NCBI RefSeq assembly: GCF_041381155.1
Contig: NC_091139.1
Span: 8,494,383-8,558,382, forward strand
Reading direction: 5' to 3'
DNA from: Argopecten irradians
Lineage: Eukaryota > Mollusca > Bivalvia > Pectinida > Pectinidae
Length of the DNA stretch: 64,000 nucleotides
Shown in pieces: positions 1 to 64,000 of this stretch. The notes under the pieces are model-generated. The model was not told the origin of the DNA and ran no database searches. It saw only the letters and a list, made by a program, of their open reading frames with translations. Positions within the stretch are counted from its first letter, which is position 1. The number at the start of each line of letters is the position of its first letter. The translations under genes were made by a program, and so were the position numbers.

Positions 1-1133
1 ACGTTAGTATAGCATATAGTCCACCTTTTAACTCCAAACATAACGAAATACCTAAAATGTGTGCGGATTACTAGCAAGTTTATGAAATAACACATAGGTG
101 TTTCCCTCTAACGTTATTCACCATTATATAAACTAAAGTTGAAGGAGAAATGGCAATGATAATGTTGTATTTTGCGCTCACTTCTCTATTTGTCCACGTG
201 ATGATTGTTGATCATCATGACTGACAAAAAAAAAGAACAACGCATTAATGCCAAAGCATGTTATTACAAAAGGAGACTATACACGTGCTAAACACGAATA
301 TACGTAAACAAACGGTTCATGTAAATAGCAATGATGATTCATTAATTATAAAATGATATGGGTATCTGGTTAACTTCTCATATGTATGTAAAACGAAGTG
401 GTGATCGGCCTTGATATGGAGTCCGTGACATACTAATTACACGTTAAATAAGGAGGACATATTATCATGAAAGATGCCAGGGTTGAGGGTGTCATATTCC
501 ATAAATCATTATGGTAAACATTACAATGTAAACTGATAACAGAAATATACCGATATGGAATGACGGGTAGATTTCTTTTCAGTAATAATAGGCTTTTGCC
601 TGTTTGTCCGCTCTGAAATCATACAGTTATTTAGTATTCTGACGAAGAGGTATTTCATTCCACCATGTTTACATATACGATGTAGGTCCATTTTGATAGA
701 TCTCATTATTATAAGTCACCATCATAATCAAGCGTCAAGGCTAAACAATATTGAATCATACATACTGTAAGTACGTAAATACAACTCATTTCATTTCAAC
801 AATAACATTTGTTTGTGAGGCGAAGCGTTTTGTAAGTTGGTAATTTCGGCATAGAGTTTGGCAGGGACATACCTGTAGACATGTTTAAATATTCATTTCG
901 GGGTTTCCTTATTTTGTAGACTAAATCTATGAGTTGATATCCAAAATGGCTACCAAACCACAAACGGATACTCAAGTTAAATCTTATACATTAATACTGG
1001 GCTAAAAAGGGTGTTTTATTTTTTATTTTTTTATTTTTTGTGTGTGTCGTGTTAAAGAAGTCTACTAGTATATTGTATTTTTAAATAGACACTTTGTTCA
1101 AAATATTCAATAATTACAGATAATACAGCACAA
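1..1133. other. 5' flank of the DMRT2-like gene
   Basis: AT-rich sequence with no convincing coding exon, RNA gene or transposon. CACGTG occurs at about 195 and 283, but isolated copies are expected by chance. The last 80 bases run into the first coding exon and may hold its 5' UTR. An AG at about 1127-1128 could instead be a 3' splice site, so an extra upstream non-coding exon cannot be excluded. Confidence 0.4.
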
Positions 1134-1372
1134 ATGGACCAGGAAAACGTCAATCTGGATGGACACCCAATACCACGTGACAAGCCCGTCATTCGGACGA
1201 CCGGACGGAAATTGTTACGTACACCTAAATGCGCCCGCTGTCGGAACCACGGAGTAGTTTCCTGTCTGAAGGGCCACAAACGGTTCTGTAGATGGCGCGA
1301 CTGTCAGTGTCCGAACTGCCTCCTGGTGGTAGAACGTCAACGTGTGATGGCTGCACAGGTGGCGCTGAGGAG
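1134..1372 (+). CDS. DMRT2: DMRT2-like exon 1 (DM domain)
   Basis: Codes a 28-residue leader and essentially the whole DM domain. It ends at AG|GTAAAC with two bases of a split Arg codon. The frame runs straight into a TAA if unspliced, which supports splicing here. Confidence 0.92.
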
Positions 1373-4300
1373 GTAAACTTTTTGGGGGGAGCAATGCTTT
1401 CATTTTTTAACATAATTAGTTAATAATTCAGTTTACTTGTAACAAGCATTTCCATTGGTTTAAAATTCACGAAAAAATGGCGTCAACGTTTGTAACGTCA
1501 CTTCTACTTGACTAAGATAACGGCGGAATGATTTCATAGAAAAAAAGAGTCCCAAAATGAATTGGAATGCTGAAGAGATTACCTATATTGGTCAATTGGA
1601 TTATACGAGATTTTTTTACCTTATGGAGATATTGTAACACAAACATCTGAGTGTACCCACAACATAGAGCACTTCGCGGTTTATCTTATAGTATACACAC
1701 AGATTTTTGAGTGATTCACATGTACATGTATGTATATCGCATGAATATATTCTCAAGCTAAATCCTTCAATACATCTAAATCTGCTGTTGGCATCACTGT
1801 GTCGTTTCGATGAATTCTTTACGGTAACAAAATAAAACAAATTCATGGATTTTTAATGGCATACATTACATCATATAAGAATCCCACATTGTCATGTGTT
1901 TCAATCAACTTTAGTGAAAATATCATTTTATATGAATTATCAGGTTCTCGCTCGCTGGAAGTAGAAAAGACTTTGTCTTGTGTGGCAATGTACTCTTTTC
2001 ATTAACTTTTGACAAGATGTTTGGTCGACATTAAAGGAATTAGTTGTCCGCGTGCCGTACTTGTTGATATCAATTACATTTGATGTAACTTGGCACTATC
2101 TTGTTGCCGTATAAAACGCAGATCTGTTTACTGAGCATGCGCAATGTCGCGCCAGTCCCTCGGATTAATCAGCAGATATCGCCCGATCAACATAATTACA
2201 CTTGTTAAGTTTACACATACATCCCTCTACAAATAAATATAGCCATTTTCTGTAAAGTCGCGTTTCAAGTTACACGACAAAGTTTACGCTACAGAAATCA
2301 TATGCACGTGATAATCGAACAGTGTTCCGGACCACCATACCCGGTGCGGTCTGTTTTCTACACACGCCCCACCTGGGACATTAGCACAAATAAACACACG
2401 CCTACATCATACAGTGCAGAATCGCACGATCGTTTCTTTAGCTTTTGAAGAAAAAAAAAACGCGAAAAATAACAAAGCTTTTTACTAGATGTATTATACC
2501 GTAGATTATTTATGTATTTAGGAATACACATGTAGCCATATTGTTATCTTTATATTTGGGTTTAAATCTGACATGGAATCCCTCATTCCTCTCCCACCAA
2601 GATGCGCGGATCTGATACATGCTATCAATTAATGTATATTTACTTGTACATTAAGTTTCAATCATTATGGCTTGGTGAATCCGGCTCGGTGTTTAGATTT
2701 GACCGAACAAGAATTACAGATAGTAACGAGATCCAACTAAGCCTTAATCCGCGCCATATTGCATGCTAATCACTTACTAATCCCCGACAGCAGGTGCCCG
2801 CTGTCATCCACAGCGGGAACATTTATTTTATTTTACCGAAATGGACTCTGGAAGAACTTTATTTTCCGACAAATGTACTTTTAAATACTATGAACTCCTT
2901 AGAAATCACTGCATTAATTTCTTATGTTTAATGCGAGATATTGAAAATGGACTTATTCTACCTATTTAATTGCGTATAATGAACATTCCATTAATTCAAC
3001 TTACTTCCCAATCAACTCATTTGTGTTAAGCTACAAAGAAAACGTTACCCAATTGATTCAAACACTAAATGTATAATTCAAACAAAAGACCCTTGGGCCT
3101 GTATCTGTATCAGTTACACTGCTATATCCCAAAACTGCTAATCATTCAGCGGCTAAGAGATAGCTCAGGAGGCGGTTTCACGGTCATCTGACAAGTTTTA
3201 TTTGATGAAATACTAAAAGACAACTTAAGAAAAAACTTCAATAGAGCGTCAGCTTTTGGAACCCTCTCCATTGTCTATACGAGTCAGATCAGCCATATTT
3301 ATTGATAATGTAGTTCAAATTAAATTTGGTTGTAATCCAAATTGATAGGAATTTCAAGCAAACTTCAGCAATGGCCCCGTCCATTCGTCCAAATGTATCG
3401 GTCTTGCTTCATTTACATAAGATATCATTGTCCTTTTCCAATGCTACTTCACAACAAAATCGGTGATAATCCATATTGGAGTTAAGGAGTAGTAGACTTT
3501 AATTAAATAAAATCGTCTCACACACGGCACATCACGACGGACGAAGCACGATGGCAATAGGTCATCATGACCCTTCGCGTCAGATGACTTAAATAACACA
3601 AAACAAATCCTTTTTCATGCTTAAAGGGACAATTCAGTCTAAGAGAACATTAAAATTTGTACATATATATCAGAAAACCCCAGTTCTAATGGAAATTAGA
3701 TCAGTCGGTTTTACTGTGATATGCCTGAAAAGCCAATGGTGGTGACATGTGTGTGAAATGTCGAACTTCTTGTATGCCGAACCCTGTCCCTTGCTCGTAA
3801 AGTAATGCAACTTTTGGCTAGAACTGCTCAAATCGCTCTGACAGTAGTTTTATTATTATTTTATTACCTTCTCAGTGGTTATGTAGTTCATTTGTTTAAC
3901 GTGCGTGACTTTGGCTCGGGTATGGGTACAGCGTCCATGTTGTACCTGCTCAATCGTATTGATCAACGATTTGATATTTCAACGATATTAATTAAAATAC
4001 TTAACAATGTCGTGGACTTTGTCAATGTTTTACGTTAAATGTTTCATAAGAAATGTAGAACAATACATTAATGCTATGTTTTGCTTCTTGATTATGTAAA
4101 AGAATTTGCCTGAGTGAATTATCTCTTTAAGTCTGATTAATTAAGCGAGGACAGACACCACTGAAAACGTACAGAGACAGAATCAGGCGTTCCTTGAGAG
4201 GAGGCGTGTTCTTCTTCATCAATGCCGCCAAACATAAAAATATTCTTACTTGAAACGGGATGGTTAATGATCTACAGTCATGGCACATTAAATCATCTAT

Positions 4301-5360
4301 TTAAACGAGTCGTAGGAAATTACTTTCGAAAAAAATTAAAACAATATTCATTGGTTGTATTGATAACTCTCACAATTAAGTTAACATATAGTCCATATAG
4401 ATATATTTTCTCTTTCTAGACACCAGGCCTCGGATATGACAATCACTTTGAAGGACAAAGTCAAGACGGCAACCCAGATTCTCCAACACCGGAAGTTGTT
4501 ACAGCGCAATCTCAGAAGCTTACAACAGCAATCAGTGTCACGTGATGTTCTAAGCAGTAAGTAATATTTGAATTGAAAAATAATAATTTGATAATTTTAG
4601 TCTGTAGAAGATCCCAAGATAAGCTCTAAAGAATATTTCTAAAAATTTTTTATTATATTTTCAGATATTAACAAAGTATTTAATATTTACAGAATGCCGA
4701 CAGAAGCCTTCTTTTTATGACGTAGGTGAGAAGCACCTGCCGCCAATTTTCAATGAACGCATGCGCAAACGAAGATGTTTTGCAGATAAAGAGCTTGAAC
4801 TTGCAATGTTTGAACGTGAGAGACAAAGCGAAATATTACAAACAAAAGTGAATCGCCATGGAAACGGAAGTTCCCTCACTGGCCTTGTCGGAACAGATAC
4901 CTCGGATATGGCGTCAATAGTTCCAAGTATTCACCGCGAATTTCTGCAACAGTTATTCCCCTTACATAGCACGAGTGTGATAGAATTGGTTTGGCAGGGT
5001 TGCCAAGGTAACTTGCAAAAGGCAATACATCAAATCGCACACAATGTACCATACATCCAGCCGGGTCTGTCACAACTTCCGGTAGCGGAACTTATTCACC
5101 GGACCATGCATTCTAATATCAGTGAATTCAGTTACATGGGACTAGAGCACATGGAACCGGAAGTCTATGACTGCAGTCATCCCAACCGGAAAGAAACTAG
5201 TGATAGCAAAAGTAACACAGACAATGCTACTGGATTACCCCTCTCGAAATTAAAAGATACGAATATGGAGGGATCGCCAGATCGTAGTTCTAGCGAGAAA
5301 AAGGAAGTAAGGCCTTGCAGACTGAAATTTTCAGTAGCGGCAATTATCGGAGAACTTTAG
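1134..5360 (+). CDS. DMRT2: DMRT2-like DM-domain transcription factor with C-terminal DMA domain (3 exons)
   Basis: Nuclear zinc-binding transcription factor of the doublesex/mab-3 family. Exons 1134-1372, 4420-4556 and 4693-5360 join in frame to 347 codons plus stop. The DM domain (about residues 28-80) has the CARCRNHG start, the intertwined Cys/His ligands and the [14 protein letters not shown] recognition tail. The reading [18 protein letters not shown] is the form I know from DMRT2. A second DMRT2-like block, [20 protein letters not shown], begins at residue 149. Residues about 206-242 ([12 protein letters not shown]..., [12 protein letters not shown]) form a DMA domain, a CUE/UBA-like fold typical of DMRT3 and DMRT4/5. 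The C-terminus [12 protein letters not shown] contains an eh1-like F-x-V-x-x-I-I motif, a possible Groucho contact. The start is the first in-frame ATG and has a good context. Family assignment is sure; the DMRT2 subtype is likely. Confidence 0.9.
2740..2820 (+). promoter_or_regulatory. Candidate enhancer patch in DMRT2-like intron 1
   Basis: Less AT-rich patch holding an octamer-like ATGCTAATCA, two TAATCC (K50 homeodomain-type) cores, a CAGGTG E-box and a perfect 8-bp stem, CCCGCTGT (2797-2804) with ACAGCGGG (2810-2817), around a 5-base loop. No dispersed-repeat match is seen. Function is inferred only from motif clustering. Confidence 0.25.
3081..3594 (+). mobile_element. Short pearl-like dispersed element, first family
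   Basis: Begins with a degraded GACCCTTGGGCCT-type head and a CGGTCATCTGAC motif. It ends with ACGGACGA-type repeats and a nested hairpin in which GGTCATC and GATGAC enclose TGACCCTTCG. The same head and tail bound the longer copy at 12854-14806, so this is an internally shortened relative inside DMRT2 intron 1. Confidence 0.6.
3620..4131. mobile_element. 512-bp MITE with TTAA ends
   Basis: Terminal inverted repeats: CTTAAAGGGACAATTCA at 3620-3636 pairs with TGAATTATCTCTTTAAG at 4115-4131 (15 of 17 positions). The TTAA at each outer edge looks like a target-site duplication of the piggyBac type. The element lies in DMRT2 intron 1. A 77-codon open frame inside it has no family features. Confidence 0.65.
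4420..4556 (+). CDS. DMRT2: DMRT2-like exon 2
   Basis: Preceded by a pyrimidine-rich TTTTCTCTTTCTAG acceptor and followed by GTAAGTAA. It completes the split Arg codon (phase 2 in, phase 1 out) and codes [20 protein letters not shown] and a basic, Gln-rich linker, consistent with the segment after the DM domain. Confidence 0.85.
4693..5360 (+). CDS. DMRT2: DMRT2-like exon 3 (DMA domain, stop)
   Basis: Acceptor ATTTACAG. The exon completes the split Lys codon, then codes the [13 protein letters not shown] block, the DMA domain, a Ser/Thr/Lys-rich stretch and the eh1-like C-terminus. It ends in TAG at 5358-5360. Confidence 0.92.
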
Positions 5361-5609
5361 TACATCGCTTTCTGAATCATATGCGTGTGAAAGACAGGGA
5401 AAGTTTGTTTTAGGATTACTGAAGTATGTTTTATACATGTTATATAGCGATATTAATTTACTTCTGTACTAAAGGGGTGATGACACAAGGTTCTGTATTT
5501 GGGCCACAGTTATTCTTTGTATAGTATCTTAGTAAAAGTTACATTTATCACCAGAATGTTTGTTGACATACTGTACTATTTATTTCATTTTATATCATTT
5601 TTTTTCTTG

Positions 5610-5615
5610 ATTAAA
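5610..5615 (+). terminator. Candidate polyadenylation signal for DMRT2-like gene
   Basis: ATTAAA variant hexamer 250 bases after the stop codon in an AT-rich 3' flank. No AATAAA is nearer in the sense direction. Position is the only support. Confidence 0.35.
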
Positions 5616-5809
5616 TACATACAAAAGTAATGAATGGAGAGATTTGTAAACAGTCATTATTTATATAATTTATAATTGATACGAAAACCAAACAAAGTGA
5701 GTATGTGTTGTAACCGTCCCAAGACAATAGAAATGTAACCGGCCAACCATGCCTGCAGTTTTACTATGAAACGTTAGTGATATTAACCAGAAACACATGC
5801 AAGAAATTA

Positions 5810-6480
5810 TCATTGGACAAATTTACGGGCTTTCCTCCAACAAGGAATTTCGGCCAAGGTCATTCATATTAACAAACTTGGTAGCCTTTTATCTCAACAT
5901 GCTACAGGTCAAATTTCAGGTCTCTAGGCCTTTCAGAACTTGACAAGAAGTATTTAAAGATTTTAGAATTTTTGGCCCCCGTGTCCTTGAATATAGGCCA
6001 AGTTCATTCATATTTTATTTACAAACTTGGTAGCCATTTATGTCAGCATGCTACAGACCTAATATTAGGTCTTCTCGGGGCCTTCTAGAACTTGTGAAGA
6101 AGATTTTTTAATGATTTTTTGTCGAAAAATTTCACTTTTGAAATTTGACCCTTATTTCCAACCGGAAGTTGACGTTTTACAGAAGAGTGTTGCATTAGTT
6201 ATTTGCTTCAATTTTGATTCTACATTACTCATATCCAAAACAGAAAGAAATTCGTCAAGCCGTTAATGAGATGTTGACAAAAGTTTAAAACCGGAAGTGA
6301 GGTCATAGCGGCCATATTGGATTTTTGACCAACATAAAAACATTGCTGTCACACCTTAAACTCATGTCCTGCAATATGCTCACACGTTCATTGGCATGTC
6401 TCTTGCCATTTCGGAGATCCTTAATATACATTTTCTGTACAGAACAGAATAATAAAAAACAGGACAAAAACAATTGGCCT
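5810..6480 (+). repeat. Dispersed repeat, family A copy 1
   Basis: About 650 bp that recurs in reverse orientation at 10245-10870. Shared landmarks are ACAAACTTGGTAGCC, CAGCATGCTACAG, CCTAATATTAGGTCT, ACCGGAAGTGAGGTCATAG and GGCCATATTGG. It contains its own internal near-duplication, since TTCATATT...ACAAACTTGGTAGCC occurs twice. No coding capacity or clear terminal repeats are seen. Confidence 0.7.
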
Positions 6481-6489
6481 TAGCCCTAA

Positions 6490-7600
6490 TTAGTTATAAT
6501 CTGGCTGTATATATGTTTCTGTATTAACCCATGAAGTATCGAGGATGATGCATCCTTGGCCCAGCATTACTTTAAGAAGAATTACATATAATTATTCATG
6601 CATGAAGTATCTAAACACACAATAATGAGGATGGTATACGATTGGTTTGTCATTAATTCTATATTCTTATACGTATTGAAATCAGACACGACTGTTACAG
6701 TGTTAAACTATCTACTCCCTACAACAGCTGCTCGCTGTCCAACCCGAGACAGACACATGTAGAATATAAACCGGTGATTAAGTTCCACCGCATCAACAAT
6801 CAAAGACATCTTTAGGCCTCAATTACAAAGCTCTGTGTTTATGTGAACGTCTCTATGTTTAAATTAACAGCCAGGCAAACGTAGTCAACAGAATCAAAGT
6901 ATCGAGTTTCACCAGCACCGCCAAGATATTCACATCAACGCCTCCGATTGGCATTTTTTCAATATTTTCTTTGACAATTTACACTTTCTCTCTTATAGAT
7001 AAGAGGAGCGGAGCGACGAGGTATGAGAATATCAGTAGCGCTCTGATCCGCATCTCTATAACGGATACCAAAGACACGGATCGCGGATTGAGTTTCCTTT
7101 ATAGTTCAATTCCGTGTTATCATTTCCGAAGTGAGACGATCAAGCTGGATGGTTCTTTTCTAGAGCGACCTCCCTCGCGTAAAGCACGTGTAGTCAACCA
7201 TTCCTGTCACTCACGGAGATAGAAATAACTTAGAATTAATCACAAACATGTACTTTATATCACACCCGGTATAATGTTACGATATCAAAGACATTCAAGG
7301 CAAGCGCAAGGACATCTATAGATTACATGGTATATCTATTTACATAAGATACAACATTACGATGTCGTGAGATATAATAATACCACGGGACTGCAAAAAG
7401 CCAAAGATAGAAAAGAACAAAGGAAAGAAAACATAGAAAGCCGAGGAAATAAGAGGAAAACACAGAAAGCACGACAAAGAAAATAAACAAAAGGGAAAAA
7501 AAGAATAAAGAAAATACACAAAAAGTAAGTCAAACAAAGATAACTACCATAAATACAAAGACGAACAAAATAATTTAGCCATGTAGATTAAACATAACCA
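6490..7600. other. Intergenic stretch without a recognised gene
   Basis: No supported gene. An 83-codon open frame at 6971-7222 lacks family resemblance and good signals. Bases 7380-7540 are A/G-rich low-complexity sequence. Confidence 0.4.
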
Positions 7601-7610
7601 TGTAATGCGT

Positions 7611-7686
7611 TAGTCCGCTAAACCTGCTTTTATATACTAGGCAAAATTTTAAAATAGCCTATAATATAGACAGCTTTAGCAGACTA
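7611..7686. mobile_element. Foldback mini-element, family B copy 1
   Basis: A 76-bp near-palindrome: TAGTCCGCTAAACCTGC at the left pairs with GCTTTAGCAGACTA at the right. The same ends occur at 12138-12241. It is non-coding and MITE-like. Confidence 0.55.
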
Positions 7687-7847
7687 TTAATGCCTGGGTT
7701 TGAATCTCGCATCCAAAGAAAAAAGGCATTGCGAAATGGAGTCATTTGTCTGACCACATGAGTTGTAATAAGTCTTAGTTACTTTGGACCAACTTAGCTT
7801 TTGTTTCGCAATTGTCGTAACTTCGCGCTATACTCGAAATGGAACGC

Positions 7848-7897
7848 TGCCCATATAGGAACACCACCCATATAGGAACACCACCCATATAAGAACA
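7848..7897 (+). repeat. 18-bp tandem repeat, 3 copies
   Basis: Three head-to-tail copies of CCCATATAGGAACACCAC, the last diverged (ATAAGAACACT). They directly abut the inverted-repeat element that starts at 7901. Confidence 0.8.
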
Positions 7898-7900
7898 CTT

Positions 7901-8275
7901 TAAAGGCCCACTACCTTTCCGAAACGGCTTTTAATTTTTAAAATGGGAATGTAAAACAAGATCGATAATTTTGTAGAGTCCTAAAAATTATTAACTTACC
8001 GTTAATACTACATTTATCATCACCTTCTGAACGATTTGATTAAAATAGATAAAATGTTTATTTTCATAACGCGGGTCGTATTATGTTTCCCGCCGTCGTC
8101 CTAAATACCGCGCGGTAATTGACTATCACTGCGCCAGACGGCAAAACAGTGAATTGACTCTCCACTGTTTTCATATATTACGCAGACAATCTTGCATATG
8201 TTTGGTGTCGTAACCTTATTTTAGATCATCGGTATGCATTGTCTGGTGTTATTAATGTTTTTTTAAGAAACCTTT
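7901..8275 (-). mobile_element. MITE family C, copy 1 (3'-truncated)
   Basis: Starts with the terminal repeat TAAAGGCCCACTACCTTTCC. Its interior matches, in reverse orientation, the full copy at 22307-22716, including a shared run around TGTTTCCCGCCGTC and CCTAAATACCGC. Homology stops near AAGAAACCTT, so the second terminal repeat is missing. Confidence 0.7.
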
Positions 8276-8512
8276 ATTTGCTAAGATATGGATATCAGAT
8301 ATCATGCAATACAAAAATAAAAATAATTGTCCCGAACAAAAATTAAATTGCTAAAAAGAAACAGTGGTTGGGGTTTTTATTTGTTAATAAATAGATGTCC
8401 TTTCATCACTGTTGTCTTATTATATCTACATTCATCTTCAATTTCTAAAACAAAAATAATTCGGGAAATGATGTCGTGCGATAAAATTGTCATGCTAACA
8501 GGATTTGATATT

Positions 8513-8672
8513 GTAGTGTGCTGTAGTGAACTGTAATGTACTGTAGTGTACTGAAGTGTACGATAATGTACTATAATATACTGTAGTATGCTGTAGTGTA
8601 CTATAGTATACTGTAATGAACTGTAGTGTACTGTAGAGCACGATAGTGTACGGTTGTGTACTGTAGCCATTA
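8513..8672 (+). repeat. Short-period array (10-bp TGTAGTGTAC type)
   Basis: About 16 degenerate copies of a 10-bp unit such as CTGTAGTGTA. The long open frames on the - strand here are by-products of the period. Confidence 0.85.
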
Positions 8673-9714
8673 TCCATACATATGTACGTAAAGTGGCTAC
8701 CGAACTATTTGAATACGTATGGAACAAATCAAACTGGAGTGACACCAGAGGTAGGATACAACAGATAGACTGTAATCCGAGATTCTTTGTGCACTTTTTA
8801 ATCAGTACCACCCTCACCATAGGCCGAGAGGTAAAATTATACATCATCGATATGTTCTCTTTATTTTTTATCAGGCAATCCGTAAAAACACCAAATGGTC
8901 CGTCGGGAATTGCAACAGAATGATCCGGGCCAGTTTGGAAGTTTTTTGTTGTAAGCAGCACTGTCTCATGTACACTCCGACAACATACGATCCTTTTGTA
9001 ACATGATTCCACACACATATCGGTCGTCTTTGGGTTCCAACAGGTTCAACATATCTTAATCCCGATAACAATCAGTAAACGTTCCCTTCTAATGTCTCCA
9101 CGAGAATTTATGTACTTTTGTATCTGTGAAGCATGCCAGACAGCTATCATCTAACGCTGCTGATGTAAATAGATTTCTCGGATTTCAATTAATGCCACCA
9201 TGTACAATGATGTACTAACTTTTACTGAAAAAGTGGAAAGGAATAGCATTTCTGGAGGCCACGCGCCCTCGCCACACGCGTGCATGCCAAGTAAAGGAGA
9301 CTCCATTCTCATAGATGTTGATACGTATATTTTAAAAACATCGCCACGTCTTTAAATTTTAATACTCACATAACATAAAAATATATTCAAGTTTATCTTA
9401 TTCAGTGGACATTTTAAAAGTACCACGACTTCTCCAAAATACTGTATGTCGCCGTGTATCATCTCCACCCACATTAATACTATCTGCACAAACACCCGCG
9501 GATCACCAGCTTCTTTCTGCTACAGTAGTATCAATATTTCGTTGTTACTGGTGCGGGAGGAAGACTTCTTAATAAAACATCAAACAGTATGAAGAATTTT
9601 ACTGAACCGGAAAGTCCCCGAGATCATCGAAGGAAATAGACATTGGGTGAGACATCTGGTTCAGTGAATCTCAGAAAGGTGTAGTTCCATCTTACCTGAT
9701 ATCGTTAAATATTT
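8673..9714. other. Intergenic stretch, nothing recognised
   Basis: No gene, RNA or clear repeat is visible. Open frames here (8654-8923 +, 8377-9018 -) show no domain and no splice-consistent extension. Confidence 0.4.
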
Positions 9715-9860
9715 GTTTGGTTTGATTAGTTTAACGTCCTATTAACAGCCAGGGTCATTCAAGGACGTGCCAGGTTTGTTGGTGGAGTAAAGCCGGAGTA
9801 CCAGGAGAAAAACCACCGACCAGCGGTCAGTACCTGGCAACTGCCCCAATTGTATTGTAA
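9715..9860 (+). repeat. Dispersed repeat family D, copy 1
   Basis: Carries AACGTCCTATTAACAGCCAG, a GGTCATTCAAGGA block, GGAGAAAAACCACCGACC and TACCTGGCAACTGCCCC. The same ordered blocks occur reversed at 26050-26215, and a fragment lies at 18745-18800. I remember this as a very common mollusc repeat, but class (SINE or other) cannot be settled here. Confidence 0.65.
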
Positions 9861-10244
9861 AACAGCCAATCAAGTGTTCATTACGTTCTCATACGTATTC
9901 ACTTGGACGGTGGATATACATTTTGTATTGTATCACCTTGACATTTTGACTTTCACCTTGACATTTTGACACCATATCAAGGATTAAAATGCTCTTATAT
10001 CATCTAAAGATAGCTTGGGTTACACTTGTATTTGTACTAATGAATATCACATCAAGGTTTTCAGCAAAGAGGGAAAAGCACAAGTCACATATGCATCAGT
10101 AGGCAGCCAAGGACGTGGCATAACAACTACAAAATCTTCCTTGTATCAATCTTGTCTCATCAATGACACATCGTACATTACCGCGATTTATGTTTTGGTA
10201 AATGCAGGCTTCACATTTTCCTTGTAACGATTTCTTTTTACCGT

Positions 10245-10870
10245 TTGTTAGGGCTTTCCACTATAGGGGTGAAAAGACCTATTGTTTTTGCTCTGTTTTT
10301 TGTATTCCTCTTCTGCAAAGAAAGTTTTATACCCAGGATCTCCGAAATGGTTAGAGATATGCCAATTTACGTGTCAACATATTGTAAGACATGAGTTGAA
10401 GGTGTGACAGTAGCATTTTTTCGTTGGTCAAAAATTCCAATATGGCCGCTATGACCTGACTTCCGGTTTTAAACTTATGTCTCATTAACGGATTTTCTTT
10501 CTGTTTTGGATATGTAATGTAGAATCAAAAATGGAGATAAATAACTAATGTAACACTTAAAAAAACGTAAAACGTCAACTTCCAGTTGGAAATAAGGGTC
10601 AAAGGTCAAAAGTATAATTTGTCGGAAAAATAATTAAAAATCTTCTTCTAGTTCTAGAAGGCACGGAGACCTAATATTAGGTCTGGAGCATGCTTGCATA
10701 AATGGCTACCAAGTTTGTTAATATGAGTGACATTGACTTTCATTCAAGATCGCATGGGTCAAAAATCTTCAAATCTTCAAATGACTTCTTGTGAAGTTCT
10801 ATGAGGACTAGAGACCTAATTAATATCAGGCATGTAGCATGCTGACATAAATACCTTTTGTTTCAAAAAT
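10245..10870 (-). repeat. Dispersed repeat, family A copy 2
   Basis: Reverse-complement copy of 5810-6480, in the same block order. Shared landmarks are CGGAGATCC, CAATATGGCC, TGACTTCCGG and the CCTAATATTAGGTCT core. The pair flanks a 3.8-kb segment in inverted orientation. Confidence 0.7.
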
Positions 10871-10879
10871 ATCTGTATT

Positions 10880-12130
10880 TTTTATTTCTGATATATCCAA
10901 GAATATGATTTTACATCTTTTATAAATGGTAAATAAAGCCTATATTGTTGTAACCATATAAATATGCAAAATCAATTAATTTTTTGTCTCAAACGCTGAT
11001 TTAGTATTTTCCCGATTAATTCAAGATTGTCATTATATGGTCCCTAGAGAGGAATCTTCAATTTCAATGAAAGTTTTTGAGGGCGCTGACTGTTTTGAAC
11101 TGGCCTAGGAATCACTACTATATACGGCCTAGGAATCACTACTATATACGGTCACTAGCAGGACCCTCTTCTTAGAAATGCCTAATAACACAGGTAACTG
11201 TCATTGTCTATATCGGATTTGCCATGGATGAGTGCACATTGGTAGAGTTACCTGAGCTCACAGACAAAGACAAAAAATCTGACATATTGAAAATAAGTGT
11301 ACTTTATCAAAAACTATAACAAAAAGAATTGCTATGCTTTAATAGATCTACATGGGAGATAACAGATCTCGTCCCTGACGAGCCTCGATTTAGTTATCTT
11401 TCCCACATATTGTACAGTTTTCGGCTCTTCTCCGTAACTTCATATAAATGTTGCAGAAAACTTACAAATTTGGTTACGGGTTTTTTTTTTCAGAATAGAC
11501 CATTTGCCGGTTTCCAAAAGGTTAGCGATTAGAGTGATCAAAAGAGTTCCACCGGACAAAAAGTTGGCTTTTATTCATACTCAAATAATAAAGAAAGCTA
11601 ATTTGAAATGCTGTGTTCGCTAAAATCAATTTTTTTTTTTTTTTTTTTTTGCATGTATTTGGTTTTCTACACCTCTGCTGAGTGTATTTAATCAAGCTGA
11701 GAGATATGTGTAAAGGCTGTCAAAGTATTTTTAGCGATAAATCCGAATTTATCGTGCGCACCTACAGCCTGTGCCGGGCATAGCGAAACGTTTTATTTCG
11801 CATTCAAGCTTACCTTTACAGTGTTTGATATATATTTTCATGACTTGTGACTCTCTTTATAAGCCTATTGTATTTAAGAAGTCATGTATTTTGATTTGTT
11901 TGTTTGTATCGATAATTTTGTCCCAATAACGTATGCGGATAGCGGCGATAGATCTACAACGGAATATTAATCTCTCTTTTAAAAGTATACATCTGAGTCG
12001 GACATATATTACGCTCACCTATAAACTTTACTGTTACAGTACATGTTTCCTCTATTTGTGTTTTAATCAAAATATTTCAAGCTCTCAAATCAATGCATAA
12101 ACGCTCTTTTTATGGTAATTAATTTCATAT
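10880..12130. other. Intergenic stretch with one small duplication
   Basis: No gene is seen. A perfect 24-bp tandem duplication beginning GGCCTAGGAATCACTACTAT lies at 11102-11150. A 21-base T run sits near 11630-11650. Confidence 0.45.
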
Positions 12131-12137
12131 CTACAGG

Positions 12138-12241
12138 TAGTCCACTAAAGCTGCCGATATTATTAGGCTTTTTTTTTAATTTCTAATATGTATATGGGGA
12201 AAAAAATAAAAAGCCTTATAATATAGGCAGGTTTAGTGGAC
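12138..12241. mobile_element. Foldback mini-element, family B copy 2
   Basis: TAGTCCACTAAAGCTGCC at the left pairs with GGCAGGTTTAGTGGAC at the right around a T/A-rich core in which AGGCTTTTT also pairs with AAAAAGCCT. Same family as 7611-7686, but longer and better paired. Confidence 0.65.
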
Positions 12242-12853
12242 AAATATACAGATTGAATGTTATAATGGGCGATATATGTGTGCCTAGTAATAAAACTGTA
12301 TACATGTCTAGTTTCATTTTTATAACACATCGAATCAAATTGAAGCAGGCATATTTATATACATGTTTCTTGTTCTTTATATCGACCTGGATTGATAATA
12401 AATGTTTAACTTTAAGTATTTATTGATGTAGATTCAGGCGTGTACTTACCAAAGACTTCCGTACTCCAGTGCATACACATCATTTTCATGTTCATTTTAG
12501 AATCAATAGAACGTCTACTGATTACGTTTATGCACAAAATCTTAGTTCTTATTTTTACTTGAATCGCAAATAGTGCCAATGAAAATTAGGGACCGTTTCA
12601 AAACCAGATGCTTAAAATGAACAAATATAAAATAAGAATAGTTTGTGACATATTTCTCAGGTGCGCATTAGGATCTCTAGGATTAAAATCAACTTTGCTA
12701 GCCAAGGTAGCATCGTGTATTCAGATAGATCGTGCATGTCGCGTAAGGACATTTTTTCGAAAGACAGTTTGCATGTGTACTGGATTAGCTTCATATCAGA
12801 TATAATGCAATAATTTTAAATCTCTATAAGCCTGACAAAGGGTTTCTATTTGG

Positions 12854-14806
12854 AACAAGAGGCCCATGGGCCTTAACGGTCATCTGACTCATGGCACAAA
12901 ACAACAGTCACAGTATAATGGAGTGGTAAACAATTAATATAAGCAATACAAGGAACTCCTTTTTTGAATATGTAAGTTTCTGAAATACGTAAAGATCATT
13001 TGTTGAACAAACTTGGTAGCCCTTCATCCATATATGGTTTTAACCCATTCAAGGATGAAGGAGAAGTCAGATTTTAAAGCCAAATTTCAGCAAAGCTCCC
13101 ATTTTGGACCCCTGACGTTCTATCCCCATGGGTCTTACCTCGTCCTTTATAAAATATGTTCACCCTTCTGAGCCCCGCCCCTCTGTCCCCTAGGGTCTGA
13201 CATAACTCATTTATATTAAATATGATTGTCATTCTCCAGTGATGTTTCACATAAAATATGGATGCATTAATCCACTCAATGGTTAAGGAGTAGGCTTTTA
13301 AAGCAAAATTAATCAAAATTCCCCATTCTGAGCCCCACCCCTCTGTCCCCAGGGGTCGGACCTAACTTGTTTATATAAAATATGACAGTTCTTCCTCTAC
13401 GATCTTTTACACAAAATATGGATGAAATCCACTCAAGGGTTAAGGAGGAGTAGGATTTTAAAAGCTAAAACAAGTACATGTACTCATTGTAATGGACACT
13501 AATACATAATACCCCAAATGACCCTCTCCCTCCCCCTCCCCATCTCCACCTGCAACAAATTAAGATGCAATGCAGTTGCACAGTGTGTATGAACATTTTG
13601 AAAGAAATTTTGAGGTACTTTTACATTCAATGAATTGCAGACGAAAATTTGAAAACAGGAGGTTTGCCCAGCAAAAAATCTTTCAAAATTTTTATCATAC
13701 TGATAAGCATCCCTTTATAACCCTTTATACTAAATTTCATTGAAATCAGAGACCGAAATATAAAAACAGGAAATTGGCCCAGCGGCCATCTTGGAATACC
13801 TAAATCTTTACCAAAATGTTTTCATGTTGTTCGCCATCCCTTAAAACCTCTACAGACTATTTTTTGTTGAGATCAGAGACCGAAACTTGAAAACAGGACA
13901 TGGGATCGCAGCCATCTTGGAATACTAAATCTTTATGAAAATATTTGCATGTTGTTCGCCATCCCTTAAAACCTCTATAGACCAATTTTCATTTGAGATC
14001 GGGGACCGAAACCTGGTAACAGGAAGTGGGCCAGCGACCATCTTAGAATACCAAAATCTTTATAAAAAAATGTTTGAATGTTGTTCGCCATCCATTAAAA
14101 ACCCCTATAGACTAATTTTTATTGAGATCAGAGACTGAAGACTGAAAACAGGAAGTGGGCCAGCAGCCATCTTGGAATACTAAAATCTTTATATAAAATA
14201 TGATAGTCCTTCCCTAATGATGTTTCACACCAAATATGGATAAAATCCAATCAAGAGTTGAGGAGGAGTAAGATTTTAAAGACGCACTAAAAAATTAAGA
14301 CCCCTAGGGGTTGGGAAAGGCTCATTATATATAAAAATGATCTAATGATGTTTTCATACCAGATATGGATGAAATCTATTCAAGGATAAAAGAGTAGTAG
14401 GATTTTAAAGCTTAAATTAAAAAATTTGCCCTATTTGGGGGCCCACCCCTCAGCCCCTAGGGGTCGGACCAAGCTCATTTATATAAAATATGTCTGTTCT
14501 TCCCCAATGATGTTTCACACCAAATATGATGAAATCCATCCAAGGATGAAGAGGAGTAGGATTTTAAAGCAAAAATTAAGAAAATTTGTTTTGGGGCCCC
14601 ACCCCTCAGCCCCTAGGGGTCGTATCAAGCTCATTTATATTAAAAATGATTGTCCTTCCCCAATGATGTTTCACCCAAATATGGATGAAATCCGCTTAGC
14701 GGTTAAGGAGGAGTAGCGTTTTAAAGGAAAAAGTTTACGCACGACGGACGGCTCACGGCGGACGACGACGGACAAATCACGATGACCTTCGGGTCAGATG
14801 ACCTAA
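12854..14806 (+). mobile_element. Pearl-like non-autonomous element with two internal arrays
   Basis: Head AGAGGCCCATGGGCCTTAAC plus CGGTCATCTGAC; tail of ACGGACGACG-type repeats and GGGTCAGATGACC, complementary to the head. Inside are two different arrays: about four ~127-bp units (13620-14190; marker GCCATCTTGGAATAC) and a scattered ~160-bp unit (marker AATGATGTTTCACACCAAA, positions about 13236, 13395, 14211, 14343, 14506, 14659). Bivalve pearl elements are described as ~160-bp core repeats followed by an ACGG microsatellite (from memory), and this fits. No coding capacity. Confidence 0.7.
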
Positions 14807-15900
14807 TAATAATAATAAAAACATATGATAGTGAGTCGAAATCTAAATCTTCCTATTAGTGTACCTGCGCGGTGACTAAACCACTTACATGTATGCTGCA
14901 ACTGAAGATCATTTATACACAGTCTCGCTGATATTGAAATACGGTACAATATCTTGTCAACTACATTAGTATGTTTTTTCTCGTTAGGTGCGACCACATC
15001 GGAAGAACATTTTTAGGAATAGGTTTAACAATGTGTATTTTATTTCATTGAAAATGATGTTCCACGGTAGAAGTTGATCCTCCGATATGTGCTCTATAAA
15101 AAATCGGGAAAACACCTACTAAAATTCGCAAATCGCACGACTAGATGAAAATTTGTTGTCGTGTTTAAAACAGATTATCTTTTCGATTTTACAAACTGCT
15201 TTTTTACAATTACATTGTAGATCATTAATATATTCGATGTCAAATATATAAACATAATGTTATTTAGAACCTTATATTTGACATTTATTTTTTAGTCTAC
15301 GATGATAATGGTCACCTATAGACGGGCCGATATCACGAATGGAAGCATGCCTCTTTATAATTATCAGTGTTTGTTTTCTTATCTTTTTACTTCCTATTAT
15401 CAAGTTCATATACACTCTAACTTTCCAAATATATAGATAGGCGCCGTGTTTTTGTTTGCTGTTAGGCAATGCCGCTTTAATTTTTAAGTTAGTTTTTATT
15501 CATAGTGCTCATGTAACTGAAGACTAACGTTAGCAATGTTTTTGCCGCTTTTTAGTTACGATACTTCTATGTTAGTTTAAAAATAAAGTTACGATCCCAT
15601 TCCTTTAAGTCGGAAAGTTCTTGAACTGATTTTTAACGTTAACTGAAAAATTAGCAATGTTTGGGGCCCCGCCCCTGTTAGCTAACCCTCGGTAATTTTC
15701 ATAAGTGGGCTCATTTTATTAATTTTCAACTCAAAACTGATTGTTTTTCGCTACTTCGATTTAGTCCTGTTGTAATTGTGACGTTGACAATGCAACATTG
15801 AAAAGGCATATCTCATAATTAAAGTCAAAACGAATCGTAATGCATGGAAGCTAATACTATTATATATTAGCCGCTTCGGTAACTTGTCCGGTTGTTCCGG
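14807..15900. other. Intergenic stretch, nothing recognised
   Basis: AT-rich sequence without a supported gene. A short GGGGCCCCGCCCCT piece near 15661 resembles the core unit of the preceding element. Confidence 0.4.
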
Positions 15901-16039
15901 TTGCTGCTTAGATGTTTGCCAAGAAAATCGCTTACGTCATTGAGAACCGGCAAAAATTGCCCAATGGGCGAAAAAAATCCAAAACCCATGAAAAATCATA
16001 CCTGTTCAAAATTGAAAACTTAAGAAAATTTGTTAAGAG

Positions 16040-17250
16040 GGCCCCACCCCTCTGCGCCCCGAGGGGTCGTAGAGCGAAGCTCATTATATATTAAATATGA
16101 TTGTGTCCTTCGCATGAAGTTTCAATACAAATATGGACGATAACCCTTGGACTTAAGGAGGAATCGTTTTGCGGGAAAAGTTTACGCCTCTATGCAGGCG
16201 GCCATGTTTTAATTCTCGTTATCAGCACAAATCACGAGATTTGAATTTTTTTCTAAAACAAAATATCACCAGGATACAATTTGAAATCTTACTGTTATTA
16301 GATTTTTAAAAGATAACTACACAAAGATACGAACGATACAATAAATGTACTAGTCAATGACATAATACTGTCATTGTTGTTAAGCGCACCTTATCCGTGA
16401 CGTACCAGGAAGCTTGGTGCCAAAGATGACGGCTACTACAATTCCCGCGTTTTTTTTTTGATACATGGCATGTTGCCAAGTTTTTCCGCCTTACAGAGAA
16501 ACATTTGATCGAAAGGAAATTGAACTATTGCCAGTTAGAATGTGTCTTTCTGGCCTGTATATGACGACTGATGTCGATATATTGCTAGACTAACAAAACA
16601 TCAATCTATAGTATTGAAGAATAGCATTTAATAAAAATCAATGATCGGACTACAAGTTTAAACAGTTTTAATCTCGTTCTGAGGTTACAATCCTAACTAT
16701 ATTTACATTTAACATGTACTGCGCTCTTATAAGGCGTTTTGCCTTAAATTCATATTAAGAGCGCAGCTCTCTGCGCGGCCGAAGGCCGCGTAGAGCAAAG
16801 CTCTACTAACCATAACACGTGTGTGAGCAAATAGAATCCAATACATTCCAGTACCCCCTGGACTTTGAAATCGTTGTCCCGCGGGAAAAGTCACTCTTTC
16901 GCGCCTCCATGTAGGCTAGCCATGTATTGAATTCTCGTATCAGGAACGACGAGATTTGAAATTTCTGTACTAGACTTAAAATGTGTTATCTGTTTACACT
17001 TTAAGATTACTGTAAGGTGTAGTTCTTTTAATTTACACACATATAAGGACAACGCAATAGCAATGTACTGGTCACAATATATACTGTGTATTTACTCAAG
17101 CGCACGTGACCGTCAGCAGTGACGTCACAAAACTTGACGCCAAATATGACGGCACAGATTTCCGCGCGAATTTTGATAGCATGGCATGTGCCAAGTTTTC
17201 TCTGCATCTGATAAAACACAAGATTGAAGTATATTGAACTATTCCATTTG
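16040..17250 (+). repeat. Local direct duplication (~500 bp, offset ~720 bp)
   Basis: Segment 16040-16550 recurs, diverged, at 16765-17250. Paired landmarks are GTAGAGCGAAGCTC with GTAGAGCAAAGCTC, GCGGGAAAAGT, GAGATTTGAA, AAGCGCAC, CATGGCATG and TTGAACTATT. The left edge of the first copy is one core unit of the pearl-like element. At 16760-16805 a GGCCGAAGGCC hairpin sits inside a longer palindrome. Confidence 0.65.
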
Positions 17251-17339
17251 GATTATTTTGAATTCTCTTTCTAACTATCGATAGTACTAGTATAGTGCAA
17301 TGTCATAAAAATATATTTTATTGTTAATGAATTTCCGGT

Positions 17340-18175
17340 TCCAATACTAAACATCGCCTGGTGGACCGTCACATGCACACTTTATTTTGCTGCCTGGCAC
17401 AGACGATGTCATCCTAAATACCGGCTGGAGTGGCCCGTCACTGCCCGGCGCGACTCCAATGTTATCCGAAATACCGCCTGAATGGATCGTCACTGCCCGG
17501 TAACTCCAATGCCATCCTAAATACTGCCTAGAGTGGACCGTCACTGCCCGCAACTTTAATGATGAATTTCCGGTTCCAATACTAAACATCGTCTGGATGG
17601 ACCGTCACTGCCTGGCACAGCCGATGTCATCCTAAATATACCGGCTGGAGTGGCCCGTCACTGCCCGGTGACTCCAATGTTATCCTAAATACCGCCTGAA
17701 TTGATCGTCACTGTCCGGTAACTCCAATGCCATCCTAAATACTGCCTAGAGTGGACCGTCACTGCCCACAACTTCAATGACATCCAGGATCGTCACTGCC
17801 CAGGCGGCAACTTCAATGTCATCCTAAATACTGCCTACAGTGGATTGTCACTGCCCCAAACCTTCAATGTCATCCTTAATACCGCTTTCAATGTCATCAT
17901 AAATACCGCCTGGATGGATTGTCACTGCCCGGCAACTTCAATGTCATCCTATATACCGCCTGGAGTGGATCTTCACTGTCTGGCAACTCCAATGTCATCC
18001 TAAATACCGCCTGGAGTAGACCGTCACTGTCCGGCAACTCCAATGTCGTCCTAAATGCTGCCTTTATGGACCGTTACTGTCCGGCAACTCCAATGTCATC
18101 CTTAATACCGCTTAAAGTGGACCATCACTGTCCAGCAACTCCAATGTCATCCTAAATACCGCCTGGAGTGAACGG
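17340..18175 (+). repeat. 51-bp minisatellite
   Basis: About 15 degenerate copies of a unit containing GACCGTCACTGCCCGGCAAC and CCTAAATACCGCCTGGA. A higher-order duplication is visible: the block starting GAATTTCCGGTTCCAATAC occurs at about 17330 and 17565. Open frames on both strands follow from the 51-bp (17-codon) period. Confidence 0.85.
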
Positions 18176-18435
18176 TCAATGACTATCAAGTTTGATGATA
18201 TCAATGAATAATTTAACTTTTAATGTAGCCTTCTCTGTTATGTTTTTCTGATTGCTCTCCAAATCACCATAGTTTTCTTTCTGTTGTTTCTCTATGCATT
18301 AAACTATGAAGATTTCCTTTCTTTCTGCTAAACACAAATCCTATCATGGCTAACACTGTCTTCTCATCAACCTCAAATAAGCTAGGTAGTTGAACACAAC
18401 AAACTGAACAACATAATACCAAACTTTTCAGGGCG

Positions 18436-19057
18436 TCAGAATTGTATCTGCTGCCACCTTGACTTTCTTCTTCTCCCTAACATCTCCCTTGACAACACCT
18501 CACCAATGGTTTTGAGTTGAGCGTTTGCCCCCATAAGGGCAGCCCTGATTCTGTTGTGCTGGTCCCAGGCCAAAACACACAATAACTGAATAGCACTCAG
18601 CATAAACAGAGTGGGACGACTGGTTTGTCTATTGTCATCGAGTGGGGTGTGTTGTTTGGAGTCTTTGGCTGTGAGATAGCACTATAAAACAGTTTCATAC
18701 ATTCACAAAACACATTGCATACAGTGCCCTCCTTTAATGACCTAAGAAATTAATAGGACATTAAACCCAATGATGGCAACCAACCAACCAATGATCTTGT
18801 GTTTTCTTAATTTCACACCCTTCTTCGTTAAGGGAAACACCAATGTTGTGGCCACAGGCTAGCTAGCGGCCTGATCAACTCTCTTTTACAAGGTATGTGT
18901 GCTACTTTGCCAAATCACATCTTCCCCAGGTAGACCAGAACCCTACCTTCATCTTCAGATGTTTATGTAATCCAGGTCTTATCTGCTGTATCTTTCTGTA
19001 GATGGGGAGTTGAGAAGAGTTCTCAAACATATCTTTTAATTCTTCTGTAACCTTCAT
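18436..19057 (-). CDS. Unidentified two-exon gene (118 aa, tentative)
   Basis: I do not recognise the family. Exon A 18947-19057 starts at an ATG and codes MKVTEELKDMFENSSQLPIY followed by RKIQQIRPGLHKHLKMK, ending at AAG|GTAGGG. Exon B 18436-18681 follows a CTGTTTTATAG acceptor and codes 81 residues, including LFMLSAIQLLCVLAWDQHN and the basic tail GRRRKSRWQQIQF, then TGA. Both junctions are phase 0. The hydrophobic stretch and the amphipathic Lys/Arg-rich helices look protein-like, not random. An AG inside exon A (GTTACAG) could be an acceptor, in which case these are the last two exons of a longer gene. It lies just past the TRIT1 3' end on the same strand. Confidence 0.4.
18745..18800 (-). 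repeat. Fragment of dispersed repeat family D
   Basis: Carries AATAGGACATTAAACC, the reverse of the TTTAATGTCCTATTAA-type head seen at 9730 and 26190. It lies in the putative intron of the unidentified two-exon gene. Confidence 0.45.
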
Positions 19058-19273
19058 TGGATAAGGTCAATTCCAACCAAAAGTATGTACATTTATTTGT
19101 GTATGTCTGGATATATGAATCAGTTCAAATCTGCATATCATTCCCTGTAAATGAAAATCAGAATTCAACAGTCTGATGGAGAACTAACAACATATACCCA
19201 CCTTCCAACACTTCGCACTCTATGAACTTATCAAGAATTCATACAATCAATATCGCTGTATTAATTAATCATC

Positions 19274-19342
19274 TTTATTGATTTTTATTGATTCATTCAT
19301 CAAAGCTGTAGATGAGACAAATTCTGAATGAAATATTTTATT
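19274..19342 (-). terminator. Candidate TRIT1 polyadenylation signals
   Basis: On the - strand, AATAAA occurs at 19337-19342, 19284-19289 and 19274-19279, about 380-445 bases beyond the TRIT1 stop and before the next putative coding exon. Which one is used cannot be told. Confidence 0.4.
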
Positions 19343-19718
19343 ACACTATAAAATATATCATAATATTAGGTAGATCATTGCACTGGCCCAAGGCAACCTT
19401 GAAACCAAATATAGCTCTCTGAACTTCAAGATAATCATATTTGACTATATATTATAAAGTAAATTCAACACTTTTATATGACGTATGTGCTAAGAACTCT
19501 GGCCAAGTTTTTGTGGAATTAGGTATAAATGAGCATACAAAAATTCCATTCGTTAAATGTCCAGCCATATAAGGTCATGCTGACAATTATATTATAAATA
19601 TCCAGTGAAATTGGCAACGATTTGTATTTGTAAAATCACATTCTTCACACTTCTTACACTAAAAAAGTATAAGTGTAATACTGAACTTGTGGAGCTATAC
19701 TAATTTTGTTTTTGGGTA

Positions 19719-19983
19719 TCAGCTGACATCATTTGATGTAACAGAGTTTTCTGTCCTTTCCTGGATTGAATTATCTCCCTTTACACAGTCATCTCTATCA
19801 GGGTGGTTTGAACGTTTAACGTCTTCTCTCACTTTACACTCACTATCACTTTGCTGTGAACCATCCAAACTGACTGATGTATTAGAGTTATCTCCCATTG
19901 CTACAGAATTATGTAAGATAGAATTCTCTCCCTTTTCACTAACTTGAAAGGATTCAGTTGATGTATTTTCTGCATTTGCACTG
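19719..19983 (-). CDS. TRIT1: TRIT1 exon 12 (C-terminal tail, stop)
   Basis: Acceptor CCATTTTTTCAG, directly followed by CAG, so a NAGNAG choice could drop one codon. Codes an 87-residue Ser/Asn/Asp-rich tail, probably disordered, with no family resemblance. It holds three in-frame copies of a GGGAGATAACTC-like DNA motif, read as KGENS, MGDNS and KGDNS. TGA at 19719-19721. Confidence 0.85.
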
Positions 19984-22900
19984 CTGAAAAAATGGATATA
20001 TACAGGTATTAATATATTTTTTTTTTTCATATTTAGAAAATAGTTACTTACATGTAAATCTTCCAAAGTAGTTTTAATATATTTAAATATATACATACAG
20101 TGGAACCCCCCGAAACCGATCATGGTCGGTGCATATAATTTTGGCCGGTTTAGAGAGGGTTCGGTTTGGAGAAGTGAACCGAATATCGATCATTACGATC
20201 CGGATTTAATTGATCAGAAGTCGTTTTGTATGTACTATACTGTACTGCCTGTATGCCTAGTTTTCGTTATAACCGTCCGATATTGATTGTTAATGTGAAT
20301 GTTATCACAAAAGAGAGAATCATACGTTTAAAAGGAATGTATTACAGCAATCTCGACTTTTTTACCACTTATAAACGTAGTTAGTTGCGTGAATGTTCTT
20401 GGGGATGTTAGATTGTTGGGGATGTTCTCGTCTGCACTAACCTACATACGGCCAATCGCTTCCAGTTACGTCAAGAATCAAATTAATTAAATAAGGTCTA
20501 ATTACACGATGATCAGTCGATGCCGGTCATTATATGACATTGTCATCTTTTAAAACAATGTATGGCTTCAACTTCTTCATACAAATTATTTACGTTATCT
20601 GACAACTAAATAACCTGTGAAACTCTCAAGATTGAATACAAAAATTTCTCTTTATTACTAGCTCTGCTTGTTTTCCTACAGTATAAACAAATCGTCAGTG
20701 CACGTGGTAGACCTTTGTTAAATGTCTAAACAATTGACATAATTAAATAATTACACCATTATCACTGGTATAATTACCTGTGAAACATATACCTTTAGCT
20801 TTCACACCTGTATACATGCCCCAGGACATGGCTTGCGACAACTATGGATACAGGTACGTGTGTATTTCAAGGTTGGTTGATCAGACCTCAATGCAAGCTA
20901 TCGATGTCGCTCAGGTAAGGCCGGTTTTTCAGAAGTGTATTTTAGTTACATTTGACTATTCCGATCTCAAAATCGGTCTGGTATTCGGAGTTGGGAGGGA
21001 TCGGTTTTGGTAAGTTTTATTTACTATTAATAAAGACGAATTCATTCCGTACATGACATCCATGTTCAGTTTCTAGAGGTGATCGGTTTTGAGAAGGATC
21101 GGTTTCGGGAGGTTCCACTGTATATATATATATACATATAACATTTTCAATCTTGACAATGAGATCCAAAATTAAAATGTCAAATAAAGGTTTCAATAAT
21201 TTAAAAGTTAGCTACATACCTATTCAATAACTTGGCTTGTTCTTTTCTCAGTTTCCATTTGCGATTTTCGTGCTTTTTACTTTTCAGGTGACCTGGATCA
21301 TTAAATGAAACACAAACTGAGTGTCTATTGATTTTCCTGGTTCCTTGAGTTTAGGAACTAGCAATCCATTTGAATACAATATTTAGACAACTTTGATGCC
21401 CATTTTCAGGTAGTAGATAATGAAAGAAAATGTAAGAAAACAATGTTTATTTTATTGACTAATTTACTGATGTACTTGAACATCTTGGTTTATTATAGTT
21501 AATTTACTATGGGATCAGGTCAGAGAAACATTTCATTCGTTTTTAGCTTCACAAAATACATACACCAAGGATATTTTTGAGTTTGGATATTTTCGTAAAG
21601 TAAGCTGTTTGCAGTGTTATAATTTCTGCACTGTGTATCTATAATCTAAATATATCTGTAGTCACATGTCAAGATTTACATATGGTAATATGTGTGCACA
21701 CAGATACATTTTACTAGATTGATGAAAGTGAAATATACAAAAATGTCCACGCTTTTAATAATGGCACTTTTTATAGTATTATATATTAATACTTACTCTG
21801 CCATTCGTTTGATGTGTAGAATATCCGTCCATCACAGATATCACACACTTCATGTATGTGATGATTATCTGTCTCTTCATACGGGATCGGGGCATGACTG
21901 GGTTCTCTCCCCTTAAACATCAAAATAAAACCCAAATGTCATATTGATTGTACAAAGGGAGATAACACCTATAACATCACTGTAACTGTCCTGGATACAG
22001 ATACACGTGTTACATTATGCTGATCTGCATGCTTTATATTCTTTCGCATTAATTCTGAAATTAAAACTGAAACTTTATTTACAAATTTGATAACAACAAT
22101 TTTACTCCAGCAAAATCTATCATGTAAATACAAATGAGGATTAATAATTAATCAATTTGTTCACTTGTAAAAATAATGGTGAAGATTTCTATGACATGTA
22201 TTTTTGCTTATGAAAAACCTATATTTTTATCTGAAAAATGTCCATGGTTGTTTTTGTTACCTATGATTTTACATGCATTATATTTAGATTTTTACAGCCT
22301 GTAGTCTAAAGGCCCACTACCTTTCAGGAGTAAAACATTAAGGTTTCTTTAAAAGATAAATAAAATCAGAAAATATATAACAATGGCCGAAGATAAGCTT
22401 ACAACACCAAACTTACGCAAGATTTCCTACGTAATATACAGTAATATACTCTGCAACAGTGCAGAGTCATTTTGCTGTTTTGCCATCTGGCACCATGATA
22501 GTCAACTACAGAGCGGTATTTAGGATGGCAGCGGGAAACATAAGACGACTCACTTTATAAAACGTTTTATTTATTTTAATTAGATTGTTAAGAAGGTGAT
22601 GATACGTGTAGTATTAACAGTAAGTTAATAAATTTTGTGACTCTACAAATTATTGATCTTGTTTTACATTGCCATTTTAAAATTAAAAGCTGTTTTGGAA
22701 AGGTAGTGGTCCTTTAATCAAATGATATCAATGAGAATTTCTACAGCCAGTAGTTTACCTGTAACATATCCATGAGAATCTCTACAACCCTTAGTTTACC
22801 TGTAAGATATCTGTGAGAATTTTTACGGCCTGTAATTCACCTGTAAGATATCCGTGAGAATTTTTACTGCCTGTAGTTTACCTGTAAGATATCGGTGAGA

Positions 22901-25900
22901 ATTTTTACTGCCTGTAGTTTACCTGTAAGATATCCGTGAGAATTTCTACAGCCTGTAGTTTACCTGTAAGATATCTGTGAGAATTTCTACTGCCTGTAGT
23001 TTACTTGTAAGATATCTGTGAGAATTTCTACTGCCTGTAGTTTACCTGTAAGATATCCGTGATAATATCTATAGCCTGTAGTTTACCTCTAAGATATCTG
23101 TGAGAATTTCTACAGTCAGTAGTTTACTGTAAGATATAGGTGAGAATTTCTACAGCCTGTAGTTTACCTGTAAGACATCTGTGAGGATTTCTACAGTCTG
23201 TAGTTTACCTGTAAGATATCTGTGAGAATTTCTACTGCCTGTAGTTTACCTGTAAGACATCTGTGATAATATCTATAGCCTGTAGTTTACCTGTAAGATA
23301 TAGGTGAGAATTTCTACAGCCTGTAGTTTACCTGTAAGATATCTGTGGAGATTTTTACGGCCTGTAATTTACCTGTAAGATATTTGTGAGAATTTCTACA
23401 GCATGAAGTTTACCTGTAAGATATCTGTGAGAATTTCTATAGCTTGTAGTTTACCTGTAAAATATCTGTGAGAATTTCTACAGCCTGTAGTTTACCTGTA
23501 AGATATCCGTGAGAATTTCTACAGCCTGTAATTTACCTGTAAGATATTTGTGAGAATTTCTACAGCCTGTAGTTTACCTGTAAGATATCCATGAGAATTT
23601 CTATAGCCTGTAGTTTACCTGTAAAATATCTGTGAGAATTTCTACAGCCTGTAGTTTACCTGTAAGATATCCGTGAGAATTTCTATAGCCTGTACTTTAC
23701 CTGTAAGATATCCGTAAAAATTTCTATAGCCTGTAGTTTACCTGTAAGATATCCGTGAGAGTTTCTACAGTCTGTAGTTTACCTGTAAGATATCAGTGGA
23801 ATTTCTACAGCCTGTAGTTTACCTTTAAGATATCTGTGAGGATTTCTACAGTCTGTAGTTTACCTGTAAGATATCCGTGAGAATTTCTATAGCCTGTAGT
23901 TTACCTGTAAGATATCTGTGAGGATTTCTACAGTCTGTAGTTTACCTGTAAGATATCTGTGAGAATTTCTACAGCGGGTATTTTAACTTTGTCCTCCCAT
24001 TGTGAGACGTCGGAGACATCAAGTTCATAAACAGGTATTGTATTGGCACCTCGACCTGCACAACACACAACATACACATATTACGTATTGGCACCTCGAC
24101 CTGCACAACACACAACATACAAATATTACGTATTGGCACCTCGACCTGCACAACACACAACATACACATATTACGTATTGGCACCTCAACCTATAGAACA
24201 TACAACATACACATATTACGTAATGGCACCTCGACCTGCACAACACACAACATACAAATATTACGTATTGGCACCTCGACCTGCACAACACACAACATAC
24301 ACATATTACGTATTGGCACCTCAACCTATAGAACATACAACATACACATATTACGTAATGGCACCTCGACCTGTACAACACACAACATACACATATTACA
24401 AGTCCTTTCGGAACTTGGATAACAGCATGGACATATTTTCAATAGTTTTCGTAAAAGTGACCTTGACATTTGACCTTCAGACTTCATGACCAATCTCTAG
24501 TTTGCCAGTTTGGTAAGGAGCTAGCTGCTTGAAGTTCGAGCTTGATTGGCACTGTCATGTTGGTTTAACCTTTGACAAAATAAATGATGTAATACCTCGG
24601 TATGTTGAGTGACAGTATTATCAACTGGTCGATTGGTTTTGTCAATTGTCCAGAGGGGCGGAATTTTGATAGCCTACCCGATGTCAGGCGATAGAACGGG
24701 TGGGCAGAGTTAATCTTACAATGTTCTTGAGTTTGAAAGGCAACATGGCTGCGACTGATAAGAACGGGTTACTGACGGACAGTAATATCGTCTTGAAATA
24801 CTTGATCTTCATTATAAACTAAAGGATTATCTTTTTTCATGAGATTAGTAAAAAAAAACCTGATGTTACAATAGGAGGTTGTCACAAGATTATAAAGAAT
24901 GTGACTGCACGAGGGAAATTTGACCCGGTCACCTGTTCATCGGAACCCAAGCAAAATTACCAACGAAGTCTTAAGTTTATAGATTAAACAGTCATAAAAT
25001 AATGACCCGTTTATTGGAAAGGAATGTTCGTACACCACAAAAGGTTCCATCGGACATTTTAGAATTTAGAGGCAATTTGCTGCATTTCCACATAGAAGTC
25101 CCAACGATAACAACGTTAGATCTACGAGCGTACGATGTTGGTCATTGAATGTTTGAAAAAACAACACATTCTGTAAGAAATCCATTAACAGCCGATAAAT
25201 CTGGAGTGAATTAAAAGTACTTTAGACGGCATTGATATTTAAATAATTAAGAAGTTGATTGATAAAGAAACAAACAGAGGTAAACTTTCAGCCATTACGT
25301 TGTTCATGAAATAAACGTTTGTGGCGCACATTGATATTCCCTACTGTACAGTACCGTGAATTATGCTAGCAATGACGCGAAAAAGTTATCCAGTATATCC
25401 CGACTGAAACACGGAACAGCAGCAGCTCATGAAAAACCATATTTATCGCATTTAATGCCAGAGCTTTCTTTGAAAAAAAAAAACGTCTGTTGTAAGAACT
25501 GCAGGGGAATACAAAGTATGGACACATCCTGCAGTTCTTATGAATACGGTAATACCCGATGAGTTCATGATAAATCTAGTTCTTAGAGTACTGTAATACC
25601 TGATGAGTTCAGGAAAGATCTAGTTCTTATGAGTTCGGTTATACCCAATGAGTTCAGGATAGATCTATCACACGAGGGTCACACACATCACACGATATAA
25701 GCCACGCCCACCAACCAATCAACTCGCATTTAGCATTATATTGTAACCCAATATGCAATAGGTATTGTGCAAGTTGCGCGGCTAGTTCATCACTATCATC
25801 GTCAACGGTTAGACCGACATGGAAGTAATGAAGATGTGTATGAAATATAAGATTAGTTTCCAATATGGTTAATATCACAATCAAACTTATGTGGATGTAA

Positions 25901-28900
25901 CCGGGTCTAGCAGGAATTTGCCTTCATCACTGTAGAATGTTTAGTCGCATATCAAGCTCTAACAATTTAGGCAGTTACTTTAAGCTTCTTAAAATGTAGG
26001 GAGCTGTTTTGGGTGAGTGGTTCAGAAGTTCTGATATATTGCTACAAGCCCTCCAACTATAGGTCAAAAGCTTGAATACCACAATGTGGGGCAGTTGCCA
26101 GGTACTCACTGCTGGTTGGTTGTTTTTCTCCTGATACTCCAGCATCTAAACCGGGCACATTCTTAAATGACCCTAGCTGTTAATAGGACATTATTCTTAT
26201 TATACCAAACTACGTAAAATATAATCACTGGGTACTTACGTTTGATATACCTGTTGCGGATGTGTTTCACTTGGTACTTAGCATAGGCTCGAGTTCGTCT
26301 CTTCAAATTCTCCACTCCTGTAACACAGCAGAAAATATATCAATATCGGTCTCCAAATACTACAATATAATATCAAATGTTTGAACTTATGAAAGTGTTA
26401 GACATATCATTCTGCTGGAAGTTTCTAGAATTTTAGAATAAATGCAACAATGCAACATTACAATTACACCAATACAAGTATGTGGGTTTTTTTTGTTTGG
26501 CTTTTTGAAGAATCAGAGTAAGATGAGGATTGTCAGTGTGTTAAGCATATAAACACCTCATGAAATTTCTTTATTTTTCTTGTTGTAGATGGTGAAAATG
26601 TTATTGAACGACTTTTGAGCCATTATATCGTAGGACACAACCCAGGCATTTTACAGACTGTTGTTATCCGTTTCCAAAGACAAATATCAGGAGAAATAAC
26701 CTCTAACTCAACTAGAGACAACATTCCATAGATCCACAATTTAAAAAAATATTGTAAGCCAAAAGTATATTTGCATGTGATTAAAATTTGCACTTTATGT
26801 GGTTGAGTAGATATGGTGAAAATTAATTGCTGTGAAAAATTGTCCAGTCTGGTCACTCCGGCATAAAATGTACCTCCTGCATAAAAAGAATGCAGACATG
26901 ATGTGAAAAAGATGAAAGGCATTGGAGTGTAAAATTATGTAAGTTGTAACCAAGAAAATAAACTGATTTACATAGACCTTGTCTATGCCATACCTTCTTT
27001 GAAGAGTTGCCTCCCTTTGTCTGTGCTCTGCTCCTCCTTTGATAGTATGAGATAGTCGTGGAATTCCTTGAAGCCGATACTTTGGAATATCCCATGTGTG
27101 TAATCTGCTACACTGTTCTAACACAAAAGTCAGCCATTATAACGATGATCCTAACGAAGTAGAATTACACCCTAGGGGTGGTTCGACAGACAATTTCTCT
27201 TTATTATTACTATCTCCCTATAAGCGGTCAGTGTTGTAGTTGATGGTCACTTTACCTTATTACTTTAAGCTGAGGTCAGCATTTTATTTGACGATTCACT
27301 TTACCTTTCTTCCTTTAAGCGGTCTGCGTTTTACTGCTGATGAAAGTCCATGTAGCTCGTCCACAAGGCCACGTTCTATCATTGTGTCCACTCGTTGGTC
27401 AGTCCTCCTGCCCAGCTCTGCAAATCAGATATTTAATATCTTATCAACTAGAAGGGAAACTTCATAAGAGTTACCTCCCCCTTACCCAGTTTTAGTTTCT
27501 ATATTGCCAAAAATCTATGCATGTAATTAAACTGTCTAATATATGCTAATTTAAGGGTCAGTTTTCCTTCAGAATTTGGCATATCATGCTCATTACTCTG
27601 TGCTGTCAATATGCAATGTATAATATTTACACTTTTAATATTATGCATACAATAATCTCCCAATCTTTACTTCATGTCAACAAACCACAGTTCTAACTCT
27701 TGTTCCCTGTGATACAATAACAAAAGCTATTCTAGTCTTTATACCAATGAAATACAGTGTATCTCAGTCTCACCCTGAAGATCACTCTGAAGCCAGAAGA
27801 CACATGTGTTCTGGAACCTTAGGGGTCCACTAGGGGCCTGGTTAGGTAACTGGCTCCTCTGGGCCCTGTACACACTGCTCATAGTCACTTTATGGGTGTC
27901 GTATATCTCAAGGGCCCTGAAATTTTACATATAGGTATTCAACATCATTACATAGAATCCAAGGAAGTAAGAAAGCAGTATGTATTTATAGTAATTCTGA
28001 TCAAGTTATATACTATAAATTATCATGTGAACATAGAATGTGAAAGAAGTTCTTTAACTTGTGCTAATTTAACTTATAATTATATATAAGCATACAAATG
28101 ATCCTTGAAGAGGGAAAAAAAAAACTGAAATGCCCAGAGAAAACCCATGATTGGGTAAGTGATTCCTGACATTTTCATACCTGTTAAGTCCTTGCCTTAG
28201 ATCTAAACCTGGCTGGTTAGATTAAATATGAACGACATTATACCTACAACCAGATCACCCTACCACGCGATAAGTGTTGTCGATCATGATTAAAGTATTG
28301 ACAGTATTGTTTATCTTAAAAGATGCTCCACCGACTGACAAATGGTATTTTTTCACTATTAAAAACAGGAGCAGACGATTTAGTATTTTTTTCAGTTACA
28401 AAAAATTACTTACTTTACATCATTAACACCATTGAAAAGTTTGAGCTTCTAATTTTACTTCAAGTTAAAAATATGAAAAATAATTAATTGCATCCCGAAA
28501 AAAATCCGTACCACTATATCCTATATGAAATGAACTACTGAATGCGCATGTACCAAAGGCAAAATAAATTATTTTATATTATTTTTTGTGTTAATTAGAC
28601 TATTATATACACGATTAAACACCAATTATTGTTCAAATGATGAATATCATTTTTGGTCTGTCGGCGGTGGGAGCATCTTTAATAATTTGTTTTTACTGTT
28701 TTTGGTAATTGACCACTTTTGTTTACCTGGCAATTTTGCGGCGATTGTTGGGATGAAGTGTGCGTGCTATTTCAGGATCTACCTCCTTAAGACGTGCGTA
28801 TAAGACATCGGAATCGATCCCTTCGTACTTTTCCTGGTCTGTTGACATCTCGTCACCAAATTCATAAAGTCTTGGTTTGACAGTGTCAATAACATTAACT

Positions 28901-31900
28901 CCAATGTCTTCATTGAGCCTTTCAGATTCTGAGCTTCCTTCTGGAAATGTATCCTGGTTGCCGTGGAGATCTGTTGATCTGTCTGTCACTTCCTGTGTAG
29001 TTCCTGAATGAAGGGGAAACAACCCTGCTTTTTTAGACAAATCTACTGGTGGTTCAAGCTTAGATATCTTCTGTCTTTTGGCTGGATTCTGACTGTCCTT
29101 TGCTGCTTTATCGATGTCCTGCAATGAAAAAAAAAATGTATCATCTAAATTCATGATAAAAGTAATGTCAAATACATTGTATTGGTTAGTCTGAATGGAA
29201 AAACATAGAAAGAACTGGAGCACCCACAGACCGTCAGCACTGGTCAGGCATGTGCTTTGTAACAAAAGGATTGGAGTTTAACAGTAACAATTGAAAGAAA
29301 GTTACTGGTGTTTGCATTTCTTTGAAATTGATGAAACTGCAGTAGATTTGCTAGATTTAGACCTTTACCAGACATGGACTTATCACCAGATATGGGACTT
29401 ATTAACCATGGACATGACTTATTACATGGACTTATTACAGATATGGACTTTTACCAGACATTGGCTTATTTCCAGGCATGGGCCTATTACCAGACATGGA
29501 CTTAATATCATATATGGACTTATTACCAGATATGGGCTTATTACCATACATTGTCATGGGCTTACTTTTAACAGACATATACTTATTACCCATCATGGAC
29601 TTATTACCAGACATGGACTTATTACCAGACATGGGCTTATTACCAGCCATGGACTTATTACCAGACATGGACTTATTACAGACATTGGGCTTATACCAGC
29701 CAGTGTTACTTTATTACACATAATGGACTTATTACCAGACATGGACTTATTACCAGACATGGACTTATTACCAGACATAATGGACTTATTACCAGACATG
29801 GACTTATTACCAGACATGGAATTTTTACCAGACATGGACTTATTACCAGATATGGGCTTATTACCAGACATCGGTTTACCAGACACTTGGGCTTATTTCC
29901 AGGCATGGAACTTATTACCAGACAGGACTTATCACACAGGACATGGACTTATTACCACGATAAGGGGCCTTATTACCAGACCATCGGTTTACCAGGACAT
30001 TGGCTTATTTCCAGGCATGGGCCTATACCAAAACATGGACTTGTTTCCAGCTTATTACCAGACATGGACTTATTACTCAGATATATGGGAATTTTTCTAG
30101 ATATATGGAAATATAACTAGAAATAAACTTATTGTTAGACATGGGCTTATTTCAAGGCTCCATAATGTGTTTAACAGATATAACACTAAATGTTAATTCT
30201 TTATCTATTTTTATCTGTCATTTTTCTATTTTTGCCAGGTCAGCACATTTCTGCAGGATTTTTTGTGTACCGAAATGTGCATAAATTTACAATCATTTCT
30301 TGTATTCAAGTCACAGTAAAAATAAATCTCAAAAGAAAAGTATTTTTATTGAGTAATTTGTATATATATGCACATGTAAGAAAGAAAACTATTCTGATCA
30401 ACTAAATAAAAACAACATTTTATGTTTAATTTACAAATCTTTATCAGCCTCATTAAAACTAAAGCTGTAAAAACGTTCAGGACAAAGGATTAACCTTTCC
30501 AATTATCTGTAGATGTTTTGAACTCTGCGGCCCACACATGTCGCAGTAGCAAACAAAAATAGTTCACATACAGGAAATACTGTGAATGGAGTGACCATTG
30601 TATTTGTACAAGTCGGAAAAGATAATTTCCTCCAGATGTGTATTGGTGGCTATGGTCACTGTATTTAATGACTGATATTCTACACCTACAAAATATACCA
30701 CAAAAACATCTATCAGGACTAGGTGATGACATATGTGGGCCTAAACATGCCAGCTCCCTGTTACACTAATGGATTAGACAGAGACTCCGGGACAGAGGGG
30801 TAGGGGAGGGAAAGACTCTGAGACAGGGGGGTGGGGAGGGGGAAGACTCTGAGACAGGGGGGTAGGGAGAAGGGAGATACTCTGAGACAGGGGGGTGGCG
30901 AGAGGGAGAAGACGCTGGACCAGAAGGGAGGCGGGGGAGGGTCGAGATCTGGGACAGGGGGGTGGGGTTGGAGGGGTGGGGGAAGGAGGAACTCTGAGAA
31001 CAGGGGGGGTGGGAGAGGGGGGAGACTCTGAGACAGAGGGATGCGTGGGACTATGGCGAAGGGGGTAGTGGGGATTGGGGGGGGGGGGGAGACTATGGGA
31101 CAGGGGGTGGACGATGGTAGAGGAGACTGATGGGGAAGGGGGGGTGGGGCTCCGAGACAGGCGGGTTTGAGGGGAGGGAAAAGACTCTGAGGGGGTGGGA
31201 CGAGAAGAAGGTATGGAGACAGGGGGGAGAGGGGGAGGGAGACTATGAGACAGGGGGGTGGGGGAGGAGGAAGACTCTGAAATGAGACTAGGGGGGTGGG
31301 AGAGGAAGGGTAGACTGTTGAAGACAGGGGGTGGGGAAGGGAAGAACTCTGAGACAGGGGGGTTGGAGGAGGGGGCGAGACTCTGAGCAGGGTCCAGAGC
31401 CGGAAACACTTGAGACAGAGGGCGTGGGGGAGGGGGAGACTTTTGGGACAGAGGGGTGGGGGAGGGGAGGAAGACTCTGAGACAGGGGTGTAGGGGAGGG
31501 GGAGATCTGAGTCAGGGTGTGCGGGGAGGGGGAGGACATCTGAGACAGGGGGGGTGGGGGAGGGGAGACTCTTGGGACGGCGGGAGGGGGGAACACTTTG
31601 AGACAGCAGGGGGTGGGAGAGGGAGAAGGACTCTGGAGACAGAAGGTTGGGTTGAGGGTGAGACTCTGGACAGAGGGGTAGACGGGGTGCTGAGGGAGGG
31701 GGGAACTATGAGAAAGGGGGGTGGGGAAGGGGAAGACTTTGAGGACATTAGGGGTGGGGGAAGGGAAGACTCTGAGACGGGGTGTTAGGGAGAGGGGGAG
31801 GACTCCTGAGACCAGGGGTGGGTGGGGGATGGGGAGGCTCTGAGACAGGGGGGTGGGCTGGAGGGGGAGACTCTGGGACCTGGGGGAGGGGGGGGGAAGG

Positions 31901-34900
31901 AACTCTGAGACAGGGGGGTGGAGAGGGAGGAAGACTCTGAGACAGAAGGTTGGGTGCAGGGTGAGTGAGGACTCTTGGGACACGAGGGGTAGAGGGGATG
32001 GGGGAGGGGGGAACTCTGAGACAGGGGGGTTGGGGGAAGGGGAAGACACTTGAGACAGAGGGGTGCAAGGGTGAGGAAGGGAGGAACTCTATGACAGCAG
32101 TGGGTGGGGGAGGGGGAAAACTCTGAATCAGAGAGTGGGTTGAGGGAGAGGGAGGACTAGAGGTGTCCTCAGTAATAAAACACAAGATAAGGATCAATTT
32201 CTCCATAAATCAAGTTGTTGTTTTTCCCCTGAAGACTTATAACTTAAATATCAAAATTAAATTAATAACACTTTGCAGCCAGAGATTTATGGAAAGGAAG
32301 AGGAGTCCTCTACAAATAAAGGTGAACTACTGTAACTTCTCCATGAAACCCATTGTTATGAAGTTTGATCTTTAAAAAACTTCAATATAATAGAAAATTA
32401 CACACTTAAATATGCTACACCGCTGACGAATGGTATTTTTCTTCAGTTACAAACGTTTAATTTACACCAGTACCACCATTGAAGATTTGAGCTTTTTATT
32501 TTACTTTCAGATAAAAACAAAAGCCCCAGAGGGACTGTATCGCTCACCTGGTTTGTAATGTCAAGTTCTGAATATAGGTTCATTGTTTCTTTTCTGAAGG
32601 AATTTGATATTATGCACCATTACCTCCCCCCCCCTTATTTCCCTATTGGGCCCCGCCCCTCCTGCCCCAGGGGGGTTCAGAGGCCCCAAAATTTATACAA
32701 GTTCTGTTCCCCTTCCCAGAAGGATATTTGTGGCCAAATTTGGTTACAATCCATGCAGAACTTAGGACAAGTAGCGATTTATAGGATTTACCTCTATTTC
32801 CCCTATTGGGCCCCGCCCCTCCTGCCCCCGGGGTCTGAGCCAAAATTTATACAAGTTCTTTCCCCTTCCCCCAAGTTTTTTATTTGTTTGTGGCCAAATT
32901 TGGTTACAATCCATGCTGAAAGAACTCTAGGATAAGTAGCGTTTTTAGGATTTACCTCTATTTCCCCTGTTGGGCCCCGTCCCTCCTGCCCCCAGGGGGT
33001 CAGAGCCAAAAATTTTATATACAAGTTCTTTCCCCCTTCCCCCAAGGATGTTTGTGGCCAAAATTTGGTTACAATCCATGCAGAACTCTAGGATAAGTAG
33101 TGTTTTATAGGATTTACCTCTATTTCCCCTATTGGGCCCCGTCCCTCCTGCCCCAGGGTGGGTCAGAGCCAAAAATTTATACAAGTTCTTTCCCCCTTCC
33201 CCCAAGGATGTTTGTGGCCAAATTTGGTTACAATCCATGCAGAACTCTAGGACAAGTAGCGATTTATAGGATTTATCCTCTATTTCCCTAAAGGGCCCCG
33301 CCCCTCCTGCCCCCGGGAGGTCAGAGCCAAAATTTATACAAGTTATGTTCCCCTTCCCTCAAGGATGTTTCTGGCCAAATTTTGGTTACAATCCATGCAG
33401 AACTCTAGGACAAGTAGCGTTTTATAGAATTTACCTTTATTTTCCCTATTGGGCCGTGCCCCTCCTGCCCCCGGGGGGTCAGAGCCAAAATTTATACAAG
33501 TTCTGTTCCCCTTCCCCCAAGGATGTTTGTGGCCAAATTTGGTTACAATCTATGCAGAACTCTAAGACTAGTAGCGATTTAAAGGAAATGTTGACGGCAT
33601 CAATGGACGGACGACGGACAGACGACGGGACGAAGGACGGACGACGGACGAAGGACGGACGACGGACGAACGGACGCCGCGCCATGACATAAGCTCACCG
33701 GCCCTTCGGGCCAGGGTGAGCTAAAAACTCTGTGGCACTATGTCCTATATGGAATGAAGTACTGATTGTGCATATACCAAAAGCAAACTAAATAATTTTT
33801 AAATGCATTTTTGTGTTAATTAGACATATATATGCACGATTAAACACCATTTAGTGTTCAAATGATGGGTATCGTTTATGCTGTGTCTGCGATGGAGCAT
33901 CTTTAACCATTGTAGCCAGGGAAAATTCTACTCAAACATTCAGAGCTTTGTATTGCCATGGTCTTTGAAGATTCCCTTTTTTGTATAAAGTTTGTTGTCC
34001 AGAATTCAGACCACAGGGTAGTACTGATGGAATATCCATATCTTCTAACATTGTTTTTAAAGACAAGTTCAGATTTATTATTTACTACTTAGCAATCCTG
34101 CTGACATTCCTTAAGGCCTGATTAAACCCTAAACAACCCCCAGTTTGTTTGGTGGCGATGTTGGACAAGGCACTCCCCAGGTGGTAAAGTCATCAGAAAG
34201 GGCTGTAAAGGATACAGAGACAGGCCCCTAGGGAGCCAGTTTAGGGCTAGTCTGACCTAAAGATGGGGCCAACACACCATTTGGGTGACACGGCCATCAT
34301 ATGAACAGCAGCTGGACCGATGGGATAGGTGTCTAGTAAGTTACAACGATGTTTTTACAAGTGTTCTCTATAACATCTAGCCTTCTCTCTCATTCCTCAT
34401 CATCATTGAGCTTTCCTATAAATCACTCCAAATTTTTGTGCCATCCATTCAACACATAACTTACTGCAAAGAAACATTTTCAGTGGATACCTCATTTTCT
34501 CCTGGTGACATTTACAGAATGTGTGAATGTCTGTGAGGTATATTGACACATGTAAATGAATCCACTTTTAATTTATTAATTTGAAATATCACCAGACAGC
34601 TACTGTCTGCCTTTGTTTGTTCAGTAATCAGTCTCATAGTGTTACCATATGTAAACTATTCAGAAGCAGGTTTCCAAGTGGAGATATTCCCAGAAATGTA
34701 TTCATCATGATATAAAACTATGTGTATGGGACAGGGCTATGGTTACGGTGGCTGACTCCCAAACATTTGAGTGGAAACCTTCATAAATACCCAGCATGCT
34801 TCAGTCGTGTTAAAATCTATCCCCACCATCAAGCCCACTTGGGATATATTTATATAGCAATTATACATTATCCTTGAACATCACCTTATCAAAATCTTAC

Positions 34901-37900
34901 CCATATGCCTGCAGTGAAGATAAGCTACAATTAATTTAGCCTGACCTTAGTTTACAGTCCTGCGATGAGGCCCAACACTCTCAGACAAATTGCTGTCAAT
35001 TGAAACAAGGGTCTGCTATTAATTTTACTGATGTAATGGATCTGCAGTATAAGCTTGTTAAAACTTCACGCCTCATTGAGGAAGGTTTGTGAGGGGGAGG
35101 GGAACATGGTGGCACAGCAGGGGTCTACACCAGTTGACGAGTAGGGAATGATATCAGAGAGGTGAACAAAAAGACCGCACTCTCTTACAAGATTCTAAAA
35201 TCCAGCTTTGATATCGAAAGATGTACACAACAGAAAATTAAATTTGTTGTGAAATCTCCAATATTTCTTAAATGGCAATACAAAGTTTATCTAAACTCCA
35301 ACATCACACCATTATTTCAGCCGTTCTCTAAATTTAACCAAGTCATATTCATAAACATTTTCCTTATATAACAGGAGAGGAGAAAATGTAGCGCCAGACC
35401 TGGATATTTCATAGTCTTCACCCACACACTACAGACTCAGAATATTGATAATCTGTCTTTGGTTATATAATCCATCAAAATTCAGATGTTTATTCTGGAA
35501 AGGCATTGATCACCAAATGGAAAGAATTTGTTTCGATCTTTTTAGAAGCAAACGATTGAGGGACAATAACTAAAAATTTAGACAATGACCTAATTAGGAG
35601 ATAGCTGTTACATCATTTATCGCTGTTTCATTTTCTGTGATATCATATAAGACTATTCTCTACAAAGACCGATACAGAGATAACAATTATAGGTAGTGTA
35701 CAATGAAACCTGCCTTTAGTGACCACCTCTGTATAAAGACCACCTGCTGACATCTCACTACAGTAAAACCTGCCTTTGGAGTAACCACCTCTGTATAAAG
35801 ACCACCTGCTGACATCTCACTACAGTAAAACCTGCCTTAGTGACCACCTCTGTATAAAGACCACCTGAACCACCTGCTGACATCTCAATACAGGAAAACC
35901 TGCCTTTAGTAACCCACCTTTGTGTAAAGAACACCTGCTGACATCTCACTACAGTAAAACCTGCCTTTATGATGACCACCTCTGTTTAAAATTGACCACC
36001 TACTGACATCTCACTACAGTAAAACCTGCCTTAGTGACCACCTCTGTATAAAGACCACCTACTGACATCTCACAACAGTAAAACCTGCCTTAGTGACCAC
36101 CTCTGTATAAAGACCAACTGTTGACATCTCACTACAGTAAAACCTGCCTTAATGACCACCTCTGTTAAATACCACATGTTGACATCTCACTACAGTAAAA
36201 CCTGCCTTAGTGACCACCTCTGTATAAAGACCACCAGTTGACATCTCACTACAGTAAAACCTGCCTTAGTGACCACCTCTGTATAAAGACCACCTGTTGA
36301 CATCTCACTACAGTAAAACCTGCCTTAGTGACCACCTCTGTATAAAGACCACCTGTTGACATCTCACTACAGTAAAACCTGCCTTAATGACCACCTCTGT
36401 ATAAAGACCACCTGTTGACATCTCACTACAGTAAAACCTGCCTTAGTGACCACCTCTGTATAAAGACCACCTGTTGACATCTCACTACAGTAAAACCTGC
36501 CTTAGTGACCACCTCTGTATAAAGACCACCTCTGACATCTCACTACAGTAAAACCTGCCTTAGTGACACACCTTGTATAAAGACCACTGACATCTCACTA
36601 CAGTAAAACCTGCCTTAGTGACCACCTCTGTATAAAGACCACCTACTGACATCTCACTACAGTAAAACCTGCCTTAGTGACCACCTCTGTATAAAGACCA
36701 CCTGTTGACATCTCACTACAGTAAAACCTGCCTTAGTGACCACCTCTGTATAAAGACCACCTACTGACATCTCACTACAGTAAAACCTGCCTTAGTGACC
36801 ACCTCTGTATAAAGACCACCTACTGACATCTCACTACAGTAAAACCTGCCTTAGTGACCACCTCTGTATAAAGACACCTACTGACATCTCACTACAGTGA
36901 AACCTGCCTTAGTGACCACCTCTGTATAAAGACCACCTACTGACATCTCGCTACAGTAAAACCTGCCTTAGTGACCACCTCTGTATAAATACCACCTACT
37001 GACATCTCACTACAGTAAAACCTGCCTTAGTGACCACCTCTGTATAAAGACCACCTACTGACATCTCACTACAGTAAAACCTGCCTTAGTGACCACCTCT
37101 GTATAAAGACCACCTACTGACATCTCACTACAGTAAAACCTGCCTTAGTGACCACCTCTGTATAAAGACCACCTACTGACATCTCACTACAGTAAAACCT
37201 GCCTTAGTGACCACCTCTGTATAAAGACCACCTACTGACATCTCACTACAGTAAAACCTGCCTTAGTGACCACCTCTGTATAAAGACCACCTACTGACAT
37301 CTCACAACAGTAAAACCTGCCTTAGTGACCACCTCTGTATAAAGACCACCTACTGACATCTCACTACAGTAAAACCTGCCTTAGTGACCACCTCTGTATA
37401 AAGACCACCTACTGACATCTCACTACAGTAAAACCTGCCTTAGTGACCACCTCTGTATAAAGACCACCTGCTGACATCTCACTACAGTAAAACCTGCCTT
37501 AGTGACCACCTCTGTATAAAGACCACCTGCTGACATCTCACTACAGTAAAACCTGTCTTAGTGACCACCTCTGTATAAAGACCACCTGCTGACATCTCAA
37601 TACAGTAAAACCTGCCTTAGTGACCACCTCTGTATAAAGACCACCTGCTGACATCTCACTACAGTAAAACCTGCCTTAGTGACCACCTCTGTATAAAGAA
37701 CCTGCTGACATCTCACTACAGTAAAACCTGCCTTAGTGACTACACCTGCCTAGTAACCACCTCTGTATAAAGACCACTTGTTGACATCTCACTGCAGTAA
37801 AACCTGCCTTAGTGACCACCTCCCTATAAAGACTACCTACTGACAGCTCACAACAGTAAAACCTGCCTTAGTGACCACCTCTGTAAAAAGACCACCTGCT

Positions 37901-40900
37901 TAACAAGACCACTATCATGTTATCTCAATCTTAACATAATCTGATCACATGTGTGTATAAATGACCATTTAGCTATAATGGTAATTTTTCCTGTTTCTTA
38001 AGTGGTCTTTATAGACAAGTTTGGTTGTAATTCGAAACTCAGACAGAAATCCTCAGATATCAGTCGGACCTTTATGAAAGCAGTGATGTAAGATGACACC
38101 AGATTGTGGGGGACACCTAAACCACTTAGCCACAGTAACTCCTTGACATCAGATAGAGATGACCTTTGAGTACTTGATAAATGACCTCTTTGTGCCCAAA
38201 CTTTATGACCCTATTACCAGAACACCCAGGGATTCAGCACACAGGTTCATTATCTCAAGCCAGTCCAATAAAACAGGGTCATAAAATACTTGATAATATA
38301 CTATGATCAAATTAATTAATAACTTAGTGTAACTACCGCTCCCTGTTTGTAACTAAAACCTGTCTGTGATAACCACCAGTATATAACTACCTCCTGTCTA
38401 TAACTATACCACCTGTCTATATAACTACCCCCTCTCCTCTATAACTACCACCTGTCTATAATGACTACCTGTCTATAACTACCACCTGTCTATTTAACTA
38501 CCATCTGTCTATACACACCACCTGTCTATACCTACCACTTGTGTATAACTACCACCTGTCTATAACAACCACCTGTCTTTACCTACCACCTGTCTATAAC
38601 TACCACCTGTGTATACCTACCACCTGTCTATAACTACCACCTGTCTATACCTACCACCTGTCTATACCTACCACCTGTCTATAACTACCACCTGTCTGTA
38701 TAACTATACTACATACTGTCTATTACACAACACCTGTCTATACCACATTGAACTTGTGTATAACCACTTGTGTATAACTACCACCTGTCTATAACACCAC
38801 CTGTCTTTACCTACACTTGTGTATAACTACCACCTGTCTATACCACCTATCTATAACTAACTGAAGGGTGTCTATAACTACCACTTGTCTATAACTATAT
38901 CACCTGTCTATTTAACTACCACCTGGTATATAACTACCACCTGTCTATAACTCCACTGTCTATACCTGTATTATAATACCTAACCACCTGTCTATTACCT
39001 CACCACCAATCTATAATTACCACCTGTCTATACCTACCACCTGTCTGTACCTACCATCTGTCTATAACTACCACCTGTCTGTATAACTACCACCTGTCTA
39101 TAACAACCACCTGTCCTATAACATACCATCTGTCTATAACAACTACCTGTCTATAACTACCACCTGTCTATAACAACCACCTGTCTATAACTACCAACCT
39201 GTCTATAACTACCACCTGTCTATACCTACCCCCTGCCTACAACTAACACCTGACCATGACCTTATACCTGTCTATAACAACCACCTGTCTATATACCTAA
39301 CACATGTCTTTAACTACCACCTGTCTATACCTACCACCTGTCAATAGCAACCACTGTCTATATAATCACTGTTAATACTACCATCCTGTCCTTACCTTTC
39401 ATAATAACTATTCCTGTTTATACCTACCACCTGTCCTTACCTACCATCTGTCTGTAACTACCACCTGTCTTTACCTACCACCTGTCTATAACTACCACCT
39501 GTCTATAAACAACCACCTGTCTATAACTACCACCTGTCTATAACAACTACCTGTCTATAACTATCACCTGTCTATAACAACCACCTGTCTATAACTACCA
39601 CCTGTCTATTACAACTACCTGTCTATAACTACCACCTGTCTATAACAACCACCTGTCTATAACTACCACCTGTCTATAACAACCACCTGTCTATACCTAC
39701 CACCTGCCTATACTTAACACCTGACCATACCTTATACCTGTCTATAACAACCACCTGTCTATACCTAACACATGTCTTTAACTACCACCTGTCTATACCT
39801 ACCACCTGTCAATAGCAACCATCTGTCTATAATAATCACCTGTTTATACCTACCACCTGTCCTTACCTACCATCTGTCTGTAACTACCACCTGTCTTTAC
39901 CTACCACCTGTCTATAACTACCACCTGTCTATAACAACCACCTGTCTATAACAACCACCTGTCTATAACTACCACCTGTCTAAACCCATCACCTATTTAT
40001 ATCACCTGTATATTCCCTTCTCCTGTATATGGAGACCACAAGCCTCATTGACTGTTTTTGACAGGACTTAATTAACCTGAACATACTTCACCATACTAAG
40101 ACATTGATCTGCAGGTTTTATGGAAATGCTGCATGCAATATTGTGATTTTCCTTCTATATCAGTTCTATATTAAATTCATTGATTTCAAATCATAGAAAA
40201 CACTTTACATATTTTCTCATCTACATGTTCTTTGCAAATATCAAAAAGATTCTCTGGTCGGTTTTGAATTTGAAATGGGGCCAAATTACATATACAAAAT
40301 AGAACTTTGAAGAACAAAAGACATTAAATACTGAAAATATACCAAAGGAAGTCAGTTTGACATTTGCACAATTTTGAATCCTAATTACTCAACCCCTTTA
40401 CCCCTGAAGACATTTGAACTGTTCTAATTTCAAGGTTGGAATAGTTCATTATGAATTTTCAGGGGTCAATGGGTTAAGGATGCTTCCAGGCTAACACTAA
40501 TCACTCAGTTGTTTTATAGAAATTTTAAAGTGTAATAATGACAAAACTGTAACAGTTTTCTTCTTAGATTCAATATACAGCTGTAACTTCTCCATGGAAG
40601 TGGGAAATGACCATGGAAATTTAACAACACTGACATGTCAAGAATAATTTGCTTATCAGGATGTATTAACAGAATATAAGTGGTATCCTCTGGTGGACAT
40701 ATGATTTCAATATTGTTGTGGGTGACAGGGAGGGGCAGTGGTTAGGGGTAGTGATTATGTGGAGGGGGGAGGGAGAGGGGGAGGGGGAGGGGGGAGGAGG
40801 AGGGGAGGGGGAGGATCATTATGCTAATGTTTACTCAAGCATTACTACCATCAATATCAATATCCATCTTACTAATTAAGTTAATTTTACATCAACAAAC

Positions 40901-43900
40901 CCTCCACTGTAACTGGCAATCTGTGTAATAAGGAATGATAGTAGAGCCCCTAGGGAGCTAGTTCTTAGGAGATATATAGTATTATATAGAAGGTCTATCT
41001 ATCTGATAGGAGGGCCCTAGGGATCTAGACCTTCAATGAACTCTACTCTATGTCCTTTCTGCCAAATCTATATCAGCTTTACATATATTTCTGATGTTTC
41101 TGCTCCAGTACTTTTTTTCTTTTTCAGTTCCAAGGTAAAACTGAAGAGTCCAAGAAGGATAAAATTTGTATTTTGTAAGGTTAACATTTGTGGTAGTCTC
41201 ACCGAGAATTCCAAGAAAGGTAAATTAGTGATGACAAACATCATTGACCAGTACTATATGTACAGGAGGTTTGCATTGAATCCCAAAAATCACTGACGAG
41301 CTGATGAGGATAAAGAAACTATATGATGTTCTAAAGTCCTAGATTGACAAAGAGTTGTATGTGTCCGTAACATCTTTGACAAGTCCTTGGATGAAAGAAT
41401 TGCATGGTTTCTAACATCACTGATGTATCATAGGACAAAACATCTGTATTATGTCCCTAACATCACTGATGTGTTGTAGAGGGACAAAACATCTGTATTA
41501 TGTCCCTAACATCACTGATGTATCATAGGACAAAACATCTGTATTATGTCCCTAACATCACTGATGTATCATAGGACAAAACATCTGTATTATGTCCCTA
41601 ACATCACTGATGTATCATAGGACAAAACATCTGTATTATGTCCCTAACATCACTGACGAGTTGTAGAGGGACAAAACATCTGTATTATGTCCCTAACATC
41701 ACTGGTGTATCATAGGACAAAACATCTGTATTATGTCCCTAACATCACTGATGTATCATAGGACAAAACATCTGTATTATGTCCCTAACATCACTGATGT
41801 ATCATAGGACAAAACATCTGTATTATGTCCCTAACATCACTGATGTATCATAGGACAAAACATCTGTATTATGTCCCTAACATCACTGATGTATCATAGG
41901 ACAAAACATCTGTATTATGTCCCTAACATCACTGATGTATCATAGGACAAAACATCTGTATTATGTCCCTAACATCACTGGTGTATCATAGGACAAAACA
42001 TCTGTATAATGTCCCTAACATCACTGATGTATCATAGGACAAAACATCTGTATTATGTCCCTAACATCACTGGTGTATCATAGGACAAAACATCTGTATT
42101 ATGTCCCTAACATCACTGACGAGTTGTAGAGGGACAAAACATCTGTATTATGTCCCTAACATCACTGATGTATCATAGGACAAAACATCTGTATTATGTC
42201 CCTAACATCACTGACGAGTTGTAGAGGGACAAAACATCTGTATTATGTCCCTAACATCACTGACGAGTTGTAGGGGGACAAAACATCTGTATTATGTCCC
42301 TAACATCACTGATGTATCATAGGACAAAACATCTGTATTATGTCCCTAACATCACTGATGTATCATAGGACAAAACATCTGTATTATGTCCCTAACATCA
42401 CTGACGAGTTGTATAGGGACAAAACATCTGTATTATGTCCCTAACATCACTGATGTATCATAGGACAAAACATCTGTATTATGTCCCTAACATCACTGAC
42501 GAGTTGTAGGGGGACAAAACATCTGTATTATGTCCCTAACATCACTGATGTATCATAGGACAAAACATCTGTATTATGTCCCTAACATCACTGATGTATC
42601 ATAGGACAAAACATCTGTATTATGTCCCTAACATCACTGACGAGTTGTAGAGGGACAAAACATCTGTATTATGTCCCTAACATCACTGATGTATCATAGG
42701 ACAAAACATCTGTATTATGTCCCTAACATCACTGATGTATCATAGGACAAAACATCTGTATTATGTCCCTAACATCACTGATGTATCATAGGACAAAACA
42801 TCTGTATTATGTCCCTAACATCACTGATGTATCATAGGACAAAACATCTGTATTATGTCCCTAACATCACTGATGTATCATAGGACAAAACATCTGTATT
42901 ATGTCCCTAACATCACTGATGTATCATAGGACAAAACATCTGTATTATGTCCCTAACATCACTGATGTATCATAGGACAAAACATCTGTATTATGTCCCT
43001 AACATCACTGATGTATCATAGGACAAAACATCTGTATTATGTCCCTAACATCACTGACGAGTTGTAGGGGGACAAAACATCTGTATTATGTCCCTAACAT
43101 CACTGACGAGTTGTAGGGGGACAAAACATCTGTATTATGTCCCTAACATCACTGATGTATCATAGGACAAAACATCTGTATTATGTCCCTAACATCACTG
43201 ACGAGTTGTAGAGGGACAAAACATCTGTATTATGTCCCTAACATCACTGACGAGTTGTAGGGGGACAAAACATCTGTATTATGTCCCTAACATCACTGAT
43301 GTATCATAGGACAAAACATCTGTATTATGTCCCTAACATCACTGATGTATCATAGGACAAAACATCTGTATTATGTCCCTAACATCACTGATGTATCATA
43401 GCACAAAACATCTGTATTATGTCCCTAACATCACTGACGAGTTGTAGAGGGACAAAAAAACTGTTTGATGTCCCTAACATAACTGACAAGAGACAAACAG
43501 CTGGAAATTATGAAATTATCTGCAGGTCTCAAAATGATAAGACAGATGTATTTGGTAGTCCATTAATGTTTGCACTTTTATAAATCTTGAAAGTGTTAAT
43601 ACCTATGTTTTACACATATCTAATCTTTTTAAAAGTACATTTGGGTTTGTTAACATCAGAAGTTGTTCAGGGATGCTGATATGGACAAGTAAGAGCTATA
43701 TACCTAGAGACAGTGTACCGTATTCGACCCAATAAGAGCCCATGTCCCTATAAGCGCCCCTTTCCCTTTTTGAGACCTCAATTTCAATTGCCCAGGCATA
43801 AATAAGGACCAAAACTACATAAAACGATATAAATTTGCAATAATTTTGACTTATTAGCACCTTTTCATTTTTATCAATTTTTTAAGTGCCCTGAGCGCTT

Positions 43901-46900
43901 ATTGGGTGGAATATGGTATATGTCTAAAACCAAACAACAAAATGGATAATATGTTCAGAAAAAGCACTTGAGGTTTCATTACCAGTTATTCCTCTGTCTC
44001 TTAATATCTTTTCTTAAGCAGATTTTTTTTCTGGCAATCTTTTTCTTGTAATTTTATCCTCAATTTGAGATTTCTTTTTTCTGATTGTAGAAATCAGACA
44101 GTAGGTATTGTGTATCTGAGTGTTGAATGTTGCAGTGAAGGAAAGCTAACTCCAAAGACACAGGGGTTGGCGGAGTACAATGTTTGATACCACGGGTCTT
44201 TGATCTGAGTGTTTATAAGCAAGGTAACCAAACTCCAATTAACATATGCTGATTACTTCATTTCAAGGTAATTTTACCGCCGTGGGGTCGTTGGGTCCCT
44301 TTGCTTGCGACACTCACTTGATGAAGATATTCTTGTTTTAGTCATCAACTAACTGTGAAGATAAAATGCAGTACCACAGAAATAGCTACTGACGTTACAG
44401 CATGTGGCTCAGATATCAAATGCATGTGCATCCACCACTGCACATGCATTGCGTAAGTGCATGAGACATATGCATTTACACAGTCATTAAGTGAAGCCAC
44501 CCACATGGGCGGGCCAGTCGATTACAACTGATTATTGTCTGTAGTTTAAAACTACAAAAACATTTACATAATCTTGGTCTAATGCATGTGCATCAATTCC
44601 AAATACTATAGTAACTATTACTACTACTTAAAATTTTATATCTGTGACTTTGTTTTGCCTTGTGTAGGTTGTCTGTGTACTTATAGCTAAAATTTACAAT
44701 AATTTTGACAGCTATACCAATTTAAGACAGAATGAATATCAATTTCTATAATAGATCGAGAGGAGTAAGACAATAGTATCAGTAGTAATGAATTGATGAG
44801 TCTAACGAGCTGGTAATTAACCACACATGCCCCATAAGACTGAGGCAGTAGAAGCTGTAGACAGTACTGTTACTGTGGTGGCGGTGATATAGGTGAACGA
44901 CTGTGCTAGTCAACCATCACAGGACTGGGATGATTTCTCACACAGTCCCAGACCTGACACTGCCTCACACCTCAACAAGTCTGCCCTACCTACCAGTACT
45001 ACGGTGATTTATAGAGGCTACTGTCTGTACTAGCAAACCAGTAACCTTCCCTGACTGGGATTCCCTGGTTATACTATAGCCGTCTGGAGAATGAAACCAA
45101 AAGTTTCCTAACCAGTCTCTTGATTATTTAAGAGGTGAAATAGTTCGATGATAATCAATTAAGAAGATAGATAACTCCATTTAAGTGTGTACCCATTGCA
45201 AGAGAAACTATTTGGAGAGGGAGATAACTCTGTCTGAAAGAAATTTTGAGAGTTTTGACTAGTTGTCAGGGTAGTCCAAAGGGAGATAACTCCGTCTGAA
45301 AGGAAGTTTGAGAGTTTTGATGATTTGTCAGGGTAGTCCAGAGGGAGATAACTCTGTCTGAAAGGAAGTTTGAGAGTTTGGACTAGTTGTCAGGGTAGTC
45401 CAGAAGGAGATAACTCTGTCTGAAAGGAAGTGTGAGAGTTTGGATGAGTTGTCAGGTAGTCCAAAGGGAAATAACTCTGTCTGAAAGGAAGTTTGAGAGT
45501 TTGGATGAGTTGTCAGGGTAGTCCAGAGGGAGATAACTCTGTCTGAAAGGAAGTTTGAGAGTTTGGACGAGTTGTCAGGGTAGTCCAGAGGGAGATAACT
45601 CTGTCTGAAAGGAAGTTTGAGAGTTTGGACGAGTTGTCAGGGTAGTCCAGAGGGAGATAACTCTGTCTGAAAGGAAGTTTGAGAGTTTGGACGAGTTGTC
45701 AGGGTAGTCCAGAGGGTGGTAACTCTGTCTGAAAGGAAGTTTGAGAGTTTGGATGAGTTGTCAGGGTAGTCCAGAAGGAGATAACTCTGTCTGAAAGGAA
45801 GTTTGAGAGTTTGGATGAGTTGTCAGGTAGTCCAAAGGGAAATAACTCTGTCTGAAAGGAAGTTTGAGAGTTTGGATGAGTTGTCAGGGTAGTCCAGAGG
45901 GAGATAACTCTGTCTGAAAGGAAGTTTGAGAGTTTGGATGAGTTGTCAGGGTAGTCCAGAGGGAGATAACTCTGTCTGAAAGGAAGCTTGAGAGTTTGGA
46001 CGAGTTGTCAGGGTAGTCCAGAGGGAGATAACTCTGTCTGAAAGGAAGTTTGAGAGTTTTGACTAGTTGTCAGGGTAGTCCAGATGGAGATAACTCTGTC
46101 TGAAAGGAAGCTTGAGAGTTTTCACGATTTGTAAGGGTAGTCTAGAGGGAGATAACTCTTTATCCATACCAGTATGAAGAAATGAATGTATGAGAGTAAG
46201 TGTTCAAAATATGACAACAGTTATATTCAGAGAGGGAGATAACTCCACACGCAGGTCTGTTCTTGTTTTATTTGTGGGGGAAGGTAACTCGGTCCTGAGA
46301 GGAAGTGTGAGAGAGTGTGTTTACGGCAGACACTTCAGTAGGAAATCAGAGGCAGCCATGTGAGTCTATATTGGGCCGTAAATTCATTAACAACTCCAAA
46401 CAGGTGCTTGCCACTTCCAGCAAGGCTCCCAGTCAACCAGAACCACAGGGCTCCCTTGGGTGCAATGTTAATGGTGTGAGGCCAGATCTGACTGGGACCC
46501 CCAAGGTCCACCAACAGCTAATACACAATCTCAGGTGGGCCCGGTGGGAAAGTCCACAGTATCAGTACTGCTGTGAGAATTATCAAAAATCAGGTCTTTT
46601 AATTTGTTAACATAGGAGTACATGGTGACCCCATTATCATATGTTTCTATCAGAGTGGACCTTACTGACTTTGTAAAGATTACATGATATGATTTACTTC
46701 TTTCATCATATTGAGTATAATTATTCCACATGTGACTATTAGACAGAGAATACAATGACTTTTCTGTGAGACTGAGCAGAAGTACAAACATTTGTCTGAT
46801 AATCCTTTATATAAAGAATACCATATTAGACCAAAAAGTCACTCCCTAGATGTCCCCTTCTGCTTTTAGAAACATCAAATTTATTAACCTTGAATTTAAA

Positions 46901-49900
46901 TCTTTATTAAATGAACACAATATTTTTTGTGATCTGGCTAAAAGGTTTGTTTATCTCTCTCTTGTTATATTTCACTAATCCAATTTGTGGAACAATGTCA
47001 ATACCTCAAACCAATACACCTCCATCATCATAATTAGACTTGATCTATATCAATTCAATTTTTATTCAATTGTTTGCTAAACTATTAATATAAGCAGTTA
47101 ACCATTCCCTTATAACTTAATTGAAAATGGCCTGAGCTAGATAAGCGTGTTTAAGATAGAGATCTTTTGTTTCCACTTGATAACTCTGATGTATTCTGCT
47201 GTAAAGATAGCCAGCCAATTCATAACTTAAGTGGCTCTAAACTACAGCAAGTGATTAAAATATAATGTATTGTGTTGATCTTATCTATTATCATCAGGGT
47301 AAGATAGTAATCAAACACTATAGGTCAAGTATCCCTCACCTTCTCCAGTCACTGTAAAATGTACCGTACTGCTTCTAGTCACTGTAACATGTACCATACT
47401 TATTCTACAGTCACTGTTACATGTACTGTACTTATTCTACAGTCACTGTAACATGTACCATACTTATTCTACAGTCACTGTTACATGTACTGTACTTATT
47501 CTAAAGTCATTGTAACATGTACTGTACTTATTCTACAGTCACTGTAACATGTACCGTACTTATTCTAGTCACTGTAACATGTACCGTACTTATTTTACAG
47601 TCAATGTAACATGTACCATACTTATTCTACAGTCACTGTAACATGTACTGTACTTATTCTACAGTCACTGTAACATGTACTGTACTTATTCTACAGTCAC
47701 TGTAACATGTACCATACTTATTCTACAGTCATTGTAACATGTACTGTACTTATTCTACAGTCACTGTAACATGTACCGTACTTATTCTAGTCACTGTAAC
47801 ATGTACCATACTTATTCTACAGTCAATGTAACATGTACCGTACTGATTCTACAGTCACTGTTACATGTACTGTACTTATTCTACAGTCACTGTAACACGT
47901 ACCATACTTGTTCTATAGTCACTGTAACATGTACCATACTTATTCTACAGTCACTGTAACATATACTGTACTTATTCTACAGTCACTGTAATATGTACCA
48001 TACTTATTCTACAGTCACTATAACATGTACTGTACTTATTCTACAGTCACTGTAACATGTACTGTAGTTATTCTACAGTCACTGTAACATGTACTGTACA
48101 AATTCTACAGTCACTGTAACATGTACTGTATTTATTCTACAGTCACTGTAACATGTACTGTACTTATTCTACAGTCACTGTAACATGTACTGTAGTTATT
48201 CTACAGTCACTGTAACATGTACTGTACAAATTCTACAGTCACTGTAACATGTACTGTATTTATTCTACAGTCACTGTAACATGTACTGTAGTTATTCTAC
48301 AGTCACTGTAACATGTACTGTACAAATTCTACAGTCACTGTAACATGTACTGTAGTTATTCTACAGTCACTGTAACATGTACTGTACAAATTCTACAGTC
48401 ACTGTAACATGTACTGTAGTTATTCTACAGTCACTGTAACATGTACTGTAACATGTACTGTACTTATTCTACAGTCACTGTAACATATACTGTAGTTATT
48501 CTACAGTCACTGTAACATGTACTGTACAAATTCTACAGTCACTGTAACATGTACTGTAGTTATTCTACAGTCACTGTAACATGTACTGTACTTATTTCTA
48601 CAGTCACTGTAACATGTACCGTACTTATTCTAGTCACTGTAACATGTACCGTACTTATTTTACAGTCAATGTAACATGTACCATACTTATTCTACAGTCA
48701 CTGTAACATGTACTGTACTTATTCTACAGTCACTGTAACATGTACTGTACTTATTCTACAGTCACTGTAACATGTACCATACTTATTCTACAGTCACTGT
48801 AACATGTACCATACTTATTCTACAGTCACTGTAACATGTACCGTACTGATTCTACAGTCACTGTTACATGTACTGTACTTATTCTACAGTCACTGTAACA
48901 CGTACCGTACTTGTTCTACAGTCACTGTAACATGTACCATACTTATTCTACAGTCACTGTAACATATACTGTACTTATTCTACAGTCACTGTAACATGTA
49001 CCATACTTATTCTACAGTCACTATAACATGTACTGTACTTATTCTACAGTCACTGTAACATGTACTGTAGTTATTCTACAGTCACTGTAACATGTACTGT
49101 ACAAATTCTACAGTCACTGTAACATGTACTGTATTTATTCTACAGTCACTGTAACATGTACTGTACTTATTCTACAGTCACTGTAACATGTACTGTAGTT
49201 ATTCTACAGTCACTGTAACATGTACTGTACAAATTCTACAGTCACTGTAACATGTACTGTATTTATTCTACAGTCACTGTAACATGTACTGTAGTTATTC
49301 TACAGTCACTGTAACATGTACTGTACAAATTCTACAGTCACTGTAACATGTACTGTAGTTATTCTACAGTCACTGTAACATGTACTGTACAAATTCTACA
49401 GTCACTGTAACATGTACTGTATTTATTCTACAGTCACTGTAACATGTACTGTACTTATTCTACAGTCACTGTAACATGTACTGTAGTTATTCTACAGTCA
49501 CTGTAACATGTACTGTAGTTATTCTACAGTCACTGTAACATGTACTGTACAAATTCTACAGTCACTGTAACATGTACTGTAGTTATTCTACAGTCACTGT
49601 AACATGTACTGTACAAATTCTAGTCACTGTAACATGTACTGTAGTTATTCTACAGTCACTGTAACATGTACTGTACTTATTCTACAGTCACTGTAACATG
49701 TACCATACTTATTCTACAGTCACTGTTACATGTACTGTATTATTTTACAGTCACTGTTACATGTACCATACTTATTCTACAGTCACTGTTACATGTACCA
49801 TACTTATTCTACAGTCACTGTAACATGTACTGTACTTATTCTACAGTCACTGTAACATGTACTGTAGTTATTCTACAGTCACTGTAACATGTACTGTACA

Positions 49901-52900
49901 AATTCTACAGTCACTGTAACATGTACTGTATTTATTCTACAGTCACTGTAACATGTACTGTACTTATTCTACAGTCACTGTAACATGTACTGTAGTTATT
50001 CTACAGTCACTGTAACATGTACTGTACAAATTCTACAGTCACTGTAACATGTACTGTACAAATTCTACAGTCACTGTAACATGTACTGTAGTTATTCTAC
50101 AGTCACTGTAACATGTACCGTACTTATTTTACAGTGACTGTAACATGTGCCATACTTATTCTACAGTCACTGTAACATGTACTTTACTGATTCTACAGTC
50201 ACTGTAACATGTACTGTACTTATTCTACAGTCACTATAACATGTACCGTACTTATTCTACAGTCACTGTAACCTGTACTGTACTTATATTACAGTCACTG
50301 TAACATGTACCGTACTTATTCTACAGTCACTGTAACATGTACCGTACTTATTCTACAGTCACTGTAACATGTACCGTACTTATTCTACAGTCACTGTAAC
50401 ATGTACCGTACTTATTTTACAGTGACTGTAACATGTACCGTACTTATTCTACAGTCACTGTAACATGTACCATACTTATTCTACAGTCACTGTAACATGT
50501 ACTGTACTTATATTACAGTCACTGTAACATGTACCGTACTTATTCTACAACCACTGTAACATGTTCTGTACTTATTCTACAGTCAGCATTAAATGTAAAA
50601 CACTACCAATATTATTTTACAGTTAACTGTAAAACAAGACATACCGCCTCACAAAATATTCTGACAGGGCTTCCAGGACAACATGGATACAAGCTAGAAC
50701 ATGATTGTAAAAAACAATTTGATTCTCGTCATTTTTCGTAATCATTTTATATTGTAATGCTGAGATATGAATTTAAATTTAGCCATTCAGATATATAACA
50801 TTATCATGTTCCAGCTATTCATGTGGGACATACGATATGTGATGGGATGCAACAGTGATAGACCTGATGGGATGGTACAGACATAGGTAACACTAAATGG
50901 CCCTCCCCTCTCCTCATTTTAGGGCAGGGTATAAAAATCAAGAGAGATTGATGCTGGGAAGTAGAGATCAACTTCTTCTTGACTAAGTTTAGCATGTTGA
51001 TATTTACCTATTTTTGATAGTAGAAAATATATTTGTTTTTACAAAATAATATTAGTGTAGATGTTTACCTGTTTAGTGACAATGAAGTTCCACAGGAGTG
51101 ACTCGATGTAGTAGCTGGTGCCTCCCACAATGATTGGCAGTTTCTCCTGTCTCAGTAGTCCATCTATCTGATCAGAGAGTCAAGGTTATATCTGCTAACT
51201 CCATAAAGCTAAATATACAGTAAAATTCAAATCTACAGTGTATACCAGTAACGTGGTTTGGTTCTGAAAAACAGACTTACTGATTAAGTAAATAAAAAAT
51301 AACAATTTAAATAAGGAGAATTTTTTTTTTTTAATTTTGATTGATGTCAATGCTTTTGGCTTAAAGAAACCAGCTGGGCCAGGACTTCATTCATCATTAA
51401 TTCTGATTAAACTGTACATGTATAATAAAACACTAATTATGTTTTCTTTCTTTTCATACTAAATCCAAATTTCTGATTGACAGATTTTTTCATAATACAT
51501 TTATGTGTAGATAAAATTTGAGAATGACACTAAATCCTGACAAATCATGACATCAAAATAGAGACATTGATGTCAACATGTCACTTTTTTTTTTATTTTA
51601 TCATGTTATGAAATAAATTTTGTTTGCAAACTGTTGTGGGAATCCACTTCACAATTTGTTTCATAACCCGATAAAATAAAAAAAATAGTGATATTAAAGC
51701 TTAAGTACACAGATTAAGTGAAAATAATGTATCACTTTATGATACATCTTTTTATCAAATGCACACAGAGAAAAAAATCATCTCAAAAATAGGTAACGAT
51801 TACACAGCCAATATTTCCTAACCTGAATTTCAGGTCAAGAAATCTTGACCTGAAATTCCCCTGAAATCGACCAGAAATTCTGGTTAATTTCAGGTGAAAT
51901 TCTGGTCAATTTCTGGTCAATTTCAGGTTAAGATTTCTTGACCTTAATTTCAGGTCAAATTTCAAGAGAAATTCTGGTCAATTTCAGGTGAAGATTTCTT
52001 GACCTGAAATTCAGGTAAAATTTCATGCAAAATTCTGGTGAATTTCAGGTGAATTTCAGGTCAAGAAATCTTCACCTGAAATTCAGGTTAAGAAATCTTG
52101 ACATGAAATTCAGGTCAAGAAATCTTAACCTGAATTTCGGGTCAAGATTTCTTGACCAGAAATTCTGGTCAATTTTAAGGTCAATTTCAGGTTAGGAAAT
52201 ATTGGCTGTGTATATAGCTATGTTTTATCGACAAATATGACCAACACACATGTCTGAAATAAAATCTTCAAATAACCTGATCTGCTTAAAACCAGCAGAT
52301 CTTCACACTCCAAAGGTGTCAGATCTATATACTGGAATATACAGTATCGGAGTGCAATCGAAGATCTAATCAGATTGCAGATCACCATATCATGTACATG
52401 TCAAGTGTACTGATCATGATTGTAGCCAAATTAGTTCTTTCTAAACGCTTAAAGAAATTGTTGAATCAGTTTTTTAACAATATAATGCTTGTATCCTTTA
52501 TATGTGTTACAGAATAGAAGGAAAGAGACCATATTAACCTTCCAGAACAAACTGGCCATATATATTTATGAGAAGTGAAAGGTCTCCATAGCAGATATTA
52601 ATTTTCTCCCATACTTCACAGGGATATCCCGTGGTTGCTAGGGAAAAGATATCTCTATCTTATACAGGGGGGTGTAAGACAGCTCACACGCGCTAAACAA
52701 TAACATGACGTCATCAATACATGCGGCGTAACTGCGGCGCGCATTGTAGATGACGTCATCAATTTTGACGCATAACGTCATTCCTGCGATCCTGGCGTGA
52801 TGAAAAAGCTGAAAACCAAGTGGAATTTCATCATTTTTTCTACTAAGTATGGGAGAAAAAGAATCTTACAAGCCTCGGGTTGACTGGCCGAAATCTTTCA

Positions 52901-54414
52901 CTCGGGTTGAGATATCCCTGTCCACTTCACAGACCCATGTAAGATTCTATTGTGTAATAATTTGTTTCCTTATTTTATAATTAAAGGGATACGATAGGCA
53001 GTGTGGCGTCTCTGTAGTCTGTAACTGTGTAGTTCCTCGTCAGTGGGCTGAGAAAGTTGATCATGTGATGTGGGCATTGCTTCAACTCTTCAGAGGTCAC
53101 TTTATTTGTGATGATATCCAACCCCTTGTAGACCTAAAACACATCATAAATTAAAGCCAAATTCAATACACCTCCGTATTATGAGAAAAAAAGCCAGGAT
53201 TTACTTGTCAATTAATTCTTTTTTAATTTGCTTTATCTTATATAGTATCAATTACCCATGAAGGACCAATATTCTTCAGGGTAATCGAATCTTCCGTATA
53301 TCAACAAACCAGCAAGAAATGAAATGGACCAATTTTATAAACACAAATATATAATATTTTGTCTTACTTGTACAACAAGTTGTCTATCAATTCGATATTT
53401 ATCTATCGCAATACGGAAGATTTCTAACCGCCGGTCGCTGGGTGATGGCCGACCCAATAGGGACCTATATATTTTCGTCAGGGGGGCCGTTTCCCATATT
53501 TAGAAAATTGGGATCATTTCAAATAAATGATGAGAGCATGGCACTTGTGAGATCATGTTTTAGCTGAAAATTTCTTGTAGTTACATCAATTTTAAATCTT
53601 TAAACCTATTGGTCATTGAAAGTGGCGAATGCCTCTGTTTACATAGAATAACGTTATTGTTTCAACAGTACCGCACCAAAAATTTTGGGTAAGTTGAATC
53701 GCCAAAATAATTTGTAACCCAAAATCTGGGCTATGAATCACATGATCAGACACGTGACTTCCCGAGTTCCGGAACTTTTTTGACATACTGCTGATCAGTG
53801 TCTTTGACTGTCAAACGCTGACGGTAGGGTTTTAAAGTTTCATTTAAAATGGACTAAGAAAATACATTCGTTTCGGGGTATAATGTTACATCGTTTTTAT
53901 AAAATAACTTGGTTATAACACACACTCCCTTTTAAGCAAGACAAATCTTCCTTGATCAAATCTGCTTTAGCAGACGATACTCTTTATGAAATCACACGAT
54001 AGTTCATGAGATATAAGCAAAATTGTAAACATGACGAAAACAGGTCCCTGACGAATTTAGGGCACTTGACCATATATAAATACGATTTTTTTAAATTTTA
54101 ACTGTTCAAAAAATGTATTAAATGATAAATTAAATTGTTTGATTAAAATATAGTAGGGGTAGGACATCGTATTTTTCCAAAACCAGATGCAGACGCCTGT
54201 GGAAGTATCGACACCCAGTAGGCTAAATCTTGCCCAGTAGATTCACAAATCATTGAAATCTATCCGAGACCTGCATAGAATCGGCGCTTATGATTTCCCC
54301 ATTGAATATTTTTCCTAACTCCAATGCCAACTTCGATTTCCCTGTCCCTGTTGATCCCAAAATCACTACCACGGGTAACCGCATGGAGGCTGCCATCTTG
54401 GATAAAAGCGCCAT
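19719..54414 (-). CDS. TRIT1: TRIT1, tRNA dimethylallyltransferase (12 exons, 598 aa)
   Basis: Transfers a dimethylallyl group from DMAPP to N6 of A37 in certain tRNAs, in mitochondria and cytosol/nucleus. Twelve exons, listed separately, join with matching phases into 599 codons including stop. Visible features: P-loop [45 protein letters not shown]; conserved [14 protein letters not shown] and [12 protein letters not shown] segments; [16 protein letters not shown]; and a C2H2 finger with C471, C474, H488 and H494 (C-x2-C-x13-H-x5-H) of the kind in eukaryotic TRIT1/MOD5. It is about 130 residues longer than human TRIT1. The excess lies mainly in exon 4 (an acidic, Ser-rich insert) and in the Ser/Asn-rich last exon. 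Three in-frame ATGs lie near the start (54414, 54396, 54384); the first is used here because a stop lies just upstream. Confidence 0.95.
20098..21120. mobile_element. ~1.02-kb inverted-repeat element in TRIT1 intron 11
   Basis: The two ends match as inverted repeats over about 25 of 26 bases, starting CAGTGGAACC..CCCGAAACCG. TA flanks each side, as for a Tc1/mariner or pogo-type insertion. The interior repeats GATCGGTTT motifs near both ends and shows no transposase domain, so it is non-autonomous. Confidence 0.7.
21220..21292 (-). CDS. TRIT1: TRIT1 exon 11 (finger histidines)
   Basis: Acceptor GATCCAG, donor AATAG|GTATGTAG. Codes HLKSKKH, giving the two zinc-finger histidines, then a Lys/Arg-rich helix. 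Phase 1 in, phase 2 out. Confidence 0.9.
21797..21911 (-). CDS. TRIT1: TRIT1 exon 10 (finger cysteines)
   Basis: Acceptor GATGTTTAAG, donor CAGA|GTAAGTATT. Codes [18 protein letters not shown], then [18 protein letters not shown] with the zinc-finger cysteines. Phase 0 in. The zinc finger is completed only across the junction with exon 11. Confidence 0.92.
22307..22716 (+). mobile_element. MITE family C, copy 2 (complete), inside the exon-edge array
   Basis: Inverted ends TAAAGGCCCACTACCTTTC and GGAAAGGTAGTGGTCCTTTA. The interior is the reverse of 7901-8275. The left flank TTTTTACAGCCTGTAGT is a piece of the neighbouring 41-bp repeat unit, so the element appears to have inserted into an existing array copy. 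Confidence 0.75.
22722..23975 (-). repeat. 41-bp tandem array made from the 5' splice-site edge of TRIT1 exon 9
   Basis: About 30 head-to-tail copies. Read on the - strand, each unit is GTAAACTACAG plus 30 bases that match the last 30 coding bases of exon 9 ([10 protein letters not shown], ending TTACAG). The exon's own edge, 23946-23975, is the terminal unit. Almost every copy keeps CAG|GTAAAC as a potential donor and CTACAG as a potential acceptor, although one near 23125 has lost a G. The array lies in intron 9, immediately after the real donor. Confidence 0.95.
23946..24055 (-). CDS. TRIT1: TRIT1 exon 9, flanked by arrays of its own edges
   Basis: Acceptor GTTGTGCAG, donor TTACAG|GTAAAC. 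Completes a split Arg codon and codes [20 protein letters not shown] followed by [16 protein letters not shown]. Human TRIT1 has VYGLEVSDVSKWE and ALEIVQSFIQ in the same place, so the exon is ancient and both arrays derive from it. Only the middle ~64 bases are single-copy. Confidence 0.95.
24040..24399 (-). repeat. 45-bp tandem array made from the 3' splice-site edge of TRIT1 exon 9
   Basis: Exactly eight 45-bp units. Read on the - strand, each has the end of intron 8 (TGTGTTGTGCAG) plus the first 16 exon bases (GTCGAGGTGCCAATAC). The innermost unit contains the real acceptor; the seven outer ones keep the AG. Variants alternate in a three-unit super-period. The 45-bp period gives the + strand an open [15 protein letters not shown] frame, which is not a gene. 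Confidence 0.95.
24400..25532. other. TRIT1 intron 8, unremarkable part
   Basis: No coding exon, RNA gene or clear repeat is seen. The open frame at 25356-25562 lacks any family feature. Confidence 0.4.
25533..25672 (+). repeat. ~52-bp imperfect triple repeat
   Basis: Three degenerate units sharing GTAATACC-GATGAGTTCA and AGATCTAGTTCTTA. Intronic. Confidence 0.65.
26050..26215 (-). repeat. Dispersed repeat family D, copy 2
   Basis: Reverse of 9715-9860: GGGGCAGTTGCCAGGTACT, GTTTTTCTCCTGATACTCC, AAATGACCCTAGCTGTTAAT and AGGACATTAT appear in the mirrored order. It ends 25 bases from TRIT1 exon 8. Confidence 0.65.
26240..26317 (-). CDS. TRIT1: TRIT1 exon 8
   Basis: Acceptor GTGTTACAG, donor CAAAC|GTAAGTACC. 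Codes [20 protein letters not shown] and NRYIK, the conserved basic tRNA-contacting region, equivalent to the human IEALKQVTKRYARKQ region. Phase 1 in and out. Confidence 0.93.
26994..27117 (-). CDS. TRIT1: TRIT1 exon 7
   Basis: Acceptor TTTTGTGTTAG, donor AAGAAG|GTATGG. Codes [20 protein letters not shown] and [19 protein letters not shown]. The [15 protein letters not shown] stretch is a family signature. The KGRQLF codons read AAAGGGAGGCAACTC, close to the mollusc GGGAGATAACTC motif. Confidence 0.94.
27305..27417 (-). CDS. TRIT1: TRIT1 exon 6
   Basis: Acceptor GATTTGCAG, donor AGAAAG|GTAAAG. Codes [20 protein letters not shown] then [17 protein letters not shown], matching the LDERLDKRVDDML-type helix of the family. 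Confidence 0.93.
27774..27916 (-). CDS. TRIT1: TRIT1 exon 5
   Basis: Acceptor AAATTTCAG, donor TTCAGG|GTGAGA. Codes [20 protein letters not shown] through [17 protein letters not shown], equivalent to the human SLQVFEETGISHSEFL and CILWLHAD regions. Confidence 0.92.
28316..28682. mobile_element. MITE family E, copy 1 (complete)
   Basis: Inverted ends TTAAAAGATGCTCCACCGAC and GGTGGGAGCATCTTTAA, with TTAA-like edges. The same element, split by another insertion, lies at 32404-33906. Its edge is 45 bp from the TRIT1 exon 4 donor. Confidence 0.75.
28727..29118 (-). CDS. TRIT1: TRIT1 exon 4 (with lineage-specific insert)
   Basis: Acceptor TTTTTTCATTGCAG, donor GCCAG|GTAAAC. The end ([18 protein letters not shown]) is conserved. 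The first ~100 residues, including [16 protein letters not shown] and [17 protein letters not shown], are acidic and polar, longer than the human counterpart and probably disordered. Phase 0 in, phase 2 out. Confidence 0.92.
29360..30120 (+). repeat. ~18-bp minisatellite in TRIT1 intron 3
   Basis: About 40 copies of GACATGGACTTATTACCA with GGC/GAC variants. The 18-bp period opens long Met/Asp/Leu/Pro frames on both strands (for example 29291-30100), which are not genes. Confidence 0.9.
30776..32158 (+). repeat. G-rich minisatellite with G-quadruplex potential
   Basis: About 1.4 kb of degenerate ~30-36-bp units such as GACTCTGAGACAGGGGGGTG and GGGGGAGGGGGAA. G runs of 3-9 recur on the + strand throughout; the transcribed TRIT1 RNA carries the C-rich strand. 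Proline/serine-rich - strand frames here are artefacts. Confidence 0.9.
32404..33906. mobile_element. MITE family E, copy 2, split by a pearl-like insertion
   Basis: Left part 32404-32517 (TATGCTACACCGCTGAC, AATGGTATTTTTCTTCAG) and right part 33725-33906 (TATGTCCTATATGGAATGAA ... GATGGAGCATCTTTAA) match consecutive pieces of 28316-28682. The gap is filled by the element at 32518-33724. Confidence 0.75.
32518..33724 (+). mobile_element. Pearl-like element, second family, with ~160-bp core repeats
   Basis: Head CTGTATCGCTCACCTGG; about six ~160-bp core units (markers TGGCCAAATTTGGTTACAAT, GGGCCCCGCCCCTCCTGCCC); an ACGGACGACGG tail; and a nested 3' hairpin in which GCTCACC and GGGTGAGC enclose GGCCCTTCGGGCC. 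It is flanked by AAAAAC on both sides, a possible target duplication. No coding capacity. Confidence 0.75.
33907..35690. other. TRIT1 intron 3, unremarkable part
   Basis: No exon, RNA gene or repeat family is recognised. Open frame 35162-35371 shows no domain. Confidence 0.4.
35697..38030 (+). repeat. 59-bp array grown from a transposon end
   Basis: About 37 copies of a unit with CATCTCACTACAGTAAAACC, TGCCTTAGTGACCACCTCTG and TATAAAGACCACCTACT. The outer edges, TACAATGAAACCTGCCTTTA and (reversed) TACAACCAAACTTGTCTATA, resemble a terminal inverted repeat pair, so the array seems to be an internal expansion of one end of an element. Confidence 0.85.
38337..40012 (+). repeat. ~17-18-bp minisatellite
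   Basis: Roughly 90 copies of CTACCACCTGTCTATAA, with ACAACC and ACCTACC variants. A longer block (CACCTGTCTATACCTAACAC onward) is itself duplicated, at about 39290 and 39755. Confidence 0.9.
40013..41404. other. TRIT1 intron 3 stretch with a short G-rich tract
   Basis: Mostly plain AT-rich sequence. Bases 40757-40816 are an almost pure purine run of GGGGGA/GGAGG units. The open frame at 41036-41296 has no recognisable domain. Confidence 0.5.
41405..43455 (+). repeat. Two-variant 46/49-bp tandem array
   Basis: About 43 units. All share ACAAAACATCTGTATTATGT and CCCTAACATCACTG. They then end either ATGTATCATAGG (46 bp, majority) or ACGAGTTGTAGAGGG (49 bp, about 12 copies). Copies are nearly identical, so recent homogenisation is likely. 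One hybrid unit (ATGTGTTGTAGAGGG) is near 41470. Confidence 0.92.
43716..43918. mobile_element. ~203-bp MITE
   Basis: Inverted ends: TACCGTATTCGACCCAATAA at the left and, reversed, TACCATATTCCACCCAATAA at the right, with TA at both edges. Non-coding. Intron 3 of TRIT1. Confidence 0.65.
43919..45213. other. TRIT1 intron 3, unremarkable part
   Basis: No supported coding exon. A TGCATGTGCATCCACCACTG / CACATGCATTGCG patch near 44420-44460 is locally self-complementary. Confidence 0.4.
45214..46160 (+). repeat. 62-bp minisatellite built on the GGGAGATAACTC motif
   Basis: About 15 units of GGGAGATAACTCTGTCTGAA, AGGAAGTTTGAGAGTTTGGA and GAGTTGTCAGGGTAGTCCA. Single GGGAGATAACTC copies continue outside, at about 46150, 46235 and 21957. 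Confidence 0.9.
46161..47344. other. TRIT1 intron 3, unremarkable part
   Basis: The open frame at 46317-46610 (+) ends near a CTCAG|GTGGGC donor-like site but has no recognised domain or acceptor-supported extension. Nothing else is seen. Confidence 0.35.
47345..50585 (+). repeat. 32-bp satellite-like array with higher-order structure
   Basis: About 100 units of CAGTCACTGTAACATGTACT GTACTTATTCTA, with variants at the spacer (CTTATT, GTTATT, ACAAATT, TTTATT). The variant order around 47551 repeats around 48616, so a block of about 1,065 bp (33 units) was duplicated whole. Confidence 0.93.
50586..51068. other. TRIT1 intron 3, distal end next to exon 3
   Basis: AT-rich with no gene or repeat recognised. 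It separates the 32-bp array from the exon 3 donor. Confidence 0.4.
51069..51167 (-). CDS. TRIT1: TRIT1 exon 3
   Basis: Acceptor CTCTGATCAG, donor AAACAG|GTAAACAT. Codes [20 protein letters not shown] and [13 protein letters not shown], which holds the GGT-x-YYIE substrate-binding signature. Phase 0 on both sides. Confidence 0.95.
51801..52212. mobile_element. Foldback element with an internal hairpin array
   Basis: Perfect 27-bp inverted ends beginning TACACAGCCAATATTTCCTA. TA flanks suggest Tc1/mariner-type insertion. The interior is a chain of alternating TTCAGGTCAAG and CTTGACCTGAA blocks separated by AAAT or ATTT, so many overlapping stem-loops can form. TRIT1 intron 2. Confidence 0.85.
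52540..52935. repeat. Possible dispersed element with inverted motifs
   Basis: TTTTCTCCCATACTT (about 52603) is mirrored by AGTATGGGAGAAAA (about 52846), and CAGGGATATCCC by GATATCCCTG (about 52911). The GC-rich core has CGGCGTAACTGCGGCGCGCA. Ends are not defined. Confidence 0.4.
52993..53133 (-). CDS. TRIT1: TRIT1 exon 2
   Basis: Acceptor GTGTTTTAG, donor CCTATC|GTATCC. Codes [20 protein letters not shown] and [27 protein letters not shown], nearly superimposable on the human [11 protein letters not shown] and HHMISF regions. Phase 0 on both sides. Confidence 0.95.
54271..54414 (-). CDS. TRIT1: TRIT1 exon 1 (P-loop)
   Basis: Codes [35 protein letters not shown] and [13 protein letters not shown]. 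It contains the Walker-type P-loop and the catalytic-region Asp (ADSMQ). Donor ATGCAG|GTCTCG is weak beyond the GT. TAA precedes the first ATG in frame. The basic, amphipathic leader could direct import to mitochondria. Confidence 0.93.
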
Positions 54415-54591
54415 CTCTCGGGCTTACAGGGGATTAGTTATCTGCCTAACTGTGGTAATTGAGTTTGCTAACGTATTTCTGCCGAACTCTGGTCACTCCA
54501 TGGAATGTCCGCTGATGCTATGAAAGTCATTAATCAAACTTCATGCGTTTTGTGTTTTCATATTAGAAATTATAGTCAAGTAAATTTTATT

Positions 54592-54652
54592 TAAAGTCGG
54601 TACATAGTTAAAACACATAACAACACAAGCCCATCTGGGCTTTTACAACCGA
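54592..54652. other. Nested inverted repeat upstream of TRIT1
   Basis: AAGTCGGT pairs with ACCGACT, and inside it AGCCCA pairs with TGGGCT. It could be the end of a dispersed repeat; no function can be assigned. Confidence 0.35.
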
Positions 54653-57600
54653 CTATCTAACAAGAGTAAAAAGTAATAAACACTAAGCAGAGATAAAAAA
54701 TAGGCATAAGCAGGATAATGAGAAAAATATATCCTCTAAGAGGAAAATTATCACAGGTGTTATAAAGAAGGCAAGTATCAGATCACAGATATTTGTGCAA
54801 GCTTAGGACATAAAACATTAAACATTAAAATAGATATACTTCAGTATATTATATGATAATTAATAAAGATAATCAACAAGGTAAATTGCAATTCAATTCA
54901 ATTCAACTTTATTGCTTCCTAGCTTACATCCATCCAGGAGGATCGATAGCAAAACATACATGTACATAAAACACAATATAATGAATAAATTATCAAAACA
55001 AAAGCATTTGTCAAGCCAGCTTTCCTCAGTTACATGCTATCGCTTAAGTTTTCAGCTCTTCATGGCTATCTTGAGGCGATCAATTTTTTGAATCGGCAAT
55101 TAGCCTTGTTAATTTTCTATTCTTTACTTTTACTATCTAATAGCAAAGTTGTATTTAAACGATTAATAATAAATATCTGATGATAGTGCACGGCTATTTT
55201 TAATTGATTATGTATAAAGTCAATACCATTCATATTTGAAAATGTGACACCAATATGTCAAAGTAAAGAATAAAAGCTTTATTAGTGCAGAATGTGTAAA
55301 AAAAACGATCCGTTAAACCAGCAAAGATAGAAAAGAAAAGTACAATGGAAATGGTTTAACAATTAATCCTGTTAAACTCAATATTTTCTCAAGCCTGTCA
55401 TTTTTCCACGACGGAATTCTCTGTCAAAGTTCATTAAAAATACGAGTTATCTAAACTGTCATATGAAATATATCAATTGCACGCTAAGCAATCTCTTGTG
55501 CATTGTCTGCAGAGATAACGCTTAACGTATCACCGAGATCAATTCTCCCAGCCATTACCGTACAGTACCTGCCGAGATCTCGAATTTCGCCCTTTTTTTA
55601 GTCACAAAATTACGTATTCTAGATAATTTGTTCGTCAGAAATTTTGGATTTTAGCTCATGACATACAAATGAGTCATTTTTTAGTTACTTTTTATCGTAT
55701 TTTTAAACAAACTTTTAGTATTTTAGGATTTTCGCAGCCGTGCGCAATGTGTGTCCTGTCGGCACTTACAGTATTACAAACGATCTGCATTTCATAAATC
55801 TAAAATGTAGTCTTATCTAACAGTCATTCAAATTATTTTAAAGTAATATCACTTTCAATTTGAGACTTCACTAGCATTCCATGGAATAAAAAGCGACATG
55901 ACATTAAAAAAATAAACTCTACAGCATTAAAACTGAACGATTTCACCATTTTAATTTTCGAGATCTCGGCAGCATACCTTTACGTAAACATGTACATTGC
56001 GTAGATCTGCATATAAGTGTAACACAGTGGTTTATAGCATTCCTTTAAAGCAAGATATACACGGGAAAAGAACGTGAAAATATATATGTTTTACAAGTAC
56101 TTATTGAGATATGTGTTGGTAATTACGTATTTATATTATTAAATTCCCAACTATGGGCTGTGTCCTGGAGGTGATCTACCAGCAAAGGCCTCCATGCACG
56201 AGCGGCCGTGGTCTGGCAATGTGGTTCACATTTCGTTATATTTAATAGTATTGTGAACAAGTTTTTCATGTATAACAGAAACGTTTACACAATAAAATCT
56301 AATGATCTATTCATAACTTTTTCACAACAAGGATTTCTACCTGTGAAGAAAAAACGGGTTACTGTTACGGCCCGACACTAGCTTGGGTGACTTCAACACT
56401 CGACTACACAAATGATATATTTCAGCAATAAACAATTGTAAATACAAAAAATATAAACTTTAGTATCGGAACGTCCGCTGATACGTAAATATAGTCAGTA
56501 CCTTTGAGGGGAAAAACCTGTGAACGGCCACACCCACGCACATCATCAATTCTAAATTTCGGCGGATGTCTTTTCCGAGGATGTCAAATTCAATCATCAA
56601 ACCTGCGGATATTCAAATCTCATCAATATAATAGATAACTCGGTTATTTGAGGTCAGATTCGTGCAAAATACACAGGTGTTTGATCTCGTAATAGAAAAT
56701 TTAATTTGTAGTTTAGTTGCAAATATCACTCGTAAATTTCATTTCATTAGATTCGCGGACACACGCATACTTTATTCTTCTACCATTGATCTCCTTTAAT
56801 TAGATAACAGTCTAAATAAATCGATCAAGAAGGTATTTATTGTATACTGTATGTTTGTTGGAATTTATAACGAATTTCGCAATAGAATCAGGTTGGAACA
56901 GGATATGAAAGCAAGCTCATCTTTTGTCCTTTTCGAAGGAATTTGCGATATCGGCAAAAACTAAGACGGACCCATTAGACAATATCAGTAAGACAAACTT
57001 TTTTGTTAATTTAATTAATGTGCAGAAGGAGTGGTATCTGTGGTTAGGCGAGTGTTTGATATGCTGTTAGACATCCTAACGTTCATATTCGGTACAGATA
57101 TAGTCTACGATATCATCATATTACTATTTTTGGTACGTACATGTACATGACCACATGTAATAAGCGACTCCTTATCAAGTTAGTTATGCTAATTTAGTAT
57201 AATTGAAAATGAAAAGGCTTATTGTCAGTAAACTGGCTGCTTATTGTCCATGCCTAATGAATGCAAGAATAGTTCTTAATGCAAAATTACAAATGCATAT
57301 CGTTTTTATAGACATTTTGTTCTAGACCACTTTTATCAGTCAGTTTTTCATCTCATCTGCTTGCACATCTTTTTATTGTGTGTACGTATCTTAACACATT
57401 TCTTTTTCTTCTCTCCTTTCTTATGGCCTCGAATAGCTGTTCCAAATTTGACACATAACGAGCTGATCTGAAAGCATTTGGGTTTTCGTTTTTGTTGTTT
57501 ATCATTTACTGTACACATAAAAATACATTGTGTAATGGATTGACTTTGGTGACAGATGTGGCTTAAATTGTGATCAGAATAGTTCGTTCAGAGCTGTAAA

Positions 57601-60096
57601 AATTCAGTCGATATGGGGTTTATGACATGGTAACAGTTATCTTAGAATATGGAATAGTGGCTTCAAAATGGATTAATGTGTCACGTTGATAATCCTCTGA
57701 CAGACGACACGCTAATACGTAATCCTTACACCAGATTGTTGTTTTGGGGGTCATACAGGGCGAGACATTGAAACCACGCTCATAGTTCGGTATCGCTAAT
57801 AGCATGATCAAATAAAGCCATACACAATATGGTGTCATATATATGTATACTTTTACCCCGGCCCTAAAATGATATACTCTTTGTGATGACCAGTAACTAT
57901 GTTACGAGGGTTTGTAGTTTATCGGTTAAGTTTACTGTTATGGTCTCGTCATAGCGATATCAATGAATACATAGATTCAAACGATAATCATTTACATTTC
58001 AATTCACACAAGTTTTACTATTATGGCGTTTAAATGCCCCAGTGAGGGATGTTAACACATATTTAAAAGCAGACAGGTCCTTTTTGTCGTTGGCCGGTAA
58101 GGTCGATGTTTATGGCTTTAGCATCTCGTTTTGTCTTTAATCTGGAATATTTTTTTCTAATCCAGCCCTGATGAGAAATTCATCACTCAACAGTGCTATG
58201 ACAAATCTTACTATTTATAGCATTAACGTACTCGCCGGCTCCGCCCGACTTTTTCACCATTCACAAATCTGTACTACTACGACTGAAACTCGATCTTGGT
58301 CAGAAAAATTCACCTAATGGGAACAGAGCCGAGAAACAACAATCTTTTATGGTTACTTTTTGTTACATAATCCAACACCCGGTCTACAGCGTCTATAGCG
58401 ATTCGCTCGCCCTCCCTGAATACCACACATAGTAATACATTGAGCTCGCGCTGCCTGGTTAGTCATACACTTTCCCGCCAAAATGTCACAACAGAGAAAG
58501 CCAGCTGACCTACATTCCTCAAGACTTGTGTATTGCCTTCGACCTCCATTCTACATCTCTGGTACTTCTAGTACATTCCATAGCATCGTTATATATCCTA
58601 TATAGTATACATAATCAGATATAGATCAGAGATCTATTTCTGATGTAACAAATAACCATAGACATGTTTTAAAAGTTTATCTGAAGTCTTTAATTTCATT
58701 GATGGTAATTTCTACCACTTAATTAATTAAATGCATTCAATAGTACAGATATATATATATGCAGATCCCCTGCACACACATAAACACAAATTTCAAAGGT
58801 TTTCTTTTTCATGATTGTATGTATTTACAACAGACAACAAAACAATCACTTTAGTAGAACAAAAGGTGCAAAAGAAAGTTTAACCCACAGGTTCCGTAAC
58901 AAGCTAACTAACAGTATACTCACTCTTCATAACTAGGAGCCTCATATAAAACAGTAAAAATTATAAAACATTTTATTGGCAGTGTCTGGTCTTTTATGTT
59001 TAGAAAATCAATGTATAGTAATGCCCAGCAAATTTCATTGATAATTTCAGATTCTGAATGTACAAGATGAAGAATTTAATAATTCCATTTTTCAGACAAA
59101 AAGTATGATTTTGAATAAAGATGAGAAAAGGCAGTCTTGGAATACTTTGCTTATAATATTGCTTTTTAATGGAATTTTATACGAATGAAAATATGAATTT
59201 TCAAGATTATCGCTTCTGAATTTCTTGAACGTAAAAAGATTGACCAGCTGATTTACTGAAAGTTACAAACCTTAAACAATACACAAAACAATTGTTAATT
59301 AAAACAATATAACACTTTCCAATCACCGAACTGGATTGGGACTGTCATCGTTACATCACAAAATGGATTTTACTATAATTACCTTTAACAATGAAAACCT
59401 GTAAGTAAGGCGTGTAGAACTTTCTGCTCTAACATTGGAAAACAGACCAACTAAAATAATCAAAAATGTGAAAACTCTTATAAAACTCAGTATACTCAAT
59501 AACATATTGCAATATATATATAAATATAAACAAATTTTCTGTAATATGGACAATTTATCCAACAAAAATATAACTACATTCCATATCAAAATTACCTCAA
59601 ATTGACAAAGCCAAGAGACGGACGATGTTGTCCTCACCTAATCTGTTAACCAGTTAAATATATTTAATTCTACATTTTCAGATGATTTTCATAAAAATTT
59701 CTCCAAAATTCCTGAATTTAAATTTTAAAACTCTATTTATATTTTGGGTCACCCGTAAATGCCTTGATAAATAAAGTAACAAGTAAACAACTTTGTCCAT
59801 CCTGTTACATTTGAATCACTATTCAGTACAAGAATTTGAGGTATATATTGCTATGGTCAAATTTGTCTAAAGAATTCTGTCGGTAATTAATATATAGCTC
59901 TATAGTTCACACATAGTACTAGAAAAAACACTTTCAGAAGCCAAGATATATAGAATAACATGGTATGCAAAATGATAACACTGCACATGATTGTTTATAT
60001 AGCGATATAGCTGATCACACATAAAATATATATTGAACACATCCCTGGATTATGAACACAAGTCCCTGTCAATTTGCCATCTAATTATCACACGCA
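54653..60096. other. MYC-TRIT1 intergenic region, including MYC 3' UTR
   Basis: AT-rich with no further coding exon recognised. CAATTCAATTCAACTTTATT at about 54893 resembles a 3' end of a dispersed repeat. The stretch beside 60096 should be MYC 3' UTR. A - strand AATAAA at 58972-58977, 1.1 kb past the stop, is a candidate poly(A) signal. Confidence 0.45.
58972..58977 (-). terminator. Candidate MYC polyadenylation signal
   Basis: AATAAA on the MYC strand. It would give a 3' UTR of about 1.1 kb, which is AU-rich as in other MYC mRNAs. Position only. Confidence 0.35.
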
Positions 60097-60782
60097 TTAG
60101 AAATCCCTAACTTGGAGTTTGTTCAAAGTTCTCCTCAACTGATCATTTTTAGCACGAAGCGTGTCCCTTTCCTTTTCCAGTCTCAAACTCTCGTGGTTGA
60201 GTCTGTGTATATGGTCGGCAGCTTTTTTCAGAATCATAACTTTTGGTGCTCTTTCTTGCTGTGAAAGTTCTGGTACACTGTCCCTTAGAGAGAAAAAGCT
60301 ATATTTCAAGTCATTTCTCCTTTTACGTTCTAGAACATTATGTTGAGTCCGTTTGCCACCCTCACAACACTCTTCAGAGTCTGAACTGCTTCTACTAGAT
60401 GAAGCACTACTGCATCCACTACGCGATCCTGCTCGAGAGAGTTTTTGACACAAAGATTTCTGAAATTCCGGAGCACTAAATTCACGTTTTATCCGTTTTG
60501 AGGATGATATAGAGTTTGATGGTGACACTGGGTTTGACCGTGCACGTTTTAGCGAATGTGAATGTGGGAGACTATAGTTGTGTACATCCGTGGGACAGTC
60601 TACTTTCACTTTCAATGTTATAGAACTTTTCACAGGGGATTTCACTGCACTTGCATAGTCATTATCCTCGCGCTCAGTCTTTATACATCTGGCTGGTATT
60701 GTTGTGGACTTTCTGATCTGTGATGGTTCAAATTCTTCTGAACTCATTTGTTCTCGTACTGTGACAACATCAATTTCTTCTT
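60097..60782 (-). CDS. MYC: MYC exon 3 (acidic region, bHLH-Zip, stop)
   Basis: Acceptor GTTTTTGCTTTGCAG. Codes residues 168-395, including two basic clusters (SLKRARSNPVSPS, SSSKRIKREFSAPE) that may serve in nuclear import, and a Ser-rich acidic run before the bHLH. TAA at 60097-60099. Confidence 0.96.
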
Positions 60783-61514
60783 CTGCAAAGCAAAAACAAT
60801 ATTTTAGAATACAAGTTACAGTGTAACTTAGCAACTTTTTCAAACATTATACACGTCAAAATTTTTTTTGAGATTTTTTTTTTTTTTTTTTTTATTTAGA
60901 AAAATAAAGTTCTACAGATTTAAACTATATTTGTGTGTAATTTGAAACGTGTTCTTAACTCGTATTTTTTCAATCAGTTTTTTCCACCTCAAACTAGTTG
61001 AATTTTAATTACCTGAATCAGATGGAGTCTCAAGGCCTTGTATATTGTCCACTCTGGTCTCTGTCATGTACTTGTCAGTGATGTTGTGCATGGGATAGGG
61101 GAATACCGATGCTGGATCCACACAATCCGCTGCAGCATTTGTTTCCATTGATGAATTACTGTTCGATTTCTGTTCAATATATCCCTTAGCTAAATTTCCA
61201 GACCACATACAATCCTGAATTAGTTTTGACTGCAAGTTCAAAGGTGTGCCCTCAGCAAATATGTGCTTCATTGTGGCAAGAACATCTTCCTCTCTGTTAT
61301 CGAAGAATTCAACATCATCGCAAAAGCCAATTTCCTCCAGTTCTGGAATCTCTGTCATTGCCTCGTGTGGAGGCGACCCCGGAGGCGTTGGTGGTCCAAG
61401 ATCAAATTTATTCCAAATATTCATGCAAATTGAGCTGCCATTGTCGCAAGTCTGGCATTTGTGCATTTCGTTGTCCATTTGATGTGGATATCCTTTGGAA
61501 ATCCGTACAACCAT
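60097..61514 (-). CDS. MYC: MYC bHLH-leucine zipper transcription factor (2 coding exons, 395 aa)
   Basis: Nuclear regulator that dimerises with MAX and binds CACGTG E-boxes. Coding exons 61013-61514 and 60097-60782 join through a split Glu codon. MYC box I is NIWNKFDLGPPTPPGSPP (residues 33-49), with T43 and S47 in the T58/S62 phosphodegron spacing. MYC box II is LIQDCMWSGNLAKGYIE (98-114). The acidic SDSEEEIDVVTV lies across the exon junction, as in vertebrate MYC. The bHLH is KRTQHNVLERKRRNDLKYSF through KKAADHIHRL (311-362), followed by a leucine zipper to about 391. The chosen ATG is one base after the exon 2 acceptor. The N-terminus is shorter than in vertebrates: MYC box 0 is not seen, and a C-x2-C-x6-C cluster sits at 20-30. 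It could be compared to MYC or MYCL; invertebrates usually have a single gene. Confidence 0.97.
61013..61514 (-). CDS. MYC: MYC exon 2 (transactivation domain)
   Basis: Acceptor CTATTAATTTACAG|A then ATG; donor GATTCAG|GTAATT. Codes residues 1-167, with MYC boxes I and II. The exon layout (boxes I-II in one exon, bHLH-Zip in the next) is the same as in vertebrate MYC genes. Confidence 0.95.
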
Positions 61515-62139
61515 TCTGTAAATTAATAGAAGAAATATAAATTTCAAGAACAAGACATGTGTATCGACCTACATGCTATATTTAGCTAACGAATACGTTG
61601 GACCTAGACCTTGTTGGAGAACGTTAAGCCCCGCCCACCAATCGCGTGGTTGCATGGGGCTCGTTATTCAGTATTTTACAATATTGAATTAAACTTGAGC
61701 TAAACTTAATAAATAAAAATGTTTCACAATATAATTAGCTAACATAGGACAAGGTAAAGTTACTGTCACAAAAATTAAAGAAGAAATACTAAGTATGAGC
61801 TTAGCTGTATCGAACTTGGCAAAGATTCAAGATTTTCACGTTGCACAAGCATGGGCCGACATACCTGAGCCGGCGAAATAAATTTAGTCGATAAAAGCAA
61901 AAAGTACAATTGTTCAACTCAACAAACTTATCCAATATGATTCAACAAGATACAAGCTACTAATGACAACTGGTGTCAAGTGTTGTTAAAGAGTATAAAG
62001 ATTGAAAATCTGTCAAACATGGTTTTGACAGTTCTCTCCGGTAACGAGGCCTCGTATATCGCCTATTATACAGAAAAAATAATTTTTCAATAATCACTTG
62101 TATCAAATAGGATACCTTATGATAAAATAAAACACGTAC

Positions 62140-62230
62140 CTTCTTATTTAAAATATATTCCATATAAGAAAACTGAGAAATTTCAAATCCGTGACCGCAC
62201 CACTAACACAACTTCGCAAGTCTGTCCTCC
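62140..62230 (-). other. Probable MYC 5' non-coding exon
   Basis: A strong donor, AATAAGAAG|GTACGTG, ends the putative exon at 62140, and the next acceptor on this strand is that of MYC exon 2. The upstream limit is a guess. An ATG at 62163 lies inside and would open a short upstream frame. The region just upstream (62230-62300) is less AT-rich and could be the promoter. Confidence 0.4.
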
Positions 62231-62299
62231 GATACGAAGTTCGACTTCTTCATAAACGACGGCGGATCACATTCATGCATAATTAGAATTCATGCGCAT

Positions 62300-63883
62300 G
62301 GCGTCTACAGTCCAAGGTCAAATTCACACATATCTGTGTTGAAAAATAGATGTTTTAAAATAAAGTGCACATTTTAATAAACAAATGTTTTCAGATGCAC
62401 TCCAATTCATGGCAAAATTGTCCGTAAAGAAATTAATTTATAATACGCATATATCTGACGAACTACATTTCTACACTAAAATCGCTGTGAACAGGCAAAC
62501 GCGGGAAATATTGTGGGCGGAGCCTGTGAGATTTACTACTCTGAGCATGTCAATCATGTATCTATGTCAGACGGCTGCGACCAGTAAAAAGTTAATATTA
62601 GAATATGAATGAAATATACGTTGGGGAATGGTTGTACTACGATCCAGTAACAGCTGATACAAGGTCAAAGCCAACGGAATACCGTTCAGTTGTAGTCCTT
62701 GGGGAAGCCTGATAGATAGGCAAACTTATCTAAACAGAGGATGTCTCCGATCTATTTAGAAATTACCTACACTTTATAAGTAACTGACAATGTTTTTTTT
62801 TTTCAATTATCTAGTTGATAACTTTTGATTACTTAAAAATATTTTTTAATTGTAATTTTCAATATGAAAATGTTGATAGTTCTTGACTGTTCACAATGAA
62901 TGTCGATACGTACAGTTTATATACGATGACATCATAGATCATAGATTACATTTTAATAATTAAATAGGGTTATGCGTTGTATGATGATTCCGATGCAAGG
63001 ACATTTTAAGTAATTATAAAATCTAGTAATAATCCACGCATGATATGTCATCATGCGTTTTACTTCTAGACTAGCTTCATAAGTTAGAACGCATAAAACG
63101 TGAAGTTAAAATTGACGCGGGTCTGTGGGTGCAAGAATACATTAAATGATGAACCTGTAGAACTTGTGTAATATTTAAATTAATGACCATTTGATCATGG
63201 ATCGGCTAATACCATAAATCCAGGAAAAAACACTAATTGGAGAAAGAAAGGTTCACACTTCACTTTTGGATAACTTTTATTTATATTTTTTACTTCATTT
63301 TCAGAAGCAAGCCATCCACGAGTCGGCACGCGATTGAAACGGGTATATCTTCTTATATATAGGTCTGTCATAAAAACCTACAATAGTGGCACGCTGCCAA
63401 ATATCTTCACATACACCTGTCCACGGAAAGTCGACAATACACAAAGGAATACACAAGCAGACTGAGTAAAATTGACGGCACAATTACCATAGCATTGCAA
63501 TGCGATGCTATTTTAATACAGGTGTTTACCGATAGGCGATTTCATTGGCGCGAGCTGTGACAGGTGCGCGAATTTGAACTAAACTGTTGGTATGTTACAG
63601 TTTATCGCTGGGTAAAGATTCCGAGTACAGTAGGACAAATTTGTGTTATATTATCATGATAGTGACGAAGGCCAGCTGTCTCACGGTAAATAAACACGAA
63701 CCAAAACAAAAACACCAGCCAGTCGGCAAAAAAGTCTGAACGTTCAGTTGTGAAAGTAAATATTTCAGTCAACGACTTACAAAACAATCAGTTATCATAT
63801 ATACACACACAAGAAACTATCAAATCGAATCTTTGCGATACCTGTACACAAGTACTGGCGAGGTCTTAGGTGCAGTGCAAGAA
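62300..63883. other. Upstream of MYC, no gene recognised
   Basis: AT-rich sequence. A TTGGCGCG, similar to an E2F site, occurs near 63545. Short frames at 62385-62612 (+), 63301-63483 (-) and 63602-63787 (-) show no domain. Confidence 0.35.
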
Positions 63884-63940
63884 CACGTGTATGACCTTGT
63901 ATGGCTAAAACGTGCGCACGTGAAAACGGCACTGCACGTG
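63884..63940. promoter_or_regulatory. Cluster of three CACGTG E-boxes
   Basis: CACGTG at 63884-63889, 63917-63922 and 63935-63940, within 57 bases. This is the MYC/MAX and USF/MITF core. The local sequence is richer in CpG than its surroundings (AACGTGCGCACGTG). It could belong to the MYC promoter region or to a gene beyond the window edge. Confidence 0.4.
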
Positions 63941-64000
63941 TCGTACTGAGGAAATTCTCGGGTCACGGGTCTAACAAAACAAAATACACTTTCATTTCGA

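Follow-up and report, generated by a model that had tools for sequence, protein, structure and literature searches.

The paper that founded the study of mirages reportedly concerned the Adh3 gene of amphioxus. As far as the available parts of two reports go, these minisatellites span exon-intron boundaries in amphioxus Adh3, the globin genes BflGb6 and BflGb9, troponin C and PGBD5 (PMC3087553, PMC3902484). They occur at acceptor or donor edges, and many of their units keep the AG or GT; the units are 10-72 bp long in Adh3 and 150-160 bp in the globins, and regular splicing has been reported in Adh3 and the globins despite the mirages (PMC3087553, PMC3902484). In lancelet PGBD5, exons 3 and 4 have mirages abutting their 5' splice sites, two in all (PMC3902484). 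The same sources, in the parts available, report mirages in amphioxus, consider them possibly general to cephalochordates and suggest that they are a route to new introns (PMC3087553, PMC3902484).

Several relatives of these structures are described, again as seen in the accessible portions of the papers. Human segmental-duplication paralogs carry internal tandem repeats at exon-intron boundaries, with 27 intron modifications (PMC2812944). More generally, tandem duplication is a proposed, and partly tested, route to new introns (PMC4974935). Intron 6 of TERT contains 38-bp repeats, an intronic VNTR that steers splicing and lies more than 1 kb from the junctions (PMC3948165).

We analyzed a stretch of 64,000 nucleotides (the window) on a 48,145,685-base contig of the Argopecten irradians genome (845.8 Mb). 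A first-pass annotation, made from the sequence alone, had recognized TRIT1 (tRNA dimethylallyltransferase) here, with a tandem array on each edge of its exon 9. The gene lies on the minus strand, and its identity is borne out by three lines of evidence. A genome-wide profile search, in which only the best candidates were scored, gives two matches to PF01715, both within TRIT1; the exons were located by tblastn, using a human protein as the query; and the joined exons, over 99% of their length, are 98% identical to an annotated RefSeq A. irradians model, P0001. The reading frame can be followed across the junctions: exon 8 ends in ATC AAA C, exon 9 begins with GT CGA GGT and ends in TTA CAG, and exon 10 begins with GGG AGA GAA. 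The joined product, IKRRGANT...DILQ/GREP, is the P0001 sequence; it includes the residues of exon 9 and joins exons 8, 9 and 10 without extra residues (P0001 covers three member sequences, other isoforms among them). The features are collected in the table below.

Features of the TRIT1 locus (window coordinates) and of the CCT3 stretch (coordinates in L043). A slash marks a splice junction.
Feature	Coordinates	Strand	Details
TRIT1 exon 8	26240..26317	-	...NRYIK C/GTAAGT; served for phase
TRIT1 exon 9	23946..24055	-	110 nt; entry phase 1, exit phase 0
TRIT1 exon 10	21801..21911	-	served for phase; 3' end approximate
Genuine exon 9 acceptor AG	24056..24057	-	exon-proximal copy; phase with exon 8 and P0001 sequence
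Genuine exon 9 donor GT	23944..23945	-	CAG/GTAAAC, exon-proximal copy; exon 9-exon 10 join (GREPSH...) in P0001
45-bp acceptor-side array	24040..24399	-	TRF, 8.0 copies, 91% matches
41-bp donor-side array	22719..23975	-	TRF 22724-23975, 30.6 copies, 88% matches
MITE-like insertion	22307..22716	.	410 bp; in distal end of 41-bp array; TA at both borders
Leftover 41-bp array fragment	22288..22306	-	beyond inserted element; read by eye
CCT3 acceptor mirage	2092-2459 in L043		74 bp x 5.0; unit 54 intron + 20 exon nt; exon starts 2439; TRF
CCT3 donor mirage	5466-5629 in L043		40 bp x 4.1; exon ends 5481; TRF
CCT3 donor mirage	6657-6895 in L043		53 bp x 4.5; exon ends 6703; TRF

Both arrays are built from the edges of the exon. 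The unit of the donor-side array consists of the last 30 exon nucleotides and 11 intron nucleotides, and the exon-proximal unit is exon 9 itself; this 41-mer, the last 30 nt of the exon followed by GTAAACTACAG, is identical to the consensus. We cut the array into 31 rows (28 of 41 nt, two of 40 nt and one 29-nt partial). The GT is in place in all 28 full-length rows, and 22 of the 31 rows have an exact copy of the 9-mer CAGGTAAAC. With the partial row excluded, 26 of 30 units are distinct, and the mean pairwise difference among the 28 full-length units is 4.6 of 41. On the acceptor side, the unit joins 29 intron nucleotides to the first 16 nucleotides of exon 9. Here all eight units keep the AG, five of the eight are distinct, and a block of three units is repeated with one difference. 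TRF and the unit-by-unit tables agree on the placement of the two arrays at the edges of exon 9, and the first-pass counts of about 29 decoy donors and seven decoy acceptors are confirmed. Because the splice phases and the annotated protein fit at the exon-proximal copies, we take these copies to be the genuine sites.

The TRIT1 arrays have the structural features of a mirage. Each is a head-to-tail array of a unit containing an exon-intron boundary, many units carry the splice signals (as in the counts just given), one complete exon is left with the outer copies intronic, as P0001 indicates, and the repeat comes from the gene itself, to judge from its single genomic place, as far as searched, and from the ancient protein segment that it contains. 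Like the amphioxus units, the scallop units span the boundary and keep the AG or GT; their lengths, 41 and 45 bp, compare with 10-72 bp in Adh3 and 150-160 bp in the globins. Relative to the mirages described in the available parts of the amphioxus reports, the TRIT1 pair is distinct in phylum, the host being a mollusc, in the presence of two mirages on one exon, one at each edge, and in copy number (about 30). A literature search covering few subscription journals gave, among the matches listed, no report of mollusc mirages or of two mirages on one exon. The first-pass annotation had known of no described case at all; this is contradicted by the amphioxus mirages (PMC3087553, PMC3902484) and by the human boundary repeats (PMC2812944), as seen in the accessible text of those papers.

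The other relatives differ more. In the accessible part of the human study, boundary repeats of recent paralogs alter splicing or give rise to new introns (PMC2812944), whereas the annotated scallop TRIT1 protein is regular and the scallop PF01715 matches (two, best candidates only) all fall in one gene. In ATP2A1, potato RdRp and fission yeast, as presented in the available part of the source, duplicated segments with AG/GT could seed introns or exons, as they could in the scallop; in TRIT1, however, the duplicated segment already covers an existing junction (PMC4974935). No new intron or exon made from array copies is evident in P0001, where exons 8, 9 and 10 are joined with no insertion. 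The TERT VNTR is likewise an intronic minisatellite, but its abstract does not describe an origin from an exon edge, unlike what we see in TRIT1 (PMC3948165).

Did the arrays come from the exon, or the exon from the arrays? Sixteen of 120 listed proteins were aligned, and in them the part of the protein encoded by exon 9 is conserved across molluscs, a hemichordate, a spider and a mammal. The segment encoded by exons 8 and 9 has equal length in Pecten and Mizuhopecten and aligns recognizably in the other molluscs, the hemichordate, the spider and the mammal. Since the exon 9 segment is ancient, the arrays would be derived from the exon, as the first-pass annotation had argued; on the same protein evidence, the ancestral flanks of exon 9 were probably free of arrays. 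Searches of the 846-Mb genome, which scored only the best candidates and skipped very common words, found neither unit elsewhere: all 16 matches of the 41-bp unit and all four of the 45-bp unit lie within these arrays. As far as the search reaches, each unit has a single place, and we reject a dispersed repeat as the source, in keeping with the first-pass view. Two protein models are irregular at this exon: that of Ylistrum balloti (P0005) diverges where exon 9 begins, and a partial Mizuhopecten model (P0003) stops exactly where exon 9 ends. Both may be annotation faults. The exon 9 peptide has no match in the PDB.

The frames around the exon bear on what use of the outer sites would entail. 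Reading in from any of the seven outer acceptors runs into an in-frame stop. If exon 9 is extended beyond the genuine donor, the first added unit already contains a stop, and every further donor is therefore affected as well. On these frames, the outer sites either go unused or yield products that are lost; the decoys are probably rarely used.

The first-pass annotation had called two minisatellites at the two junctions of one exon very unlikely by chance. This is overstated, because tandem arrays are so dense in this genome. Arrays with a period of at least 15 make up 27.2% of the window by TRF. In 200 kb taken at even spacing from the same chromosome they make up 15.05%, and 29 arrays there are at least 150 bp long. 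For A. i. irradians, the published TRF content is 15.10% and the gene count 26,777, at 7.11 exons per gene, in the part of the source available (PMC7090048). From the density of 34 arrays (period 15-120, at least 2.5 copies) per 200 kb, 0.7-0.9% of exon edges are expected to be affected. Random placement then predicts about 7-12 exons with arrays at both edges (the square of 0.007 to 0.0094, multiplied by approximately 137,000 internal exons), an estimate that applies before selection and takes the array density of introns as equal to that of the sample. A single exon of this kind is thus no surprise in this genome, and improbability cannot serve as an argument. The 34 arrays come from 20 evenly spaced 10-kb stretches of the same chromosome; among the 101 candidate reading frames at their ends, judged by eye, none was recognizable as a conserved exon. 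Within the TRIT1 span, a hand-merged list has 14 arrays, 12 of which do not touch a tblastn-located exon, as judged by eye.

For a base rate we turned to the exons of the CCT chaperonins, which are conserved and multi-exon genes (genome search, 59 rows; four gene stretches, 31.3 kb). Among 24 HMM-matched exons, examined with 60 nt on each side, two have an array at an edge. Both belong to CCT3, which contributes five of these exons; the remaining 19, from the other three genes, have no edge array within 60 nt. CCT3 was mapped finer after these two hits, with a human protein, giving 13 segments, and on this map a third array is likewise at an exon edge. All three arrays that TRF lists (period at least 10) in the 9-kb CCT3 stretch are at exon edges. 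For the 74-bp unit, the one CCT3 unit searched, all three genome matches lie at that place. Thus mirages recur in the scallop genome, five in two genes, and it is this recurrence in a second scallop gene that is new here. Over 64 edges of 32 exons, a count that combines the finer CCT3 map with the coarser map of the other genes, three mirages are seen against 0.46-0.60 expected (Poisson p-value = 0.012-0.023), a rate per edge of 4.7% (95% interval 1.0-13%). CCT3 alone gives p-value = 0.002, the gene having been chosen after the fact, and the even first pass gives two against 0.45 expected over 48 edges (p-value about 0.08). The enrichment at junctions, with p-values of about 0.01-0.08, is suggestive. 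In L044, a 172-bp array seems by eye to lie inside a transposon-like element.

We think it likely that the two TRIT1 arrays are mirage minisatellites that arose from chance duplications of exon edges and grew by unequal exchange or slippage, with the exon-proximal sites in use. Short duplications would by chance have spanned the acceptor and donor edges of exon 9 and then expanded, in part by multi-unit steps; the variety of the units and the repeated three-unit block are as expected from unequal exchange, which we infer to be the mechanism of growth. An edge duplication always leaves one complete exon, so that the outer copies are intronic and should be nearly unconstrained, and for this reason the arrays could be tolerated. 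Selection on the protein would hold the exon-proximal copy. Splicing would pick the exon-proximal acceptor and donor, while an outer acceptor or donor would extend exon 9 into an early stop. The best reading is that the edges of exons often become duplicated through unequal exchange in a genome so rich in repeats, and that splicing tolerates the copies.

The most serious competitor to this reading is a process aimed at the junctions themselves, e.g., breakage or template switching as genes are transcribed and spliced, that would exceed what array density predicts. The first-pass annotation had raised such a process. That part of its proposal keeps some plausibility in light of CCT3, where the clustering of all three arrays of one stretch at exon edges hints at something beyond blind duplication; the 64-edge excess points the same way, and TRIT1 contributes two mirages, although it was selected for them. 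But the sample is small, a single gene holds all three CCT mirages, that gene was mapped finer after its first hits (the even pass is the weaker result), and most arrays of the TRIT1 span lie off its exons; with the enrichment only suggestive, we regard the process as rather unlikely. Its broader form, in which scallop duplications start preferentially at exon-intron junctions through a process coupled to transcription or splicing and so provide spare sites and in-frame proto-exons genome-wide, seems to us somewhat less likely still. Could the spare sites instead have been selected, as decoys that slow or regulate TRIT1 splicing through unproductive products? The complete retention of GT in the full units and of AG in the acceptor units might suggest so. 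However, 17 of the 41 columns do not vary at all, and the GT accounts for only two of them; the nine donor columns have eight changes and come only 13th in conservation among the 41 cyclic windows, so that they are not specially conserved. Moreover, in one CCT3 donor array the loss of the -1 G is common to the three outer copies. Given these two observations, selection for splice-site multiplicity, a second suggestion of the first-pass annotation, is unsupported; we see no sign in the sequences that the spare sites are maintained by selection, and consider the idea very improbable.

A different use of the copies, as extra 30-nt exons adding peptide repeats, we hold to be hardly credible. In all 28 full units, counting that of the exon itself, the 30 exonic nucleotides form an open stretch in the TRIT1 frame, in phase 0-0 and followed by GT; 24 of the 28 end in AG. 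Yet P0001 has no repeated peptide, and the acceptor-like end, ACTACAG, is without an evident pyrimidine tract by eye. Nor is there evidence of coding constraint on the outer units: nine of 25 distinct variants are synonymous, which is not significant (p-value 0.11-0.32), and the absence of stop variants is within chance expectation (p-value 0.32-0.37). An assembly artefact is just as implausible. Tandem arrays are notorious for causing assembly errors, and the copy numbers may be wrong. The distinctness of 26 of 30 units, the transposon-like element that interrupts the array and the same anatomy at CCT3 nevertheless argue that the structure is real.

With five mirages in two bivalve genes, one of which was sampled only for a base rate, such structures may be frequent wherever minisatellites abound. 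If they are, scallops would offer many natural experiments on how the spliceosome chooses among near-identical sites, as well as on how often such copies become introns or exons.

The donor-side array has itself been invaded. The 410-bp element in its distal end has 19-nt terminal inverted repeats (22307-22325 and 22698-22716) that are 95% complementary. It severs the leftover fragment at 22288-22306 from the rest of the array, which is why the first-pass annotation had placed the start of the feature at 22288.

The base-rate check on chaperonin (CCT) loci of the bay scallop genome turned up three more arrays of the mirage type, that is, minisatellites whose unit spans an exon-intron boundary and whose outer copies are intronic. 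All three lie in CCT3, one at each of three exon edges. Another stretch fetched in the same check (L044) carries a 172-bp array which, judged by eye, resembles the central part of a transposon-like element. Contig C451 gave the same or nearly the same CCT match scores as contig C4, near 11.54-11.57 Mb. C451 may be an unremoved haplotig, in which case it would serve for a comparison of array length between haplotypes.

Within TRIT1 itself, tandem arrays make up more than half of intron 3 (approximately 22 kb). A MITE-like element has inserted into the 41-bp array on the donor side of exon 9, at the end far from the exon.

Features in the window and in two fetched stretches (L043, L044)
Feature	Location	Strand	Description
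DMRT-type domains	window 1089-5360	plus	DM and DMA domains, two open frames
MITE-like element	window 22307-22716		19-nt terminal inverted repeats, TA borders
TRIT1 intron 3	window 29.1-51.1 kb	minus
Intron 3 array	window 41411-43486		46 bp x 44
Intron 3 array	window 47341-50585		32 bp x 101
MYC gene	window 60097-61568	minus	Myc_N and bHLH domains
CCT3 mirage array 1	L043 2092-2459		contig C10
CCT3 mirage array 2	L043 5466-5629		contig C10
CCT3 mirage array 3	L043 6657-6895		contig C10
Tandem array	L044 2125-2960		172 bp x 4.9

The MYC gene lies upstream of TRIT1, approximately 6 kb from the start of that gene. Since MYCL adjoins TRIT1 in vertebrates, the proximity of the two genes here may reflect an old shared gene order.
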